Assembly (NCBI GenBank): GCA_016930835.1
Contig: JAFGGA010000038.1
Span: 1 to 43,993 of the forward strand
From: Deltaproteobacteria bacterium
Lineage (GTDB): Bacteria; Desulfobacterota; DSM-4660; Desulfatiglandales; HGW-15
DNA length: 43,993 nt
Direction of reading: 5' to 3'
Shown here in pieces: positions 1-43,993 of the stretch. A program made the translations under genes and the position numbers. The notes under the pieces are model-generated. The model did not search any database, had not been told where the DNA came from, and saw nothing but the letters and a program-made list of their open reading frames with translations. Every line of letters starts with the position of its first letter. Position 1 is the first letter of the stretch.

Positions 1-1
1 A

Positions 2-745
2 TTCTGCCGTGACCGTATTTTCGGGATTGGGTCCTCTGTGAGAAGATTTCTCAACAATTTTCAATCAGGGAGTTCGTGGTTTGAGGCGGGTCCTAAATCT
101 GCGGGGAATGGAGCACTCATGCGGATTGCTCCCATGTTCATTCCACACCTGAAAACAGCATCTCCTGACCTATGGGTGGACACGGCATTATCCGCCATGA
201 TCACCCATAATGACTCGGCCTCTATTGCCTCATGTGTTTCATTTGTCCATATGCTGTGGCAGCTTCTCAGAATGGAATCTCCTCCTGCACCCTATTGGTG
301 GCTGGAATCATTTGTGGATACGGCTAAGGAACTTGAAAAAGATAAGCATTATCGTCCACGAGGTGGGGTATATATGGATTTCGATGGACCTGTTTGGCGA
401 TTTGTCCATGAAAAAGACTCCGAAGCATTTGATAAGGGGATGTCTGCATTAGAAGCCTGCAACCTCTGGTATTCAGGTGCATATCTGCTGGAGACGGTTC
501 CCAGTGTGATTTTCATCCTGATGAAACATGGGAATAACCTGGAAGAGGCTTTGATCCGTGCAATCAATGACACCAAGGACAATGACACAATTGGGGCAAT
601 TGTAGGAGCGGCAGTAGGGGCATTGCATGGGAAGGGTGCAATACCGGAAAGATGGATCAAAAACCATTCCGGCAGAACATCTTTTTCAGATGATGGAAAA
701 ATTTTTGAATTATTGGCCAATGCCAAAAGACTGTGGGCACTCTAA
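2..745 (+). CDS. ADP-ribosylglycohydrolase family protein (5' end outside window)
   Basis: The frame is open from the first bases of the window, so only the C-terminal part is present. A GTG at 38 is the first in-frame start-like codon but is probably internal, because coding similarity to the family (FGIGSSVRRFL) continues upstream of it. The segment SAGNGALMRIAP (from about base 98) is the family's hallmark, followed by ITHNDSASIAS, where the family keeps a TH-x-D metal-site motif. Near the end KDNDTIGAIVGAAVGALHG matches the C-terminal D-x-D-T metal-binding motif. The family removes ADP-ribose from proteins or small molecules using two Mg ions; DraG of nitrogenase control is one member. 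Nothing nearby indicates the substrate. The gap to the next gene argues against an operon with it. Confidence 0.88.
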   Translation, partial: FCRDRIFGIGSSVRRFLNNFQSGSSWFEAGPKSAGNGALMRIAPMFIPHLKTASPDLWVDTALSAMITHNDSASIASCVSFVHMLWQLLRMESPPAPYWWLESFVDTAKELEKDKHYRPRGGVYMDFDGPVWRFVHEKDSEAFDKGMSALEACNLWYSGAYLLETVPSVIFILMKHGNNLEEALIRAINDTKDNDTIGAIVGAAVGALHGKGAIPERWIKNHSGRTSFSDDGKIFELLANAKRLWAL

Positions 746-1374
746 GATAAAGTGACCGGAACGGAGAACCGGCGAAGCGGAGATGGGGTGAAAAAAGCGG
801 TGACCCTATCACTTTCTCCGATTCCCCGATCCGGTATTATAGGGTAAAACGAGACATGGGCATGCGTCGGGGCAAAAACTCCTTGAAATCACTAAGGATT
901 TGCGTAAATATACAGGAGATCACCATCAGCATTCGCCGGATACACCAGCTCAAATTGATCCACCAACCGCATCATGGCACCTAGAAACTCTCACTGGGAA
1001 AGATGTTTTGCTCAAAACAGGAAAGACGGGAAAGGACTTATAAAAGGCTCGGAACAGTCACAGAGATTTTTGGGCGGAATGTGCCAATGGCAATGAGACA
1101 CTCATGGTCATAAATCAGACTCTCATTTCATCTGTCGAGGGCCTGTTCATCCATACGGCCTCCGGCCGTTTAAAAGGTTTTGGTATCTTACCCTTAAAAC
1201 GTCTCGGTTCTTTTTGGAATGCTTCCAAAAGGACCTGTGAACGATAATCAAAAACCTGTTTGTTCTGCCCGTAATGGACCTGTTCCGGTGTCATCCAAGC
1301 AATACCGGGATGACAATGCTCTTGGTTCTACCAGTTCAAGAAAGGCCGCCTGGATTTTCGAAATCCGGGTGCGT
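746..1374. other. Intergenic stretch without a recognisable gene
   Basis: About 630 bases separate the ADP-ribosylglycohydrolase stop from the likely start of the esterase gene. I see no tRNA, clear terminator or strong promoter. One frame (843-1043, +) is open and ends in a peptide of plausible composition but has no good start and no family I recognise. The frame of the following esterase is also open back to 1219, but that segment lacks a signal peptide or any family similarity. Confidence 0.5.
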
Positions 1375-1998
1375 ATGAAGATGAGATTGCGGAAGAATGT
1401 GGTTAAAATATTGATCCTCGGGGTGCTCCTGTGGACGGGGTCTGCGGCGGCGGAAACACGGATACTCTTCCTGGGGGATTCCATTACGGCCGGGTTGGGG
1501 GTTGAAAAGGAACAGGCCTATCCCCATCTGGTGGGAAAGGCTTTAAGGCTCAAGGGCTATGAGGATGTCACGATCATCAATGCCGGCATTAGCGGCTCCA
1601 CCACTGCAAGCGCCCTATCCCGTCTCCAGTGGCACACGCGCATGAGGCCGGATATCCTGGTGCTCGCCCTGGGCGCCAATGACGGGTTGCGCGGTCTCTC
1701 GACCCGGGAAATGAAGACCAACCTGGATGCGACCATTCAGTACGCCCTTGATCAGGGAATCAAGGTCATCCTGGCCGGGATGGAGCTGCCGCCCAATTAC
1801 GGAGCCGAATTTGCCAGGGCCTTCCGTGCGGTTTTTAAGGACCTCGCCCAAAAGCATCCGATCGGTTTCATGCCCTTTCTTTTAAAGGATGTGGGGGGTG
1901 TGGCCAGGTTGAATCAACCGGATGGAATACACCCCAATCCGGACGGGCATGAGATCATCGCCCGGAATATCTTGACCCACATCCTGGAGAACCTATGA
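1375..1998 (+). CDS. tesA: SGNH/GDSL arylesterase-lysophospholipase, TesA-like, exported
   Basis: The 207-residue product starts with a signal peptide (basic MKMRLRKN, hydrophobic core at residues 9-22, Ala-rich cleavage region near 24-26), so ATG 1375 is preferred over the upstream open frame from 1219. Block I reads LGDSITAG with catalytic Ser36, block III is GAND, and block V is DGIHPNPDGH carrying the catalytic Asp and His. This is the standard TesA layout and length for a periplasmic esterase, thioesterase or lysophospholipase. Its stop overlaps the start of the ABC ATPase gene by four bases (ATGA), and the same tesA-ybbA-ybbP order is known in many proteobacteria. The physiological substrate is not shown by the sequence. 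Confidence 0.9.
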   Translation: MKMRLRKNVVKILILGVLLWTGSAAAETRILFLGDSITAGLGVEKEQAYPHLVGKALRLKGYEDVTIINAGISGSTTASALSRLQWHTRMRPDILVLALGANDGLRGLSTREMKTNLDATIQYALDQGIKVILAGMELPPNYGAEFARAFRAVFKDLAQKHPIGFMPFLLKDVGGVARLNQPDGIHPNPDGHEIIARNILTHILENL

Positions 1999-2657
1999 TC
2001 CTCAAGGTCGATAATATCTACAAATCCTTTGCCCAGGCCGAGTCCGGTCTCCTGGAGATCCTAAAAGGCGTCAGCTTTAAGATGGAGCAAGGGGAGACCC
2101 TGGCCATCGCCGGCCAATCGGGAAGCGGGAAAACCACCCTTTTATCCCTTCTCGCGGGATTGGACAGCCCGGATTCCGGTTCGGTCATACTGGATGGTGA
2201 AGACCTGAACCGATTGAATGAAGACCGGCTCGCCAAGTTCCGGGCCTCCAAGATCGGTATGATCTTCCAGCAGTTTCATCTCATGCCCCATCTCACCGCC
2301 GCGGAGAACATCAGCCTGCCCCTGGAGATCCTGAAGTCCAGGGATATAGAGGAACGAACCAGCGAGGCATTAAAACAGGTCGGCCTGGAGAACAGGCGGC
2401 ATCACCTTCCCGGGCATCTGAGCGGCGGCGAGTGTCAACGGGTGGCCATTGCCAGGGCCTTGGTGGTGAAGCCCGCTATCCTGCTCGCGGATGAACTGAC
2501 CGGTAATCTGGATAGCCGGACCGGCAATCAGGTGGCGGATCTGTTGTTTGACCTGGTTGATTCCATCCACATGACCCTGATCCTGGTCTCCCATAATCTT
2601 GAACTGGCCGGCCGGTGCCAGCGGCAGTCGCGATTGGCGGACGGGAAGCTGCAATGA
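1995..2657 (+). CDS. ybbA: ABC transporter ATP-binding protein, YbbA/LolD type
   Basis: The product has 220 residues. Walker A is GQSGSGKT (residues 40-47), the signature is LSGGECQRVAIARAL, and Walker B is ILLADELTGNLD followed by the switch histidine in LVSHN. This is the MacB/LolD-type ATPase that powers FtsX-type permeases rather than solute import. It overlaps by four bases both with the esterase gene before it and with the permease gene after it, so the three are translationally coupled. In E. coli the equivalent YbbA-YbbP pair sits beside TesA; its exact role is unresolved, and release or transport of a lipid-like or hydrophobic compound is a common suggestion. Confidence 0.92.
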   Translation: MILKVDNIYKSFAQAESGLLEILKGVSFKMEQGETLAIAGQSGSGKTTLLSLLAGLDSPDSGSVILDGEDLNRLNEDRLAKFRASKIGMIFQQFHLMPHLTAAENISLPLEILKSRDIEERTSEALKQVGLENRRHHLPGHLSGGECQRVAIARALVVKPAILLADELTGNLDSRTGNQVADLLFDLVDSIHMTLILVSHNLELAGRCQRQSRLADGKLQ

Positions 2658-5221
2658 GCATCTGGTTGCGATTGGCGGTCAAGGAGATCACCAACAACAG
2701 GCGATTCAGCCTGCTGTTTATCATCAATCTGGCCATCGGGTTGATGGGTTTTATCGCCCTGAATTCATTCAACCACTCCCTCCACGCCTATCTGGAAGAC
2801 AACCTGAAAAAGATCCTGACCGCTGATTTTCTGGTCTCCTCAAACCGGCCCTTCAGCCCGGAAGCGAACGCCGTTCTGGATGAGATAACAGGGGAATCCA
2901 AAACAGAATCCCGCCAGATTTCCTTTTTATCCATGGCGGCAGGACCCGCCTATTCCCGGCTGGCCCGGATTGCGGCCATGGATGTCAACTACCCCCTGTA
3001 CGGCAGGATCATGCTCCAGGGCGACCGGAGAGGCGGGCCGGATTCCATTCAGGCCCATCTCATGGACAAGCCGGGGGTCTGGATGTCCGTGAACACGGCC
3101 GCGTCCCTGGGGGTTCAAAAGGGGGATACCATTCAATTGGGGCAAAAGACCTTTTATGTGGCCGATCTCATACAGGAAGATCCGGAGAGCGCGATCAGCA
3201 ATTTCGAGATAGCCCCCCTCCTCTATATCGGCCTGGATCAACTTGAGGGGACCCAACTGATCCGGTTTGGGAGCCACGTGGACTATACGATCTTTTATGG
3301 TTTTCCCGCGGGGACCGATATCCAGGCCATTATCCAGGATCTGAAAAAGGCCATGGCCGGGCGGCCCGATCTGTTCTTCACCGTTGAAGTGATCGACCAG
3401 GACCGGGTGAGCCAACGGGTCGGGAGGGCCGTCAACTATTTTACGGGATATATGGGTTTGATCGGGTTGGTGGCCCTTTTTCTATCCGGTATCGGGGCCG
3501 GTTATCTTTTTCGCGGTTACCTGGAGAAGAATCTCAAACAGATCGCCATCTTAATGAGCCTGGGGGCCAACCGGGTCGAGGCCTATATCATGTTTTTCTC
3601 TCAGGTGATCCTGCTGGGGATCATCGCGTCCATCAGCGCATCTGTTCTGTCTTTTTTGGTCCTGCCGGTTTTCCCCAGGATCTTCCATGGCTTGCTGCCT
3701 CCCGACCTCACGGTTCAGGCCGATATCTACAGCCTTTCCCTGGCCTTGCTGCTCGGGGCGTTGGGGAGCGTGATGTTCTGCCTTCCGGCCGTCATCAGGA
3801 TCCATCAGCTCAAGCCCCTCCACATTTTAAAGGGATATGGTCCTGCCAAGGCGAGATCGCGGCGGATGCTCTACCTGCGGGCGGCGGCCTTTTTACCAGC
3901 CATTTTGGGTTTTTGGATCTTAACCGTGGACCAGGTGAACGCGGTGGGCAAGGGGACCCTGTTTCTGGCGGGGTTCTTGTGCGCCGCGCTCGTCCTGGGC
4001 CTGGCCGGCTGGCTGCTGATGAAAGGCAGCCGCGTACTTTCCCATACCCCGCGGATCGTGTGGAAGATCTCCTTGAGGAATATCCATCGGAACAGGGTCA
4101 CATCGGTATCCTGTTTTCTCACCATCGCGTTGGGGACCTACCTGCTCACCCTCGGACCCCAGCTCAAGAGCGGGCTTGAGCAAGAGGTCAACCGGCCGAA
4201 GGGGTTGATGATCCCCGGTTTCTTTCTGATCGATATCCAGCCGGAACAGGTGGAGCCTTTGCGGGCCTTTCTGGAGGATAAAGGCCATCCATTGGCCAAT
4301 GTGTCACCCTTTATCTCTGGTGAGATCAAGAAAGTCAACGGAGAGGATCTGGCGCAATGGGTTGATCAAATGGAAGAAGGGCGGGGACCAAGGCGGGCGA
4401 ATCGTGAATTCAACTTTTCCTACAGGGCGGATCTGAGCAGCTCCGAGCGAATGATTCAAGGGAGGCCCTTGAGCCATCAACCCTATGACTTCGCCGCGGG
4501 CGAACCCGCTGAGATATCCCTGGCGGAGAGTTTCGCGGACCGTTACGGGTTGGGTATCCATGATGTACTGGAATTCGATATCCAGGGCATTCCCATCCTC
4601 GGGAAGGTGGTGAACATCCGTGAAGTGCGATGGAACAGCTTTCAGCCCAATTTCTTTATCCTGTTTCAACTGGGGGTCTTGGAAGACGCGCCCAAGACCT
4701 TTTTGGCCTCCATTCCTCAAATGCCGGAGGCGGAAAAACTCTCCTTGCAAAATGCCGTGGTCGCGGAATTTCCCAACATATCCATGATCGATGTGAGCCG
4801 GATGGTGGAAAACATACTCACCATCACGGACCGCATCTCCTTTTCCATGAAATTCATGGCCTATCTATCCATTTTCGCCGGGTTGATCGTGATATTTTCC
4901 ATTGCCCGGCAAGAAACCCAAAGCCGCTTGTGGGAAATCAACCTGCTCAAGGTCCTGGGCGCGGGATTTCGGGATGTCCGGTCCATCATCCTACTGGAGT
5001 TCAGCATCCTGGGTTTTATGGCCGCATTCACGGCCGTGATACTCAGCATCATCTCATCCTATATCATATCCTTTTATTACTTTGACAGGCTGTGGTCCTT
5101 CAGGGTCGACCATAATCTCTTCAGCATATTGGCCGTCACGGCGGTTTGCGCCTTGACCGCTTTCACCGCGGCCGGGAAGATCATCAGGCAAAAGCCCCTA
5201 TCCATCCTTCAGGCGGTCTGA
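2654..5221 (+). CDS. ybbP: FtsX-like ABC transporter permease, YbbP type
   Basis: The start at ATG 2654 (MSIWLRLAVKEI) overlaps the ATPase stop by four bases; the frame is open further upstream only because of that overlap. The 855-residue protein has an N-terminal membrane segment (about residues 15-35), a large extracytoplasmic domain, a three-to-four-helix FtsX block in the middle (about 270-400), further helices, a second periplasmic domain and a second FtsX block at the C-terminus (about 735-855). This double-FtsX arrangement and length fit YbbP. It forms the membrane half of the transporter with the preceding ATPase. No unusual truncation is seen. Confidence 0.9.
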   Translation: MSIWLRLAVKEITNNRRFSLLFIINLAIGLMGFIALNSFNHSLHAYLEDNLKKILTADFLVSSNRPFSPEANAVLDEITGESKTESRQISFLSMAAGPAYSRLARIAAMDVNYPLYGRIMLQGDRRGGPDSIQAHLMDKPGVWMSVNTAASLGVQKGDTIQLGQKTFYVADLIQEDPESAISNFEIAPLLYIGLDQLEGTQLIRFGSHVDYTIFYGFPAGTDIQAIIQDLKKAMAGRPDLFFTVEVIDQDRVSQRVGRAVNYFTGYMGLIGLVALFLSGIGAGYLFRGYLEKNLKQIAILMSLGANRVEAYIMFFSQVILLGIIASISASVLSFLVLPVFPRIFHGLLPPDLTVQADIYSLSLALLLGALGSVMFCLPAVIRIHQLKPLHILKGYGPAKARSRRMLYLRAAAFLPAILGFWILTVDQVNAVGKGTLFLAGFLCAALVLGLAGWLLMKGSRVLSHTPRIVWKISLRNIHRNRVTSVSCFLTIALGTYLLTLGPQLKSGLEQEVNRPKGLMIPGFFLIDIQPEQVEPLRAFLEDKGHPLANVSPFISGEIKKVNGEDLAQWVDQMEEGRGPRRANREFNFSYRADLSSSERMIQGRPLSHQPYDFAAGEPAEISLAESFADRYGLGIHDVLEFDIQGIPILGKVVNIREVRWNSFQPNFFILFQLGVLEDAPKTFLASIPQMPEAEKLSLQNAVVAEFPNISMIDVSRMVENILTITDRISFSMKFMAYLSIFAGLIVIFSIARQETQSRLWEINLLKVLGAGFRDVRSIILLEFSILGFMAAFTAVILSIISSYIISFYYFDRLWSFRVDHNLFSILAVTAVCALTAFTAAGKIIRQKPLSILQAV

Positions 5222-5370
5222 TTGGGCGGGTCCATTTTTGTCTTCAAGTCCCGTGTCCCCGGCGGGCTTCACGAGAGACATCTCTTTTCACTTGACTTAT
5301 AATCCTTTTTTATGTTCAATGTTGTCAATTTTGCATTCCAATCATTAGTTTTTTTCCCAGAGGTTAAACA

Positions 5371-6414
5371 ATGAAAAGCATGCTCCACGCGGCAAAAAAA
5401 ATCTGGAATCGACCATGCATAGCCATTGATCTCGGAACCGCCAATACCCGAGTCTTTTGTTCTGAAAATGGTCAAATCAGAGAAAAACCATCCTTCATCC
5501 GTCATGCGGACGAAAACGGGGTTAAGGCTGCCTCGGATGATTATTTATCCTATCTGAACAGTAAGCTTTTCCTGACACCGCTTAGAGGTGGGGTTATCGT
5601 CGATATCAAAAACGCCGTCAAACTCCTGAGACCCTTATTGAAGGAAACTCGAAAAGGTTTACGGCATCCCATATCCCTGGCTTCAGCACCGACGGACACA
5701 TCCGATAGGGAGCGTGAACTTCTCGCCAGGGCTGTATTAGACGCCGGGGCATCCTACGTGGCCATTCTGCCGGAGGTTTGGTCGGCGGCAATCGGGGCCG
5801 GAATGGATGTTGATTCACCACACGCTCAGGTATTGATCGATATCGGCGAAGGCGTTACCGATCTGGCAATCATCCGTGATGGTCGTCTCATCCATGCCTC
5901 GGCGGTCAGGACCGCGTGTGGTGATCTCCAAAAGGCCGTGAGATCGGCGATCGTGTCGAGACACAAGGTCTGCATCTATCCTGCTGAAGCGGAACGATTA
6001 ACCCATGCGATTTCTTCATTCAACCAAGGGCGGACAATTAACCCCAGGTGGATAACCGTTCAAGGGAATGATGTCTTCAACGGGTATGAGACCACGATCA
6101 AGATAAACGAAGAAGATATCATCAGAGCCATGGAGCCCATAATCAATAAAATCATCACCATGATCGAGATCAGTCTAAAAAAACTCTCCAAGCCCATCTA
6201 CGGTGAAATATCCAAATCCGGCATCTGCCTGTCAGGCGGAGGTGCCTTCATTTCGGGAATTGATAGACTCATCGCATTGAAAACCAATCTCCATGTTAGA
6301 ACAGCCCCGGATGCAATCCACTCCGTGATTAAAGGTCATATTGAGACATTAAATCTTTTACAGGGGCATAAAAATTGGTGGCAGGATATTGTCTGGCCAA
6401 GGTTATCGTCATAA
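5371..6414 (+). CDS. Divergent MreB-like actin homologue
   Basis: The 347-residue protein carries the actin/Hsp70 ATPase fold signatures: phosphate-1 motif IDLGTANTRVF (residues 19-29), phosphate-2 motif LIDIGEGVTDLAII, and adenosine motif GICLSGGGAFISGIDRLI. The segment PLRGGVIVDIKNA aligns with the MreB signature P-x-x-x-GVI-x-D. The start follows an AGAGG ribosome-binding site. It differs from a normal cell-shape MreB in that no mreC, mreD or pbp2 is adjacent and the sequence is visibly diverged (for example GEGVTD where MreB usually has GGGTT/S-E/D). It may be a second MreB paralogue or an MreB-like protein with another job. The next gene, a lipase, follows after 57 bases on the same strand. 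Confidence 0.82.
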   Translation: MKSMLHAAKKIWNRPCIAIDLGTANTRVFCSENGQIREKPSFIRHADENGVKAASDDYLSYLNSKLFLTPLRGGVIVDIKNAVKLLRPLLKETRKGLRHPISLASAPTDTSDRERELLARAVLDAGASYVAILPEVWSAAIGAGMDVDSPHAQVLIDIGEGVTDLAIIRDGRLIHASAVRTACGDLQKAVRSAIVSRHKVCIYPAEAERLTHAISSFNQGRTINPRWITVQGNDVFNGYETTIKINEEDIIRAMEPIINKIITMIEISLKKLSKPIYGEISKSGICLSGGGAFISGIDRLIALKTNLHVRTAPDAIHSVIKGHIETLNLLQGHKNWWQDIVWPRLSS

Positions 6415-6471
6415 AGACGAGGGGATCGGTCTTTATGAAAAGCTCAAGGTGATTCATAAAAAAGGAGATCC

Positions 6472-7782
6472 ATGATGGCATTACCATATCCGGTCATCGT
6501 CGTACCCGGGATTACCGCGACCTATCTGCAGGATGAATATCCCCTCCCACCTGATGATATCTGGAAAGTCATCACAAAACAATACGATCGCATGGTGCTT
6601 CATCCCAACGATCTGCGTTACGAATTACAGGAGCCGGCTCGTATCGTACCGGGCCAGATCTTTGAGATCGCCTATAAAGAATTGATTGAAGAACTCCGCT
6701 ATAACCTCGCATCCAGGGAAGATGAGCCGGTGCCCGTCTACCCGTTTGCCTATGATTGGCGTATGCCTCTCGATATCATTGAGCGGAAACTGGCGGATTT
6801 TGTCATGGAGGTTATTGAACGAACCAAACTGTTGAAGCACTACCATCGTGATCAATATCATGACAACCCCAAGGTCAATCTCGTCGGGCATTCCATGGGA
6901 GGATTGGTCATCACCGGGTACCTGGAGCGTGAAGGAAGCAAGGCGCCTGTTCATAAAGTGGTTACCCTGGCCACACCGTTTCAAGGGTCTTTTGAGGCCG
7001 TTATCAAAGTGGCTACAGGAACGGCCGATCTCGGCACGGCGACCTCCAGCTCGCGGGAGCGTGAATCCGCCCGCCTGACCCCAGCGCTCTACCACCTCAT
7101 TCCCAATTTTACCAACGGCATCAAAGTCAGCGGCCCGACACTGCCCAGTACGCTTTTTGATCATAAAGCATGGCAACCGAGCGTCATTGCGTCGATCGCC
7201 GAATATATCAGGAAAAAAGGATTGCCTTCTCCAAAAAACAAGACCGAGGAAGCCCGCGAGCTCTTTATATTCCTGTTGAATCAGGCCAAGGCCCATCGCG
7301 ATCGAATCGATGGGTTTTCATTGACCAGGGCAAAAATGAACGCGCGGGACTGGCTTGCGGTGGTCGGGGTGGGCGCCAAGACCCGCGTCAGGCTGCGAAT
7401 CGTGAAACGAGGCAACCGGCCGGATTTCGATCTGAGCGGCGAGGATCGCATGGACGATTGGACGGAGAAAGATCCGCGACAAAAGCGCCTGACCGGTGAT
7501 GGCACCGTGCCTTATGAAGGGGCCGTTCCGAAATTTCTGGCTGAAAACAATCTGGTTTTGGTCACACCGGATGACTATGGTTACTGGGAGCTTCAGGATC
7601 GCGGCCTCACCATGGCCGCGGGATTTCATGGGATATTGCCCAACATGAATATGCTTCATCGTTTGATCGTGAGGTTCTTTACGGGCCGGCCCGATAAACG
7701 AAAAAATACCTGGGGTCGCCCGGCACCCGGTGTCGGGGAAAAAGAATGGACGCCGCCGCTCGCCATAGACCCAAAAACGTAG
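6472..7782 (+). CDS. Alpha/beta-hydrolase, LCAT-like lipase/acyltransferase
   Basis: The 436-residue protein opens with PVIVVPGI, the oxyanion-side strand of LCAT-type hydrolases. The nucleophile elbow is VGHSMGGLV with Ser141, the likely acid is the Asp in LTGDGTVPYEG, and the likely His is in GFHGIL near residue 385. The segment YPFAYDWR is also typical of the lecithin:cholesterol acyltransferase family. No signal peptide is seen, so the enzyme appears cytoplasmic. A strong AAAGGAGAT site precedes two consecutive ATG codons (6472 and 6475); either could be used. The natural ester substrate cannot be told from the sequence. It may be co-transcribed with the MreB-like gene upstream. Confidence 0.85.
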   Translation: MMALPYPVIVVPGITATYLQDEYPLPPDDIWKVITKQYDRMVLHPNDLRYELQEPARIVPGQIFEIAYKELIEELRYNLASREDEPVPVYPFAYDWRMPLDIIERKLADFVMEVIERTKLLKHYHRDQYHDNPKVNLVGHSMGGLVITGYLEREGSKAPVHKVVTLATPFQGSFEAVIKVATGTADLGTATSSSRERESARLTPALYHLIPNFTNGIKVSGPTLPSTLFDHKAWQPSVIASIAEYIRKKGLPSPKNKTEEARELFIFLLNQAKAHRDRIDGFSLTRAKMNARDWLAVVGVGAKTRVRLRIVKRGNRPDFDLSGEDRMDDWTEKDPRQKRLTGDGTVPYEGAVPKFLAENNLVLVTPDDYGYWELQDRGLTMAAGFHGILPNMNMLHRLIVRFFTGRPDKRKNTWGRPAPGVGEKEWTPPLAIDPKT

Positions 7783-7820
7783 GAATCGATTCAATTCGAC
7801 CTTTTCATTAGGTATTAACT

Positions 7821-7899
7821 GTCTCATAATTGTCCACACATCCGCCATTCCGGCGAAGGCCGGAATCTAGTGGTTTTTCAGCATGATGAACTGTGAGAC
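7821..7899. repeat. Short inverted-repeat element downstream of lipase gene
   Basis: The ends read GTCTCATAATTGT and, on the opposite strand, GTCTCACAGTTCA, forming imperfect terminal inverted repeats. The centre is a strong hairpin CATTCCGGCGAAGGCCGGAAT (first 20 bases from 7850). The core resembles the core of the larger MITE-like repeats at 13.4 and 31.3 kb. It may also act as a transcription end for the lipase gene. Confidence 0.5.
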
Positions 7900-8058
7900 G
7901 ATTAATAGGTTACTGTTTTTCGATAACGTTCATAAGGGGTTTCATCTCGGGTTTCTCCTTGTCGATTGAGAAAGAGATCCCCCCTGAAAACCCTTTCTGG
8001 ACAGCCGTTTTCAGATCCGTTAATCCAAAAATACGTCATAGAAGAAGGAGGAAATAAC

Positions 8059-8241
8059 ATGGCAAATGAGATAGATGATAAAGAAATATTGACCATTGAG
8101 GAGGCGGCCGAATATCTATCATTGGGAAAGCGAAGTATCTATAAGCTTATCAAGGAAAAAAAGATCCCCTTTAAAAAGATCCTCAACAAGTTCCGCTTCG
8201 TTAGAAAGGATCTGAAAGATTGGGTGAGTGATAATAAGTAG
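8059..8241 (+). CDS. Small helix-turn-helix (MerR/excisionase-type) DNA-binding protein
   Basis: This 60-residue protein has the compact helix-turn-helix of the excisionase/DUF helix-turn-helix family: LTIEEAAEYLSLGKRSIYKL, then a wing with IPFKKILNKFRF and a terminal RKDLKDWV. The ATG at 8059 is chosen because it follows GAAGGAGGAAATAAC, a very good ribosome-binding site; the frame is open upstream to 7966. No integrase or phage gene lies nearby, so an excisionase role is unlikely. It ends 57 bases before the large cytochrome gene on the same strand and may regulate it or the gene for itself; that is inference from position only. Confidence 0.85.
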   Translation: MANEIDDKEILTIEEAAEYLSLGKRSIYKLIKEKKIPFKKILNKFRFVRKDLKDWVSDNK

Positions 8242-8298
8242 CCGGATTGTTTTTTAAAGAAAAAGGGTTTTCCGTAACCTGAAAGGTGAAAAAAGGTC

Positions 8299-10485
8299 AT
8301 GATCGCTCGTCTTTTCCCGCGTAAGATCCTTTATTTTACACTCACACTGGTCATTATTCTTACCGGTATGCTGATCCCATTCGCGGAGGCCACAGACCAA
8401 TATGCCGAAAGGACCGGTAAAGGATGCATCTTCTGCCATAGGGAGAGTGCCGGCGGACAACTCAAAACCACGGGCTTTGCCTTTATCAAAAACGGCTACC
8501 AGTATCCCATTCCCGAAAGGATATTGATAAAGGCTGAATCGCTTCAGAGCCCTTTTCACAAGGTGATTCGCTTTGTGTTCGGGTATCTTCATCTTATCGC
8601 CGCGGTGATTTTCGCCGGAACGATCTTTTACATCCATATTTTTATCGGCCCTCGACAACTCAAAAGCGGCATACCCAAAGGGGAGCGCATATTAGGGGTC
8701 TCATGCATGGCTGTTCTCACCGTAACCGGGGGTTATCTAACCTGGGTGCGGATCGAAAGGTGGGAGCAATTTTTTAACCATTCATTTGGCCTGATGCTTT
8801 TCATCAAGATCATGCTCTTCCTCATCATGGTCGGAATCGGTCTGACCGCGATTACCATTATGAATTCGCGGATGAGGAAGGAATCATCCGCTGTTTCTTC
8901 GGGTCATCCCGAAGAGATTACCCCGGACAACCTGGAGCAATTCAACGGGACATCGGGGAAAGCGGCCTATATTGTCGTTGAAAACAAGGTCTATGATGTG
9001 AGCGAGAGCGCGAAATGGAAAGAAGGCAGGCATTTCGGGAAACATCAAGCGGGTTCGGATCTGACATCCAGACTGAAGGGCGCGCCACATGGGCCGGAAG
9101 TCTTGGAGAAGGTTCCTCAAGTTGGAGAGATTTCACGGGCAAAAGCAAAAACCAGCGGCCTCCATCCGGGTCAACGTCTTTTCATCAAGATGGCCTATAT
9201 CAATCTGGTCATCATTTTTTTGATCTTGGCCTGTATCAGCATATGGCGATGGGATTTTCCGTGGCCGATCCTTCCGGAAAGGCGGGCGGAGGTCTCGGCC
9301 GGGGCAGGATGCATTCAGTGTCATCAAGAAAAAAGTCCGGGAATTTTTCATGATTGGCAAGAAAGTGTTCACGCAAGATTGGGGATCGATTGTCTTAAGT
9401 GCCATCAGGAAGAGGATGAGGACCTATCCAGCCAATCCCATCTAAAATATGATCCTGTGCGGGTGGCGGTTGTGGTTACGCCCAAGACCTGCGCCGGTTG
9501 CCATCCAAAGGAAGCGGATCAGTATTCCAGAAGCAAACACGCCCACACCTGGGAGATCATGTGGAAAATAGATTATTGGCTCAATCATGATATGAACAAC
9601 CAGGTTGAAAGGACAACGGGCTGTTATGCCTGCCACGGGAGCGTTGTGGAGGTATCCGAGGGAAGTCCTTTGCCGGGATCGTGGCCGAATGTGGGCGTGG
9701 GGAGAAGGAATCCCGATGGGACCTCGGGCAGTTGCAGCAGTTGTCACACCCGTCACCGGTTTTCAGTCATGGAAGCACGAAAACCCGAGGCCTGTGATCA
9801 ATGCCATCTTGGGCCGGATCATCCCCAGATTGAGATCTATAATGAGTCCAAGCACGGGACCATTTACCATGCCGAAGGGGATACTTGGAATTGGGAAACA
9901 GATGACGGCCCTTGGAAGGCGGGGAGGGATTTTCGCGCACCGACATGCGCCGCCTGTCATATGTCCGCCGCTGAGGATGTCCCGGGGACCCATGATGTCA
10001 CAGAAAGGCTCTCATGGGAAACCCAGGCCCCTCTGACCGTTCGGCCTGAAGCATTCGCGCCTTTTCCCGCGGATACGGATTGGCGGGTGGAGAGGCAGAA
10101 GATGAAAAGGGTCTGTTCGCAATGCCACTCCGACCGGTGGACGGACGATCATTTCAAGAATCTGGATGACGTGGTCCAAAACTATAATGAACTCTACTAT
10201 CAGCCGGCTAAGACAATAATAGACAGTTTATATGGTGAAAAATTGCTTTCCAGGACCCGATACTTTGATGAACCGCTTGAATGGGAGTTTTACGAGCTTT
10301 GGCATCACGAAGGCAGGAGGGCTCGAATGGGCGCGGCCATGATGGCCCCTGATTACGCCTGGTGGCATGGATTTTATGAACTCAAGCATCGATTCGCGGA
10401 GATTCAAAAAGGATCCGAATCATTGAGAAAAAGAGGACCGTTTGAGGATCGTTATTCCATTCCCGGAAGGATGAAAAATGAGTAA
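8299..10485 (+). CDS. Membrane multiheme cytochrome: CopD-like domain, cytochrome b5-like domain, HAO-like octaheme domain
   Basis: The 728-residue protein has a signal or first membrane segment (residues 10-30), one CXXCH at 43-47, three membrane helices (about 92-116, 130-150, 163-187) resembling CopD-type domains, then a predicted heme/steroid-binding cytochrome b5-like domain (about 206-277, with [11 protein letters not shown] and [15 protein letters not shown]). Another membrane helix (about 300-317) leads to a C-terminal region with eight CXXCH sites (CIQCH, CLKCH, CAGCH, CYACH, CSSCH, CDQCH, CAACH, CSQCH). Eight canonical sites, none CXXCK, and the late segment [13 protein letters not shown] fit the hydroxylamine oxidoreductase-like octaheme family rather than nitrite or tetrathionate reductases. 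It is probably anchored in the inner membrane with the octaheme part outside. Substrate unknown; nitrogen- or sulfur-compound redox is possible. The cupin gene overlaps its end. Confidence 0.85.
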
Positions 10486-10849
10486 ATTTTTAGAAGCCAT
10501 CAATTTTGATGAGAAATTTTCTAGATTATCTGAGTATTGGAAACCGAAAATCATCGCGCAGATGAATGATTATCATTTCAAGATCACAAAATTGCAGGGT
10601 GAGTTTGTGTGGCATAAGCACGATGATACGGATGAAGTTTTTATCGTTCTGGAAGGTGAGATGTCTATCGCTTTTCAAGAAGGGGCGGTAATATTAAAAC
10701 AGGGCGAGATGTTTGTCGTGCCAAAAGGGTTGGAGCATAAGCCCATTGCCAAGGACGAGTGTAAGGTCATGCTGGTGGAGCCCGCCGGTACCATTAACAC
10801 CGGAGATGCCGGTGGTGAAATGACCGCGGAAGATAATGTATGGATATAG
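10478..10849 (+). CDS. Single-domain cupin protein
   Basis: The 123-residue product is a small cupin_2 protein. Motif 1 is [18 protein letters not shown], giving the H-x-H-x(n)-E metal ligands, and motif 2 is [10 protein letters not shown] with the last His. Its start overlaps the end of the multiheme cytochrome gene by eight bases, so it is translationally coupled and likely functions with or is expressed alongside it. Stand-alone cupins of this size are often metal-binding enzymes or sensors; the sequence does not tell which. No signal peptide is present, so the protein is cytoplasmic. Confidence 0.88.
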
Positions 10850-11001
10850 GATTCGGATAATGCGAGTGTAGGGCCATTCGTACCCCGGCGCCCCATCTCA
10901 AATGGTTGCGATCATGACCAAGGGGAAGCGGTACGGACCGCAAAGAATTTTGGGGCATCCATTTTCATGAAAATCGCATCGTATCATGATGAGACCGGGT
11001 C

Positions 11002-11127
11002 ATGCTTGTCCAAAAACGGTTTTCGGGGGTACGGGGATCTCTTTTCAAGTTCACACGCAAAAGCCGACATTGCCTTTTCCCCGCCCCCATCGCTGCGACG
11101 AATGGGATTGAGGACAGGCACAAAGAG
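11002..11127 (+). repeat. Degenerate dispersed repeat, copy A
   Basis: This segment, in the roughly 440-base gap between the cupin and aquaporin genes, aligns along its length with 24506-24654. Shared blocks include ATGCT-GTCA-AAA, GGTTTTCGG, GGGGA-CTCTTTTTCA/AAGTTC, CCGACA, and at the end CGACGAATGG followed by GAGGA-AGGCA-AAAGAG. Short open frames cross both copies, but in different frames and with no conserved protein, so the DNA itself seems to be the repeated unit. The rest of the gap shows nothing I recognise. Confidence 0.6.
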
Positions 11128-11289
11128 CAAACAGCTCGAATTGAATCGATTTTGGACGCCAATGAGACCGGGTATTGGTTTGATGAAAAGGAATAGCGGG
11201 AACGGATGATGTCATATCACGGGTTTATCTCCCTTGAGGGAAGATTCGGGTCAAAATAACATGATCAATAGGACAAAGGAGGAAAAGGT

Positions 11290-11973
11290 ATGAAAAAATA
11301 CTATGCGGAATTTATGGGGACTTTTTGGCTGGTTCTTGGCGGGTGTGGCAGCGCGGTGTTGGCCGCGGCATTTCCCAACGTCGGCATCGGGCTGCTTGGC
11401 GTCTCACTCGCCTTTGGCTTAACCGTACTGACCATGGCCTTTGCCATCGGACATATCTCCGGTTGTCACCTGAATCCGGCGATCTCGGTCGGGCTATGGG
11501 CCGGTGGTCGTTTTCCCGCGAAGGATCTGTTGCCATATATCATCGCGCAGGTTCTGGGCGGGATCGCGGCCGGCGGCATCTTATACCTCATTGCCAGCGG
11601 AAAGGCGGGGTTTAATGTATCCTCGGGTTTTGCCGCAAACGGCTACGGCAGCCACTCTCCCGGTGGGTATGGTCTGCTTGCGGCCCTCATCAGCGAGATC
11701 GTCATGACCATGATGTTCCTCCTGGTCATTATGGGCGCCACCGATAAAAAGGCACCGCAGGGTTTTGCGCCCATCGCGATTGGATTATGCCTGACGCTGA
11801 TCCACCTGATCAGTATCCCGGTAACCAATACTTCCGTAAATCCCGCGCGCAGCACGGGGGTGGCCATATTTGTGGGTGATTGGGCGCTTGCGCAGCTTTG
11901 GCTATTTTGGGTGGCGCCTATTATCGGCGGCATTCTAGGGGCTTTAATCTATCGTTTTATCGGTCGAGAATAA
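11290..11973 (+). CDS. aqpZ: Aquaporin Z-type water channel
   Basis: The 227-residue protein has the six membrane helices and two half-helices of the MIP family. The two NPA boxes are seen as GCHLNPAIS and VNPARS. The start follows a strong AAAGGAGGAAAAGGT site. The second NPA is followed by ARST, and the selectivity-filter surroundings (H in [11 protein letters not shown], Arg after the second NPA) resemble water-selective AqpZ rather than glycerol facilitators. It stands alone between two repeat-rich gaps. The family mediates rapid osmotic water flow across the inner membrane. Confidence 0.93.
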
Positions 11974-12045
11974 AACAGACAGACCCTTACCGATTCAAAA
12001 AATGGTAACGGTTTAGCCTTTTGGAAATTGTGAGATGCGGGGCCT

Positions 12046-12097
12046 GGATTCCGCGATCGAGCCTGCCCCGCACGTGATGAGGGGTCACGGAATGACA
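12046..12097. repeat. REP-like palindromic repeat, long variant (copy a)
   Basis: GGATTCCGCGATCGAG is joined to GTCACGGAATGACAGCAG through an extra arm CCTGCCCCGCAC-TGATGAGGGG, which is also present in copy f at 29862. It lies in the 460-base gap between the aquaporin and lactonase genes. Confidence 0.65.
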
Positions 12098-12207
12098 GCA
12101 GCCCTCACTATTGCAGAACTCTTATTAAGCCATTAACTTATTTTCCCTTATCGCTCCACCTTTTCCGCCTGCCTGCGCCGCGCCCGGCGCGGTAGACAAG
12201 TCATTGT

Positions 12208-12232
12208 CATTCCGCGACTTGATCGCGGAATG
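12208..12232. repeat. REP-like palindromic repeat (copy b)
   Basis: CATTCCGCGA and TCGCGGAATG form a perfect inverted repeat around CTTGA. It lies about 100 bases before copy c, in the same orientation. Confidence 0.75.
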
Positions 12233-12306
12233 ATAGAAAACAGGGAAAACATAAGCAAAAATAAAATGCCTCCTTCATAAAGGTATAACGACAGTCAGCG
12301 CAAACG

Positions 12307-12373
12307 TCATTCCGCGACTTGATCGCGAAATCCATAGGTCCGCGCCAAATTTTTCAAAAATCTAAAATGATAC
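12307..12373. repeat. REP-like palindromic repeat with AT-rich tail (copy c)
   Basis: The palindrome GTCATTCCGCGACTTGATCG (from 12307, one arm slightly mutated) is followed by CCATAGGTCCGCG and the tail TTTTTCAAAAATCTAAAATG ATAC, the same tail seen after copies e and f and, inverted, before copy g. Confidence 0.7.
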
Positions 12374-12434
12374 AAAAAATGGAGTTTTAAACTTGTTTTG
12401 ATCAATCAAAATATAAGCATAAAAGGAGGTTAAT

Positions 12435-13388
12435 ATGGGAAGAAAACGGATGTTTTTCATTGGTGTGTTAGCGGTCATTGGTGGCTTTTTCCTTGCCGGG
12501 AATATTTCCGTTTATGGACAAGATTCCGTCCTTGCGCCGGGTGCGAAACCAACCCTGGTCAAGTCAGGATTTGGATTCACGGAAGGCCCGGCTGTTGATG
12601 CAAAGGGAAATGTTTTTTTTACGGATATCCCGAACCAGACTATTTATATATGGGACTATCGTAACCATTCATTCTCCGTGTACCGGCAAAAGACTGGTAT
12701 GGCCAACGGATTAATGTTTGATGAGAAAGGGAACCTGATCGCGTGCGAGATGGGCAACAGGCGCATCACTCTTGATGATATGAAGGGTCATGTGACGGTC
12801 CTTACCCAAGAATATAACGGGAAAAAATACAACCAACCGAACGATCTATGGATTGATCCCAGAGGCGGCATCTATTTCAGCGACCCATTTTACGGCAGGG
12901 ATATGAGTGGGCTTGAACAGGGGACCATGCAGGTCTATTATATTTCTCCTGATCGCAAAAAGGTGTCTCGTGTCACCCATGACCTGGAGAGGCCGAACGG
13001 CCTTATCGGTACGCCTGATGGAAAGAAGCTTTATATTGGCGACCATGGCGCGAAAAAGACCTGGGAATACACGGTTCTGTATGATGGGACCCTGAGAGAC
13101 AAAAAACTGTTTTGTCAAAACGGGTCCGACGGTATGACAATGGATGAAAAAGGGAATCTCTATCTGACCGTTGATGAATACATACTGGTCTATCACCCCA
13201 GTGGGATGATGATCGCAAGCATCAAACTAGCTGATCATCCGACCAATATGATATTTGCAGGCAAGGACAGAAAGACCCTGTTTATCACCGCCAGGCCTTC
13301 GGTCTACACACTCGAGATGGCCGTGAAGGGAACACCGGCCGCCATCAATCTCGCGCCTGCAGCGCCGGGATCATTCAGGATTGAATAA
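12435..13388 (+). CDS. Exported SMP-30/gluconolactonase-like beta-propeller protein
   Basis: The 317-residue product begins with a signal peptide (MGRKRMFFIGVLAVIGGFFLAGNISVYG, residues 1-28 as two hydrophobic stretches) and is preceded by an AAAGGAGG site. The SMP-30/gluconolactonase family metal ligands can be placed as the Glu in FGFTEGPAVD, the Asn in NQPNDLWIDP and the Asp in NGSDGMTMDEKG. Repeated blades of the form x-D-x-G-N-x-x-F/Y support a six-bladed propeller. The family hydrolyses sugar lactones or related esters, Ca- or Zn-dependently; here it would act in the periplasm. Substrate is unknown. No operon partner is obvious because a MITE-like repeat follows. Confidence 0.87.
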   Translation: MGRKRMFFIGVLAVIGGFFLAGNISVYGQDSVLAPGAKPTLVKSGFGFTEGPAVDAKGNVFFTDIPNQTIYIWDYRNHSFSVYRQKTGMANGLMFDEKGNLIACEMGNRRITLDDMKGHVTVLTQEYNGKKYNQPNDLWIDPRGGIYFSDPFYGRDMSGLEQGTMQVYYISPDRKKVSRVTHDLERPNGLIGTPDGKKLYIGDHGAKKTWEYTVLYDGTLRDKKLFCQNGSDGMTMDEKGNLYLTVDEYILVYHPSGMMIASIKLADHPTNMIFAGKDRKTLFITARPSVYTLEMAVKGTPAAINLAPAAPGSFRIE

Positions 13389-13436
13389 GAGATCGTGACG
13401 AGGGCGTTCTTCACATTTCAGTCCAGAACAAATCTT

Positions 13437-13622
13437 GATGGTCTCGTAACAAGTCGGAAATCACGTGTTTTTGTCATTCCGGCCTGCCTTTGCGTGTCCG
13501 CACGCAGAAAGGCGAAGGCCGGAATCCAGCCTTTTCAGGTAGTTACATGGGCTCTGACCCCCGGCCACAGCCTATCCCGTACTGGATACGGGACCGGGGT
13601 GACGATTTTTTACGGGTTCGTC
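13437..13622 (+). repeat. MITE-like element, copy 1
   Basis: The ends are imperfect inverted repeats: GATGGTCTCGTAACAAGTCG on the left and, read on the opposite strand from the right, GACGAACCCGTAAAAAATCG. The interior holds two hairpins (CATTCCGGCCTGCC...GGCGAAGGCCGGAATC and TCCCGTACTGGATACGGGA). The sequence CAAATCTTGA occurs at 13429-13438 and again at 13622-13631, looking like a target-site duplication. It is closely similar, in reverse orientation, to 31275-31467. No transposase is encoded; open frames inside it are not credible genes. Confidence 0.8.
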
Positions 13623-13705
13623 AAATCTTGACCCTCATGGACCCATTGCGCGTAATGCATTGCGAAAGGAACTTGAAGCGATCTTGAATAGGAAGGGTGA
13701 TTAGC

Positions 13706-14575
13706 ATGAAGACAAGAAAAGTAACAGTTCCGCGCGGCGAATTCAATGTCCGGTATGGTGGGAACGAGGATGGTTTCCCCGCTCTCATGATCCACGGATG
13801 GCCAGAGAGCTCCTATTGCTGGGAGGGTGTCGCAGCTCACCTCGATCCGTGGCTGCGCGTCATCGCGCCGGACCTGAGGGGGCTTGGCGACAGCGAACGC
13901 ACCTTGGATACGAGTGCATATCAGAAGGTTGAACTTGCCAGAGATATGGCAGAAGTCATTGACGCCCTTGAAATCGACACCTTTTTCCTCGTGGGCCATG
14001 ATTGGGGCGGTATCGTGGCCCAGGAACTGGCCCTGTTGCTTCCCAGGCGGGTGAAGCAATTGGTCCTGATGAACATTGTCCTCATCAACAACCCGGCCAC
14101 TTACGCCGAAGGCAAAAAAGTGATTTTTGGACGGGGTGCCGTCTCCTTGTGGTATCAATATTTTCAGCGGCAACCGGGATTGGCGGAAGCCATGATCAAA
14201 GGCAATGAGGCGGTCTGGATCCGTTATTTTTTCGGCAAGGGAGGAATTGACGGCACCATCCCGTCCCAGGCTATTGACGAGTACATCCGCTGCTACGGCA
14301 TTGAAAACACACCTGCCACGGGCGCATCCTATTACCGGACCTTGGGTCATGATGAACGGCGATGGGCCACGCTGGGAGCGATAAAATTTCCCATGCCCGC
14401 GCTTTATATTTACGGCAATCAGGATCCCGTGATCATACCGGAATACCTGAACAATATTGAAAATGGTTTTGAATCGGTTAAGATCGAGTCTCTCGATGCA
14501 TCCCATTTTGTCCAGGATGAAAAACCCCGCGAGGTCGCGCTGTTGATGAACGACTTTTTTAACGAGAAGGGTTGA
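13706..14575 (+). CDS. Alpha/beta-hydrolase, epoxide hydrolase/haloalkane dehalogenase-like
   Basis: The 289-residue product has HGWPESSYCW (oxyanion loop), GLGDSERT, and a nucleophile elbow GHDWGG in which the nucleophile is Asp99, not Ser. This marks the epoxide hydrolase and haloalkane dehalogenase branch. The catalytic His is probably His267 in DASHFVQDEKP and the acid lies in YGNQDPVI. ATG 13706 is chosen with GGAAGGGTG just upstream; a GTG three codons earlier is possible. The stop codon is immediately followed by the start of the DUF1330 gene with no gap, so the two are translationally coupled. Substrate unknown. Confidence 0.9.
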   Translation: MKTRKVTVPRGEFNVRYGGNEDGFPALMIHGWPESSYCWEGVAAHLDPWLRVIAPDLRGLGDSERTLDTSAYQKVELARDMAEVIDALEIDTFFLVGHDWGGIVAQELALLLPRRVKQLVLMNIVLINNPATYAEGKKVIFGRGAVSLWYQYFQRQPGLAEAMIKGNEAVWIRYFFGKGGIDGTIPSQAIDEYIRCYGIENTPATGASYYRTLGHDERRWATLGAIKFPMPALYIYGNQDPVIIPEYLNNIENGFESVKIESLDASHFVQDEKPREVALLMNDFFNEKG

Positions 14576-14953
14576 ATGACTGGTATAAAAACCAATAAGG
14601 ACGCGTTTCAAAAATTGGCCCAAAGCCCCCATGAAGGGCCTTTTGTCATGCTCAATCTGCTGAAGTTTCATAAGCAGGGCGGTAGAGAAGCGTATCTTCA
14701 GTATATTCAGGAATCAGGTCCATTTGTTGAACACGCCGGCGGGAAGGTGCTTTATTTTGGAAAGGCCGCGGAACTGCTCAATGGGGCAGAGACATGGGAT
14801 ATCGTCATGCTGGTCCAATATCCGCGCCGTAAGGCATTTCTGGAAATGGCCGAAAACCCTGACTACCTTAAAGTGCATGAACTGCGAGAACGGGCGTTGG
14901 AGCGGGCCGTCCTTTATGTGACCGACCCCATTCATTTTAAAGAGATATTGTGA
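14576..14953 (+). CDS. DUF1330 family protein
   Basis: The 125-residue product contains FVMLNLLKFHKQGGREAY, which is characteristic of DUF1330 (dimeric alpha-beta barrel fold), and a matching C-terminal half with VMLVQYPRRKAFLEMAENPDY. It starts directly after the TGA of the hydrolase gene. Members of the dimeric alpha-beta barrel group are small cytoplasmic proteins, some acting as monooxygenases or isomerases, but DUF1330 has no firm function. Coupling with the Asp-nucleophile hydrolase suggests they act on one compound; that is inference. Confidence 0.85.
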   Translation: MTGIKTNKDAFQKLAQSPHEGPFVMLNLLKFHKQGGREAYLQYIQESGPFVEHAGGKVLYFGKAAELLNGAETWDIVMLVQYPRRKAFLEMAENPDYLKVHELRERALERAVLYVTDPIHFKEIL

Positions 14954-15040
14954 AAATACTAAGTCTATATGAGTGGAATTGCCTGGAAGATCTATTCTGT
15001 TTTTTGACTACTTTTTACTGTCTTTTGCTATCGTTTGAAC

Positions 15041-15922
15041 ATGAAACGGATTGAACGCACCACATCACGCACCGCGGCCATGACCTGTTCTTCCCGCGCC
15101 GCCTCATTCTTGGAAACCAATCCCCATTATCACTGCAATGACGATATTGCCGTGAAGATTCTTCCCCATTTTCTCAGACTGTTGTTCTACATGCCTGTTC
15201 TGAGAAGATATTTCCTCCGAATACTTGCCCCGATGGGGATCTTTGAATATGTCATCGCCAGGACCAAGTATATCGATGAGGTTTATGAGAAGGCATTGAT
15301 TGAAGGTTTCGATCAAATATTAATATTCGGCGCAGGGTATGACAGCCGGGCCTTAAGATTCAGGGCCATGGCCCAGCGAACTCGAATCTTCGAGTTGGAT
15401 GAGCCTCATACACAGACGGCCAAGATCCGGCAGTTCCAAAAACGCGGCCTCAGCATCCCTTCGAATGTTCATTTTATTTCGATCGATCTTGAAAAGGAAT
15501 CGTTGCGCCAAAAATTGGATTCAGGTGGATTTGAAAAAAGCAAGAAAACCCTTTTCATTTTGGAAGGGGTTTTGATGTACCTGATATCGGACGCTGTCCA
15601 TGATACCTTTGAAACCATCCAAGCATATGCCGGTTCAGGAAGCCGGGCGGTTTTCGATTATATACGAGCCTCTGTTCTTCGCCATGAGAATATGCTATAT
15701 GGGGAACCCGGGATCGTAAAGGCCGTATCCAAGGCGGGTGAAAAATGGCAATTCGGTTTTGAGCCGGATGAGGTCGATCCATTCGCGGAGGGATATGGTT
15801 TCAACGTTACCGATCACAAATGCGTCCATGATCTGGAAAAGGCCTATTTTCAGGATGAGGACGGCCAATTGGCGGGTCGGGTAAACGGGACCCATTGTAT
15901 CGTAACCCTGGATAAACGGTAG
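15041..15922 (+). CDS. SAM-dependent methyltransferase, leucine carboxyl methyltransferase/TIGR00027-like
   Basis: The 293-residue protein has the N-terminal RTA-x-MTCSSRAAS region, then ILIFGAGYDSRALRF as SAM-binding motif I, FELDEPHTQTAKI as motif II with its acidic residue, and LFILEGVLMYL as a later core motif. This pattern matches the PF04072 family (LCM and putative polyketide O-methyltransferases). ATG 15041 is taken as the start; a TTG two codons earlier is also in frame, and no clear ribosome-binding site precedes either. The acceptor substrate cannot be deduced. The gene lies alone, 87 bases after DUF1330 and convergent with the next gene. Confidence 0.87.
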   Translation: MKRIERTTSRTAAMTCSSRAASFLETNPHYHCNDDIAVKILPHFLRLLFYMPVLRRYFLRILAPMGIFEYVIARTKYIDEVYEKALIEGFDQILIFGAGYDSRALRFRAMAQRTRIFELDEPHTQTAKIRQFQKRGLSIPSNVHFISIDLEKESLRQKLDSGGFEKSKKTLFILEGVLMYLISDAVHDTFETIQAYAGSGSRAVFDYIRASVLRHENMLYGEPGIVKAVSKAGEKWQFGFEPDEVDPFAEGYGFNVTDHKCVHDLEKAYFQDEDGQLAGRVNGTHCIVTLDKR

Positions 15923-15955
15923 CCTTGAATTTTTTCTAAAATATACCCCTTATCC

Positions 15956-16435
15956 TTACAGGGTTTCCATCGCGGCATAGGAGCTTGCCAGCCGATCCCC
16001 GAGCAAGAGCACCAGTTTTTCCAGTATCTTTACACGGAGTTCAAGATCCCTTTCAAAGAATATCCTTAAATCTTCCGTGGGAATGGAAATGACCGTGGAG
16101 GGGCTATTGCATCTTGCGGTACACATTTGAACATGCTGTTCTCCAACAAGGGTGCTCCAGCCCCCAAGAAGCCTTCTATACGGCCTCTCTCTGGCCTCAT
16201 AAACCGATACGATCCCTTTGCGATCTTTCTCCACACTCACTTTACGATTAAGAGAAATATGTCCTTTGGATAGGACATATAATTTCAATCCGACATCGCC
16301 TTGCCGGAAGAGTTCATCGCCAATGTCGTATTCCTCAACTTTCCCCATTTTGGCCAAAGAAAGCAACTCACCTTCATTAAGGTGGTTAAAAAGCTCACAT
16401 TTTTTGAGAGTCTCAATAATTGTTTTGGTTTCCAT
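15956..16435 (-). CDS. cNMP-binding-fold protein with atypical phosphate cassette (copy 1)
   Basis: The 159-residue product is a single cyclic-nucleotide-binding-type beta-roll (CELFNHLNEGELLSLAKMG, then GDELFRQGDVGLKLYVLSKGHISL). There is no DNA-binding domain. Where cAMP-binding proteins have the phosphate-binding cassette F-G-E-x-A-L...R-x-A, this protein has LLGGWSTLVGEQHVQMCTARC, with neither the Glu nor the Arg in place. It is paralogous to 18318-18785, which shares the GWSTL/CWSTL segment. CAAAGGAGTCGCT gives a good ribosome-binding site on the minus strand. It is transcribed away from the MFS gene. The ligand is unknown and may not be a cyclic nucleotide. Confidence 0.85.
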   Translation of the reverse strand: METKTIIETLKKCELFNHLNEGELLSLAKMGKVEEYDIGDELFRQGDVGLKLYVLSKGHISLNRKVSVEKDRKGIVSVYEARERPYRRLLGGWSTLVGEQHVQMCTARCNSPSTVISIPTEDLRIFFERDLELRVKILEKLVLLLGDRLASSYAAMETL

Positions 16436-16606
16436 AGCGACTCCTTTGTATAAGGTTTAAAGGAAAAACGATCTTAATAATCAAGAGAGTTACTCAGGGC
16501 AGTGCTCCATTTTTTTTATCCGAGTCTTTCCGGATGCTCTGAATTCGGTAAAAATCGATTATATCAAAAATTTTTCAACTTATGTGTCTGAAAGATGCTG
16601 AAATGA

Positions 16607-16798
16607 TTGAATGGGATAAAAAAGTGGTTGGTGGATAAACTTTCGGATGATTTTTTTGAAAAGACAGGCTATGAGTCTATTTCTGAATCCCGCAAACTTG
16701 GAATGGATTGTGTTTCGACTTTATCAAAGAAGGGGTTCTCTCTAAAGGAGGATGAACGCCAATCAGGAAGGATCTCTGAAGCGAAAAACAGAATATGA
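16607..16798 (+). CDS. Possible small hypothetical protein ahead of MFS carrier
   Basis: This is a frame of up to 63 codons, overlapping the MFS start by four bases (ATGA). The only starts are TTG at 16607 or GTG at 16631, and neither has a convincing ribosome-binding site. The peptide is rich in charged residues and shows no family I recognise. The four-base overlap is the only argument that it is translated, possibly to couple expression of the carrier. Confidence 0.3.
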   Translation: MNGIKKWLVDKLSDDFFEKTGYESISESRKLGMDCVSTLSKKGFSLKEDERQSGRISEAKNRI

Positions 16799-18099
16799 AC
16801 ACAGATCATGATCAATCAAGGTTGTTTTTTGGCTGGTGGACGGTAATGGTTACCGGAATCGTTTCCGGTCTGGGAGTGGGGTTCTATTTTTATGGTATTT
16901 CAGCGCTTCTGAAGCCCATATCGCTTGAAATCGGCCTGAATCTGGCCGCAACCTCCGGGGCGGCCGGTGTCGGAATCATGATAGGCAGCCTGATCGCACC
17001 GTTGGCTGGCATGATTGTGGACAGGTTCGGCCCGAGATGGACAATCATTTCAAGCCTTGTTGTCATCGCCCTGGGCCTGGTACTGATGGGTTTCATCCAT
17101 TCCGTATGGGCCTTTTACTTAGTATGGGGATTGCTGCTGGGATTGGGTGTGAGTTTCGGCATGACCATCGCGGTCGATAAGGCCTTGACCGATTGGTTTG
17201 TAAAAAAATTGGGTCTAGCCATTGGTGTTAAATTCGCTGTTATGGGTTTGTTGAATGCCGCGACGCTACCATTGGTTGCCTTGTCTGTCACATGGCTCGG
17301 ATGGAGGATGACATGCATGGCTTGGGCCATTATTATGGTTATGTCAATACCCCTGATATGGGTCTTTGTGAAAGACAAGAGACCTGAGCACTATGGTCTC
17401 CGCCCTGATGGTGATTTGGTTGTTAGGAATCCCGGTGAACCCGGCGTCTCCACTGGAGGAGACCGTATTCCAGATTCTTCATGCCCGGACGAGGAATACA
17501 GCCTCAAGAGGGTCTTAAGAACAAGGGCTTACTGGATCCTGGCCTCCGTGCTTTTTTTGAATATGTACATTTCCTCAGGATTCAATATCCATTGCATTCC
17601 CTTGCTCACTGAAACCGGTATTGACCCGCTCATTGCCGGTGGAATGATGGGCATGATGCTTTTCTTCACCATACCTTCACGCCTTGTAAGCGGATTTTTC
17701 GCGGATTTTATCAGTGTGAAGCGGCTAAACCTGATGACAATACTCCCATTTCTGTTCTACCTTGCGGGGGTATTGTTTTTTCTGTTGAACCCGACAACCA
17801 TTACCACTTATATCCTGCTTATATTGTACGGTCTGGGTCATGGAATGCCCACAGCCTTGATTGTGGTTATCATCAGCCGCTTTTTCGGTAGAAAGGCTTT
17901 TGGTTCCATATTCGGCTCCTGTTTCGTTTTCACGGCGCCGGCGACCCTTTCAGCACCCATTGTCACGGGCTGGATATTTGATGTAACCCATTCATACAAG
18001 TTCGCATTATTGGTGTTTATGGTGTTTTCGGTCCTTGCCATGACGCTTCTTTTCTTCTTAAAGGCCCCGAATCCAAAGGAATATGTCATACCCCAATGA
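16795..18099 (+). CDS. MFS transporter, oxalate/formate antiporter or monocarboxylate-type
   Basis: The 434-residue protein has twelve predicted membrane helices with the MFS loop 2-3 motif GMIVDRFGPRW and an FGWWTVMVTGIVSGLGVGFYFYG start that is common among OFA/MCT-like anion carriers. A hydrophilic loop at about residues 200-240 separates the two six-helix halves. It likely moves a small monocarboxylate or related anion across the inner membrane, but the substrate is not shown. AAAGGAGGATGAACG lies about 40 bases upstream, too far for a normal site. It stands between two cNMP-fold genes, the second of which leads the NADH module operon. Confidence 0.87.
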   Translation: MNTDHDQSRLFFGWWTVMVTGIVSGLGVGFYFYGISALLKPISLEIGLNLAATSGAAGVGIMIGSLIAPLAGMIVDRFGPRWTIISSLVVIALGLVLMGFIHSVWAFYLVWGLLLGLGVSFGMTIAVDKALTDWFVKKLGLAIGVKFAVMGLLNAATLPLVALSVTWLGWRMTCMAWAIIMVMSIPLIWVFVKDKRPEHYGLRPDGDLVVRNPGEPGVSTGGDRIPDSSCPDEEYSLKRVLRTRAYWILASVLFLNMYISSGFNIHCIPLLTETGIDPLIAGGMMGMMLFFTIPSRLVSGFFADFISVKRLNLMTILPFLFYLAGVLFFLLNPTTITTYILLILYGLGHGMPTALIVVIISRFFGRKAFGSIFGSCFVFTAPATLSAPIVTGWIFDVTHSYKFALLVFMVFSVLAMTLLFFLKAPNPKEYVIPQ

Positions 18100-18317
18100 T
18101 GGTAATCTTGGCGCTGCATAGCCAGGAAAGATCTGGATGATGAGATCTTGACGATAATCCGATGAGGCATGGTTGACGCTCACATGACGGGGAAACTCAC
18201 GCAAGGGGTTCCAAAAAACTTGACATCCCGCCGGTGCGGTGGGAATAAGAACATGGACTATGAGCCAGGGTCAGCGATGATGGTAACTGCTTACCTTTAA
18301 GGATAGGGGGACGAGCC

Positions 18318-18785
18318 ATGGATGAAAGAGCTATCCAATCCACCCTCGAGGGTTGTGAGCTTTTCAAGGGATTAGATGAAGCGAGCATCAACGAGATCAG
18401 CGGGTTATGTCTTTCTCAGACATTTCGTCCGGGAGAATTGATTTTTCAGCAGGGTGATTTCGGGGAATACATCTATATTATTGAGAATGGTAATGTATCT
18501 TTGGAACGATTTGTTGATCTGGGGCAACGAAAAGGTCTCGCCATCATTGATTTGCTGGGTAAGGGGCGGGCCTTGGGATGCTGGTCAACCCTATTGGATG
18601 AACCTCACCACCTCATGGCCTCCGCCATTTGTCAAAAACCCACCACCGTGGTTATTTTAAAGGGGACGGATCTCAGGAAAATGATGGTGCAAAATAAGGA
18701 TTTGGGATTTCATGTCATGGAAAAGCTCTGCTTCCTGTTACGCGAACGTATTCAAGCTGCATACGGGGCAATGGAAAAGATCTAG
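18318..18785 (+). CDS. cNMP-binding-fold protein with atypical phosphate cassette (copy 2)
   Basis: The 155-residue protein is a lone cNMP-type beta-roll: CELFKGLDEASINEISGLC, RPGELIFQQGDFGEYIYIIENG, then RALGCWSTLLDEPHHLMAS. As in the paralogue at 15956, the normal Glu and Arg of the phosphate-binding cassette are absent. No helix-turn-helix follows; the C-terminus is a helix ending YGAMEKI, very like the paralogue's YAAMETL. It ends 11 bases before the NuoE-like gene, so it is the first gene of the NADH-module operon and is a plausible regulatory or docking subunit for it. Confidence 0.86.
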   Translation: MDERAIQSTLEGCELFKGLDEASINEISGLCLSQTFRPGELIFQQGDFGEYIYIIENGNVSLERFVDLGQRKGLAIIDLLGKGRALGCWSTLLDEPHHLMASAICQKPTTVVILKGTDLRKMMVQNKDLGFHVMEKLCFLLRERIQAAYGAMEKI

Positions 18786-18796
18786 GAAGGTGTGGT

Positions 18797-19333
18797 GTGA
18801 CCAAACAAAATAATTCGGATGAAGAAAGAATCATTTTAGAAGATATCGAATCCAGGCTTTCATCATTCGGTAAAGATCGATGGAACCTGATCCCGATCCT
18901 CCAGATGATCCAAACCAGGCATCATTACCTTCCTGCCGATGCCATCAGGATGGTGGCAAATTATCTGGATATCGCGGCTTGCGAAGTCTATGGTGTGGCC
19001 ACCTTCTATAATCAGTTCCGATTCAATCCTCCGGGCAAACATCCCATACAAGTATGTCTCGGCACGGCCTGTCATGTGAGCGGTGGGGATATTATCCTGG
19101 AAAATTTTGAGCGTAAGCTGGGCATTCGTGAAGGGGAAACCACGGAGGACAGGGAATTCAGCTTGGAGCGGGTCGCCTGTGTGGGATGTTGCGCCCTTGC
19201 ACCCGTGGCGGTAGTCGATAAAATCGTGCATGGCCGTATGGCACCCAGTAAGGTAGAAGGGTTGCTCCTGGGGTTTCAGATCGAAAAAGAAAAGCAAGAA
19301 AGAGCAAAGCGATCCGATGAATCCAATCTATAA
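18797..19333 (+). CDS. NuoE/HoxE-like [2Fe-2S] subunit
   Basis: The 178-residue protein is the thioredoxin-like 24-kDa subunit type. The helical N-terminus (residues 10-70) contains YLPADAIRMVANYLDI and VYGVATFYNQF. The [2Fe-2S] ligands are Cys87 and Cys92 (CLGTAC) and Cys128 and Cys132 (CVGCC), with the usual x4 and x3 spacing. A GTG start at 18797 follows AGGAAGGTGTG. The gene overlaps the NuoF-like gene by 17 bases. With the next two genes it would form a cytoplasmic NADH-oxidising or NAD-reducing module. It is called NuoE/HoxE-like because no membrane complex I or hydrogenase genes are near. Confidence 0.92.
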   Translation: MTKQNNSDEERIILEDIESRLSSFGKDRWNLIPILQMIQTRHHYLPADAIRMVANYLDIAACEVYGVATFYNQFRFNPPGKHPIQVCLGTACHVSGGDIILENFERKLGIREGETTEDREFSLERVACVGCCALAPVAVVDKIVHGRMAPSKVEGLLLGFQIEKEKQERAKRSDESNL

Positions 19334-21248
19334 CCAACAAGTAGAACAGGCTTTTGATGCTATCCGTCAGGAGGCCATATCCAAGACCAAGGCCGCTAAA
19401 AATGAAGACATCCCGGAGATCACCATTGGCAAGGCCACCTGCGGACTCGCGGCCGGGGCCTTGGACACGGAGTCAGCGTTTAAAGAAGCCTTGGCCGAGC
19501 AAGGCATTCAAGCCCGGATGAAATCCGTGGGCTGCATAGGTCATTGCTATGCGGAGCCGATCGTGATTATTGATCATCCCGCATCGGGCTTTCCCCCCAT
19601 ATTTTATCATCAAGTCACCCCCGGAAAGGCCAGGATGTTGGTCAAGTCTTTTTTGCTGGATCATGATCCGCTGTTCGAACATCTACTCGGGGCCATGCGA
19701 GAGAATGAGATGATCCCGCAGGTCCTGGATTTTCCCCGGTTCCAGTTTGAAAAACGTATTGTTATGGAGCAAAGCGGTTTCATTGATCCGGGTAAAATTG
19801 AGGAATATATCGCCCGGGGAGGTTATTCACAACTCGTCAAGGTCCTTCAATCCGATCCGGAAGAGATTGTCCAGGGAGTGAAGCGCTCCGGGCTCAGGGG
19901 GCGGGGAGGGGCCGGTTTTTTGACCGGTGCCAAATGGGAGTTCGTGAGTCGTGCGGAAGGCAAGGAAAAAGTGATCATATGCAATGGGGACGAGGGTGAT
20001 CCGGGAGCATATATGGACCGAACGATCCTGGAAAGCAATCCCCATCAGCTCCTGGAAGGAATGGCCATTTGTGCCTATGCGGTCGGTGCAGGCAGGGCCA
20101 TCGTGTATATTCGGGCGGAATACCCCCTGGCCGTTCAAACCATTACCCAAGCCATTCAACAGGCTGAGGCATTGGGCCTTTTGGGCAAGAATATTTTAGG
20201 CAGCTCATTTGACCTCGAAGTCGTGGTGTTTCAAGGTTCCGGGGCCTTTGTCTGCGGAGAAGAAACAGCCCTGATCAAATCCATAGAAGGAGAACGAGGC
20301 ATGCCGCAACACCGCCCCCCGTATCCGGCACAAAGCGGCCTCTGGGGCATGCCGACGGTGATTAATAATGTCAAGACATTTTCATCCATCCCGGCCATTG
20401 TGAGAAACGGCCCGGAATGGTTCTCGGAGATCGGCACAAAGACCAGTCCGGGCACGGCCATATTCTCGGTGGTGGGGGATGTTGTTCATCCTGGCTTGAT
20501 TGAGATCCCGATGGGGGTGACCCTTCGGCATCTGATCTTTGACGTATGCGGTGGCATACCCAAAAAAAAGGGGTTTAAAGCGGTCCAGATCGGCGGCCCT
20601 TCCGGAGGTTGTATCCCGGAGGCGCTTTTGGATACACCGGTTGACTTTGACGCCCTGAATCATGTGGGGGCGATGATGGGGTCCGGCGGTATGGTGATCA
20701 TGGATGAAGATACATGCATGGTCAATGTGGCCCGGTATTTTTTGGACTTCACCCAAAAGGAGTCCTGCGGCAAATGCACCTTCTGTCGGATCGGGACCCA
20801 TCACCTGCTGCGGATCCTGGACCGGATTACCAAGGGGGAAGGCCGGGAGACGGATTTGGAGCAATTGGAGACGTTGAGTCAGGATATTAAAAGGGGTTCT
20901 CTTTGCGGTTTGGGGAGGACCGCGCCCAATCCTATTCTAACGGCCTTAAGATATTTTAGGGACGAGTTTGAGGCCCATATTTTTGAGAAACGTTGCCCGG
21001 CTTGCATGTGCAGGCAACTGACGGCCTATTATATTGACCTGGACAAATGCGCGCGAGGTTGTGATGCCTGTGTGGGATCATGCCCCGTTGAGGCCATTTT
21101 TACCACAAAGGATCGAAAAAAGGGTATCGACCAAACGTTGTGCGTGAAATGCGGGGAATGCATGACGGCCTGTCCGGAAGAATATAGCGCGGTCAAAAAA
21201 GTCTCCCCGCCGGATCTGGCGCCGATCGTGGAGAGACCGGATAAATGA
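19317..21248 (+). CDS. NuoF/HoxF-like NADH-binding FMN subunit with extra Fe-S domains
   Basis: The 643-residue protein has an N-terminal thioredoxin-like [2Fe-2S] domain (ATCGLAAGA at 40-48, VGCIGHCYAEP at 71-81), then the NuoF core: FMN/NADH site GRGGAGFLTGAKW near residue 195 with GDEGDPGAYMDR, and the N3 [4Fe-4S] ligands ESCGKCTFC near 482 plus the later SLCGLG. The C-terminus adds a two-cluster ferredoxin (CARGCDACVGSCP, CVKCGECMTACP). This enlarged form is typical of soluble diaphorases in NAD(P)-reducing hydrogenases, formate dehydrogenases and Bam-type complexes. It passes electrons between NADH and the Fe-S chain. Its catalytic partner is not encoded here. Confidence 0.93.
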   Translation: MNPIYNQQVEQAFDAIRQEAISKTKAAKNEDIPEITIGKATCGLAAGALDTESAFKEALAEQGIQARMKSVGCIGHCYAEPIVIIDHPASGFPPIFYHQVTPGKARMLVKSFLLDHDPLFEHLLGAMRENEMIPQVLDFPRFQFEKRIVMEQSGFIDPGKIEEYIARGGYSQLVKVLQSDPEEIVQGVKRSGLRGRGGAGFLTGAKWEFVSRAEGKEKVIICNGDEGDPGAYMDRTILESNPHQLLEGMAICAYAVGAGRAIVYIRAEYPLAVQTITQAIQQAEALGLLGKNILGSSFDLEVVVFQGSGAFVCGEETALIKSIEGERGMPQHRPPYPAQSGLWGMPTVINNVKTFSSIPAIVRNGPEWFSEIGTKTSPGTAIFSVVGDVVHPGLIEIPMGVTLRHLIFDVCGGIPKKKGFKAVQIGGPSGGCIPEALLDTPVDFDALNHVGAMMGSGGMVIMDEDTCMVNVARYFLDFTQKESCGKCTFCRIGTHHLLRILDRITKGEGRETDLEQLETLSQDIKRGSLCGLGRTAPNPILTALRYFRDEFEAHIFEKRCPACMCRQLTAYYIDLDKCARGCDACVGSCPVEAIFTTKDRKKGIDQTLCVKCGECMTACPEEYSAVKKVSPPDLAPIVERPDK

Positions 21249-21331
21249 ATGGGCGCAAGGCACAGGGCGCAGGGCTCAAGGCTGAATACACTTGAATCCT
21301 TGAATCATTGATCTCCATCCGGTAATATACA

Positions 21332-21350
21332 CCCTCCCCTCGCGGGAGGG
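21332..21350. other. GC-rich hairpin between NuoF-like and HoxU-like genes
   Basis: CCCTCCC and GGGAGGG form a strong stem around CTCGC in the 138-base gap between the two genes. No T-run follows, so it is not a typical intrinsic terminator; it may stabilise or process the message. Confidence 0.45.
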
Positions 21351-21386
21351 GGCCAAAACGACAGTGAATGGCTATTGAATATCGTT

Positions 21387-22025
21387 ATGATCACACTTAC
21401 AATCGATAACAGGGAAATTACGGCAAAGGAGGGCGCTACGTTGCTCCAGGTCTGCCTTGATCATGATATCTATATCCCCCATTTATGTTATCTGGAGGGG
21501 ATGGAGCATGCAGCGGCCTCCTGCAGGTTATGCTTTGTGGAGATCGAGGGCGTGGCCGGACCTGTCACGTCCTGTACAACCATTGTAAAGGAAGGCATGG
21601 TGGTCAAAACCGATACGGAGGTTGTTCGCCATCTGCAACGGGCATCCCTTCAGCTCCTACTCTCTGTGCATCATGTGGATTGCGCCCATTGTCCGGCCAA
21701 CAGAAAATGCGCTTTACAGGACATGGCCAAATTCCTCAAGGTCGGTCTCAAACCCAAGTATTTGGAGCAACACCTAAAAGAACCGGAGATTGACCAGGGT
21801 CATCCTTATCTGGATTATTATCCCAACCGCTGTGTTCTTTGCGGTCGTTGTGTGCTGGTGTGCAAGAACAGCCATGATCGACCCTTTTTGACCTTTGCCA
21901 AACGGGGGCTGGATACCGTCATATCCTTTTATGAGGAAGACCGGGCAGAGATGCCTTGTGATGAATGCCTCGCATGTGTGGAAATATGTCCCGTCAGTGC
22001 GTTGATGAAACGGAAGGTTGGTTGA
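21387..22025 (+). CDS. HoxU/NuoG N-terminal-like iron-sulfur subunit
   Basis: The 212-residue protein corresponds to the small diaphorase subunit HoxU or the first part of NuoG. It has a plant-type [2Fe-2S] site (HLCYLEG...SCRLCFVEIEG...SC), the His-Cys3 [4Fe-4S] motif H-x3-C-x2-C-x5-C (HHVDCAHCPANRKC), and two further [4Fe-4S] motifs (CVLCGRCVLVC and CDECLACVEICP). The molybdopterin or large catalytic domain of NuoG is absent. ATG 21387 (MITLTIDNREI) is preferred over TTG 21375. With the NuoE- and NuoF-like genes it completes a soluble three-subunit module that would hand electrons to an unlinked partner. Confidence 0.9.
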   Translation: MITLTIDNREITAKEGATLLQVCLDHDIYIPHLCYLEGMEHAAASCRLCFVEIEGVAGPVTSCTTIVKEGMVVKTDTEVVRHLQRASLQLLLSVHHVDCAHCPANRKCALQDMAKFLKVGLKPKYLEQHLKEPEIDQGHPYLDYYPNRCVLCGRCVLVCKNSHDRPFLTFAKRGLDTVISFYEEDRAEMPCDECLACVEICPVSALMKRKVG

Positions 22026-22031
22026 TGACGT

Positions 22032-23324
22032 CTAATTTCCGGACGGAGGCACGCTCAGATGGCTCTTTGTGAGGATATCCGCCATTTGACGCAGTTCTTC
22101 GGGGACCGCGTGATCTTTCTTGAATCGTAAAAGCGTTTCATAGAGTCGCACTTTTCTTTGCATGCGGTCTCTTTTGACAGAGCCTTTCCCGCCTTTTTGC
22201 TCATGAAAGATGCGGATCAGAAGGTCCGAAATCTCATCTGGTGTGTAACCCCAATCTTTCCAAACTGTTAATTCATCAATAAAATGAGAATAGGCCTCTT
22301 CTCTAAGCGCTTCGATTTTGGGTATCATTTCGTCATTAGCCAATAAAACTTGGTCGGCATGAATAGAATAACCCAAATGTTCCAGCAGATCCTGATCCGC
22401 CAACAAGCTGAGAGGAATAATTCGGGCGCCCAAGAACTCTTCACCGTGACCGGGTTTGACGCGAATCAAATGAAACCCATATTTAAGGGCCTCTTTTGCC
22501 TCCACGTCCTGTTCCCTGACATTGAGACGCGGGATCTTACTTCCCGTCAACCAACCCCGAATCTGCATTCGTCTGAAGCGAATCACCCTGGGGAGCCTTT
22601 GAAAAAACGGTGTGTCAAAAATAGGGCCCTGCATGAGCCAGAGGTCCCCCGCGAAAATGATGTCGTTCGTTGGCCGGATAGGATCATCTTTGTTCTTTTC
22701 AGGTTCCAATTGCTTGGACGGGGAATACAATATGATCATCTGGTCGGGGCTGTGTTTTACTCGACTGTCCGGGCACCCCAGCAATTCCAGACGGCCTTGA
22801 GCACCGATTTCAATGGGCTCGCCGAGCCTGGGAAAGTCGGTTCCACCTATGTTTGTAAAGCCGTCTTGATGGTTATGTTCCACGTACTGGATGTCATATT
22901 TTTGGAACACGGTGGGATCAAAGCCGCTTAGCCACCATCTCTCATGCTTTGGGAGCCGACCTTCAACAAAATCCCTGAAAGCACTATGGGCCATGATCGT
23001 TGCGCCGGACTTCTCAGCCAGTAAATCCGCCAGCCCGCAGTGATCTCGATGGCGATGGGTTATAAAAATCCTTTCAATATGCGTCGGGTCGATATGGTTC
23101 TCTGTGAATAGATTCAAAATCTGGTTTCGATAAATGGCGTCTCCCGCGTCCACAAAGGTGTGTTTGATGGTGCCGGCCTTTTCATAGCTGAACACATAAA
23201 CATTTCCGCCGGGTTGAAAGATGAAATCCGTCAGGTCGATCTGCGTTCCCTCGAGTCTTGTCCTGGTTATTTTGCAATGTGTATGAATACCTTTTTGATA
23301 AGCCTTTTTATCTTCCTGGTTCAT
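22032..23324 (-). CDS. Metallo-beta-lactamase-fold hydrolase
   Basis: The 430-residue protein carries the MBL metal motif HRHRDH within IERIFITHRHRDHCGLADLL and a second-site Asp in IIFAGDLWL. The N-terminal 80 residues include GGNVYVFSYEKAGTIKHTFVDAGD, a typical MBL first strand pair. The C-terminal 130 residues are helical and not recognisable. It lies convergent to the HoxU-like gene with a six-base gap, so the two transcripts meet. MBL-fold proteins cover hydrolases, nucleases and redox enzymes; without a flavodoxin domain this is not a flavo-diiron protein. Function unknown. Confidence 0.85.
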   Translation of the reverse strand: MNQEDKKAYQKGIHTHCKITRTRLEGTQIDLTDFIFQPGGNVYVFSYEKAGTIKHTFVDAGDAIYRNQILNLFTENHIDPTHIERIFITHRHRDHCGLADLLAEKSGATIMAHSAFRDFVEGRLPKHERWWLSGFDPTVFQKYDIQYVEHNHQDGFTNIGGTDFPRLGEPIEIGAQGRLELLGCPDSRVKHSPDQMIILYSPSKQLEPEKNKDDPIRPTNDIIFAGDLWLMQGPIFDTPFFQRLPRVIRFRRMQIRGWLTGSKIPRLNVREQDVEAKEALKYGFHLIRVKPGHGEEFLGARIIPLSLLADQDLLEHLGYSIHADQVLLANDEMIPKIEALREEAYSHFIDELTVWKDWGYTPDEISDLLIRIFHEQKGGKGSVKRDRMQRKVRLYETLLRFKKDHAVPEELRQMADILTKSHLSVPPSGN

Positions 23325-23834
23325 GATTTCCTGAGTTCACCTCATTCTTATATTTTAAAGTATCCGCGCCGACAGGCCCGTATCCGGTCTTGAACAGTCC
23401 GCCCGAAAGTCAGTGTATGCACGGGGGGAAAGCCAAGCCAGATCCCGGATAGGTTAATGTTGCCATGGTTGGCATATTCCCCTTGGATGGCGGTCGGGAC
23501 ATCGTGTCTTCCTGAATAACCCGAGCACGGTGGGGATAGCCTATTCCGTTGGCGCGGAATTGTCCATAAAGATCTTTCACCATGTTCATCTCATTGTCTT
23601 CGGCAAGGTATAAGAAAAACGGGTTGATTACAACAGGCAATCTGGTCCGCGACCTGCATACCCCGTGACGGTCCTGAGATATTTGCGGTATTTGGGTGCC
23701 CTTCGACTTCGCTCGGGACCATGAGTTTTTCGAATGGCTTGCCGAATGGCCCGTCGAACAGCCGTCCTACAACCTCTAAATAGATGGCGTTGGACCTGAA
23801 AAGATCTCCTCGTACCCATTTTGTAATCGAATAA
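23325..23834. other. Intergenic stretch; one REP-like hairpin, possible gene remnant
   Basis: The segment 23698-23725 contains CCCTTCGACTTCGCTCGGG followed by ACCATGAG, a sequence type often found in intergenic repeats. A minus-strand frame at 23410-23640 reads like part of a protein (NPFFLYLAEDNEMNMVKDLY) but has no recognisable start or family and may be a decayed gene. Nothing else was recognised. Confidence 0.4.
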
Positions 23835-23894
23835 AAGAGAGGCCTAAAAGATCGATCCCCTCTCTTGACTGTCCCAAAGAAATGATTATTTTAT
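23835..23894 (+). promoter_or_regulatory. Candidate promoter with inverted repeat upstream of hsp20
   Basis: AAGAGAGG (23835-23842) and CCTCTCTT (23859-23866) form an inverted repeat with a 16-base gap. The second arm runs into TTGACT (23865-23870), a possible -35 element, with AT-rich ATTTTAT about 17-18 bases further as a weak -10. It does not match CIRCE. The repeat could be an operator. Confidence 0.35.
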
Positions 23895-23940
23895 GACTAA
23901 CAATAAAGGGTAGTAAAAAACGTTTAAGGAGGTGATGAAT

Positions 23941-24378
23941 ATGGCAAGCTTACTGAGTCTAATACCAAGAACCAATCGTTTTCTGCCTAGCAGAGATTTG
24001 TTTGACGGTTTTTTCGAGGATTGGAACGTGCCCTCTTTATTCGGAGAAGACAAAAACTGGATACCTGCTTTTGATATTACGGAGAATGAAAAAGAATATG
24101 TGGTTACCGCGGAGCTTCCGGGTGTCGAAGCCAAGGAATTGGATGTAACCTTTACGGACGGGCTTCTCACGGTAAAGGGAGAAAAGAAACAGGAAAAAGA
24201 GGAAAAAGGCGAGAACTACCACAGGGTTGAAAGACAATTCGGAACGTTCCAGAGAAGCTTTAGAATCCCGGATGAAGTCAAGAATGATCAAATCGATGCC
24301 CATTTCAAAGATGGTGTGCTGAAATTAACGATCCCTAAAGCGGAAGAGGGCAAACCCAAAAAGATTGAAGTCAAATAA
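23941..24378 (+). CDS. Small heat-shock protein, Hsp20/alpha-crystallin family
   Basis: The 145-residue product has the alpha-crystallin domain from about residue 38 (WIPAFDITENEKEYVVTAEL, PGVEAKELDVTF, GLLTVKGEKK) to DGVLKLTIPKAEEGKPKKIEVK, including the G-V-L-x-L-x-I-P-K terminal signature. ATG 23941 is chosen because AGGAGG lies eight bases upstream; ATG 23935 is too close to it. This ATP-independent chaperone holds unfolding proteins in the cytoplasm. It stands alone. The upstream inverted repeat overlapping the possible promoter may control heat or stress induction. Confidence 0.95.
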   Translation: MASLLSLIPRTNRFLPSRDLFDGFFEDWNVPSLFGEDKNWIPAFDITENEKEYVVTAELPGVEAKELDVTFTDGLLTVKGEKKQEKEEKGENYHRVERQFGTFQRSFRIPDEVKNDQIDAHFKDGVLKLTIPKAEEGKPKKIEVK

Positions 24379-24505
24379 ATCATAAAGCCTGCCTAAAAGG
24401 CGGAGACAAAATAAGAGGGGTGTTGGATGAAAGGATGGATCTCCTTGGCCAATGCCCCTTTTTATGTATTTGACTCACCATGCCCGGTTATTTATACTGA
24501 ATCTC

Positions 24506-24654
24506 ATGCTGGTTCAGAAAAAGGTTTTCGGTTATGCGGGGACCTCTTTTTCAGTTCGCCGCCCGAAAACCGACACGGCCTTCTCCGCGCCTGTTCCGGG
24601 CGGGCAAGCTGCCTTCATTTCCGCGACGAATGGAACGGAGGATAGGCAAAAGAG
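24506..24654 (+). repeat. Degenerate dispersed repeat, copy B
   Basis: This is the partner of 11002-11127 and is about 23 bases longer because of a GC-rich insertion before the shared CGACGAATGG-ending block. It lies just before the DUF374 gene. The short open frames over it (24427-24645 and 24452-24658) do not agree with those in copy A and are unlikely to be genes. Confidence 0.6.
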
Positions 24655-24691
24655 ATAACGGCGCTTAAGCAACTTTGAACGGTTTGAGGAA

Positions 24692-25336
24692 ATGAAAGAA
24701 CGTGTCATCGGTCTTATTGTTTTTATTATCTACAGGCTTTATTCCTGGACATTTCGCTATCGATATCTTTACGAATCCAAGGAACAGTTGGATGTAGCCT
24801 TTGAGGATATCAACAGCAAGGTCCCCCGGCCCGGACAAAATTTTATCTATGCCTTTTGGCATCAGGATGAATTGTCTCTGATTCCATGTTTTGCCAATAA
24901 GGGGATCGTGGCCATGGTCTCCTATTCCAAGGATGGAACGATCATGGACACGGCTTTAAGGCTCATGGGTTATGGTACCGTCCGGGGCTCTTCCAAGCGC
25001 AAAGGAGTTTCCGGATTCCTGTCGGCCTATAAGATGGTTAAAAAAGGATATAAGTTTACATCCGCCACGGACGGCCCTCGAGGCCCCATCTTCAAGGTCA
25101 AGGAAGGGATTATCCGGATGTCGGAGAAAAGCAGGCGCCCTATCTTTCCCTTGCGGGCCTTTCCCCATCACTACCATTGTTTTGAAAAGGCATGGAACAA
25201 GGCCAAGCTCCCCATGCCCTTTACCAAGATTGATATTGTTATCGGAAATTCTCAAATCTTCAGCCGAAAAGGATTGGAAGAGAAGTTAAATGACTTATCA
25301 TCCTTATCCGAAAAAAGTCTCCCCCATCATTGGTGA
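24692..25336 (+). CDS. DUF374 lysophospholipid acyltransferase-like protein
   Basis: The 214-residue protein matches the DUF374 branch of the acyltransferase (LPLAT) superfamily: YAFWHQDEL in place of the usual H-x4-D catalytic motif (His plus downstream acidic residue), SYSKDGTIMD, VRGSSKRKG, and TDGPRGP. One N-terminal hydrophobic segment (residues 5-20) probably anchors it to the inner membrane. Related proteins attach fatty acyl groups to lipid A or other lipids, but the acceptor for this branch is not settled. The start codon ATG 24692 has only a weak GAGGAA site. No lipid A genes are adjacent. Confidence 0.83.
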   Translation: MKERVIGLIVFIIYRLYSWTFRYRYLYESKEQLDVAFEDINSKVPRPGQNFIYAFWHQDELSLIPCFANKGIVAMVSYSKDGTIMDTALRLMGYGTVRGSSKRKGVSGFLSAYKMVKKGYKFTSATDGPRGPIFKVKEGIIRMSEKSRRPIFPLRAFPHHYHCFEKAWNKAKLPMPFTKIDIVIGNSQIFSRKGLEEKLNDLSSLSEKSLPHHW

Positions 25337-25546
25337 CATTTTCGGGATGGAGTTCCATCTGTTTGAGGAATCCATTCCGCACCCTTGAATCTCCGTTTCA
25401 ACGCATCCGAATTTCATTCATTTTAGTTAAATAAATCAAATTGTTGACGTGATCAATATCCTTGTGGTAGGAAGTCCTGACAAAAAACATGAGGAAAGCG
25501 GACCTGAAAAAATGATTATTCATTCATGGTATATGAAAGGGTGAAA

Positions 25547-27091
25547 ATGGAAAACAAGATCAAAGAATTGCAGGAAAGAAACCGTCAAGTGGAACTTGGA
25601 GGTGGCCTTGATAGCATCGCAAAACAGCATGAAAAAGGAAAGATGACGGCACGAGAAAGGCTGCATTATCTTCTGGATGACGGCAGTTTTCATGAGATAG
25701 ATAAGTATGTCACGCATCGATGTTATGATTTTGGGCTGGATAAGAAAAGGGTTCCGGGCGATGGTGTAGTGACCGGTTACGGGACGATTGACGGGAGAGA
25801 TGTCTTTATCTTTGCTGAAGATTTCACGGTTTTCGGTGGTTCGCTAAGCGGGGCCTTTAGCGAGAAAATCTGCAAGGTCATGGATTTGGCCCACAAAAAC
25901 GGGGCGCCGATCATTGGTCTAAAGGACTCGGGCGGTGCTCGAATTCAGGAAGGCGTGGCCAGCCTGGCCGGTTATGGAGAGATATTCAAACGAAACGTTC
26001 GTTCCTCAGGGGTCATTCCCCAAATATCCGTGATCATGGGGCCATGCGCAGGCGGTGCGGTATATTCTCCAGCCCTGACCGACTTTATTATCATGGTCAG
26101 GGAGACAAGCAATATGTTTATCACCGGACCTCAAGTCATCAAAGAGGTCACTTTTGAGGAGGTGTCGTCCGAGGATCTTGGCGGCGCCATGGCCCATAAT
26201 CGAAAAAGCGGTGTGGCCCATTTTGCTGTTGATTCTGATAAGCAGGCGCTTGACCTGGCCAAGGAGTTGCTGGGCTTTTTACCTCAAAGCTATCGTGAGA
26301 AGTCTCCCCCTGTGGCATGCACGGATGACCCGAATAGAACAGATAAGGAGTTGAACGTTATTGTCCCAAGTAATCCCAGACTGCCTTATAATGTGAAAAA
26401 AATCATTGAAAGGGTGGTCGATAACGGACACTTCCTGGAGGTCCAAAGGTATTATGCAAGGAACATGGTGGTGGGTTTTGGGCGTTTAAACGGCATCCCG
26501 GTGGGTATCATTGCCAACCAACCTTATTTTTTGGCCGGGTGCCTGGATGTCAGGGCCTCAATGAAATGCGCAAGATTTGTTCGTACCTGTGATGCCTTTA
26601 ATATCCCCCTGGTTACATTCGTTGATGTGCCGGGGTTTTTACCGGGCGTGAAGCAGGAACATGGCGGTATTATCAAACATGGGGCCAAGATTATTTATGC
26701 CTATTGTGAAGCAACGGTTCCGAAAATTACGGTCATCCTCCGTAAGGCATACGGGGGGGCCTATCTGGCCATGTGCAGCAAGCATTTTGATGGGGACATG
26801 AATTTTGCCTTTCCAACCGGGGAGATTGCCGTGATGGGACCGGAAGGGGCGTGTAATATTGTGTTTCGAAAGGAGATCGCCCAGGCGGATGATCCGGAAG
26901 CCATGCGAAAAAGATTGGTGGATGAGTATCGAAACAAACTCGCCAGCCCTTACAAGGCTGCTGAATTGGGTTATATTGATGAGGTGATTTCCCCTGAGGT
27001 CACGCGCCCGAATCTGATCAGTGCTTTAATGCTGTTGCAGAAAAAAAAGGTTCCCATGCCCGAAAAGCGACATGGGAATGTGCCTTTTTAA
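25547..27091 (+). CDS. Acyl-CoA carboxylase/decarboxylase carboxyltransferase subunit (PccB/MmdA type)
   Basis: The protein has 514 residues from ATG 25547, chosen over 25526 because GAAAGGG lies at the right distance. It contains both crotonase-like halves of the family: KDSGGARIQEGV, GPCAGGAVYSPALTDF, later VDVPGFLPGVKQEHGGIIKHG and KAYGGAYLAM. This is the subunit that moves a carboxyl group between biotin and an acyl-CoA such as propionyl-/methylmalonyl-CoA or glutaconyl-CoA. Neither biotin carboxylase, biotin carrier, nor a Na-pumping membrane subunit is encoded here, so it must pair with unlinked partners. Which direction or substrate it serves is open. Confidence 0.92.
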   Translation: MENKIKELQERNRQVELGGGLDSIAKQHEKGKMTARERLHYLLDDGSFHEIDKYVTHRCYDFGLDKKRVPGDGVVTGYGTIDGRDVFIFAEDFTVFGGSLSGAFSEKICKVMDLAHKNGAPIIGLKDSGGARIQEGVASLAGYGEIFKRNVRSSGVIPQISVIMGPCAGGAVYSPALTDFIIMVRETSNMFITGPQVIKEVTFEEVSSEDLGGAMAHNRKSGVAHFAVDSDKQALDLAKELLGFLPQSYREKSPPVACTDDPNRTDKELNVIVPSNPRLPYNVKKIIERVVDNGHFLEVQRYYARNMVVGFGRLNGIPVGIIANQPYFLAGCLDVRASMKCARFVRTCDAFNIPLVTFVDVPGFLPGVKQEHGGIIKHGAKIIYAYCEATVPKITVILRKAYGGAYLAMCSKHFDGDMNFAFPTGEIAVMGPEGACNIVFRKEIAQADDPEAMRKRLVDEYRNKLASPYKAAELGYIDEVISPEVTRPNLISALMLLQKKKVPMPEKRHGNVPF

Positions 27092-27100
27092 TGTATTGTA

Positions 27101-28096
27101 TTAGAGATCCCCTTCGATTTCAGCCAACTCTTTTACGGTTTGCTTCAGGGTCTCCATGTTTTCAACGTTTAATGTCTTGGCTGAGGGGGCGATATCTTTA
27201 ACCATCTTGCTTAAGATGGTCTTGGGACCTAATTCAATAAACAGGTCCCCTCCGTTGGCAACGATCTTTTCAACGGAACGCCGCCAATCCACATTTGAAA
27301 ATATCTGCAAATACAGCTCTTTTCGAATATGCTCCGGGTCCACGATTGCTTCCGATGATACATTGGCGATAACCGGTTTTGATGCGATTTGGATATTACA
27401 TTTATCCAAGGCCTTTTTAAATTTATCAGCTGCCGGTTGCATAAGGGGTGTGTGAAACGGCCCTTCCACATTTAACGGCACCCCGTGCATATTTTCCTTT
27501 TTAAGCTGCTTGGCGAGCGATGTCAGGTTCTTGCGAAATCCCCCAACCACGATCTGTTTCGGCGTGTTGATAATGGATTTGTAGACCTGAAATTCTCCAC
27601 ATAATGAATCAACCCGATTACTGTCCAATTCGCTGCCTCTATTGACGATGGCCATTAGCCCGGCATCCGGGTAGGTTTTACTGAATTCCGTGATATATGT
27701 GGCGCGCTTTTTGACCAGATCCAAAGTGGTTTTAAAATCCATGGTCCCCGCTGCAAGCAGCGCCGTATACTCTCCCAGACTATGGCCTGCCAAAAAGGCA
27801 GGTTCCAGATGGACCTTCACTTCCTTACAGAAGGTCTCAAAGACCTTAAAGCATAAATAACTTGTTATGAGGACGGCGGGTTGGGTGTAAACGGTCTTGT
27901 TCAGGTCCGCTTTGTGCCGAATCTTCCCGAAACGGGGCTTTTTTAAGATAAGGTGCGCAACATCGTAGCCCAAGACCCGGCTTGCTTCATCAATGATATC
28001 CCGCGCGATATCGAAGCCCTCCAAAAATTCATTGCCCATGCCTATGTACTGAGATCCCTGCCCGGGAAATATGAATGAGATTTTGTTATATTTCAT
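27101..28096 (-). CDS. Malonyl-CoA:ACP transacylase-like protein (FabD family)
   Basis: The 331-residue protein starts at ATG 28096 with ACGAGGATT just upstream; the open frame extends further upstream over repeat DNA. Motifs are IFPGQGSQYIGMG (residues 9-21), nucleophile elbow GHSLGEY with Ser106, and the catalytic His in EGPFHTPLM. It is slightly longer than typical FabD and stands alone, convergent with the carboxyltransferase gene with nine bases between stops. A role in ordinary fatty-acid synthesis is possible, but the absence of other fab genes makes a specialised acyl transfer equally plausible. Confidence 0.88.
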   Translation of the reverse strand: MKYNKISFIFPGQGSQYIGMGNEFLEGFDIARDIIDEASRVLGYDVAHLILKKPRFGKIRHKADLNKTVYTQPAVLITSYLCFKVFETFCKEVKVHLEPAFLAGHSLGEYTALLAAGTMDFKTTLDLVKKRATYITEFSKTYPDAGLMAIVNRGSELDSNRVDSLCGEFQVYKSIINTPKQIVVGGFRKNLTSLAKQLKKENMHGVPLNVEGPFHTPLMQPAADKFKKALDKCNIQIASKPVIANVSSEAIVDPEHIRKELYLQIFSNVDWRRSVEKIVANGGDLFIELGPKTILSKMVKDIAPSAKTLNVENMETLKQTVKELAEIEGDL

Positions 28097-28197
28097 AATA
28101 ATCCTCGTGAAGTTCAGCCATATGAATAAAAATATGTTCATCATATGGGTTATTTGAATATTTGTAACAACTTGAATTTTTTCAAAACCCAGACATT

Positions 28198-28225
28198 GGA
28201 TTCCGCGATCAAGTCGCGGAATGAC
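28198..28225 (+). repeat. REP-like palindromic repeat (copy d)
   Basis: GGATTCCGCGATCAAGTCGC begins this perfect-arm palindrome. It faces copy e in opposite orientation across about 50 bases, making a REPIN-like pair upstream of the FabD-family gene. Confidence 0.75.
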
Positions 28226-28278
28226 CACCATAGTTCTCGGTTACAGAACAATAACTCGTCATTTCTGTTTTCTGCCCG

Positions 28279-28345
28279 TCATTCCGCGACTTGATCGCGG
28301 AATCCATGAATTTGACAAAGGTTCTTCAAAAATCTAAAGTCATAC
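28279..28345 (-). repeat. REP-like palindromic repeat with AT-rich tail (copy e)
   Basis: GTCATTCCGCGACTTGATCG begins the reverse copy of the palindrome; the tail TTCTTCAAAAATCTAAAG plus TCATAC follows at 28321-28345 as in copies c and f. Confidence 0.75.
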
Positions 28346-28464
28346 AAATATTTTAGTATTTTAAAAGAGGAAGGATTTGTCGACTAATATAGTGAACCAG
28401 GGTCGGTATGTCAATGTTAAACCGATCCGCTGTTTTGTGTCCGGGGAGAAGTTATTTCGGGGTG

Positions 28465-28539
28465 AAGCGATCAGCCATCAGCTAACCACCTATTTTGAAA
28501 GGTTTTGGCTGACTGCTCAAAGCTGATGGCTGATCGCTT
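28465..28539. repeat. Perfect 19-bp inverted repeat
   Basis: AAGCGATCAGCCATCAGCT at 28465-28483 is matched exactly by its reverse complement at 28521-28539, with a 37-base loop. It lies downstream of the GntR-type gene (45 bases from its stop) and could serve as its transcription end or be a mobile-repeat remnant. Confidence 0.75.
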
Positions 28540-28583
28540 GCATCCAGAAACGTTAGTCTTTGGATGAACGCTAGAAAGTATGA

Positions 28584-29315
28584 TCACTCCTGTTTGGATG
28601 AGCGCTGCCGGTAGGTCTTTTCCATGTTGACCAGATTAATCCGGAATTTTACGGCATGATTTTTCATGGCCGTGACGGCCGCCTCGGCATCCCCCTCTAT
28701 CACGGCATGAATAATCTCTCGATGTTCTCCTGGCATGTGCATTTTTTCATGATCGGGTTCAACGGCTTCAACGATTTCTTTCACCATTCTTATCAAGGAT
28801 TTGGAGATGGCCTCAAAGAAATGGTTTCCGCAGACTTCGGCTAGAATCAGATGTACCTTCTGCATCCGATCAATCCGCTCCGAATTATTCTGAAAAGGTT
28901 TAAACTCCAAATCTTGGGCATCCAACAGGCGTTTCTTGTCCGCATCAGTGGCATTTAATGCGGCTAGGCGTGCTACCTCCAACTCTATATAGTTACGAAA
29001 ATGGACCAATTCGGGAAGGGAGAGTTTATTGGACATGAAAAGATCCAGAAAGGCATTGCTCAAGTTGTTAAAGGACAGGTCCGTAACAAAAGATCCGCCG
29101 CTGGGGCCTTGACGGGTCATAATAAAGCCTGTCATCTCAAGGGCTCTAAGGGCTTCGCGAATGACACCGCGGCTGACCTGGAATTCGGAAATGAGTTCGC
29201 GTTCAGAGGGCAATTTTTCACCGGACTTGAATTCGCCCAACAGGATCGCCTCTTTAAGCTGATCCAGCACCCTTTCCGAGACGCGGGGTTGTTTTATCGG
29301 CTTAAAATAAGTCAT
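28584..29315 (-). CDS. GntR-family transcriptional regulator, FadR/FCD subgroup
   Basis: From ATG 29315 the protein has 243 residues. The winged helix spans about residues 5-75 (RVSERVLDQLKEAILLGEFK, KLPSERELISEFQVSRGVIR, then TRQGPSGGSFV), followed by an all-helical FCD ligand-binding domain. The frame is open up to ATG 29438, but the added 41 residues are not family-like, so the shorter start is preferred. FCD regulators usually sense carboxylic acids and repress uptake and breakdown genes. It is divergent from the first TRAP gene, and two related 20-bp motifs lie between them, making it the likely regulator of the TRAP/AcnX block. Confidence 0.88.
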   Translation of the reverse strand: MTYFKPIKQPRVSERVLDQLKEAILLGEFKSGEKLPSERELISEFQVSRGVIREALRALEMTGFIMTRQGPSGGSFVTDLSFNNLSNAFLDLFMSNKLSLPELVHFRNYIELEVARLAALNATDADKKRLLDAQDLEFKPFQNNSERIDRMQKVHLILAEVCGNHFFEAISKSLIRMVKEIVEAVEPDHEKMHMPGEHREIIHAVIEGDAEAAVTAMKNHAVKFRINLVNMEKTYRQRSSKQE

Positions 29316-29520
29316 ATCAAAGGCCCCGGTATTAGGTTGTTTGACAGGATTTTGCACAATGTTCAGAAAGGCTTTTTCAATACAATCCCCATCGATAGGG
29401 TACTGCCATATGAGGGATCGGATTGTATTTAGCTCCATCGTATAGCCACCGGAGGTTGATCAGAAAACAAGGTTTTGATTACGCAAAGGAGCAGAAATTG
29501 GCTATAAGTCTAACCTAATA

Positions 29521-29540
29521 ACATACTATGTATGACCAAA
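29521..29540 (+). promoter_or_regulatory. Candidate operator, site 1
   Basis: ACATACTATGTATGACCAAA contains the palindrome CATAC-TAT-GTATG and matches site 2 (29744-29763) at 15 of 20 positions by direct comparison. It lies between the divergent GntR-type regulator and the first TRAP gene. Confidence 0.4.
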
Positions 29541-29725
29541 CAAGAAAATTTTTATTTCAAAAAACAGGTTATTGGGAATGTATTGGCTTTCCATAATTAT
29601 ACCAAAAATATATCACTATCCAGTCCATTCATTTAAAAATTCTAAATATATTTTCTTCTTAAGCTCCTGGTGTTACCGTCTCATACCCCTTTAATAAAAA
29701 TGGATTTTGAGTCTTCATTTTTGGC

Positions 29726-29763
29726 TTGACATAAAATGTCTATTTATACAATGTAAGACCATA
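29726..29763 (+). promoter_or_regulatory. Candidate promoter and operator site 2 for TRAP genes
   Basis: TTGACA (29726-29731) is followed after 15 bases by TACAAT (29747-29752), a possible sigma-70 promoter with a short spacer. The motif TTATACAATGTAAGACCATA (29744-29763) resembles site 1 and would cover the -10 element, as expected for a repressor site. Confidence 0.4.
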
Positions 29764-29861
29764 CGTTTCCTAAGCAAGGGGGAACGGATCGATTCCCCGT
29801 ATCATAAACCTGTAATATTCCATTAATCGTAACAATTTAGGTTTTTCTAAATCCAAACGAT

Positions 29862-29952
29862 TGGATTCCGCGATCAAGCCTGCCCCGCACTTGATGAGGG
29901 GTCGCGGGATCCATAGGTTCGCGTAAGTTTTTCAAAAATCTAAAATGATACC
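29862..29952 (+). repeat. REP-like palindromic repeat, long variant with tail (copy f)
   Basis: GGATTCCGCGATCAAGCCTG begins this copy, which carries the same extra arm as copy a, ends GGGATCCATAGG, and has the TTTTTCAAAAATCTAAAATG ATACC tail. It lies in the 850-base regulator-TRAP gap, between the candidate promoter and dctP. Confidence 0.7.
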
Positions 29953-30168
29953 ATTATTCCAACTCACATCTTCGCCGGGCCTATCGGGTCCATCGCCCGA
30001 AGACGCGAGATCATAAGGGGTTGACTAAACAGGGGGCAAGCGATATAAGGTCACAGATCCTTAAGACTCAATAAGGCTATAAATAACCGTGAATTCAGCG
30101 GCTTTTAAATCACCGACAAATCGTGTAGGCGTTATCTATTATTAACTTATTTTTAGGAGGGTGTATCT

Positions 30169-31197
30169 ATGAAAAAGATCGTTGTATTGGCCATTTCTGT
30201 TTGTATCGCCTTGGGAGTCGCTTTTGGTGTGCCTGTGGACAAGGCAACGGCCGCCACCGTTGAACTGAAACTTGCCCATTCCTTTCCCCCCGTGCAGATA
30301 GTCCATAAAGAACTGCTCGTCCCCTGGGCTGAAGAGGTTGCCAAATTGAGTAACGGTGAGTTAAAGATCTCCATCTTCCCCGGCGGTGCCTTGGGAAAAC
30401 CCGGCGATCACTATGACCTGGCGGAAAAAGGGGTCGCGGATATCATCTATATCCTGCAGGATTACACACCGGGCCGTTTCCCGTTAACAGAGGCCTTCGA
30501 GCTTCCCTTTATGATCCGAACCGCGCGTGGCACATCCATAGCCATGTGGAAAACCTATGAAAAATTCCCCGAATTTCAAAAAGAATACGGCAAGGTCAAG
30601 GTCCTGGGTCTGTTTTGTCATGATCCCGGGCATTTTAACACGGTCAAGAAACCCATAAAGATGCTTGATGATCTGAAAGGCATGAAATTCCGTACTGCCA
30701 GCCCGCCGGTCACCGAGGCATTGAAGATCTTTGGCGCGGTTCCGGTCAGCATGCCCGTCCCCGAGGTCTTTAACGCCCTTGATAGAGGCGTTATTGATGG
30801 TACGGTGTTGCCCTGGGAGGGTAATATCGCCTTTAGAGCGGCCGAGCCGCTGAATTATGGGACTGAGGTGGATTTTTACACCATGACCATGATGGTGGTC
30901 ATGAATCAAAGGAAATATGATTCCCTTCCGGCAAACCTCAAGAAGATTATTGATGACACCACCGGTATGCTGATGTCCGAAAAGGGCGGCCGGATATATG
31001 ATGATTCAAGGGAATTCTATAAGGGCTTGTGTCTTAAAGCGGGAATGGAGGCCATTCAACTCCCGGCCTCCGAGAGGGCCAAATTAAGAGAGCTGACCCT
31101 GCCTGTCAGAGATCAGTGGGCCCAACAAATGGAGGCCAAAGGGCTTCCCGGAAAGGCCGTCCTGGACTATGTAGCGGGATTGGTCGGGGAAAAATAG
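30169..31197 (+). CDS. dctP: TRAP transporter periplasmic substrate-binding protein, DctP type (1)
   Basis: The 342-residue protein has a Sec signal peptide (MKKIVVLAISVCIALGVAFG, cleavage near AATVELKLAHSF) and the DctP fold landmarks: FPGGALGKPGDHYDLAEKG, LKGMKFRTASPP with the Arg that usually grips the substrate carboxylate, and ALDRGVIDGTVLPWE. TTTAGGAGGGTG gives a good ribosome-binding site. It captures an organic acid in the periplasm for the Q-M membrane pair encoded after it. An intrinsic terminator and a MITE-like element separate it from dctQ, so the binding protein is likely made in excess over the membrane subunits. Confidence 0.94.
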   Translation: MKKIVVLAISVCIALGVAFGVPVDKATAATVELKLAHSFPPVQIVHKELLVPWAEEVAKLSNGELKISIFPGGALGKPGDHYDLAEKGVADIIYILQDYTPGRFPLTEAFELPFMIRTARGTSIAMWKTYEKFPEFQKEYGKVKVLGLFCHDPGHFNTVKKPIKMLDDLKGMKFRTASPPVTEALKIFGAVPVSMPVPEVFNALDRGVIDGTVLPWEGNIAFRAAEPLNYGTEVDFYTMTMMVVMNQRKYDSLPANLKKIIDDTTGMLMSEKGGRIYDDSREFYKGLCLKAGMEAIQLPASERAKLRELTLPVRDQWAQQMEAKGLPGKAVLDYVAGLVGEK

Positions 31198-31232
31198 TCT
31201 TCCAAAACAGGTGGTTTGATACGATTGAAGGC

Positions 31233-31264
31233 GGGCAATTCAAAAAGAATTGCCCCCCTTTTGT
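31233..31264 (+). terminator. Intrinsic terminator after first dctP
   Basis: GGGCAATTC and GAATTGCCC form a nine-pair stem around AAAAA, followed by CCCTTTTGTT. It lies 35 bases after the dctP stop and before dctQ, suggesting partial termination inside the operon. Confidence 0.8.
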
Positions 31265-31274
31265 TATCTATTTT

Positions 31275-31467
31275 CGTCAATCTCGCAAAAAGTCGTCACA
31301 CAGGTCCCGTATCCAATTCGGGATAAACCTCGGCAGGGGTCCAGAAAGAAACCATGCAGCTACCTGAAAAGACTGGATTCTCCGGCCTTCACCGGTCTGC
31401 GTGCGGACACGCACGGGCAGGCCGGAATGACAAAGGTGGGTGTTTTACGACTTTTTACGAAGCCGTC
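31275..31467 (-). repeat. MITE-like element, copy 2, inside TRAP operon
   Basis: The ends are CGTCAATCTCGCAAAAAGTCG on the left (first 20 bases from 31275) and CGACTTTTTACGAAGCCGTC on the right. Read in reverse it aligns along its length with 13437-13622, including TTGTCATTCCGGCCTGCC, CGTGTCCGCACGCAGA, TTTTCAGGTAG and GGATACGGGACC. It separates dctP from dctQ by most of the 305-base gap. No clear target duplication was found. Confidence 0.8.
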
Positions 31468-31502
31468 ATTTTTTAAGATCAATAAGATAAAGGGGAAGCC
31501 GT

Positions 31503-32006
31503 ATGACCCTGAAAGCGATCGTTGACAAAATGGGGCGCCCCAGTTCTTTATTATCCTATATCGGCGCCGTGGCCCTTTTTTTGATGATGTCCATCACCAC
31601 TGTGGATGTGGTGGGTCGATATCTTTTTAATGCCCCTATTTTGGGTGTATACGAGATGACGGAATATCTGGTTCTGCTTCTTATTTTTTCATTCCTGGCC
31701 GTCACGCAATCCTCAAAATCTCACATCACGGTGGACATTGTCGCCTCATTCCTGCCCAGGAAATTCCAGATCTATATGGAGATGTTCACCCATCTTTTAT
31801 GCTTTCTATTGATGTGTCTGATTGCATGGATGGGGTTTGAAAAGGCATTGGATTTGATGGCGACCAAAGACACCCCGCCGAACCTGGGGATTCCCATGTA
31901 TCCATTTGCGTTCTTTCTCGTGTTGGGTTGCATATTGATGTGCATCGAGTATCTGAGAGATCTGCTTCAATTGATCATCCAAAGAAAGGAGCTTAGCGGC
32001 TCATGA
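31503..32006 (+). CDS. dctQ: TRAP transporter small membrane subunit, DctQ type (1)
   Basis: The 167-residue protein has four membrane helices and the DctQ pattern TTVDVVGRYLFNAPILGVYEMTEYLVLLLIF, followed by AVTQSSKSHITVDIV. ATG 31503 follows AAAGGGGAAGCCGT. It overlaps the DctM gene by four bases. DctQ sits in the inner membrane and scaffolds the elevator-type DctM subunit for the binding protein. The MITE and terminator upstream mean its expression depends on read-through from dctP or a promoter not recognised here. Confidence 0.92.
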   Translation: MTLKAIVDKMGRPSSLLSYIGAVALFLMMSITTVDVVGRYLFNAPILGVYEMTEYLVLLLIFSFLAVTQSSKSHITVDIVASFLPRKFQIYMEMFTHLLCFLLMCLIAWMGFEKALDLMATKDTPPNLGIPMYPFAFFLVLGCILMCIEYLRDLLQLIIQRKELSGS

Positions 32007-33301
32007 GTTCTGAAATGATCGGCATCCTGGGCATTGTGGTTCTCTTTGCCTTATTGGCCATGAGAATGTATATCGGCATGGCCATGGCCTTGGTGGGATT
32101 TCTAGGGTTAAGCTATATGGTGGGCATCCCGGCAGGATCCAGTATCCTGGGGATCACACCCCTAGCGGAGGGAAAATCCTATACCCTGAGCGTGATTCCC
32201 CTTTTTGTGCTCTTCGGACAGTTTACACTCATTGCCGGTATCAGTACGGACCTTTATAAAGCTGGTTATGCTTGGATTGGTCATTCTCGGGGGGGACTTG
32301 CCATGGCTACCATCGTGGCATGCGGTCTTTTTGCAGCAGTATGTGGCTCATCGCTTGCAACCGGGGCGACCATGGGCATGGTGGCCATCCCTGAGATGAA
32401 AAAATATAAATATGATCCGCGGCTATCCACGGGCTGTGTGGCCGCCGGGGGTACTCTGGGCATCCTGATTCCACCCAGTATTGGTTTCGTTCTCTATGGT
32501 ATCCTGACCGAGCAATCCATCGGCAAACTCTTCTTTGCAGGAATTCTCCCAGGTATTTTACTGGGCGGGTTATTTATCTTAGCTATCTATATACAATGCA
32601 AAATGAATCCGACCATGGGACCACGCGGAGAGGCCGTCCCTTTAAAGATGAAAGTGAAGGCCCTTGGTGGCATTTGGGGGATGTTGCTGTTGTTTGCTAT
32701 CGTGATGGGCGGGATCTATGCCGGCATATTCACCCCCACGGAAGCGGCCGGTATCGGAGCATTCGGGGCCTTCCTGTTTGCATTGTTTAAGCGAAAATTG
32801 ACCTTTAAAAGTACTATTCAGGCACTTATAGAAACCGGCAAGATGACGGCCTTTATCTTTTTGATCATTATCGGGGCCAATATATTTTCCTCTTTTTTGG
32901 GTTTGGCCAAGATCCCCATGGGATTGGCGGATTTGATGGCCAACCTTCCACTGAATCGGAACATCATCCTCATTTTTATTATCCTGATTTATATCATCCT
33001 CGGCTGCGTGATGGACTGTTACGCCATCATGATCCTGACGGTACCCATCCTTTTCCCGGTCATCCAGGCTTTGGGGTTTGATCCTATCTGGTTCGGCGTC
33101 TTGATGGTCATTGTTCTGGAGGTGGGTCTCATCACTCCTCCTGTAGGGCTAAACGTATTTGTTTTAAAAGGATCAGCCCCGGAGGTTCCTTTAACCACCA
33201 TTTTCCGGGGCATTTGGCCGTTTTTGATCGCTGCCTTGATATGCATCGTCATCATAACGATTTTCCCGAATATCGCCCTTTTTCTGCCATCTCTCATGTG
33301 A
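32003..33301 (+). CDS. dctM: TRAP transporter large permease, DctM type (1)
   Basis: The 432-residue, roughly twelve-helix protein has DctM hallmarks: ATIVACGLFAAVCGSSLATGATMG, AAGGTLGILIPPSIGFVLYGILTEQSIGKLFFAGILPG, and GVITPPVG-like EVGLITPPVGLNVFVLKG near the end. The two G-x-L-x-P-P-S/V-type motifs belong to the Na-coupled transport domain. It is translationally coupled to dctQ by a four-base overlap. Substrate cannot be told from the permease; the linked AcnX genes suggest a hydroxy or unsaturated carboxylic acid. Confidence 0.94.
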   Translation: MSSEMIGILGIVVLFALLAMRMYIGMAMALVGFLGLSYMVGIPAGSSILGITPLAEGKSYTLSVIPLFVLFGQFTLIAGISTDLYKAGYAWIGHSRGGLAMATIVACGLFAAVCGSSLATGATMGMVAIPEMKKYKYDPRLSTGCVAAGGTLGILIPPSIGFVLYGILTEQSIGKLFFAGILPGILLGGLFILAIYIQCKMNPTMGPRGEAVPLKMKVKALGGIWGMLLLFAIVMGGIYAGIFTPTEAAGIGAFGAFLFALFKRKLTFKSTIQALIETGKMTAFIFLIIIGANIFSSFLGLAKIPMGLADLMANLPLNRNIILIFIILIYIILGCVMDCYAIMILTVPILFPVIQALGFDPIWFGVLMVIVLEVGLITPPVGLNVFVLKGSAPEVPLTTIFRGIWPFLIAALICIVIITIFPNIALFLPSLM

Positions 33302-33368
33302 TCGCCGGATAAAGGCGGTTTTCGGGCTGCGTGGGATTGATTATATAGATTATCATTCCAGGGAATCC

Positions 33369-33393
33369 TTGACATCTCGTCACATTGTATACT
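33369..33393 (+). promoter_or_regulatory. Candidate regulatory site upstream of second dctP
   Basis: TTGACA (33369-33374) is followed by ACATTGTATACT (33382-33393), whose reverse complement AGTATACAATGT shares the nine bases ATACAATGT with operator site 2 at 29744. A possible -10 (TATACT) is too close to the -35 for a standard promoter, so the site is listed mainly as a candidate regulator-binding sequence. Confidence 0.3.
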
Positions 33394-33504
33394 AAAAAGT
33401 TAAAAGGAGAGGAGGTGAGGGCGCTACCCATCTTATAATAAAATCTTTTCAATGGAATGAATTTTTAATAAATGATCCGCTTCTAAAAAGAAAGGAGAAT
33501 ATCC

Positions 33505-34533
33505 ATGGATAAAAGAACACGATGCGCAGTTTTATTTTTTGGCCTTTTTTTAGCGATCTTTTTAGTGTTTACCGTCACAACCACATCCGCAAAAACCATT
33601 GAACTCAGTTACGCCAATTTTTTCCCACCCACCCATGCAATGTCCATATTACCCGAGACCTGGTGCAGAGAAGTTGAGAAACGCACCAACGGTGCCGTCA
33701 AGATCACGTATTATCCGGGAGGTACGCTGTCTGCCGCGGCCAAGATCATTACTGATGTCATGGACGGTATTGCGGATATCGGAACATCCGTGATCGGTTA
33801 TACACCCGGCATCTTTCCGGCTATGCAGGCCATTGATCTCCCCATGGGTTATCCGGATGCCTATGTCGCCACCAAGGTGATCAATGATTTTTATAACAAA
33901 TATAAATTTCAATCATTTTCAAAGGTAAAGGTCTTTTATCTCTTTGCTCATGGTCCGGGTATTCTACATAGCAAAAAACCCGTGCGTGTCTTAGAGGATC
34001 TTCGAGGTATGAAGATCCGGGCCTACGGCTTCAGCGTGGCTATGGCAGAGGCCTTGGGCGGTGTCCCGGTTGCCATGGGCCAGGGCGGCGCATATGAGGC
34101 GCTCCAAAAAGGCGTTGCGGAAGCCACCATCGCGCCCATGGAGGTCCTGAAAGGCTGGAAACAGGCTGAGGTTATCACTTCAACCACCGAATGTTATGAC
34201 ATCGGCTATACGGCCGGGTTTTTTGTGGTTATGAACCTGGATAAGTGGAACTCCCTGCCCAAAGACGTTCAGAAGGTTATGGAAGACGTCAACAAAGAGT
34301 GGCTCGGTAAATACCCCGATGCATGGGCAAAGGCCGACGAAGAAGGTAGAGAATTTACCCTAAGCAAGGGTAATCAGATTATTCCGCTCTCCGCCGCGGA
34401 GAGTGCCCGTTGGGTAAAGGCCATGACCCCCGTCGTGGATAATTATGCCAAAGAAATCACCGCAAAAGGATTCAAAGGGAAAGAATATGTCGATTTTATT
34501 CGAGCCAAGGTGAAAGAATACAGCAAAAAGTAA
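33505..34533 (+). CDS. dctP: TRAP transporter periplasmic substrate-binding protein, DctP type (2)
   Basis: This second DctP is also 342 residues. A signal peptide covers about residues 1-28 (MDKRTRCAVLFFGLFLAIFL, cleavage near TTSAKT). Landmarks are YYPGGTLSAAAKIITDVMDG, LRGMKIRAYGFSV with the conserved Arg, and ALQKGVAEATIAPMEVLKGW. GAAAGGAGAATATCC is its ribosome-binding site. Its ligand-contact region differs clearly from the first DctP (AYGFSVAMAEALGGVPVAMG versus TASPPVTEALKIFGAVPVSM), so a different acid is likely. A terminator follows its stop, as for the first dctP. Confidence 0.94.
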   Translation: MDKRTRCAVLFFGLFLAIFLVFTVTTTSAKTIELSYANFFPPTHAMSILPETWCREVEKRTNGAVKITYYPGGTLSAAAKIITDVMDGIADIGTSVIGYTPGIFPAMQAIDLPMGYPDAYVATKVINDFYNKYKFQSFSKVKVFYLFAHGPGILHSKKPVRVLEDLRGMKIRAYGFSVAMAEALGGVPVAMGQGGAYEALQKGVAEATIAPMEVLKGWKQAEVITSTTECYDIGYTAGFFVVMNLDKWNSLPKDVQKVMEDVNKEWLGKYPDAWAKADEEGREFTLSKGNQIIPLSAAESARWVKAMTPVVDNYAKEITAKGFKGKEYVDFIRAKVKEYSKK

Positions 34534-34546
34534 GAGATAAATCTTG

Positions 34547-34576
34547 ATGCCCGCCTGCTCGGCGGGCATTTGTTTA
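34547..34576 (+). terminator. Intrinsic terminator after second dctP
   Basis: ATGCCCGCC and GGCGGGCAT form a nine-pair stem around TGCTC, followed by TTGTTT. It lies 13 bases after the dctP stop and before the flavin-reductase and membrane-subunit genes. Confidence 0.8.
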
Positions 34577-34608
34577 CGTTCAACCAAAAAGAAGGAACGA
34601 TATATACG

Positions 34609-35280
34609 GTGTTTTACGAGACCAGAAAGAATGATCATGGATTGGCATACGACCCTTTTAAATCGTGCGTCGTACCTCGCCCCATCGGATGGATATCCAC
34701 CATCAGCGTGAACGGGGTCTCCAATCTGGCACCTTACAGCCAATTCCAGAACCTGACCTATGATCCTCCCTATGTGATGTTTTCCGCCAATCAAAAGACC
34801 GACAGCACCCGAAAGGATACCGTGAATAACGCGGAGCAGGTGGGGGAATTCGTCTATAACATGGCCACATATGAGTTGCGAAATGCCGTCAATATATCGG
34901 CCCAACAAGTTGCCGCCGACGTGGATGAATTTGAATTGGCCGGGGTCACCAAAGAACCTTCAAGATTGGTTAAACCGTTTCGCGTGGCGGAATCCCCCAT
35001 CCAGTTTGAATGTCGCTATCACCAGACTTTGCGGCTCCCGGGGAAAGGGAAAATGGGAACGGTGGACATCATTATCGGGGAGGTCTTGGGCATCCATATA
35101 AAAGATGCTTATATCCTGCCGAACGGCAAGTTGGATATCGTAAAAATCCGGCCATTGGGCCGGCTGGGGTATTATGACTATACGTGTGTGGACTCTGTTT
35201 TTGAGATGACCATTCCGGGGGAGAATGAAGAGGTTCGTATCGGGATGGAAGGGGCCGCCGATAAGAAAGGAAAGACCTAA
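34609..35280 (+). CDS. Flavin reductase-like FMN-binding protein
   Basis: From GTG 34609 the product has 223 residues. It opens MFYETRKNDHGLAYDPFKSC and continues VVPRPIGWISTISVNGVSNLAPYS, the hallmark of the split-barrel flavin reductase-like family. GAAGGA lies 12 bases upstream of the GTG; the frame is open back to 34570 but that part lies in the terminator. The family includes FMN-dependent reductases and flavin-binding proteins of unknown role. Its place between the dctP and dctQ genes of the second TRAP set, and before the AcnX genes, suggests that it acts on the imported compound. The exact reaction is unknown. Confidence 0.88.
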   Translation: MFYETRKNDHGLAYDPFKSCVVPRPIGWISTISVNGVSNLAPYSQFQNLTYDPPYVMFSANQKTDSTRKDTVNNAEQVGEFVYNMATYELRNAVNISAQQVAADVDEFELAGVTKEPSRLVKPFRVAESPIQFECRYHQTLRLPGKGKMGTVDIIIGEVLGIHIKDAYILPNGKLDIVKIRPLGRLGYYDYTCVDSVFEMTIPGENEEVRIGMEGAADKKGKT

Positions 35281-35311
35281 AAAAACCGGCAGAATCAGGA
35301 TAATACATCTC

Positions 35312-35839
35312 ATGAATACCTTTGAAAGAACATCGCGACGATTGGTCGAGGTCATGTATTATATCGCAGGGGCGGCCATCACGGTCATGATGCTGCTGAC
35401 GTGTGCGGATGTCATCTTACGTTTTTGCACCACCCTATATGTCAAGTTCGAGTGGGACGTTATTGCCTCTCTCAGGCCTATACCCGGAACCTACGAGATG
35501 GTCTGCCTTCTGGGTGTGGTGGCTGCGGCCTTTGCTATGGCGCATACCTCTTTACAAGCGGGGCATGTGGCTGTGAACTTCGTGGTCCGCCTCCTTTCGG
35601 AAAAGACCCAGGCCATTTTTGAGATTGTGACGGGCTCCATTGGATTTATCTTTTTTGCCATCGTCTGCTGGCAATCCGTTGAATATGCCTTAAGGGCAAA
35701 GGCGTGGGGAGAGGTATCCATGACACTGCAATTGCCCTATTACCCCTTTATTTTGGGTATTGCCTTGTCCGCTTTTACGGTTTGTCTGGTCCTTTTTTTC
35801 GCGGTTGCCAACGAATGTGCAAAGGTGCTTAAAAAATGA
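35312..35839 (+). CDS. dctQ: TRAP transporter small membrane subunit, DctQ type (2)
   Basis: The 175-residue protein has four membrane helices, with MLLTCADVILRF, GTYEMVCLLGVVAAAFAMAH and QAGHVAVNFVVRLL matching DctQ. A charged loop (CTTLYVKFEWDVIASLRPIP) lengthens the first periplasmic or cytoplasmic loop compared with the first DctQ. ATG 35312 is chosen because the frame upstream overlaps the flavin-reductase gene and lacks family similarity. It overlaps dctM by four bases and works with it in the inner membrane. Confidence 0.9.
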   Translation: MNTFERTSRRLVEVMYYIAGAAITVMMLLTCADVILRFCTTLYVKFEWDVIASLRPIPGTYEMVCLLGVVAAAFAMAHTSLQAGHVAVNFVVRLLSEKTQAIFEIVTGSIGFIFFAIVCWQSVEYALRAKAWGEVSMTLQLPYYPFILGIALSAFTVCLVLFFAVANECAKVLKK

Positions 35840-37137
35840 GCTTAACCACTATTGGTATTTTAGGGATCGTTCTTCTCCTGGTATTGCTTTTTTCCAATAT
35901 GCCCGTCGGTTTCGTGATGGGTGTGGTCGGCTTCCTAGGCTTCAGCTATATCAAGGGTTTTGGACCCGGCCTGACCATTGTCGCCAAGGATATTTTTGAG
36001 GTTTTTTCTTCTTACAGCCTAACGGTTGTCCCGCTTTTCGTGTTCATGGGGCAGTTGTCTTTTTATTCCGGGATCAGTAAGCGATTATATGAATCGGCTC
36101 ATATTCTTTTAGGGAGCCTGAAAGGCGGTTTGGCCATTGCCACGGTAGGGGCATGCGCCGGGTTTTCCGCCATCTCCGGTTCCACCAACGCCACGGCCGC
36201 GACCATGGCGACCGTCACCTTGCCGGAGATGAAGCGATATGGATATGACATGGGTTTGGCCACAGGGACCGTGGCCGCAGCGGGCAGCCTGGGAATCCTG
36301 ATTCCTCCAAGTACGATTTTTATTATCTATGGAATTCTTACGGAGCAATCCATTGGTAAATTATTCGCCGCGGGCATATTTCCTGGTATTCTACTCTCTC
36401 TCCTCTTTATCCTGGTCATTTATATTCGTGTCCGTTTCAATCCGACCTTGGCACCTCCCGGGTCAAAGACCAGTCTTAAAAAGAAATTTAAATCATTCGT
36501 CGGTGTCATTGAAACCCTCATCCTTTTCGGGATGATCATGGGTGGCATCTTTTTTGGGATCTTCACCCCCACCGAAGCGGCCGCCCTTGGGGCCTTTTTT
36601 ACGCTTCTCCTGGCCCTTATTCGAAGACAACTGAGCTGGAAGGATTTTGTTGAATCCCTTGCCGATACGACGCGTATCAGTTGTATGATTATGGTGATTG
36701 TGGCCGGCGCCACCATCTTCGGCCATTTTATGGCTGTTACGCGTGTCCCATTTGAGATCAGCGCATGGGTAGCGGGCCTTCCATTGCCTAGTTGGGCCAT
36801 TATGATCGTGATTATCCTGATCTACCTTTTTGGTGGGTGTTTTATGGACGCCTTGGCCCTGATCATGCTTACCATCCCTATCTTTTTCCCGGTCTCCCAG
36901 GCCCTGGGATTTGATCCCATCTGGTTCGGTGTGGTGATTGTTTTGATCACCGAGATGGGCGTGGTCACGCCGCCCGTGGGCATTAATGTGTATGTGGTGT
37001 CGGGTGTAGCGAAAGAAGTGCCATTGGATGTGATCTTCAAGGGAGTCCTGCCCATGGTGCTGGCGCTTCTTTTCTGCAATCTCGTGATCCTGCTTTTTCC
37101 GCAGATTGCGCTGTATCTACCCAGCTTGATGCGTTAA
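35836..37137 (+). CDS. dctM: TRAP transporter large permease, DctM type (2)
   Basis: The 433-residue multi-helix protein has GACAGFSAISGSTNATAATM, AAAGSLGILIPPSTIFIIYG and ILTEQSIGKLFAAGIFPGIL, plus GVVTPPVGINVYVVSGVAKE near the C-terminus, as in DctM. It is clearly related to the first DctM in the window but not a recent duplicate, since the gene order around it (binding protein, flavin reductase, Q, M) differs. It provides the Na-coupled transport path for the second binding protein. The AcnX genes begin 330 bases downstream. Confidence 0.94.
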   Translation: MSLTTIGILGIVLLLVLLFSNMPVGFVMGVVGFLGFSYIKGFGPGLTIVAKDIFEVFSSYSLTVVPLFVFMGQLSFYSGISKRLYESAHILLGSLKGGLAIATVGACAGFSAISGSTNATAATMATVTLPEMKRYGYDMGLATGTVAAAGSLGILIPPSTIFIIYGILTEQSIGKLFAAGIFPGILLSLLFILVIYIRVRFNPTLAPPGSKTSLKKKFKSFVGVIETLILFGMIMGGIFFGIFTPTEAAALGAFFTLLLALIRRQLSWKDFVESLADTTRISCMIMVIVAGATIFGHFMAVTRVPFEISAWVAGLPLPSWAIMIVIILIYLFGGCFMDALALIMLTIPIFFPVSQALGFDPIWFGVVIVLITEMGVVTPPVGINVYVVSGVAKEVPLDVIFKGVLPMVLALLFCNLVILLFPQIALYLPSLMR

Positions 37138-37467
37138 CCCCTGATTACCAGTATAAGACATCGACTGTCCCCTCCCGGGGTATCATTGCCCTCTCCCCGC
37201 CACGAATATAGGCGGGCAAGCGTCGCTCCTCCTTGCGGTGTGTTATTTATACGCCACACTCGTCACTCTTCGGCGCCTTACATCGAATACCTTATGGGTG
37301 ATCAGGGGTATATTCAAATTAGGGGATGAATTTTGTAGAATTGCTCATTGCGTCCCCGCCCATTTTTTGGTAAATTATTTCTTGCATACCTTAGAATCGA
37401 TTTGTATCTTGACGTAAAAGCTTATCTGTTTTTTCCATCCTGCTGATTATGCATCATTGGAGGTCGA
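37138..37467. other. Intergenic stretch between second TRAP set and AcnX genes
   Basis: No gene was seen. A short GC hairpin CCCCTCCCGGGG lies at about 37170-37181 and a GTGTG/CACAC inverted repeat around 37240-37258. No clear promoter or copy of the candidate operator was found. AcnX translation begins after GGAGGTCGA at 37459-37467. Confidence 0.45.
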
Positions 37468-38726
37468 ATGGAGTTAACCCGAGAACAACAAAGGATGTTG
37501 GAGGGTCGAGATGGTCAAGGTGCCCAAAAAGCCATGGAGATCCTTTTGGCCTATGGGGAATGTTATCATGCAAAGCGGATGATTCCCATCACAAGCGTGC
37601 ACATAGCCGGCAATTTCCCCGTGCTGATGGACGAGGGGATCGAGTGGCTGGAAGATCTGGCCCGGGATGGGACCAGGGTGTATCGGTCTATACCACAAAA
37701 AATCCGGAGATGTATGATTTTGATCAGGCCGATGACATGAATATCCCCATGTATCATCGAGTCAGACAAGGTAAGATTCACGATGTCCTGAAATCCCTGG
37801 GAATCGTATTAACCTATTCCTGCCATCATTATTTGGTGGGGAATGTGCCGCGTTTCGGGGATCATATCGCATGGGCCTCTTCGGGGAGCCAGGTCTTTGC
37901 CAATTCCGTGATCGGCGCCAGGTCCAATCGGGACGGCGATCATGTTGCCTTGGCGGCGGCCATAGTCGGGGCTATCCCCGAATGGGGGTTGCACCTGGAA
38001 GAGAATCGAAAAGGTGAATTGCTGGTTGATGTAAATGCATTACATCATGATGCATACGATCCCGCCGATTACAAGGCCCTCGGCTGGCATTTGGGGAAAA
38101 GGATCGGAGCGGGCATCCCGGTATTTATCAATCTGCCTCCGCACATGCATATCGAGGCCATTAAGGGCTTGTTGTATACCCTTACGGTCACAGGCGCCAT
38201 GGGTTTGGCGCATCTGGTGGGTATCACACCGGAGGCCCCGACCATTGAGGCTGCATTTCTTGGTCGGATACCGCAATCACCGGCCATTACAGTGTCTCAA
38301 AAGGATATTGATAACGCCTATGGAGAGATCTCAAGCGCCAAGGAAGAAAAAGTGGACTTGGTTATATTCGGTTGCCCGCAATGCAGCATGCAGGAGATCC
38401 AGGATGTCGTGCGTATCCTGAATGGCCGAAAAGTTCATCCCGGAACCCAATTTTGGATCTGCACGTCTTCGTGGGTCAAATTATTATGCGAACGCATGGG
38501 ACTGCTGGATATGCTTAGATCCTTAGGGGTTCGAATCGTGGCCGATGTGGGCGCGGCGGACGGCCCGCACCTTTATTTGAGAGAGCAAGGCGTGCGGGTG
38601 ATTGCCATAAACTCCGCAAGAGGGAGTTATTATGCCCATAATCTCTTTGGAATGGAGACATGGTTTGGTTCCACCCGGGAATGCGTGGAGACGGCCCTAT
38701 CAGGAAAATGGGAGGGAAAGAAATAA
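37468..38726 (+). pseudogene. AcnX-type dehydratase large subunit gene, frameshifted
   Basis: The reading frame from ATG 37468 encodes a normal AcnX N-terminus (MELTREQQRMLEG, MIPITSVHIAGNFPVLMDEG, EWLEDLARDGTRV) up to about 37680. The rest of the family sequence (VSVYTTKNPEMYDFDQAD onward to the stop at 38726) is in another frame, entered by losing one base in or beside the GGG at 37676-37678. Restored, the product is about 419 residues, a normal length. Likely Fe-S ligands are the Cys residues in YSCHHYLVGN, FGCPQCSMQE and ICTSSWVKL. Characterised AcnX enzymes dehydrate cis-3-hydroxy-L-proline or mevalonate 5-phosphate. The break may be a real mutation or a sequencing error, as both halves look well conserved. 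Confidence 0.85.
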
Positions 38727-39130
38727 TGGAAATCAAGGCAAAACCCGTGACATCGGGTACAGCGGAAGGCGAGGCCATCGTTTCTCGAATGGCCATATCA
38801 TTTACCGGAGGCATGGACCCGGATACAGGGATCATTCGAGAGCCCGGGCATGATCTGGAAGGAAAAAGCGTGGCCGATAAAATTTTGGTCTTCCCTACGG
38901 GCAAAGGCTCAACCACAGGTTCATGGCAGTTTTACGCGGCCTTTAAAAGGGGCCATGCCCCCAGGGGGATTATCAATGTCAAGGCCGAGGGGGTGGTGGC
39001 TGTGAGTGCCATCATAACCGGTATACCCATGGTCCATGAGCCGGAGAAAAACCCTATTGAACTGATACAAAGCGGCGATTTTGTAAAAATCGATGCGGAT
39101 AAAGGTTTAATCTATATCAATGATCAATAA
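38726..39130 (+). CDS. AcnX-type dehydratase small (swivel) subunit
   Basis: The 134-residue protein is the swivelling domain that accompanies AcnX: GTAEGEAIVSRMAISFTGGM, DPDTGIIREPGHDLEGKSV, LVFPTGKGSTTGSW with the conserved catalytic Ser region, and GIINVKAEGVVAVSAIITGI. Its ATG overlaps the last base of the large-subunit stop (TAATG), and GGGAGGGAAAG provides a ribosome-binding site, so the pair is translationally coupled. Two-subunit AcnX occurs in archaeal mevalonate 5-phosphate dehydratase and in several bacterial hydroxyproline dehydratases. With the TRAP genes upstream, a catabolic dehydratase is more likely, by inference. Confidence 0.9.
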   Translation: MEIKAKPVTSGTAEGEAIVSRMAISFTGGMDPDTGIIREPGHDLEGKSVADKILVFPTGKGSTTGSWQFYAAFKRGHAPRGIINVKAEGVVAVSAIITGIPMVHEPEKNPIELIQSGDFVKIDADKGLIYINDQ

Positions 39131-39200
39131 ATAATGGCCATCATAGATGTTCATCGTTCGGGGTTCAGTGTTCATCGTTGATTTTGATAAGAGGGCATAT

Positions 39201-39477
39201 GTGAAGTAGAATTGAACGATTCGAAGATATTGAGGCATGGCAGAAAGCAAGAGAGTTAACTCGCGAAATATACGCAGTTACTGTGAATGGCCCTTTTTCA
39301 AAGGATTTTGGCCTTAGAGGACAGATAAGACGGGCTGCGGTGTCAGCGATGTCGAATATAGCCGAGGGATTTGGTCGATGTGGAAACAAGGGGTTTTCCC
39401 AATTCCTGTCGCGTGCAAGGGGCTCGATTGCTGAAGTGCAAACCCAGTTGTATGTTGCATTAGATGCTGGATATTGA
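39201..39477 (+). pseudogene. Four-helix-bundle (23S rRNA IVP-type) protein, broken
   Basis: The open frame from about 39205 encodes [60 protein letters not shown] and [17 protein letters not shown], a clear match to the four-helix-bundle family. A plausible start, GTG 39201 after GAGGG, is cut off by TAG after two codons, and the family frame resumes after what looks like a four-base insertion. The C-terminus stops after about 90 residues, where the family normally runs to about 115-125. Both defects suggest a decayed gene. This family is often found as mobile-like singletons and inside 23S rRNA intervening sequences; no rRNA is here. Confidence 0.72.
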
Positions 39478-39612
39478 AATGAAAACGAATTTAAATAATA
39501 AGTATTTGACATATCTCATTATGAATCAATACCATAATTTTGATCGAAACATTTATACAAAAAATACTATTTTTCAACCATGAACCATGAACCCATCGCA
39601 ATGGAGGCAACC

Positions 39613-40050
39613 ATGAAGATACCCCAGTATATTACGATCGAAGAAGTGAGGAAGGTGTGTAAAGAACTTAAGATCGGTGATTGGACCCGAAAGAAAGAAC
39701 CCAAGGTATCACTTAAAGAGGCCAAGATCATTTTAAAAAACATTAATCCCAAAGATATGGCTATTGATCCCAAGGAGTTTTGTGCCGGTCTGGAAGTGGA
39801 ATTGGAGCACGGCTTGCAGTTTAAGGATGCCAATGTCACCAATAATCACCCATTGCTGACCGGCTTGATTGTATTGGCTCACTTTAAGGAGTCATTGGAT
39901 TACTACAGACTCCTGGAAGTGGCTGAATTGGAGGGCGATCTTTTGAAGGCTATTGCACGAGGTCAATCTAAAAAGATCAAATCTTATTATCAACGGCTGG
40001 CAAAGGCGCGCATAGCCTTAAGACAGGCTGAATTGGCCAGACTTTCTTAA
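39613..40050 (+). CDS. DUF5661 family protein
   Basis: The 145-residue product includes FCAGLEVELEHGLQFKDANVTNNHPLLTGLIVLAHFKESLDYYRLL, the characteristic DUF5661 stretch (E-x-E-x-x-H-G-G with downstream L-x-x-x-Y-Y). ATG 39613 follows GGAGGCAACC and is preferred over ATGs at 39580 and 39601. The protein is soluble, highly charged and helical, with a Lys-rich N-terminal half. The family has no established function. It precedes an MFS gene by about 20 bases and may be co-transcribed with it. Confidence 0.75.
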   Translation: MKIPQYITIEEVRKVCKELKIGDWTRKKEPKVSLKEAKIILKNINPKDMAIDPKEFCAGLEVELEHGLQFKDANVTNNHPLLTGLIVLAHFKESLDYYRLLEVAELEGDLLKAIARGQSKKIKSYYQRLAKARIALRQAELARLS

Positions 40051-40070
40051 CTTCTAGGCAAGAGATTATC

Positions 40071-41405
40071 TTGGAACCTGATTTACCCCTAAACCCTGAA
40101 GACCCAAAAGAGCCGAATCAGGGGCGTAAAACCCATGGCTTCATCAGGCGTAAATGGATGCTCGCCCTTCAATCCTTTCGGTATCGGGATTTTCGATGGT
40201 TATGGCTGGGGAGTTTTGCGTCATTCACGGCAGTCAGCATGCAGCAGATCACACGCGGCTGGCTTGTTTTAAAGCTTACAAACGATTCGCCATTTGCGCT
40301 TTCGCTCGTTATGATGTCTTTTGCATTTCCCCTAACCTTCGCGTCTTTAATAGGGGGTGCACTGGCCGATCGTCTTTCAAAAAGATGGATGATTATCCTG
40401 ACTCAGAGCGGAAACACCGTTATGACGCTTATCCTGGCCACCCTGGATATCACCGGACTGATTCGCTTTTGGCACTTGATCGTTATCGGTGCGATCAACG
40501 GTACCCTGGCTGCTTTTAATATGCCCAGCCGCCAGTCTATCATAGCGGATATTGTTCCGGAAAAGGATCTGATGAATGCCGTTTCCTTAAACAGTTCGGC
40601 TATGAATCTGACGCGGGTTATCGGGCCTGCACTGGCGGGCTTATTGATTATTTATCTGGATACGGCTGGCGTGTTCTATCTGATCGCAACGGTTTATTTC
40701 CTGTCCATCATCCTAACGGCCCTGATCCAGGAAGGTCGTGACGTGGATCATCAAACCAACAAGAGTGTGGGAGCCGATATTATGGAAGGATTTCGATACG
40801 CAAAAGGAAATCCTATTATTCTCGGACTTTTGATATTGAGTTTCGTACCTGCCCTATTCGGGTTTCCGTACATTGCGCTGCTGCCGGCCTGGGCCAGAGA
40901 AGCACTCAATGTTCAGTCAGACGGTTTGGGACTCCTTATGATGACCATGGGTATTGGCTCTTTGGCAGGTACCCTCATGCTTGCTTCTTTACGACAACTC
41001 AGAAGGAGAAGGGTTTTTCTCACCGTAAACGGGCTTGCTTGGGGCCTTGCCCTGATTCTTTTTTCCCGCACCCATTCCTACACGACCGCCATCCCCGGAT
41101 TGTTCTTCCTGGGTCTTGCAAATGCCGTGTTCATGGCCCTTAACATGACATTGATGCAATCCTATGCCTCTCCGGAAATGCGGGGACGCATCATCAGCAT
41201 GCACATGATGACATTCGGCATTATGCCCTTGAGCGCAGTTCCTTTCGGAGCGATCGCAGAACGGATCGGCACGGCGGATTCACTCCAGATAGGCGGCTCT
41301 ATGCTTTGTCTTTTTGTCATCATCTTTTTCTTTTCATTTCCAAAATTTCGAAGGATGGATCCATCGGTTGCGATAGCAAACCGGGAAATGCCTGGCTCGT
41401 TATGA
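40071..41405 (+). CDS. MFS transporter, MFS_3/EntS-like exporter group
   Basis: The 444-residue protein shows MFS_3 features: YRDFRWLWLGSFASFTAVSMQQITRGWLVL near the N-terminus, GALADRLSKRW as the loop 2-3 motif, and NMPSRQSIIADIVP followed by LMNAVSLNSSAMNLTRVIGPALAG, a conserved block in this exporter group. The start is uncertain: TTG 40071 gives the full soluble tail, and ATG 40155 would remove it. Related carriers export siderophores or macrolide-like drugs. A second MFS gene follows 19 bases after its stop. Confidence 0.85.
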   Translation: MEPDLPLNPEDPKEPNQGRKTHGFIRRKWMLALQSFRYRDFRWLWLGSFASFTAVSMQQITRGWLVLKLTNDSPFALSLVMMSFAFPLTFASLIGGALADRLSKRWMIILTQSGNTVMTLILATLDITGLIRFWHLIVIGAINGTLAAFNMPSRQSIIADIVPEKDLMNAVSLNSSAMNLTRVIGPALAGLLIIYLDTAGVFYLIATVYFLSIILTALIQEGRDVDHQTNKSVGADIMEGFRYAKGNPIILGLLILSFVPALFGFPYIALLPAWAREALNVQSDGLGLLMMTMGIGSLAGTLMLASLRQLRRRRVFLTVNGLAWGLALILFSRTHSYTTAIPGLFFLGLANAVFMALNMTLMQSYASPEMRGRIISMHMMTFGIMPLSAVPFGAIAERIGTADSLQIGGSMLCLFVIIFFFSFPKFRRMDPSVAIANREMPGSL

Positions 41406-41424
41406 TCATTTCTCAGGAGATGAT

Positions 41425-42819
41425 ATGCAGGATCTACAAAAAACCGTTGCGCCTCATCAAATATTTCAACTGCGAAATGTCCGTTTGTTTATTGCCTTTA
41501 GTGTTTTTTTCACATCCCGTTTCTATTATCCCGTATTTACGATCCTGTTTTTGGATTTCGGGCTCACCTTGGAGCAATTTGCTCTACTGAATGCAGCCTG
41601 GGCTGCCACCATCGTCCTATTTGAGGTCCCGTCCGGGGCCTTGGCCGACGTGATCGGACGACGAAACCTTCTGGTCTTCGCAGGCTCAATGATGGTTCTG
41701 GAGATGGCCTTGCTTTGTTTTGCACCCAGAGGCAATGCCACATGGCTGTTTATCATTATTCTCATTAATCGTGTTGTCAGCGGAATTGCGGAAGCCGCGG
41801 CCAGCGGTGCGGATGAAGCTATAGCTTATGATACCTTAAAAAAACACAATCTGGAAAAAGAATGGCCTAAGGTATTATCTAGACAAATGCGTTATCAATC
41901 CATCGCCCATATTGTTTCCATGAGCGTTGGCGCGGCAATCTACGATCCATCCCTTATGCAACGTGCGGCCGATACACTATATATACCGATCCAGTTCAAT
42001 CAGGGAATAACATTGCGTTTCCCGCTTTACCTGACACTTCTTATGGCCTTGTGCGCATTTTGGACGACCTGGCGAATGAGAGAAACAGAGAGTATGCTTG
42101 AGGATGCGCCTGCCCTAAGAGATCGATGTGTCCCATCCGTCATACAGGCATTCGGCGTGACCTTGAACGCCGGGCGGTGGATACTGCATACCCCTTTTGC
42201 CTTGGTTATCATTTTAGTCGGACTTTTTTTTGACCACTGCATCCGCATGGTTGTCACTTTAACCAGCCAGTATTATCGCCTGATCCAATTGCCCGAGGCC
42301 TCATTCGGTATTATCGGATCCGTCATCTCCGGTCTGGGGATCTTTATCCCACGTATAGCCCGGGGCCTGGTTCAAAAACAATCCCCGATCAAGAACCTTT
42401 GGGTGATGGTTGTGATAACCCTGTTAGGGTTGGCCGGGATGGCATTCGTAAGGCCCATCATCGGCCTGGTTCCTGTAATTTTCATTTCTAGTATGATGTA
42501 TTTACTCCATTTCTTTATGAGCCATTATCTTAACCGTATTACCAGCTCAAAACAACGCGCTACCGTCCTAAGCTTTAAGGGCCTCTCTTTTAATTTGGCC
42601 TACGGCTTGTTCGGCGTATTGTATGCCGCTTGCTTCGCGATCTTAAGAGATCATGCGATAGAGGCCGATCCTCCTCCATCGGCCGCGGATATTGAGAATA
42701 TCGTATTTTCCCAGACTTTGATAGGGTTTCCGGTGTATTTTATTGTTTTTCTTTTTGTTGTTGTGACGTTTGCGCGTTGGGCTTTAAAAAATAATATGGA
42801 GTATAATAATCCCGGATAG
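41425..42819 (+). CDS. MFS transporter, uncharacterised
   Basis: The 464-residue protein has twelve predicted helices. FEVPSGALADVIGRRNLLVFAG is a loop 2-3 MFS motif, and EAAASGADEAIAYDTLKKHNLEKEW is typical of a branch of MFS carriers with a central acidic helix. It follows the first MFS gene closely, with AGGAGATG before its start, so the two probably form one transcript. The substrate is unknown. The pair might form a heterodimeric or paired export system, but nothing in the sequence proves that. Confidence 0.83.
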   Translation: MQDLQKTVAPHQIFQLRNVRLFIAFSVFFTSRFYYPVFTILFLDFGLTLEQFALLNAAWAATIVLFEVPSGALADVIGRRNLLVFAGSMMVLEMALLCFAPRGNATWLFIIILINRVVSGIAEAAASGADEAIAYDTLKKHNLEKEWPKVLSRQMRYQSIAHIVSMSVGAAIYDPSLMQRAADTLYIPIQFNQGITLRFPLYLTLLMALCAFWTTWRMRETESMLEDAPALRDRCVPSVIQAFGVTLNAGRWILHTPFALVIILVGLFFDHCIRMVVTLTSQYYRLIQLPEASFGIIGSVISGLGIFIPRIARGLVQKQSPIKNLWVMVVITLLGLAGMAFVRPIIGLVPVIFISSMMYLLHFFMSHYLNRITSSKQRATVLSFKGLSFNLAYGLFGVLYAACFAILRDHAIEADPPPSAADIENIVFSQTLIGFPVYFIVFLFVVVTFARWALKNNMEYNNPG

Positions 42820-43008
42820 CTTGCGATCTTACAAATCAGATCACACCTGTTCAAAAACGATTTTTTGGGGATACGAAAAGATTGAAACTTAACTTTGTCC
42901 TGTTATCGACGTTATTAAGAAACAATAACTTAAAGAGGCAAAAAGGTCGAATTGAATTTTCTCTTGGACACCAATGAAATCAGATAAACCTTTTTATGGA
43001 GGTGCGTC

Positions 43009-43824
43009 ATGGCGATCATCACGATTTCAAGAGGTACTTTCAGTGGAGGTAAGGCATTGGCCGAACGTATAGCCGAGCGATTGGGGTATCCATGCCTGAG
43101 CCGAGAGGAGGTGCTGGCGGCTACAACAAAAGAGTACGGTATTTCAGAGGCGGAAATGACAACGGCTATGAATAAGCCCCCTCCCTTTTGGCAACAGGTT
43201 CCGGCCAAGCGGTTGGCTTATCTGAAATGCGTGACCGCTGTTTTGATGGAACGGGCGAAAGAAGGTAGATTGGTTTATCATGGACACGCCGGACACATCC
43301 TTTTAAGTGGGATATCCCATCTCATTCGCATTCGGTTGATTGCGGATATGGCATATCGTGTCGAGGCCGCTATGGAGCGGATGGGTCTGGATCATGACGC
43401 GGCCGTATCCTATATTGAAAAAATTGATAAAGAACGTCAAAAGTGGACTCGATTCCTTTATGGGGTAAATTGGGAAGACCCACAGCTTTATGATGCCGTG
43501 TTCAATCTAGAGCAAATGAACGTCTCCGGTATATGTGACTTGATCGTCCGTATGACCGAATTGGGCGTGTTTAAGGTGACAGATCAATCGAAGCAGGTAT
43601 TTGAAGATCTCTCTCTCAGCAGTAAAGTGTGGGCCGCGTTAGCAAAGGATAAACGAACCCGCGCGGTTGCCATTGATATCGTTTCCCGCAACGGCCAGGT
43701 TACCGTTTCAGGCAGCGTGGGTTCGGAAAAAACCATTGAGGCCATTACTCAATTGGCCAAAAAGGTACAAGGCGTGACCAATGTCCGGAACGAATTAGGT
43801 GTGGGCGCGGATTGGTATTGGTAA
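43009..43824 (+). CDS. Cytidylate kinase-like domain fused to a BON domain
   Basis: The 271-residue protein has an N-terminal cytidylate kinase-like (PF13189-type) domain: ITISRGTFSGGKALAERIAE, GYPCLSREEVLAATTKEYGI, GRLVYHGHAGHILL, RIRLIADMAYRVEAAMERMG and DKERQKWTRFLYGVNWEDPQ. The P-loop is the relaxed form with SGGKAL rather than G-x4-GK-S/T, as in many family members. Residues about 205-265 form a BON domain (AVAIDIVSRNGQVTVSGSVG, KVQGVTNVRNEL). BON domains usually bind membranes or phospholipids in exported proteins, but no signal peptide is present here. GGAGGTGCGTC precedes the ATG. The kinase substrate is unknown. Confidence 0.85.
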   Translation: MAIITISRGTFSGGKALAERIAERLGYPCLSREEVLAATTKEYGISEAEMTTAMNKPPPFWQQVPAKRLAYLKCVTAVLMERAKEGRLVYHGHAGHILLSGISHLIRIRLIADMAYRVEAAMERMGLDHDAAVSYIEKIDKERQKWTRFLYGVNWEDPQLYDAVFNLEQMNVSGICDLIVRMTELGVFKVTDQSKQVFEDLSLSSKVWAALAKDKRTRAVAIDIVSRNGQVTVSGSVGSEKTIEAITQLAKKVQGVTNVRNELGVGADWYW

Positions 43825-43851
43825 AGAGGCGCCGAAGCAAAAAGCGAATTC

Positions 43852-43888
43852 GAACTCGCCTTTGGCGAGTTCAATGTTCGAGTTTTTG
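43852..43888 (+). terminator. Hairpin downstream of kinase-like gene, probable terminator
   Basis: GAACTCGCC and GGCGAGTTC make a perfect nine-pair stem around TTT (43852-43872). A T-run (43883-43887) lies ten bases further, later than in a classical intrinsic terminator. Confidence 0.5.
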
Positions 43889-43972
43889 TATCATTTTAGA
43901 TTTTTGGTAACAGTTTAGCTCTTTGAAAAATCAAACCAATTGTGGATTCCGTGATCAAGTCACGGAATGACA
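43887..43972 (+). repeat. REP-like palindromic repeat with AT-rich arm (copy g)
   Basis: GTATCATTTTAGATTTTTGG at the left end is the reverse of the tail found after copies c, e and f. GGATTCCGTGATCAAGTCAC begins the palindrome at 43944, ending GGAATGACAGCAG as in copy a. This copy therefore shows both parts of the element in one unit. Confidence 0.72.
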
Positions 43973-43993
43973 GCAGCCCAATAGGCTGTTCCA

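Follow-up and report, generated by a model that had tools for sequence, protein, structure and literature searches.

The locus described here raises the question of how an octaheme cytochrome of the hydroxylamine oxidoreductase (HAO) family exchanges electrons with the cell when it is fused, within a single polypeptide, to a membrane module consisting of a CopD-like helical bundle and a cytochrome b5 domain. Periplasmic multiheme reductases are believed to rely on a few types of donor, chiefly proteins of the NapC/NrfH family. The fused protein, encoded in the window (the whole 43,993-nucleotide stretch of DNA analyzed), is in our preferred reading, to which we assign a probability of roughly 0.45, a membrane-anchored HAO-family octaheme reductase that carries its donor in the same chain, a single-chain version of the reverse hydroxylamine:quinone module (reverse-HURM).

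The gene (8299-10485, forward strand) begins with an ATG that an AGG precedes by about 5 nt, encodes 728 amino acids and is supported by both its open reading frame and co-linear homologues. The chain opens with a signal peptide (residues 1-31, 8299-8391; helix 8-25 in the model) ending in an AxA-type site (FAEA) that is retained in most homologues, followed by one CXXCH (CIFCH, residues 43-47, 8425-8439), predicted to carry a periplasmic c-heme, a CopD-like bundle of three helices, the cytochrome b5 domain (208-278, 8920-9132), one further helix, and the octaheme domain (334-712, 9298-10434), which is predicted to be periplasmic and was delimited by Pfam, structure matches and alignment. The domain calls of the first-pass annotation hold by Pfam, with all three matches above curated cut-offs, namely CopD PF05425 at 132-194 (E 1.5e-11), Cyt-b5 PF00173 at 208-278 (E 2e-6) and Multi-haem_cyto PF13447 at 477-651 (E 9e-33), and by matches to solved structures; Pfam C7 is matched as well. 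That annotation had also spoken of a nine-heme fusion. Nine CXXCH motifs are indeed present, at residues 43, 338, 365, 398, 442, 479, 499, 550 and 606, and the scanned sequence contains no CXXCK; the predicted hemes, however, number ten once the b5 heme is counted, and an extra heme b within the membrane bundle is possible.

The fused order is a conserved one. Scans of one collection and of 148 related genomes yielded 20 full-length fused genes including that of the window, and several more that end at contig edges; the homologues are 46-67% identical to the window protein, with one deviant (L062) at 30%. An assembly chimera or a chance joining is excluded by full-length, co-linear homologues without frameshift in many other assemblies. 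A match across the junction from b5 through the fourth helix into the octaheme was obtained in 11 of 395 genomes of a broad phylum sample, and the stand-alone module in 3 more. Named carriers are mostly Desulfobacterota metagenome genomes, with one filed as Spirochaetes. Two archaeal contigs labelled Euryarchaeota (L028, L029) encode octahemes 41-42% identical to that of the window, with no tetraheme gene seen on the contig.

The topology of the chain can be read from the helices that separate its heme-binding parts. AlphaFold, run on family alignments, places exactly three confident helices after the N-terminal CXXCH and ahead of the b5 domain, at residues 85-116 (8551-8646), 127-151 (8677-8751, within which the CopD match begins) and 162-199 (8782-8895), and a single one, at 290-317 (9166-9249), in the stretch leading from b5 to the octaheme; hydropathy agrees with these positions. 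The periplasm is the only compartment in which heme c becomes attached. With c-heme parts on both sides of it, three helices before and one after, the b5 domain must face the cytoplasm, and the Lys/Arg-rich loops on the presumed inner side fit this placement. We therefore strongly infer a cytoplasmic b5 domain flanked by two periplasmic c-heme parts, an arrangement that only a missed or a false helix would overturn and that agrees with the earlier proposal of a cytoplasmic b5 preceded by three or four helices.

The b5 assignment itself is supported by a sequence search, in which this part retrieves 6vz6 and 6nzx, both structures of b5 domains, with E ~1e-15, and by superposition of the modelled domain on both (TM-score 0.89, rmsd 1.3-1.5 Å), so that the b5-like region belongs to the b5 family by profile, fold and conserved histidines alike. 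The N-terminal CXXCH, His98 and His113 of helix 1, Lys170 of helix 3, and His245, His249 and His264 of b5 are invariant in 31/31 CopD-b5 modules, the b5 histidines even at about 30% identity. All 17 fused modules scanned match PF05425, with E values of up to 1. The fold of the bundle is less readily placed, the search against the PDB giving confident matches to b5 and none for the membrane bundle; the invariant His98, His113 and Lys170 suggest, from sequence conservation, a cofactor within it, perhaps heme b. His and Lys ligands of this kind would resemble those of a HemJ-like membrane heme b protein. Kinship with HemJ (PF03653) is a tentative lead: relatives give sub-threshold matches only, and UPF0093/HemJ is absent among the 25 listed Pfam matches for the module. 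No copper genes were present among the neighbours examined, and no CopD-domain protein other than the fused one was found in the window's genome.

The module and the octaheme have been joined at least three times independently. In a tree built for the octaheme clade, a single group (97/93) unites the main fused proteins. The fused octaheme of L036 stands apart from it and groups with its own unfused, NapC/NrfH-paired neighbour (100/100), to which it is 77% identical, and a single fused clade is rejected by the AU test (p 1e-19). A third joining is seen in L062, whose octaheme shares only 25% identity with that of the window but 75% with the octaheme that L057 encodes separately; in L057, a CopD-b5 gene, its product 52% identical to that of L062, lies directly upstream of this octaheme, and in L053 the CopD-b5 and octaheme genes are likewise neighbours. 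Long branches render the deep octaheme root unreliable, and a smaller tree without them was used. Together, the three joinings and the two operons provide strong evidence that CopD-b5 and HAO-like octahemes function together.

Several other arrangements of these parts were observed. The operons in L053 (6209-8450) and L057 (4417-6615) combine a stand-alone CopD-b5 with a shorter, distant octaheme family (415 aa), and the CopD-b5 and shorter octaheme genes of L061 (272-2655) are convergent. An octaheme inside the fused clade (L022:4469-5785) is without the N-terminal module and retains roughly the segment of the fourth helix, which probably reflects secondary loss of the N-terminal part. Stand-alone CopD-b5 modules without an adjacent octaheme occur in L055, L056 and L059.

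Which partner the module replaces becomes apparent from the unfused relatives. The closest of these, about 60% identical to the window's octaheme, are without the N-terminal part, and the gene upstream of them encodes a protein of about 190 aa with four CXXCH motifs, whose matches to NapC/NirT (PF03264) have E values of 1e-31 to 1e-38. In a survey of relatives, PF03264 was detected in 27 of the 28 genomes with an unfused octaheme of about 60% identity, whereas no such protein was found in seven of eight fusion-bearing genomes examined, among them the window's own, which is 95.5% complete and thus shows no NapC/NrfH donor encoded with an octaheme, the hallmark of a HURM; all six genomes with a main-type fusion are without it (Fisher p 6e-6 for fusion versus unfused carriers, kinship ignored). 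As PF03264 scores above cut-off in 71 of 148 relatives, six absences alone are no more than mildly surprising (0.52^6 = 0.02). Genome context thus establishes a partner swap from NapC/NrfH to CopD-b5, and the first-pass view that a built-in membrane module takes the place of the usual partner is borne out. The replacement is not strict, since in L019, L025 and L036 the fused gene adjoins a pair of NapC/NrfH and unfused octaheme genes. Fused, NapC/NrfH and unfused octaheme genes lie side by side in L019 (2-3749), L025 (5986-10378) and L054 (7755-12030), an arrangement suggesting that their products form a mixed complex or that a single octaheme pool is fed by two inputs.

The octaheme domain belongs, by its eight c-heme motifs and HAO-like sequence, to the HAO/octaheme cytochrome c superfamily, and its kinship is with the HAO family rather than with unrelated heme proteins: beyond the PF13447 match, a sequence search retrieved the HAO-family structures 4qo5 (E 2e-40) and 1fgj, an HAO (E 2e-28). 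Its eight sites (338-610) are all CXXCH, as had been noted, so that the CXXCK catalytic heme characteristic of octaheme nitrite reductase (ONR) is absent. The CXXCH of heme 4 (442-446, 9622-9636), the presumed active site, aligns with the P460 heme site of HAO, and Asp507-His508 (9817-9822), invariant in the fused family, align with the distal-pocket pair Asp267-His268 of Nitrosomonas HAO. The hallmark of oxidative HAO (hydroxylamine dehydrogenase), the cross-linking Tyr467 of P460, is missing; alignment places Trp688-Trp689 (10360-10365) there, and a Trp stands at this position in every main-type fused sequence. Judged by its residues, the domain is therefore not a canonical HAO. The cross-linking Tyr has been reported to tell oxidative from reductive forms, most non-anammox bacteria being placed on the reductive side (PMC12758564). 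In the full-chain AlphaFold model the octaheme is weak and of low confidence, hemes being absent from the model and the alignment shallow.

The genomic setting offers a further, broader context. Hcp, the hybrid cluster protein, is encoded in 6 of 8 fusion genomes, with two full copies in the window's genome; NrfA above cut-off was found in none of the eight, nor NapA above cut-off in the fusion genomes, and with NapA missing a source of nitrite is not evident. Gene-neighbourhood clustering of the homologues revealed no widely shared neighbour and no conserved one tying the gene to nitrogen metabolism; neighbours vary by genome and include arsenic permease, MmgE/PrpD and glutamine cyclotransferase. 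In the window, a cupin-domain gene (10478-10849, forward strand; ORF list, Pfam) shares 8 bases with the 3' end of the fused gene and is, given this overlap, probably co-translated with it, and no cupin gene was found beside homologues. A small excisionase/HTH_17-like gene lies just upstream of the fused gene (7966-8241), and at 30169-38726 lie genes for a TRAP transporter (DctP, DctM), with what gene lengths suggest is a second tandem set, and then an aconitase X gene. The window's genome also encodes DsrAB and two further octahemes (G000 contig C61:570-1865; C23, L052:7690-9189), both unfused and with no CopD-b5 gene beside them.

The reading of the fused protein as a one-chain reverse-HURM follows from the Trp in place of the cross-linking Tyr, the retained Asp-His pair, the presence of Hcp and the lack of NrfA and NapA. 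Electrons would be taken up by the cytoplasmic b5 domain, drawn from quinol by the CopD-like bundle, or both, and would travel outward, perhaps via a heme b coordinated by some of His98, His113 and Lys170, first to the periplasmic c-heme near the N-terminus and from there along the octaheme wire to heme 4, which would reduce a small nitrogen oxide such as nitrite, NO or hydroxylamine. CopD-b5 would thus do the job of the NapC/NrfH tetraheme of the closest unfused octahemes. The domain order, its conservation and the recurrence of the fusion are directly observed, the reductive direction is something we infer, and the membrane heme, the exact substrate and the exact cytoplasmic donor are speculative; no biochemical study of a close homologue was found in the papers searched. 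A stricter version, in which the chain is a complete transmembrane wire that bypasses the quinone pool and leads from a donor in the cytoplasm, by way of b5 and a membrane heme of CopD type, into the periplasmic octaheme reductase, is less likely than not.

Rather doubtful is the notion of a plain menaquinol-octaheme reductase, whose bundle and N-terminal c-heme would oxidize quinol outside, in the manner of NrfH, leaving b5 as an accessory or regulatory heme off the main path. The module does occupy the place of the NapC/NrfH quinol dehydrogenase of unfused relatives, and its invariant N-terminal c-heme lies on the same side as the octaheme, but three b5 histidines are invariant down to about 30% identity, and the domain is retained in every CopD-b5 module of the sample, which suggests that it is essential.

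It is also conceivable, if unlikely, that the octaheme is an electron conduit or a general periplasmic reductase serving redox balancing or extracellular electron transfer instead of a nitrogen-oxide enzyme. Against such a role, the heme-4 pocket, including Asp507 and His508, is invariant across the fused family, as is expected of an enzyme and not of a wire; the varied, nitrogen-unrelated neighbours and the carriers' lack of NapA and NrfA would suit it, as would the cytoplasm-periplasm shuttling proposed for a probable Desulfatiglandales relative (PMC13343851). An inward flow, with the octaheme oxidizing periplasmic hydroxylamine or a hydrazine-like substrate and b5 delivering the electrons to the cell, would accord with the kinship to HAO and hydrazine dehydrogenase, yet it is very improbable, given that main-type fused proteins have Trp for the Tyr that an oxidative P460 heme needs and that related unfused octahemes are paired with a quinol-oxidizing family. 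That CopD-b5 stands outside electron flow, as a heme, copper or redox sensor or as an assembly factor anchoring the octaheme, is scarcely credible: the bundle is named after a copper-resistance protein and some modules stand alone, but the presumed heme ligands are invariant, and the module has joined one and the same class of enzyme on three occasions and takes the place of an established donor family.

If the preferred reading, a reductase with its donor built in, is true, periplasmic multiheme reductases have a second donor, fused to them on at least three separate occasions and present where NapC/NrfH is mostly absent. The reading of genomes for nitrogen-oxide respiration or detoxification would change accordingly, as carriers score negative for NrfA, NapA and NapC/NrfH, and the CopD family would gain a testable role in electron transfer. 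Were the single-chain wire true, CopD-b5 would represent a new class of portable donor serving multiheme enzymes of the periplasm. The fused chain is a self-contained unit and as such handy for biochemistry, and it may illustrate a further means of driving reactions that take place outside the cell membrane.

Among known systems, NrfHA likewise joins a membrane donor to a periplasmic multiheme reductase. NrfA has five hemes, usually including a CXXCK site, whereas the fused octaheme has eight CXXCH sites, in carriers that encode no NrfA above cut-off. The archaeal b5 proteins 6vz6 (Methanococcoides) and 6nzx (Hadesarchaea) share the short b5 type, fold and His positions but were solved as isolated domains, without membrane or c-heme parts. 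IhOCC of Ignicoccus hospitalis (4qo5), the best solved octaheme relative, similarly has eight c-hemes, a related heme-4 region and no cross-linking Tyr; it differs in having no CopD, b5 or fourth helix, in its identity of about 24% over the modelled chain, and in an Asp-Val where the fused protein has Asp-His. In the papers searched, the only probable mention of the fusion is one sentence on a membrane-spanning protein of Desulfatiglandales clade A with a periplasmic C7 and a cytoplasmic b5 part, suggested to shuttle electrons (PMC13343851; mBio, June 2026). Both proteins combine a periplasmic multiheme part with a cytoplasmic b5 in one chain and, as the window's also matches Pfam C7, they probably belong to the same family, although that protein was not called octaheme, HAO-like or CopD-like and has a Rieske gene beside it, which the window's gene does not. 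The closest functional parallel is the reverse-HURM of Nautilia, composed of the octaheme HaoA, the NapC/NrfH-type cM552 and cytoplasmic Hcp (PMC3701875), which would share with the present system a reductive HAO-type octaheme, a membrane donor and a genome that encodes Hcp; in Nautilia, the donor is a NapC/NrfH tetraheme, whereas in the fused protein it would be the CopD-b5 module of the same chain.
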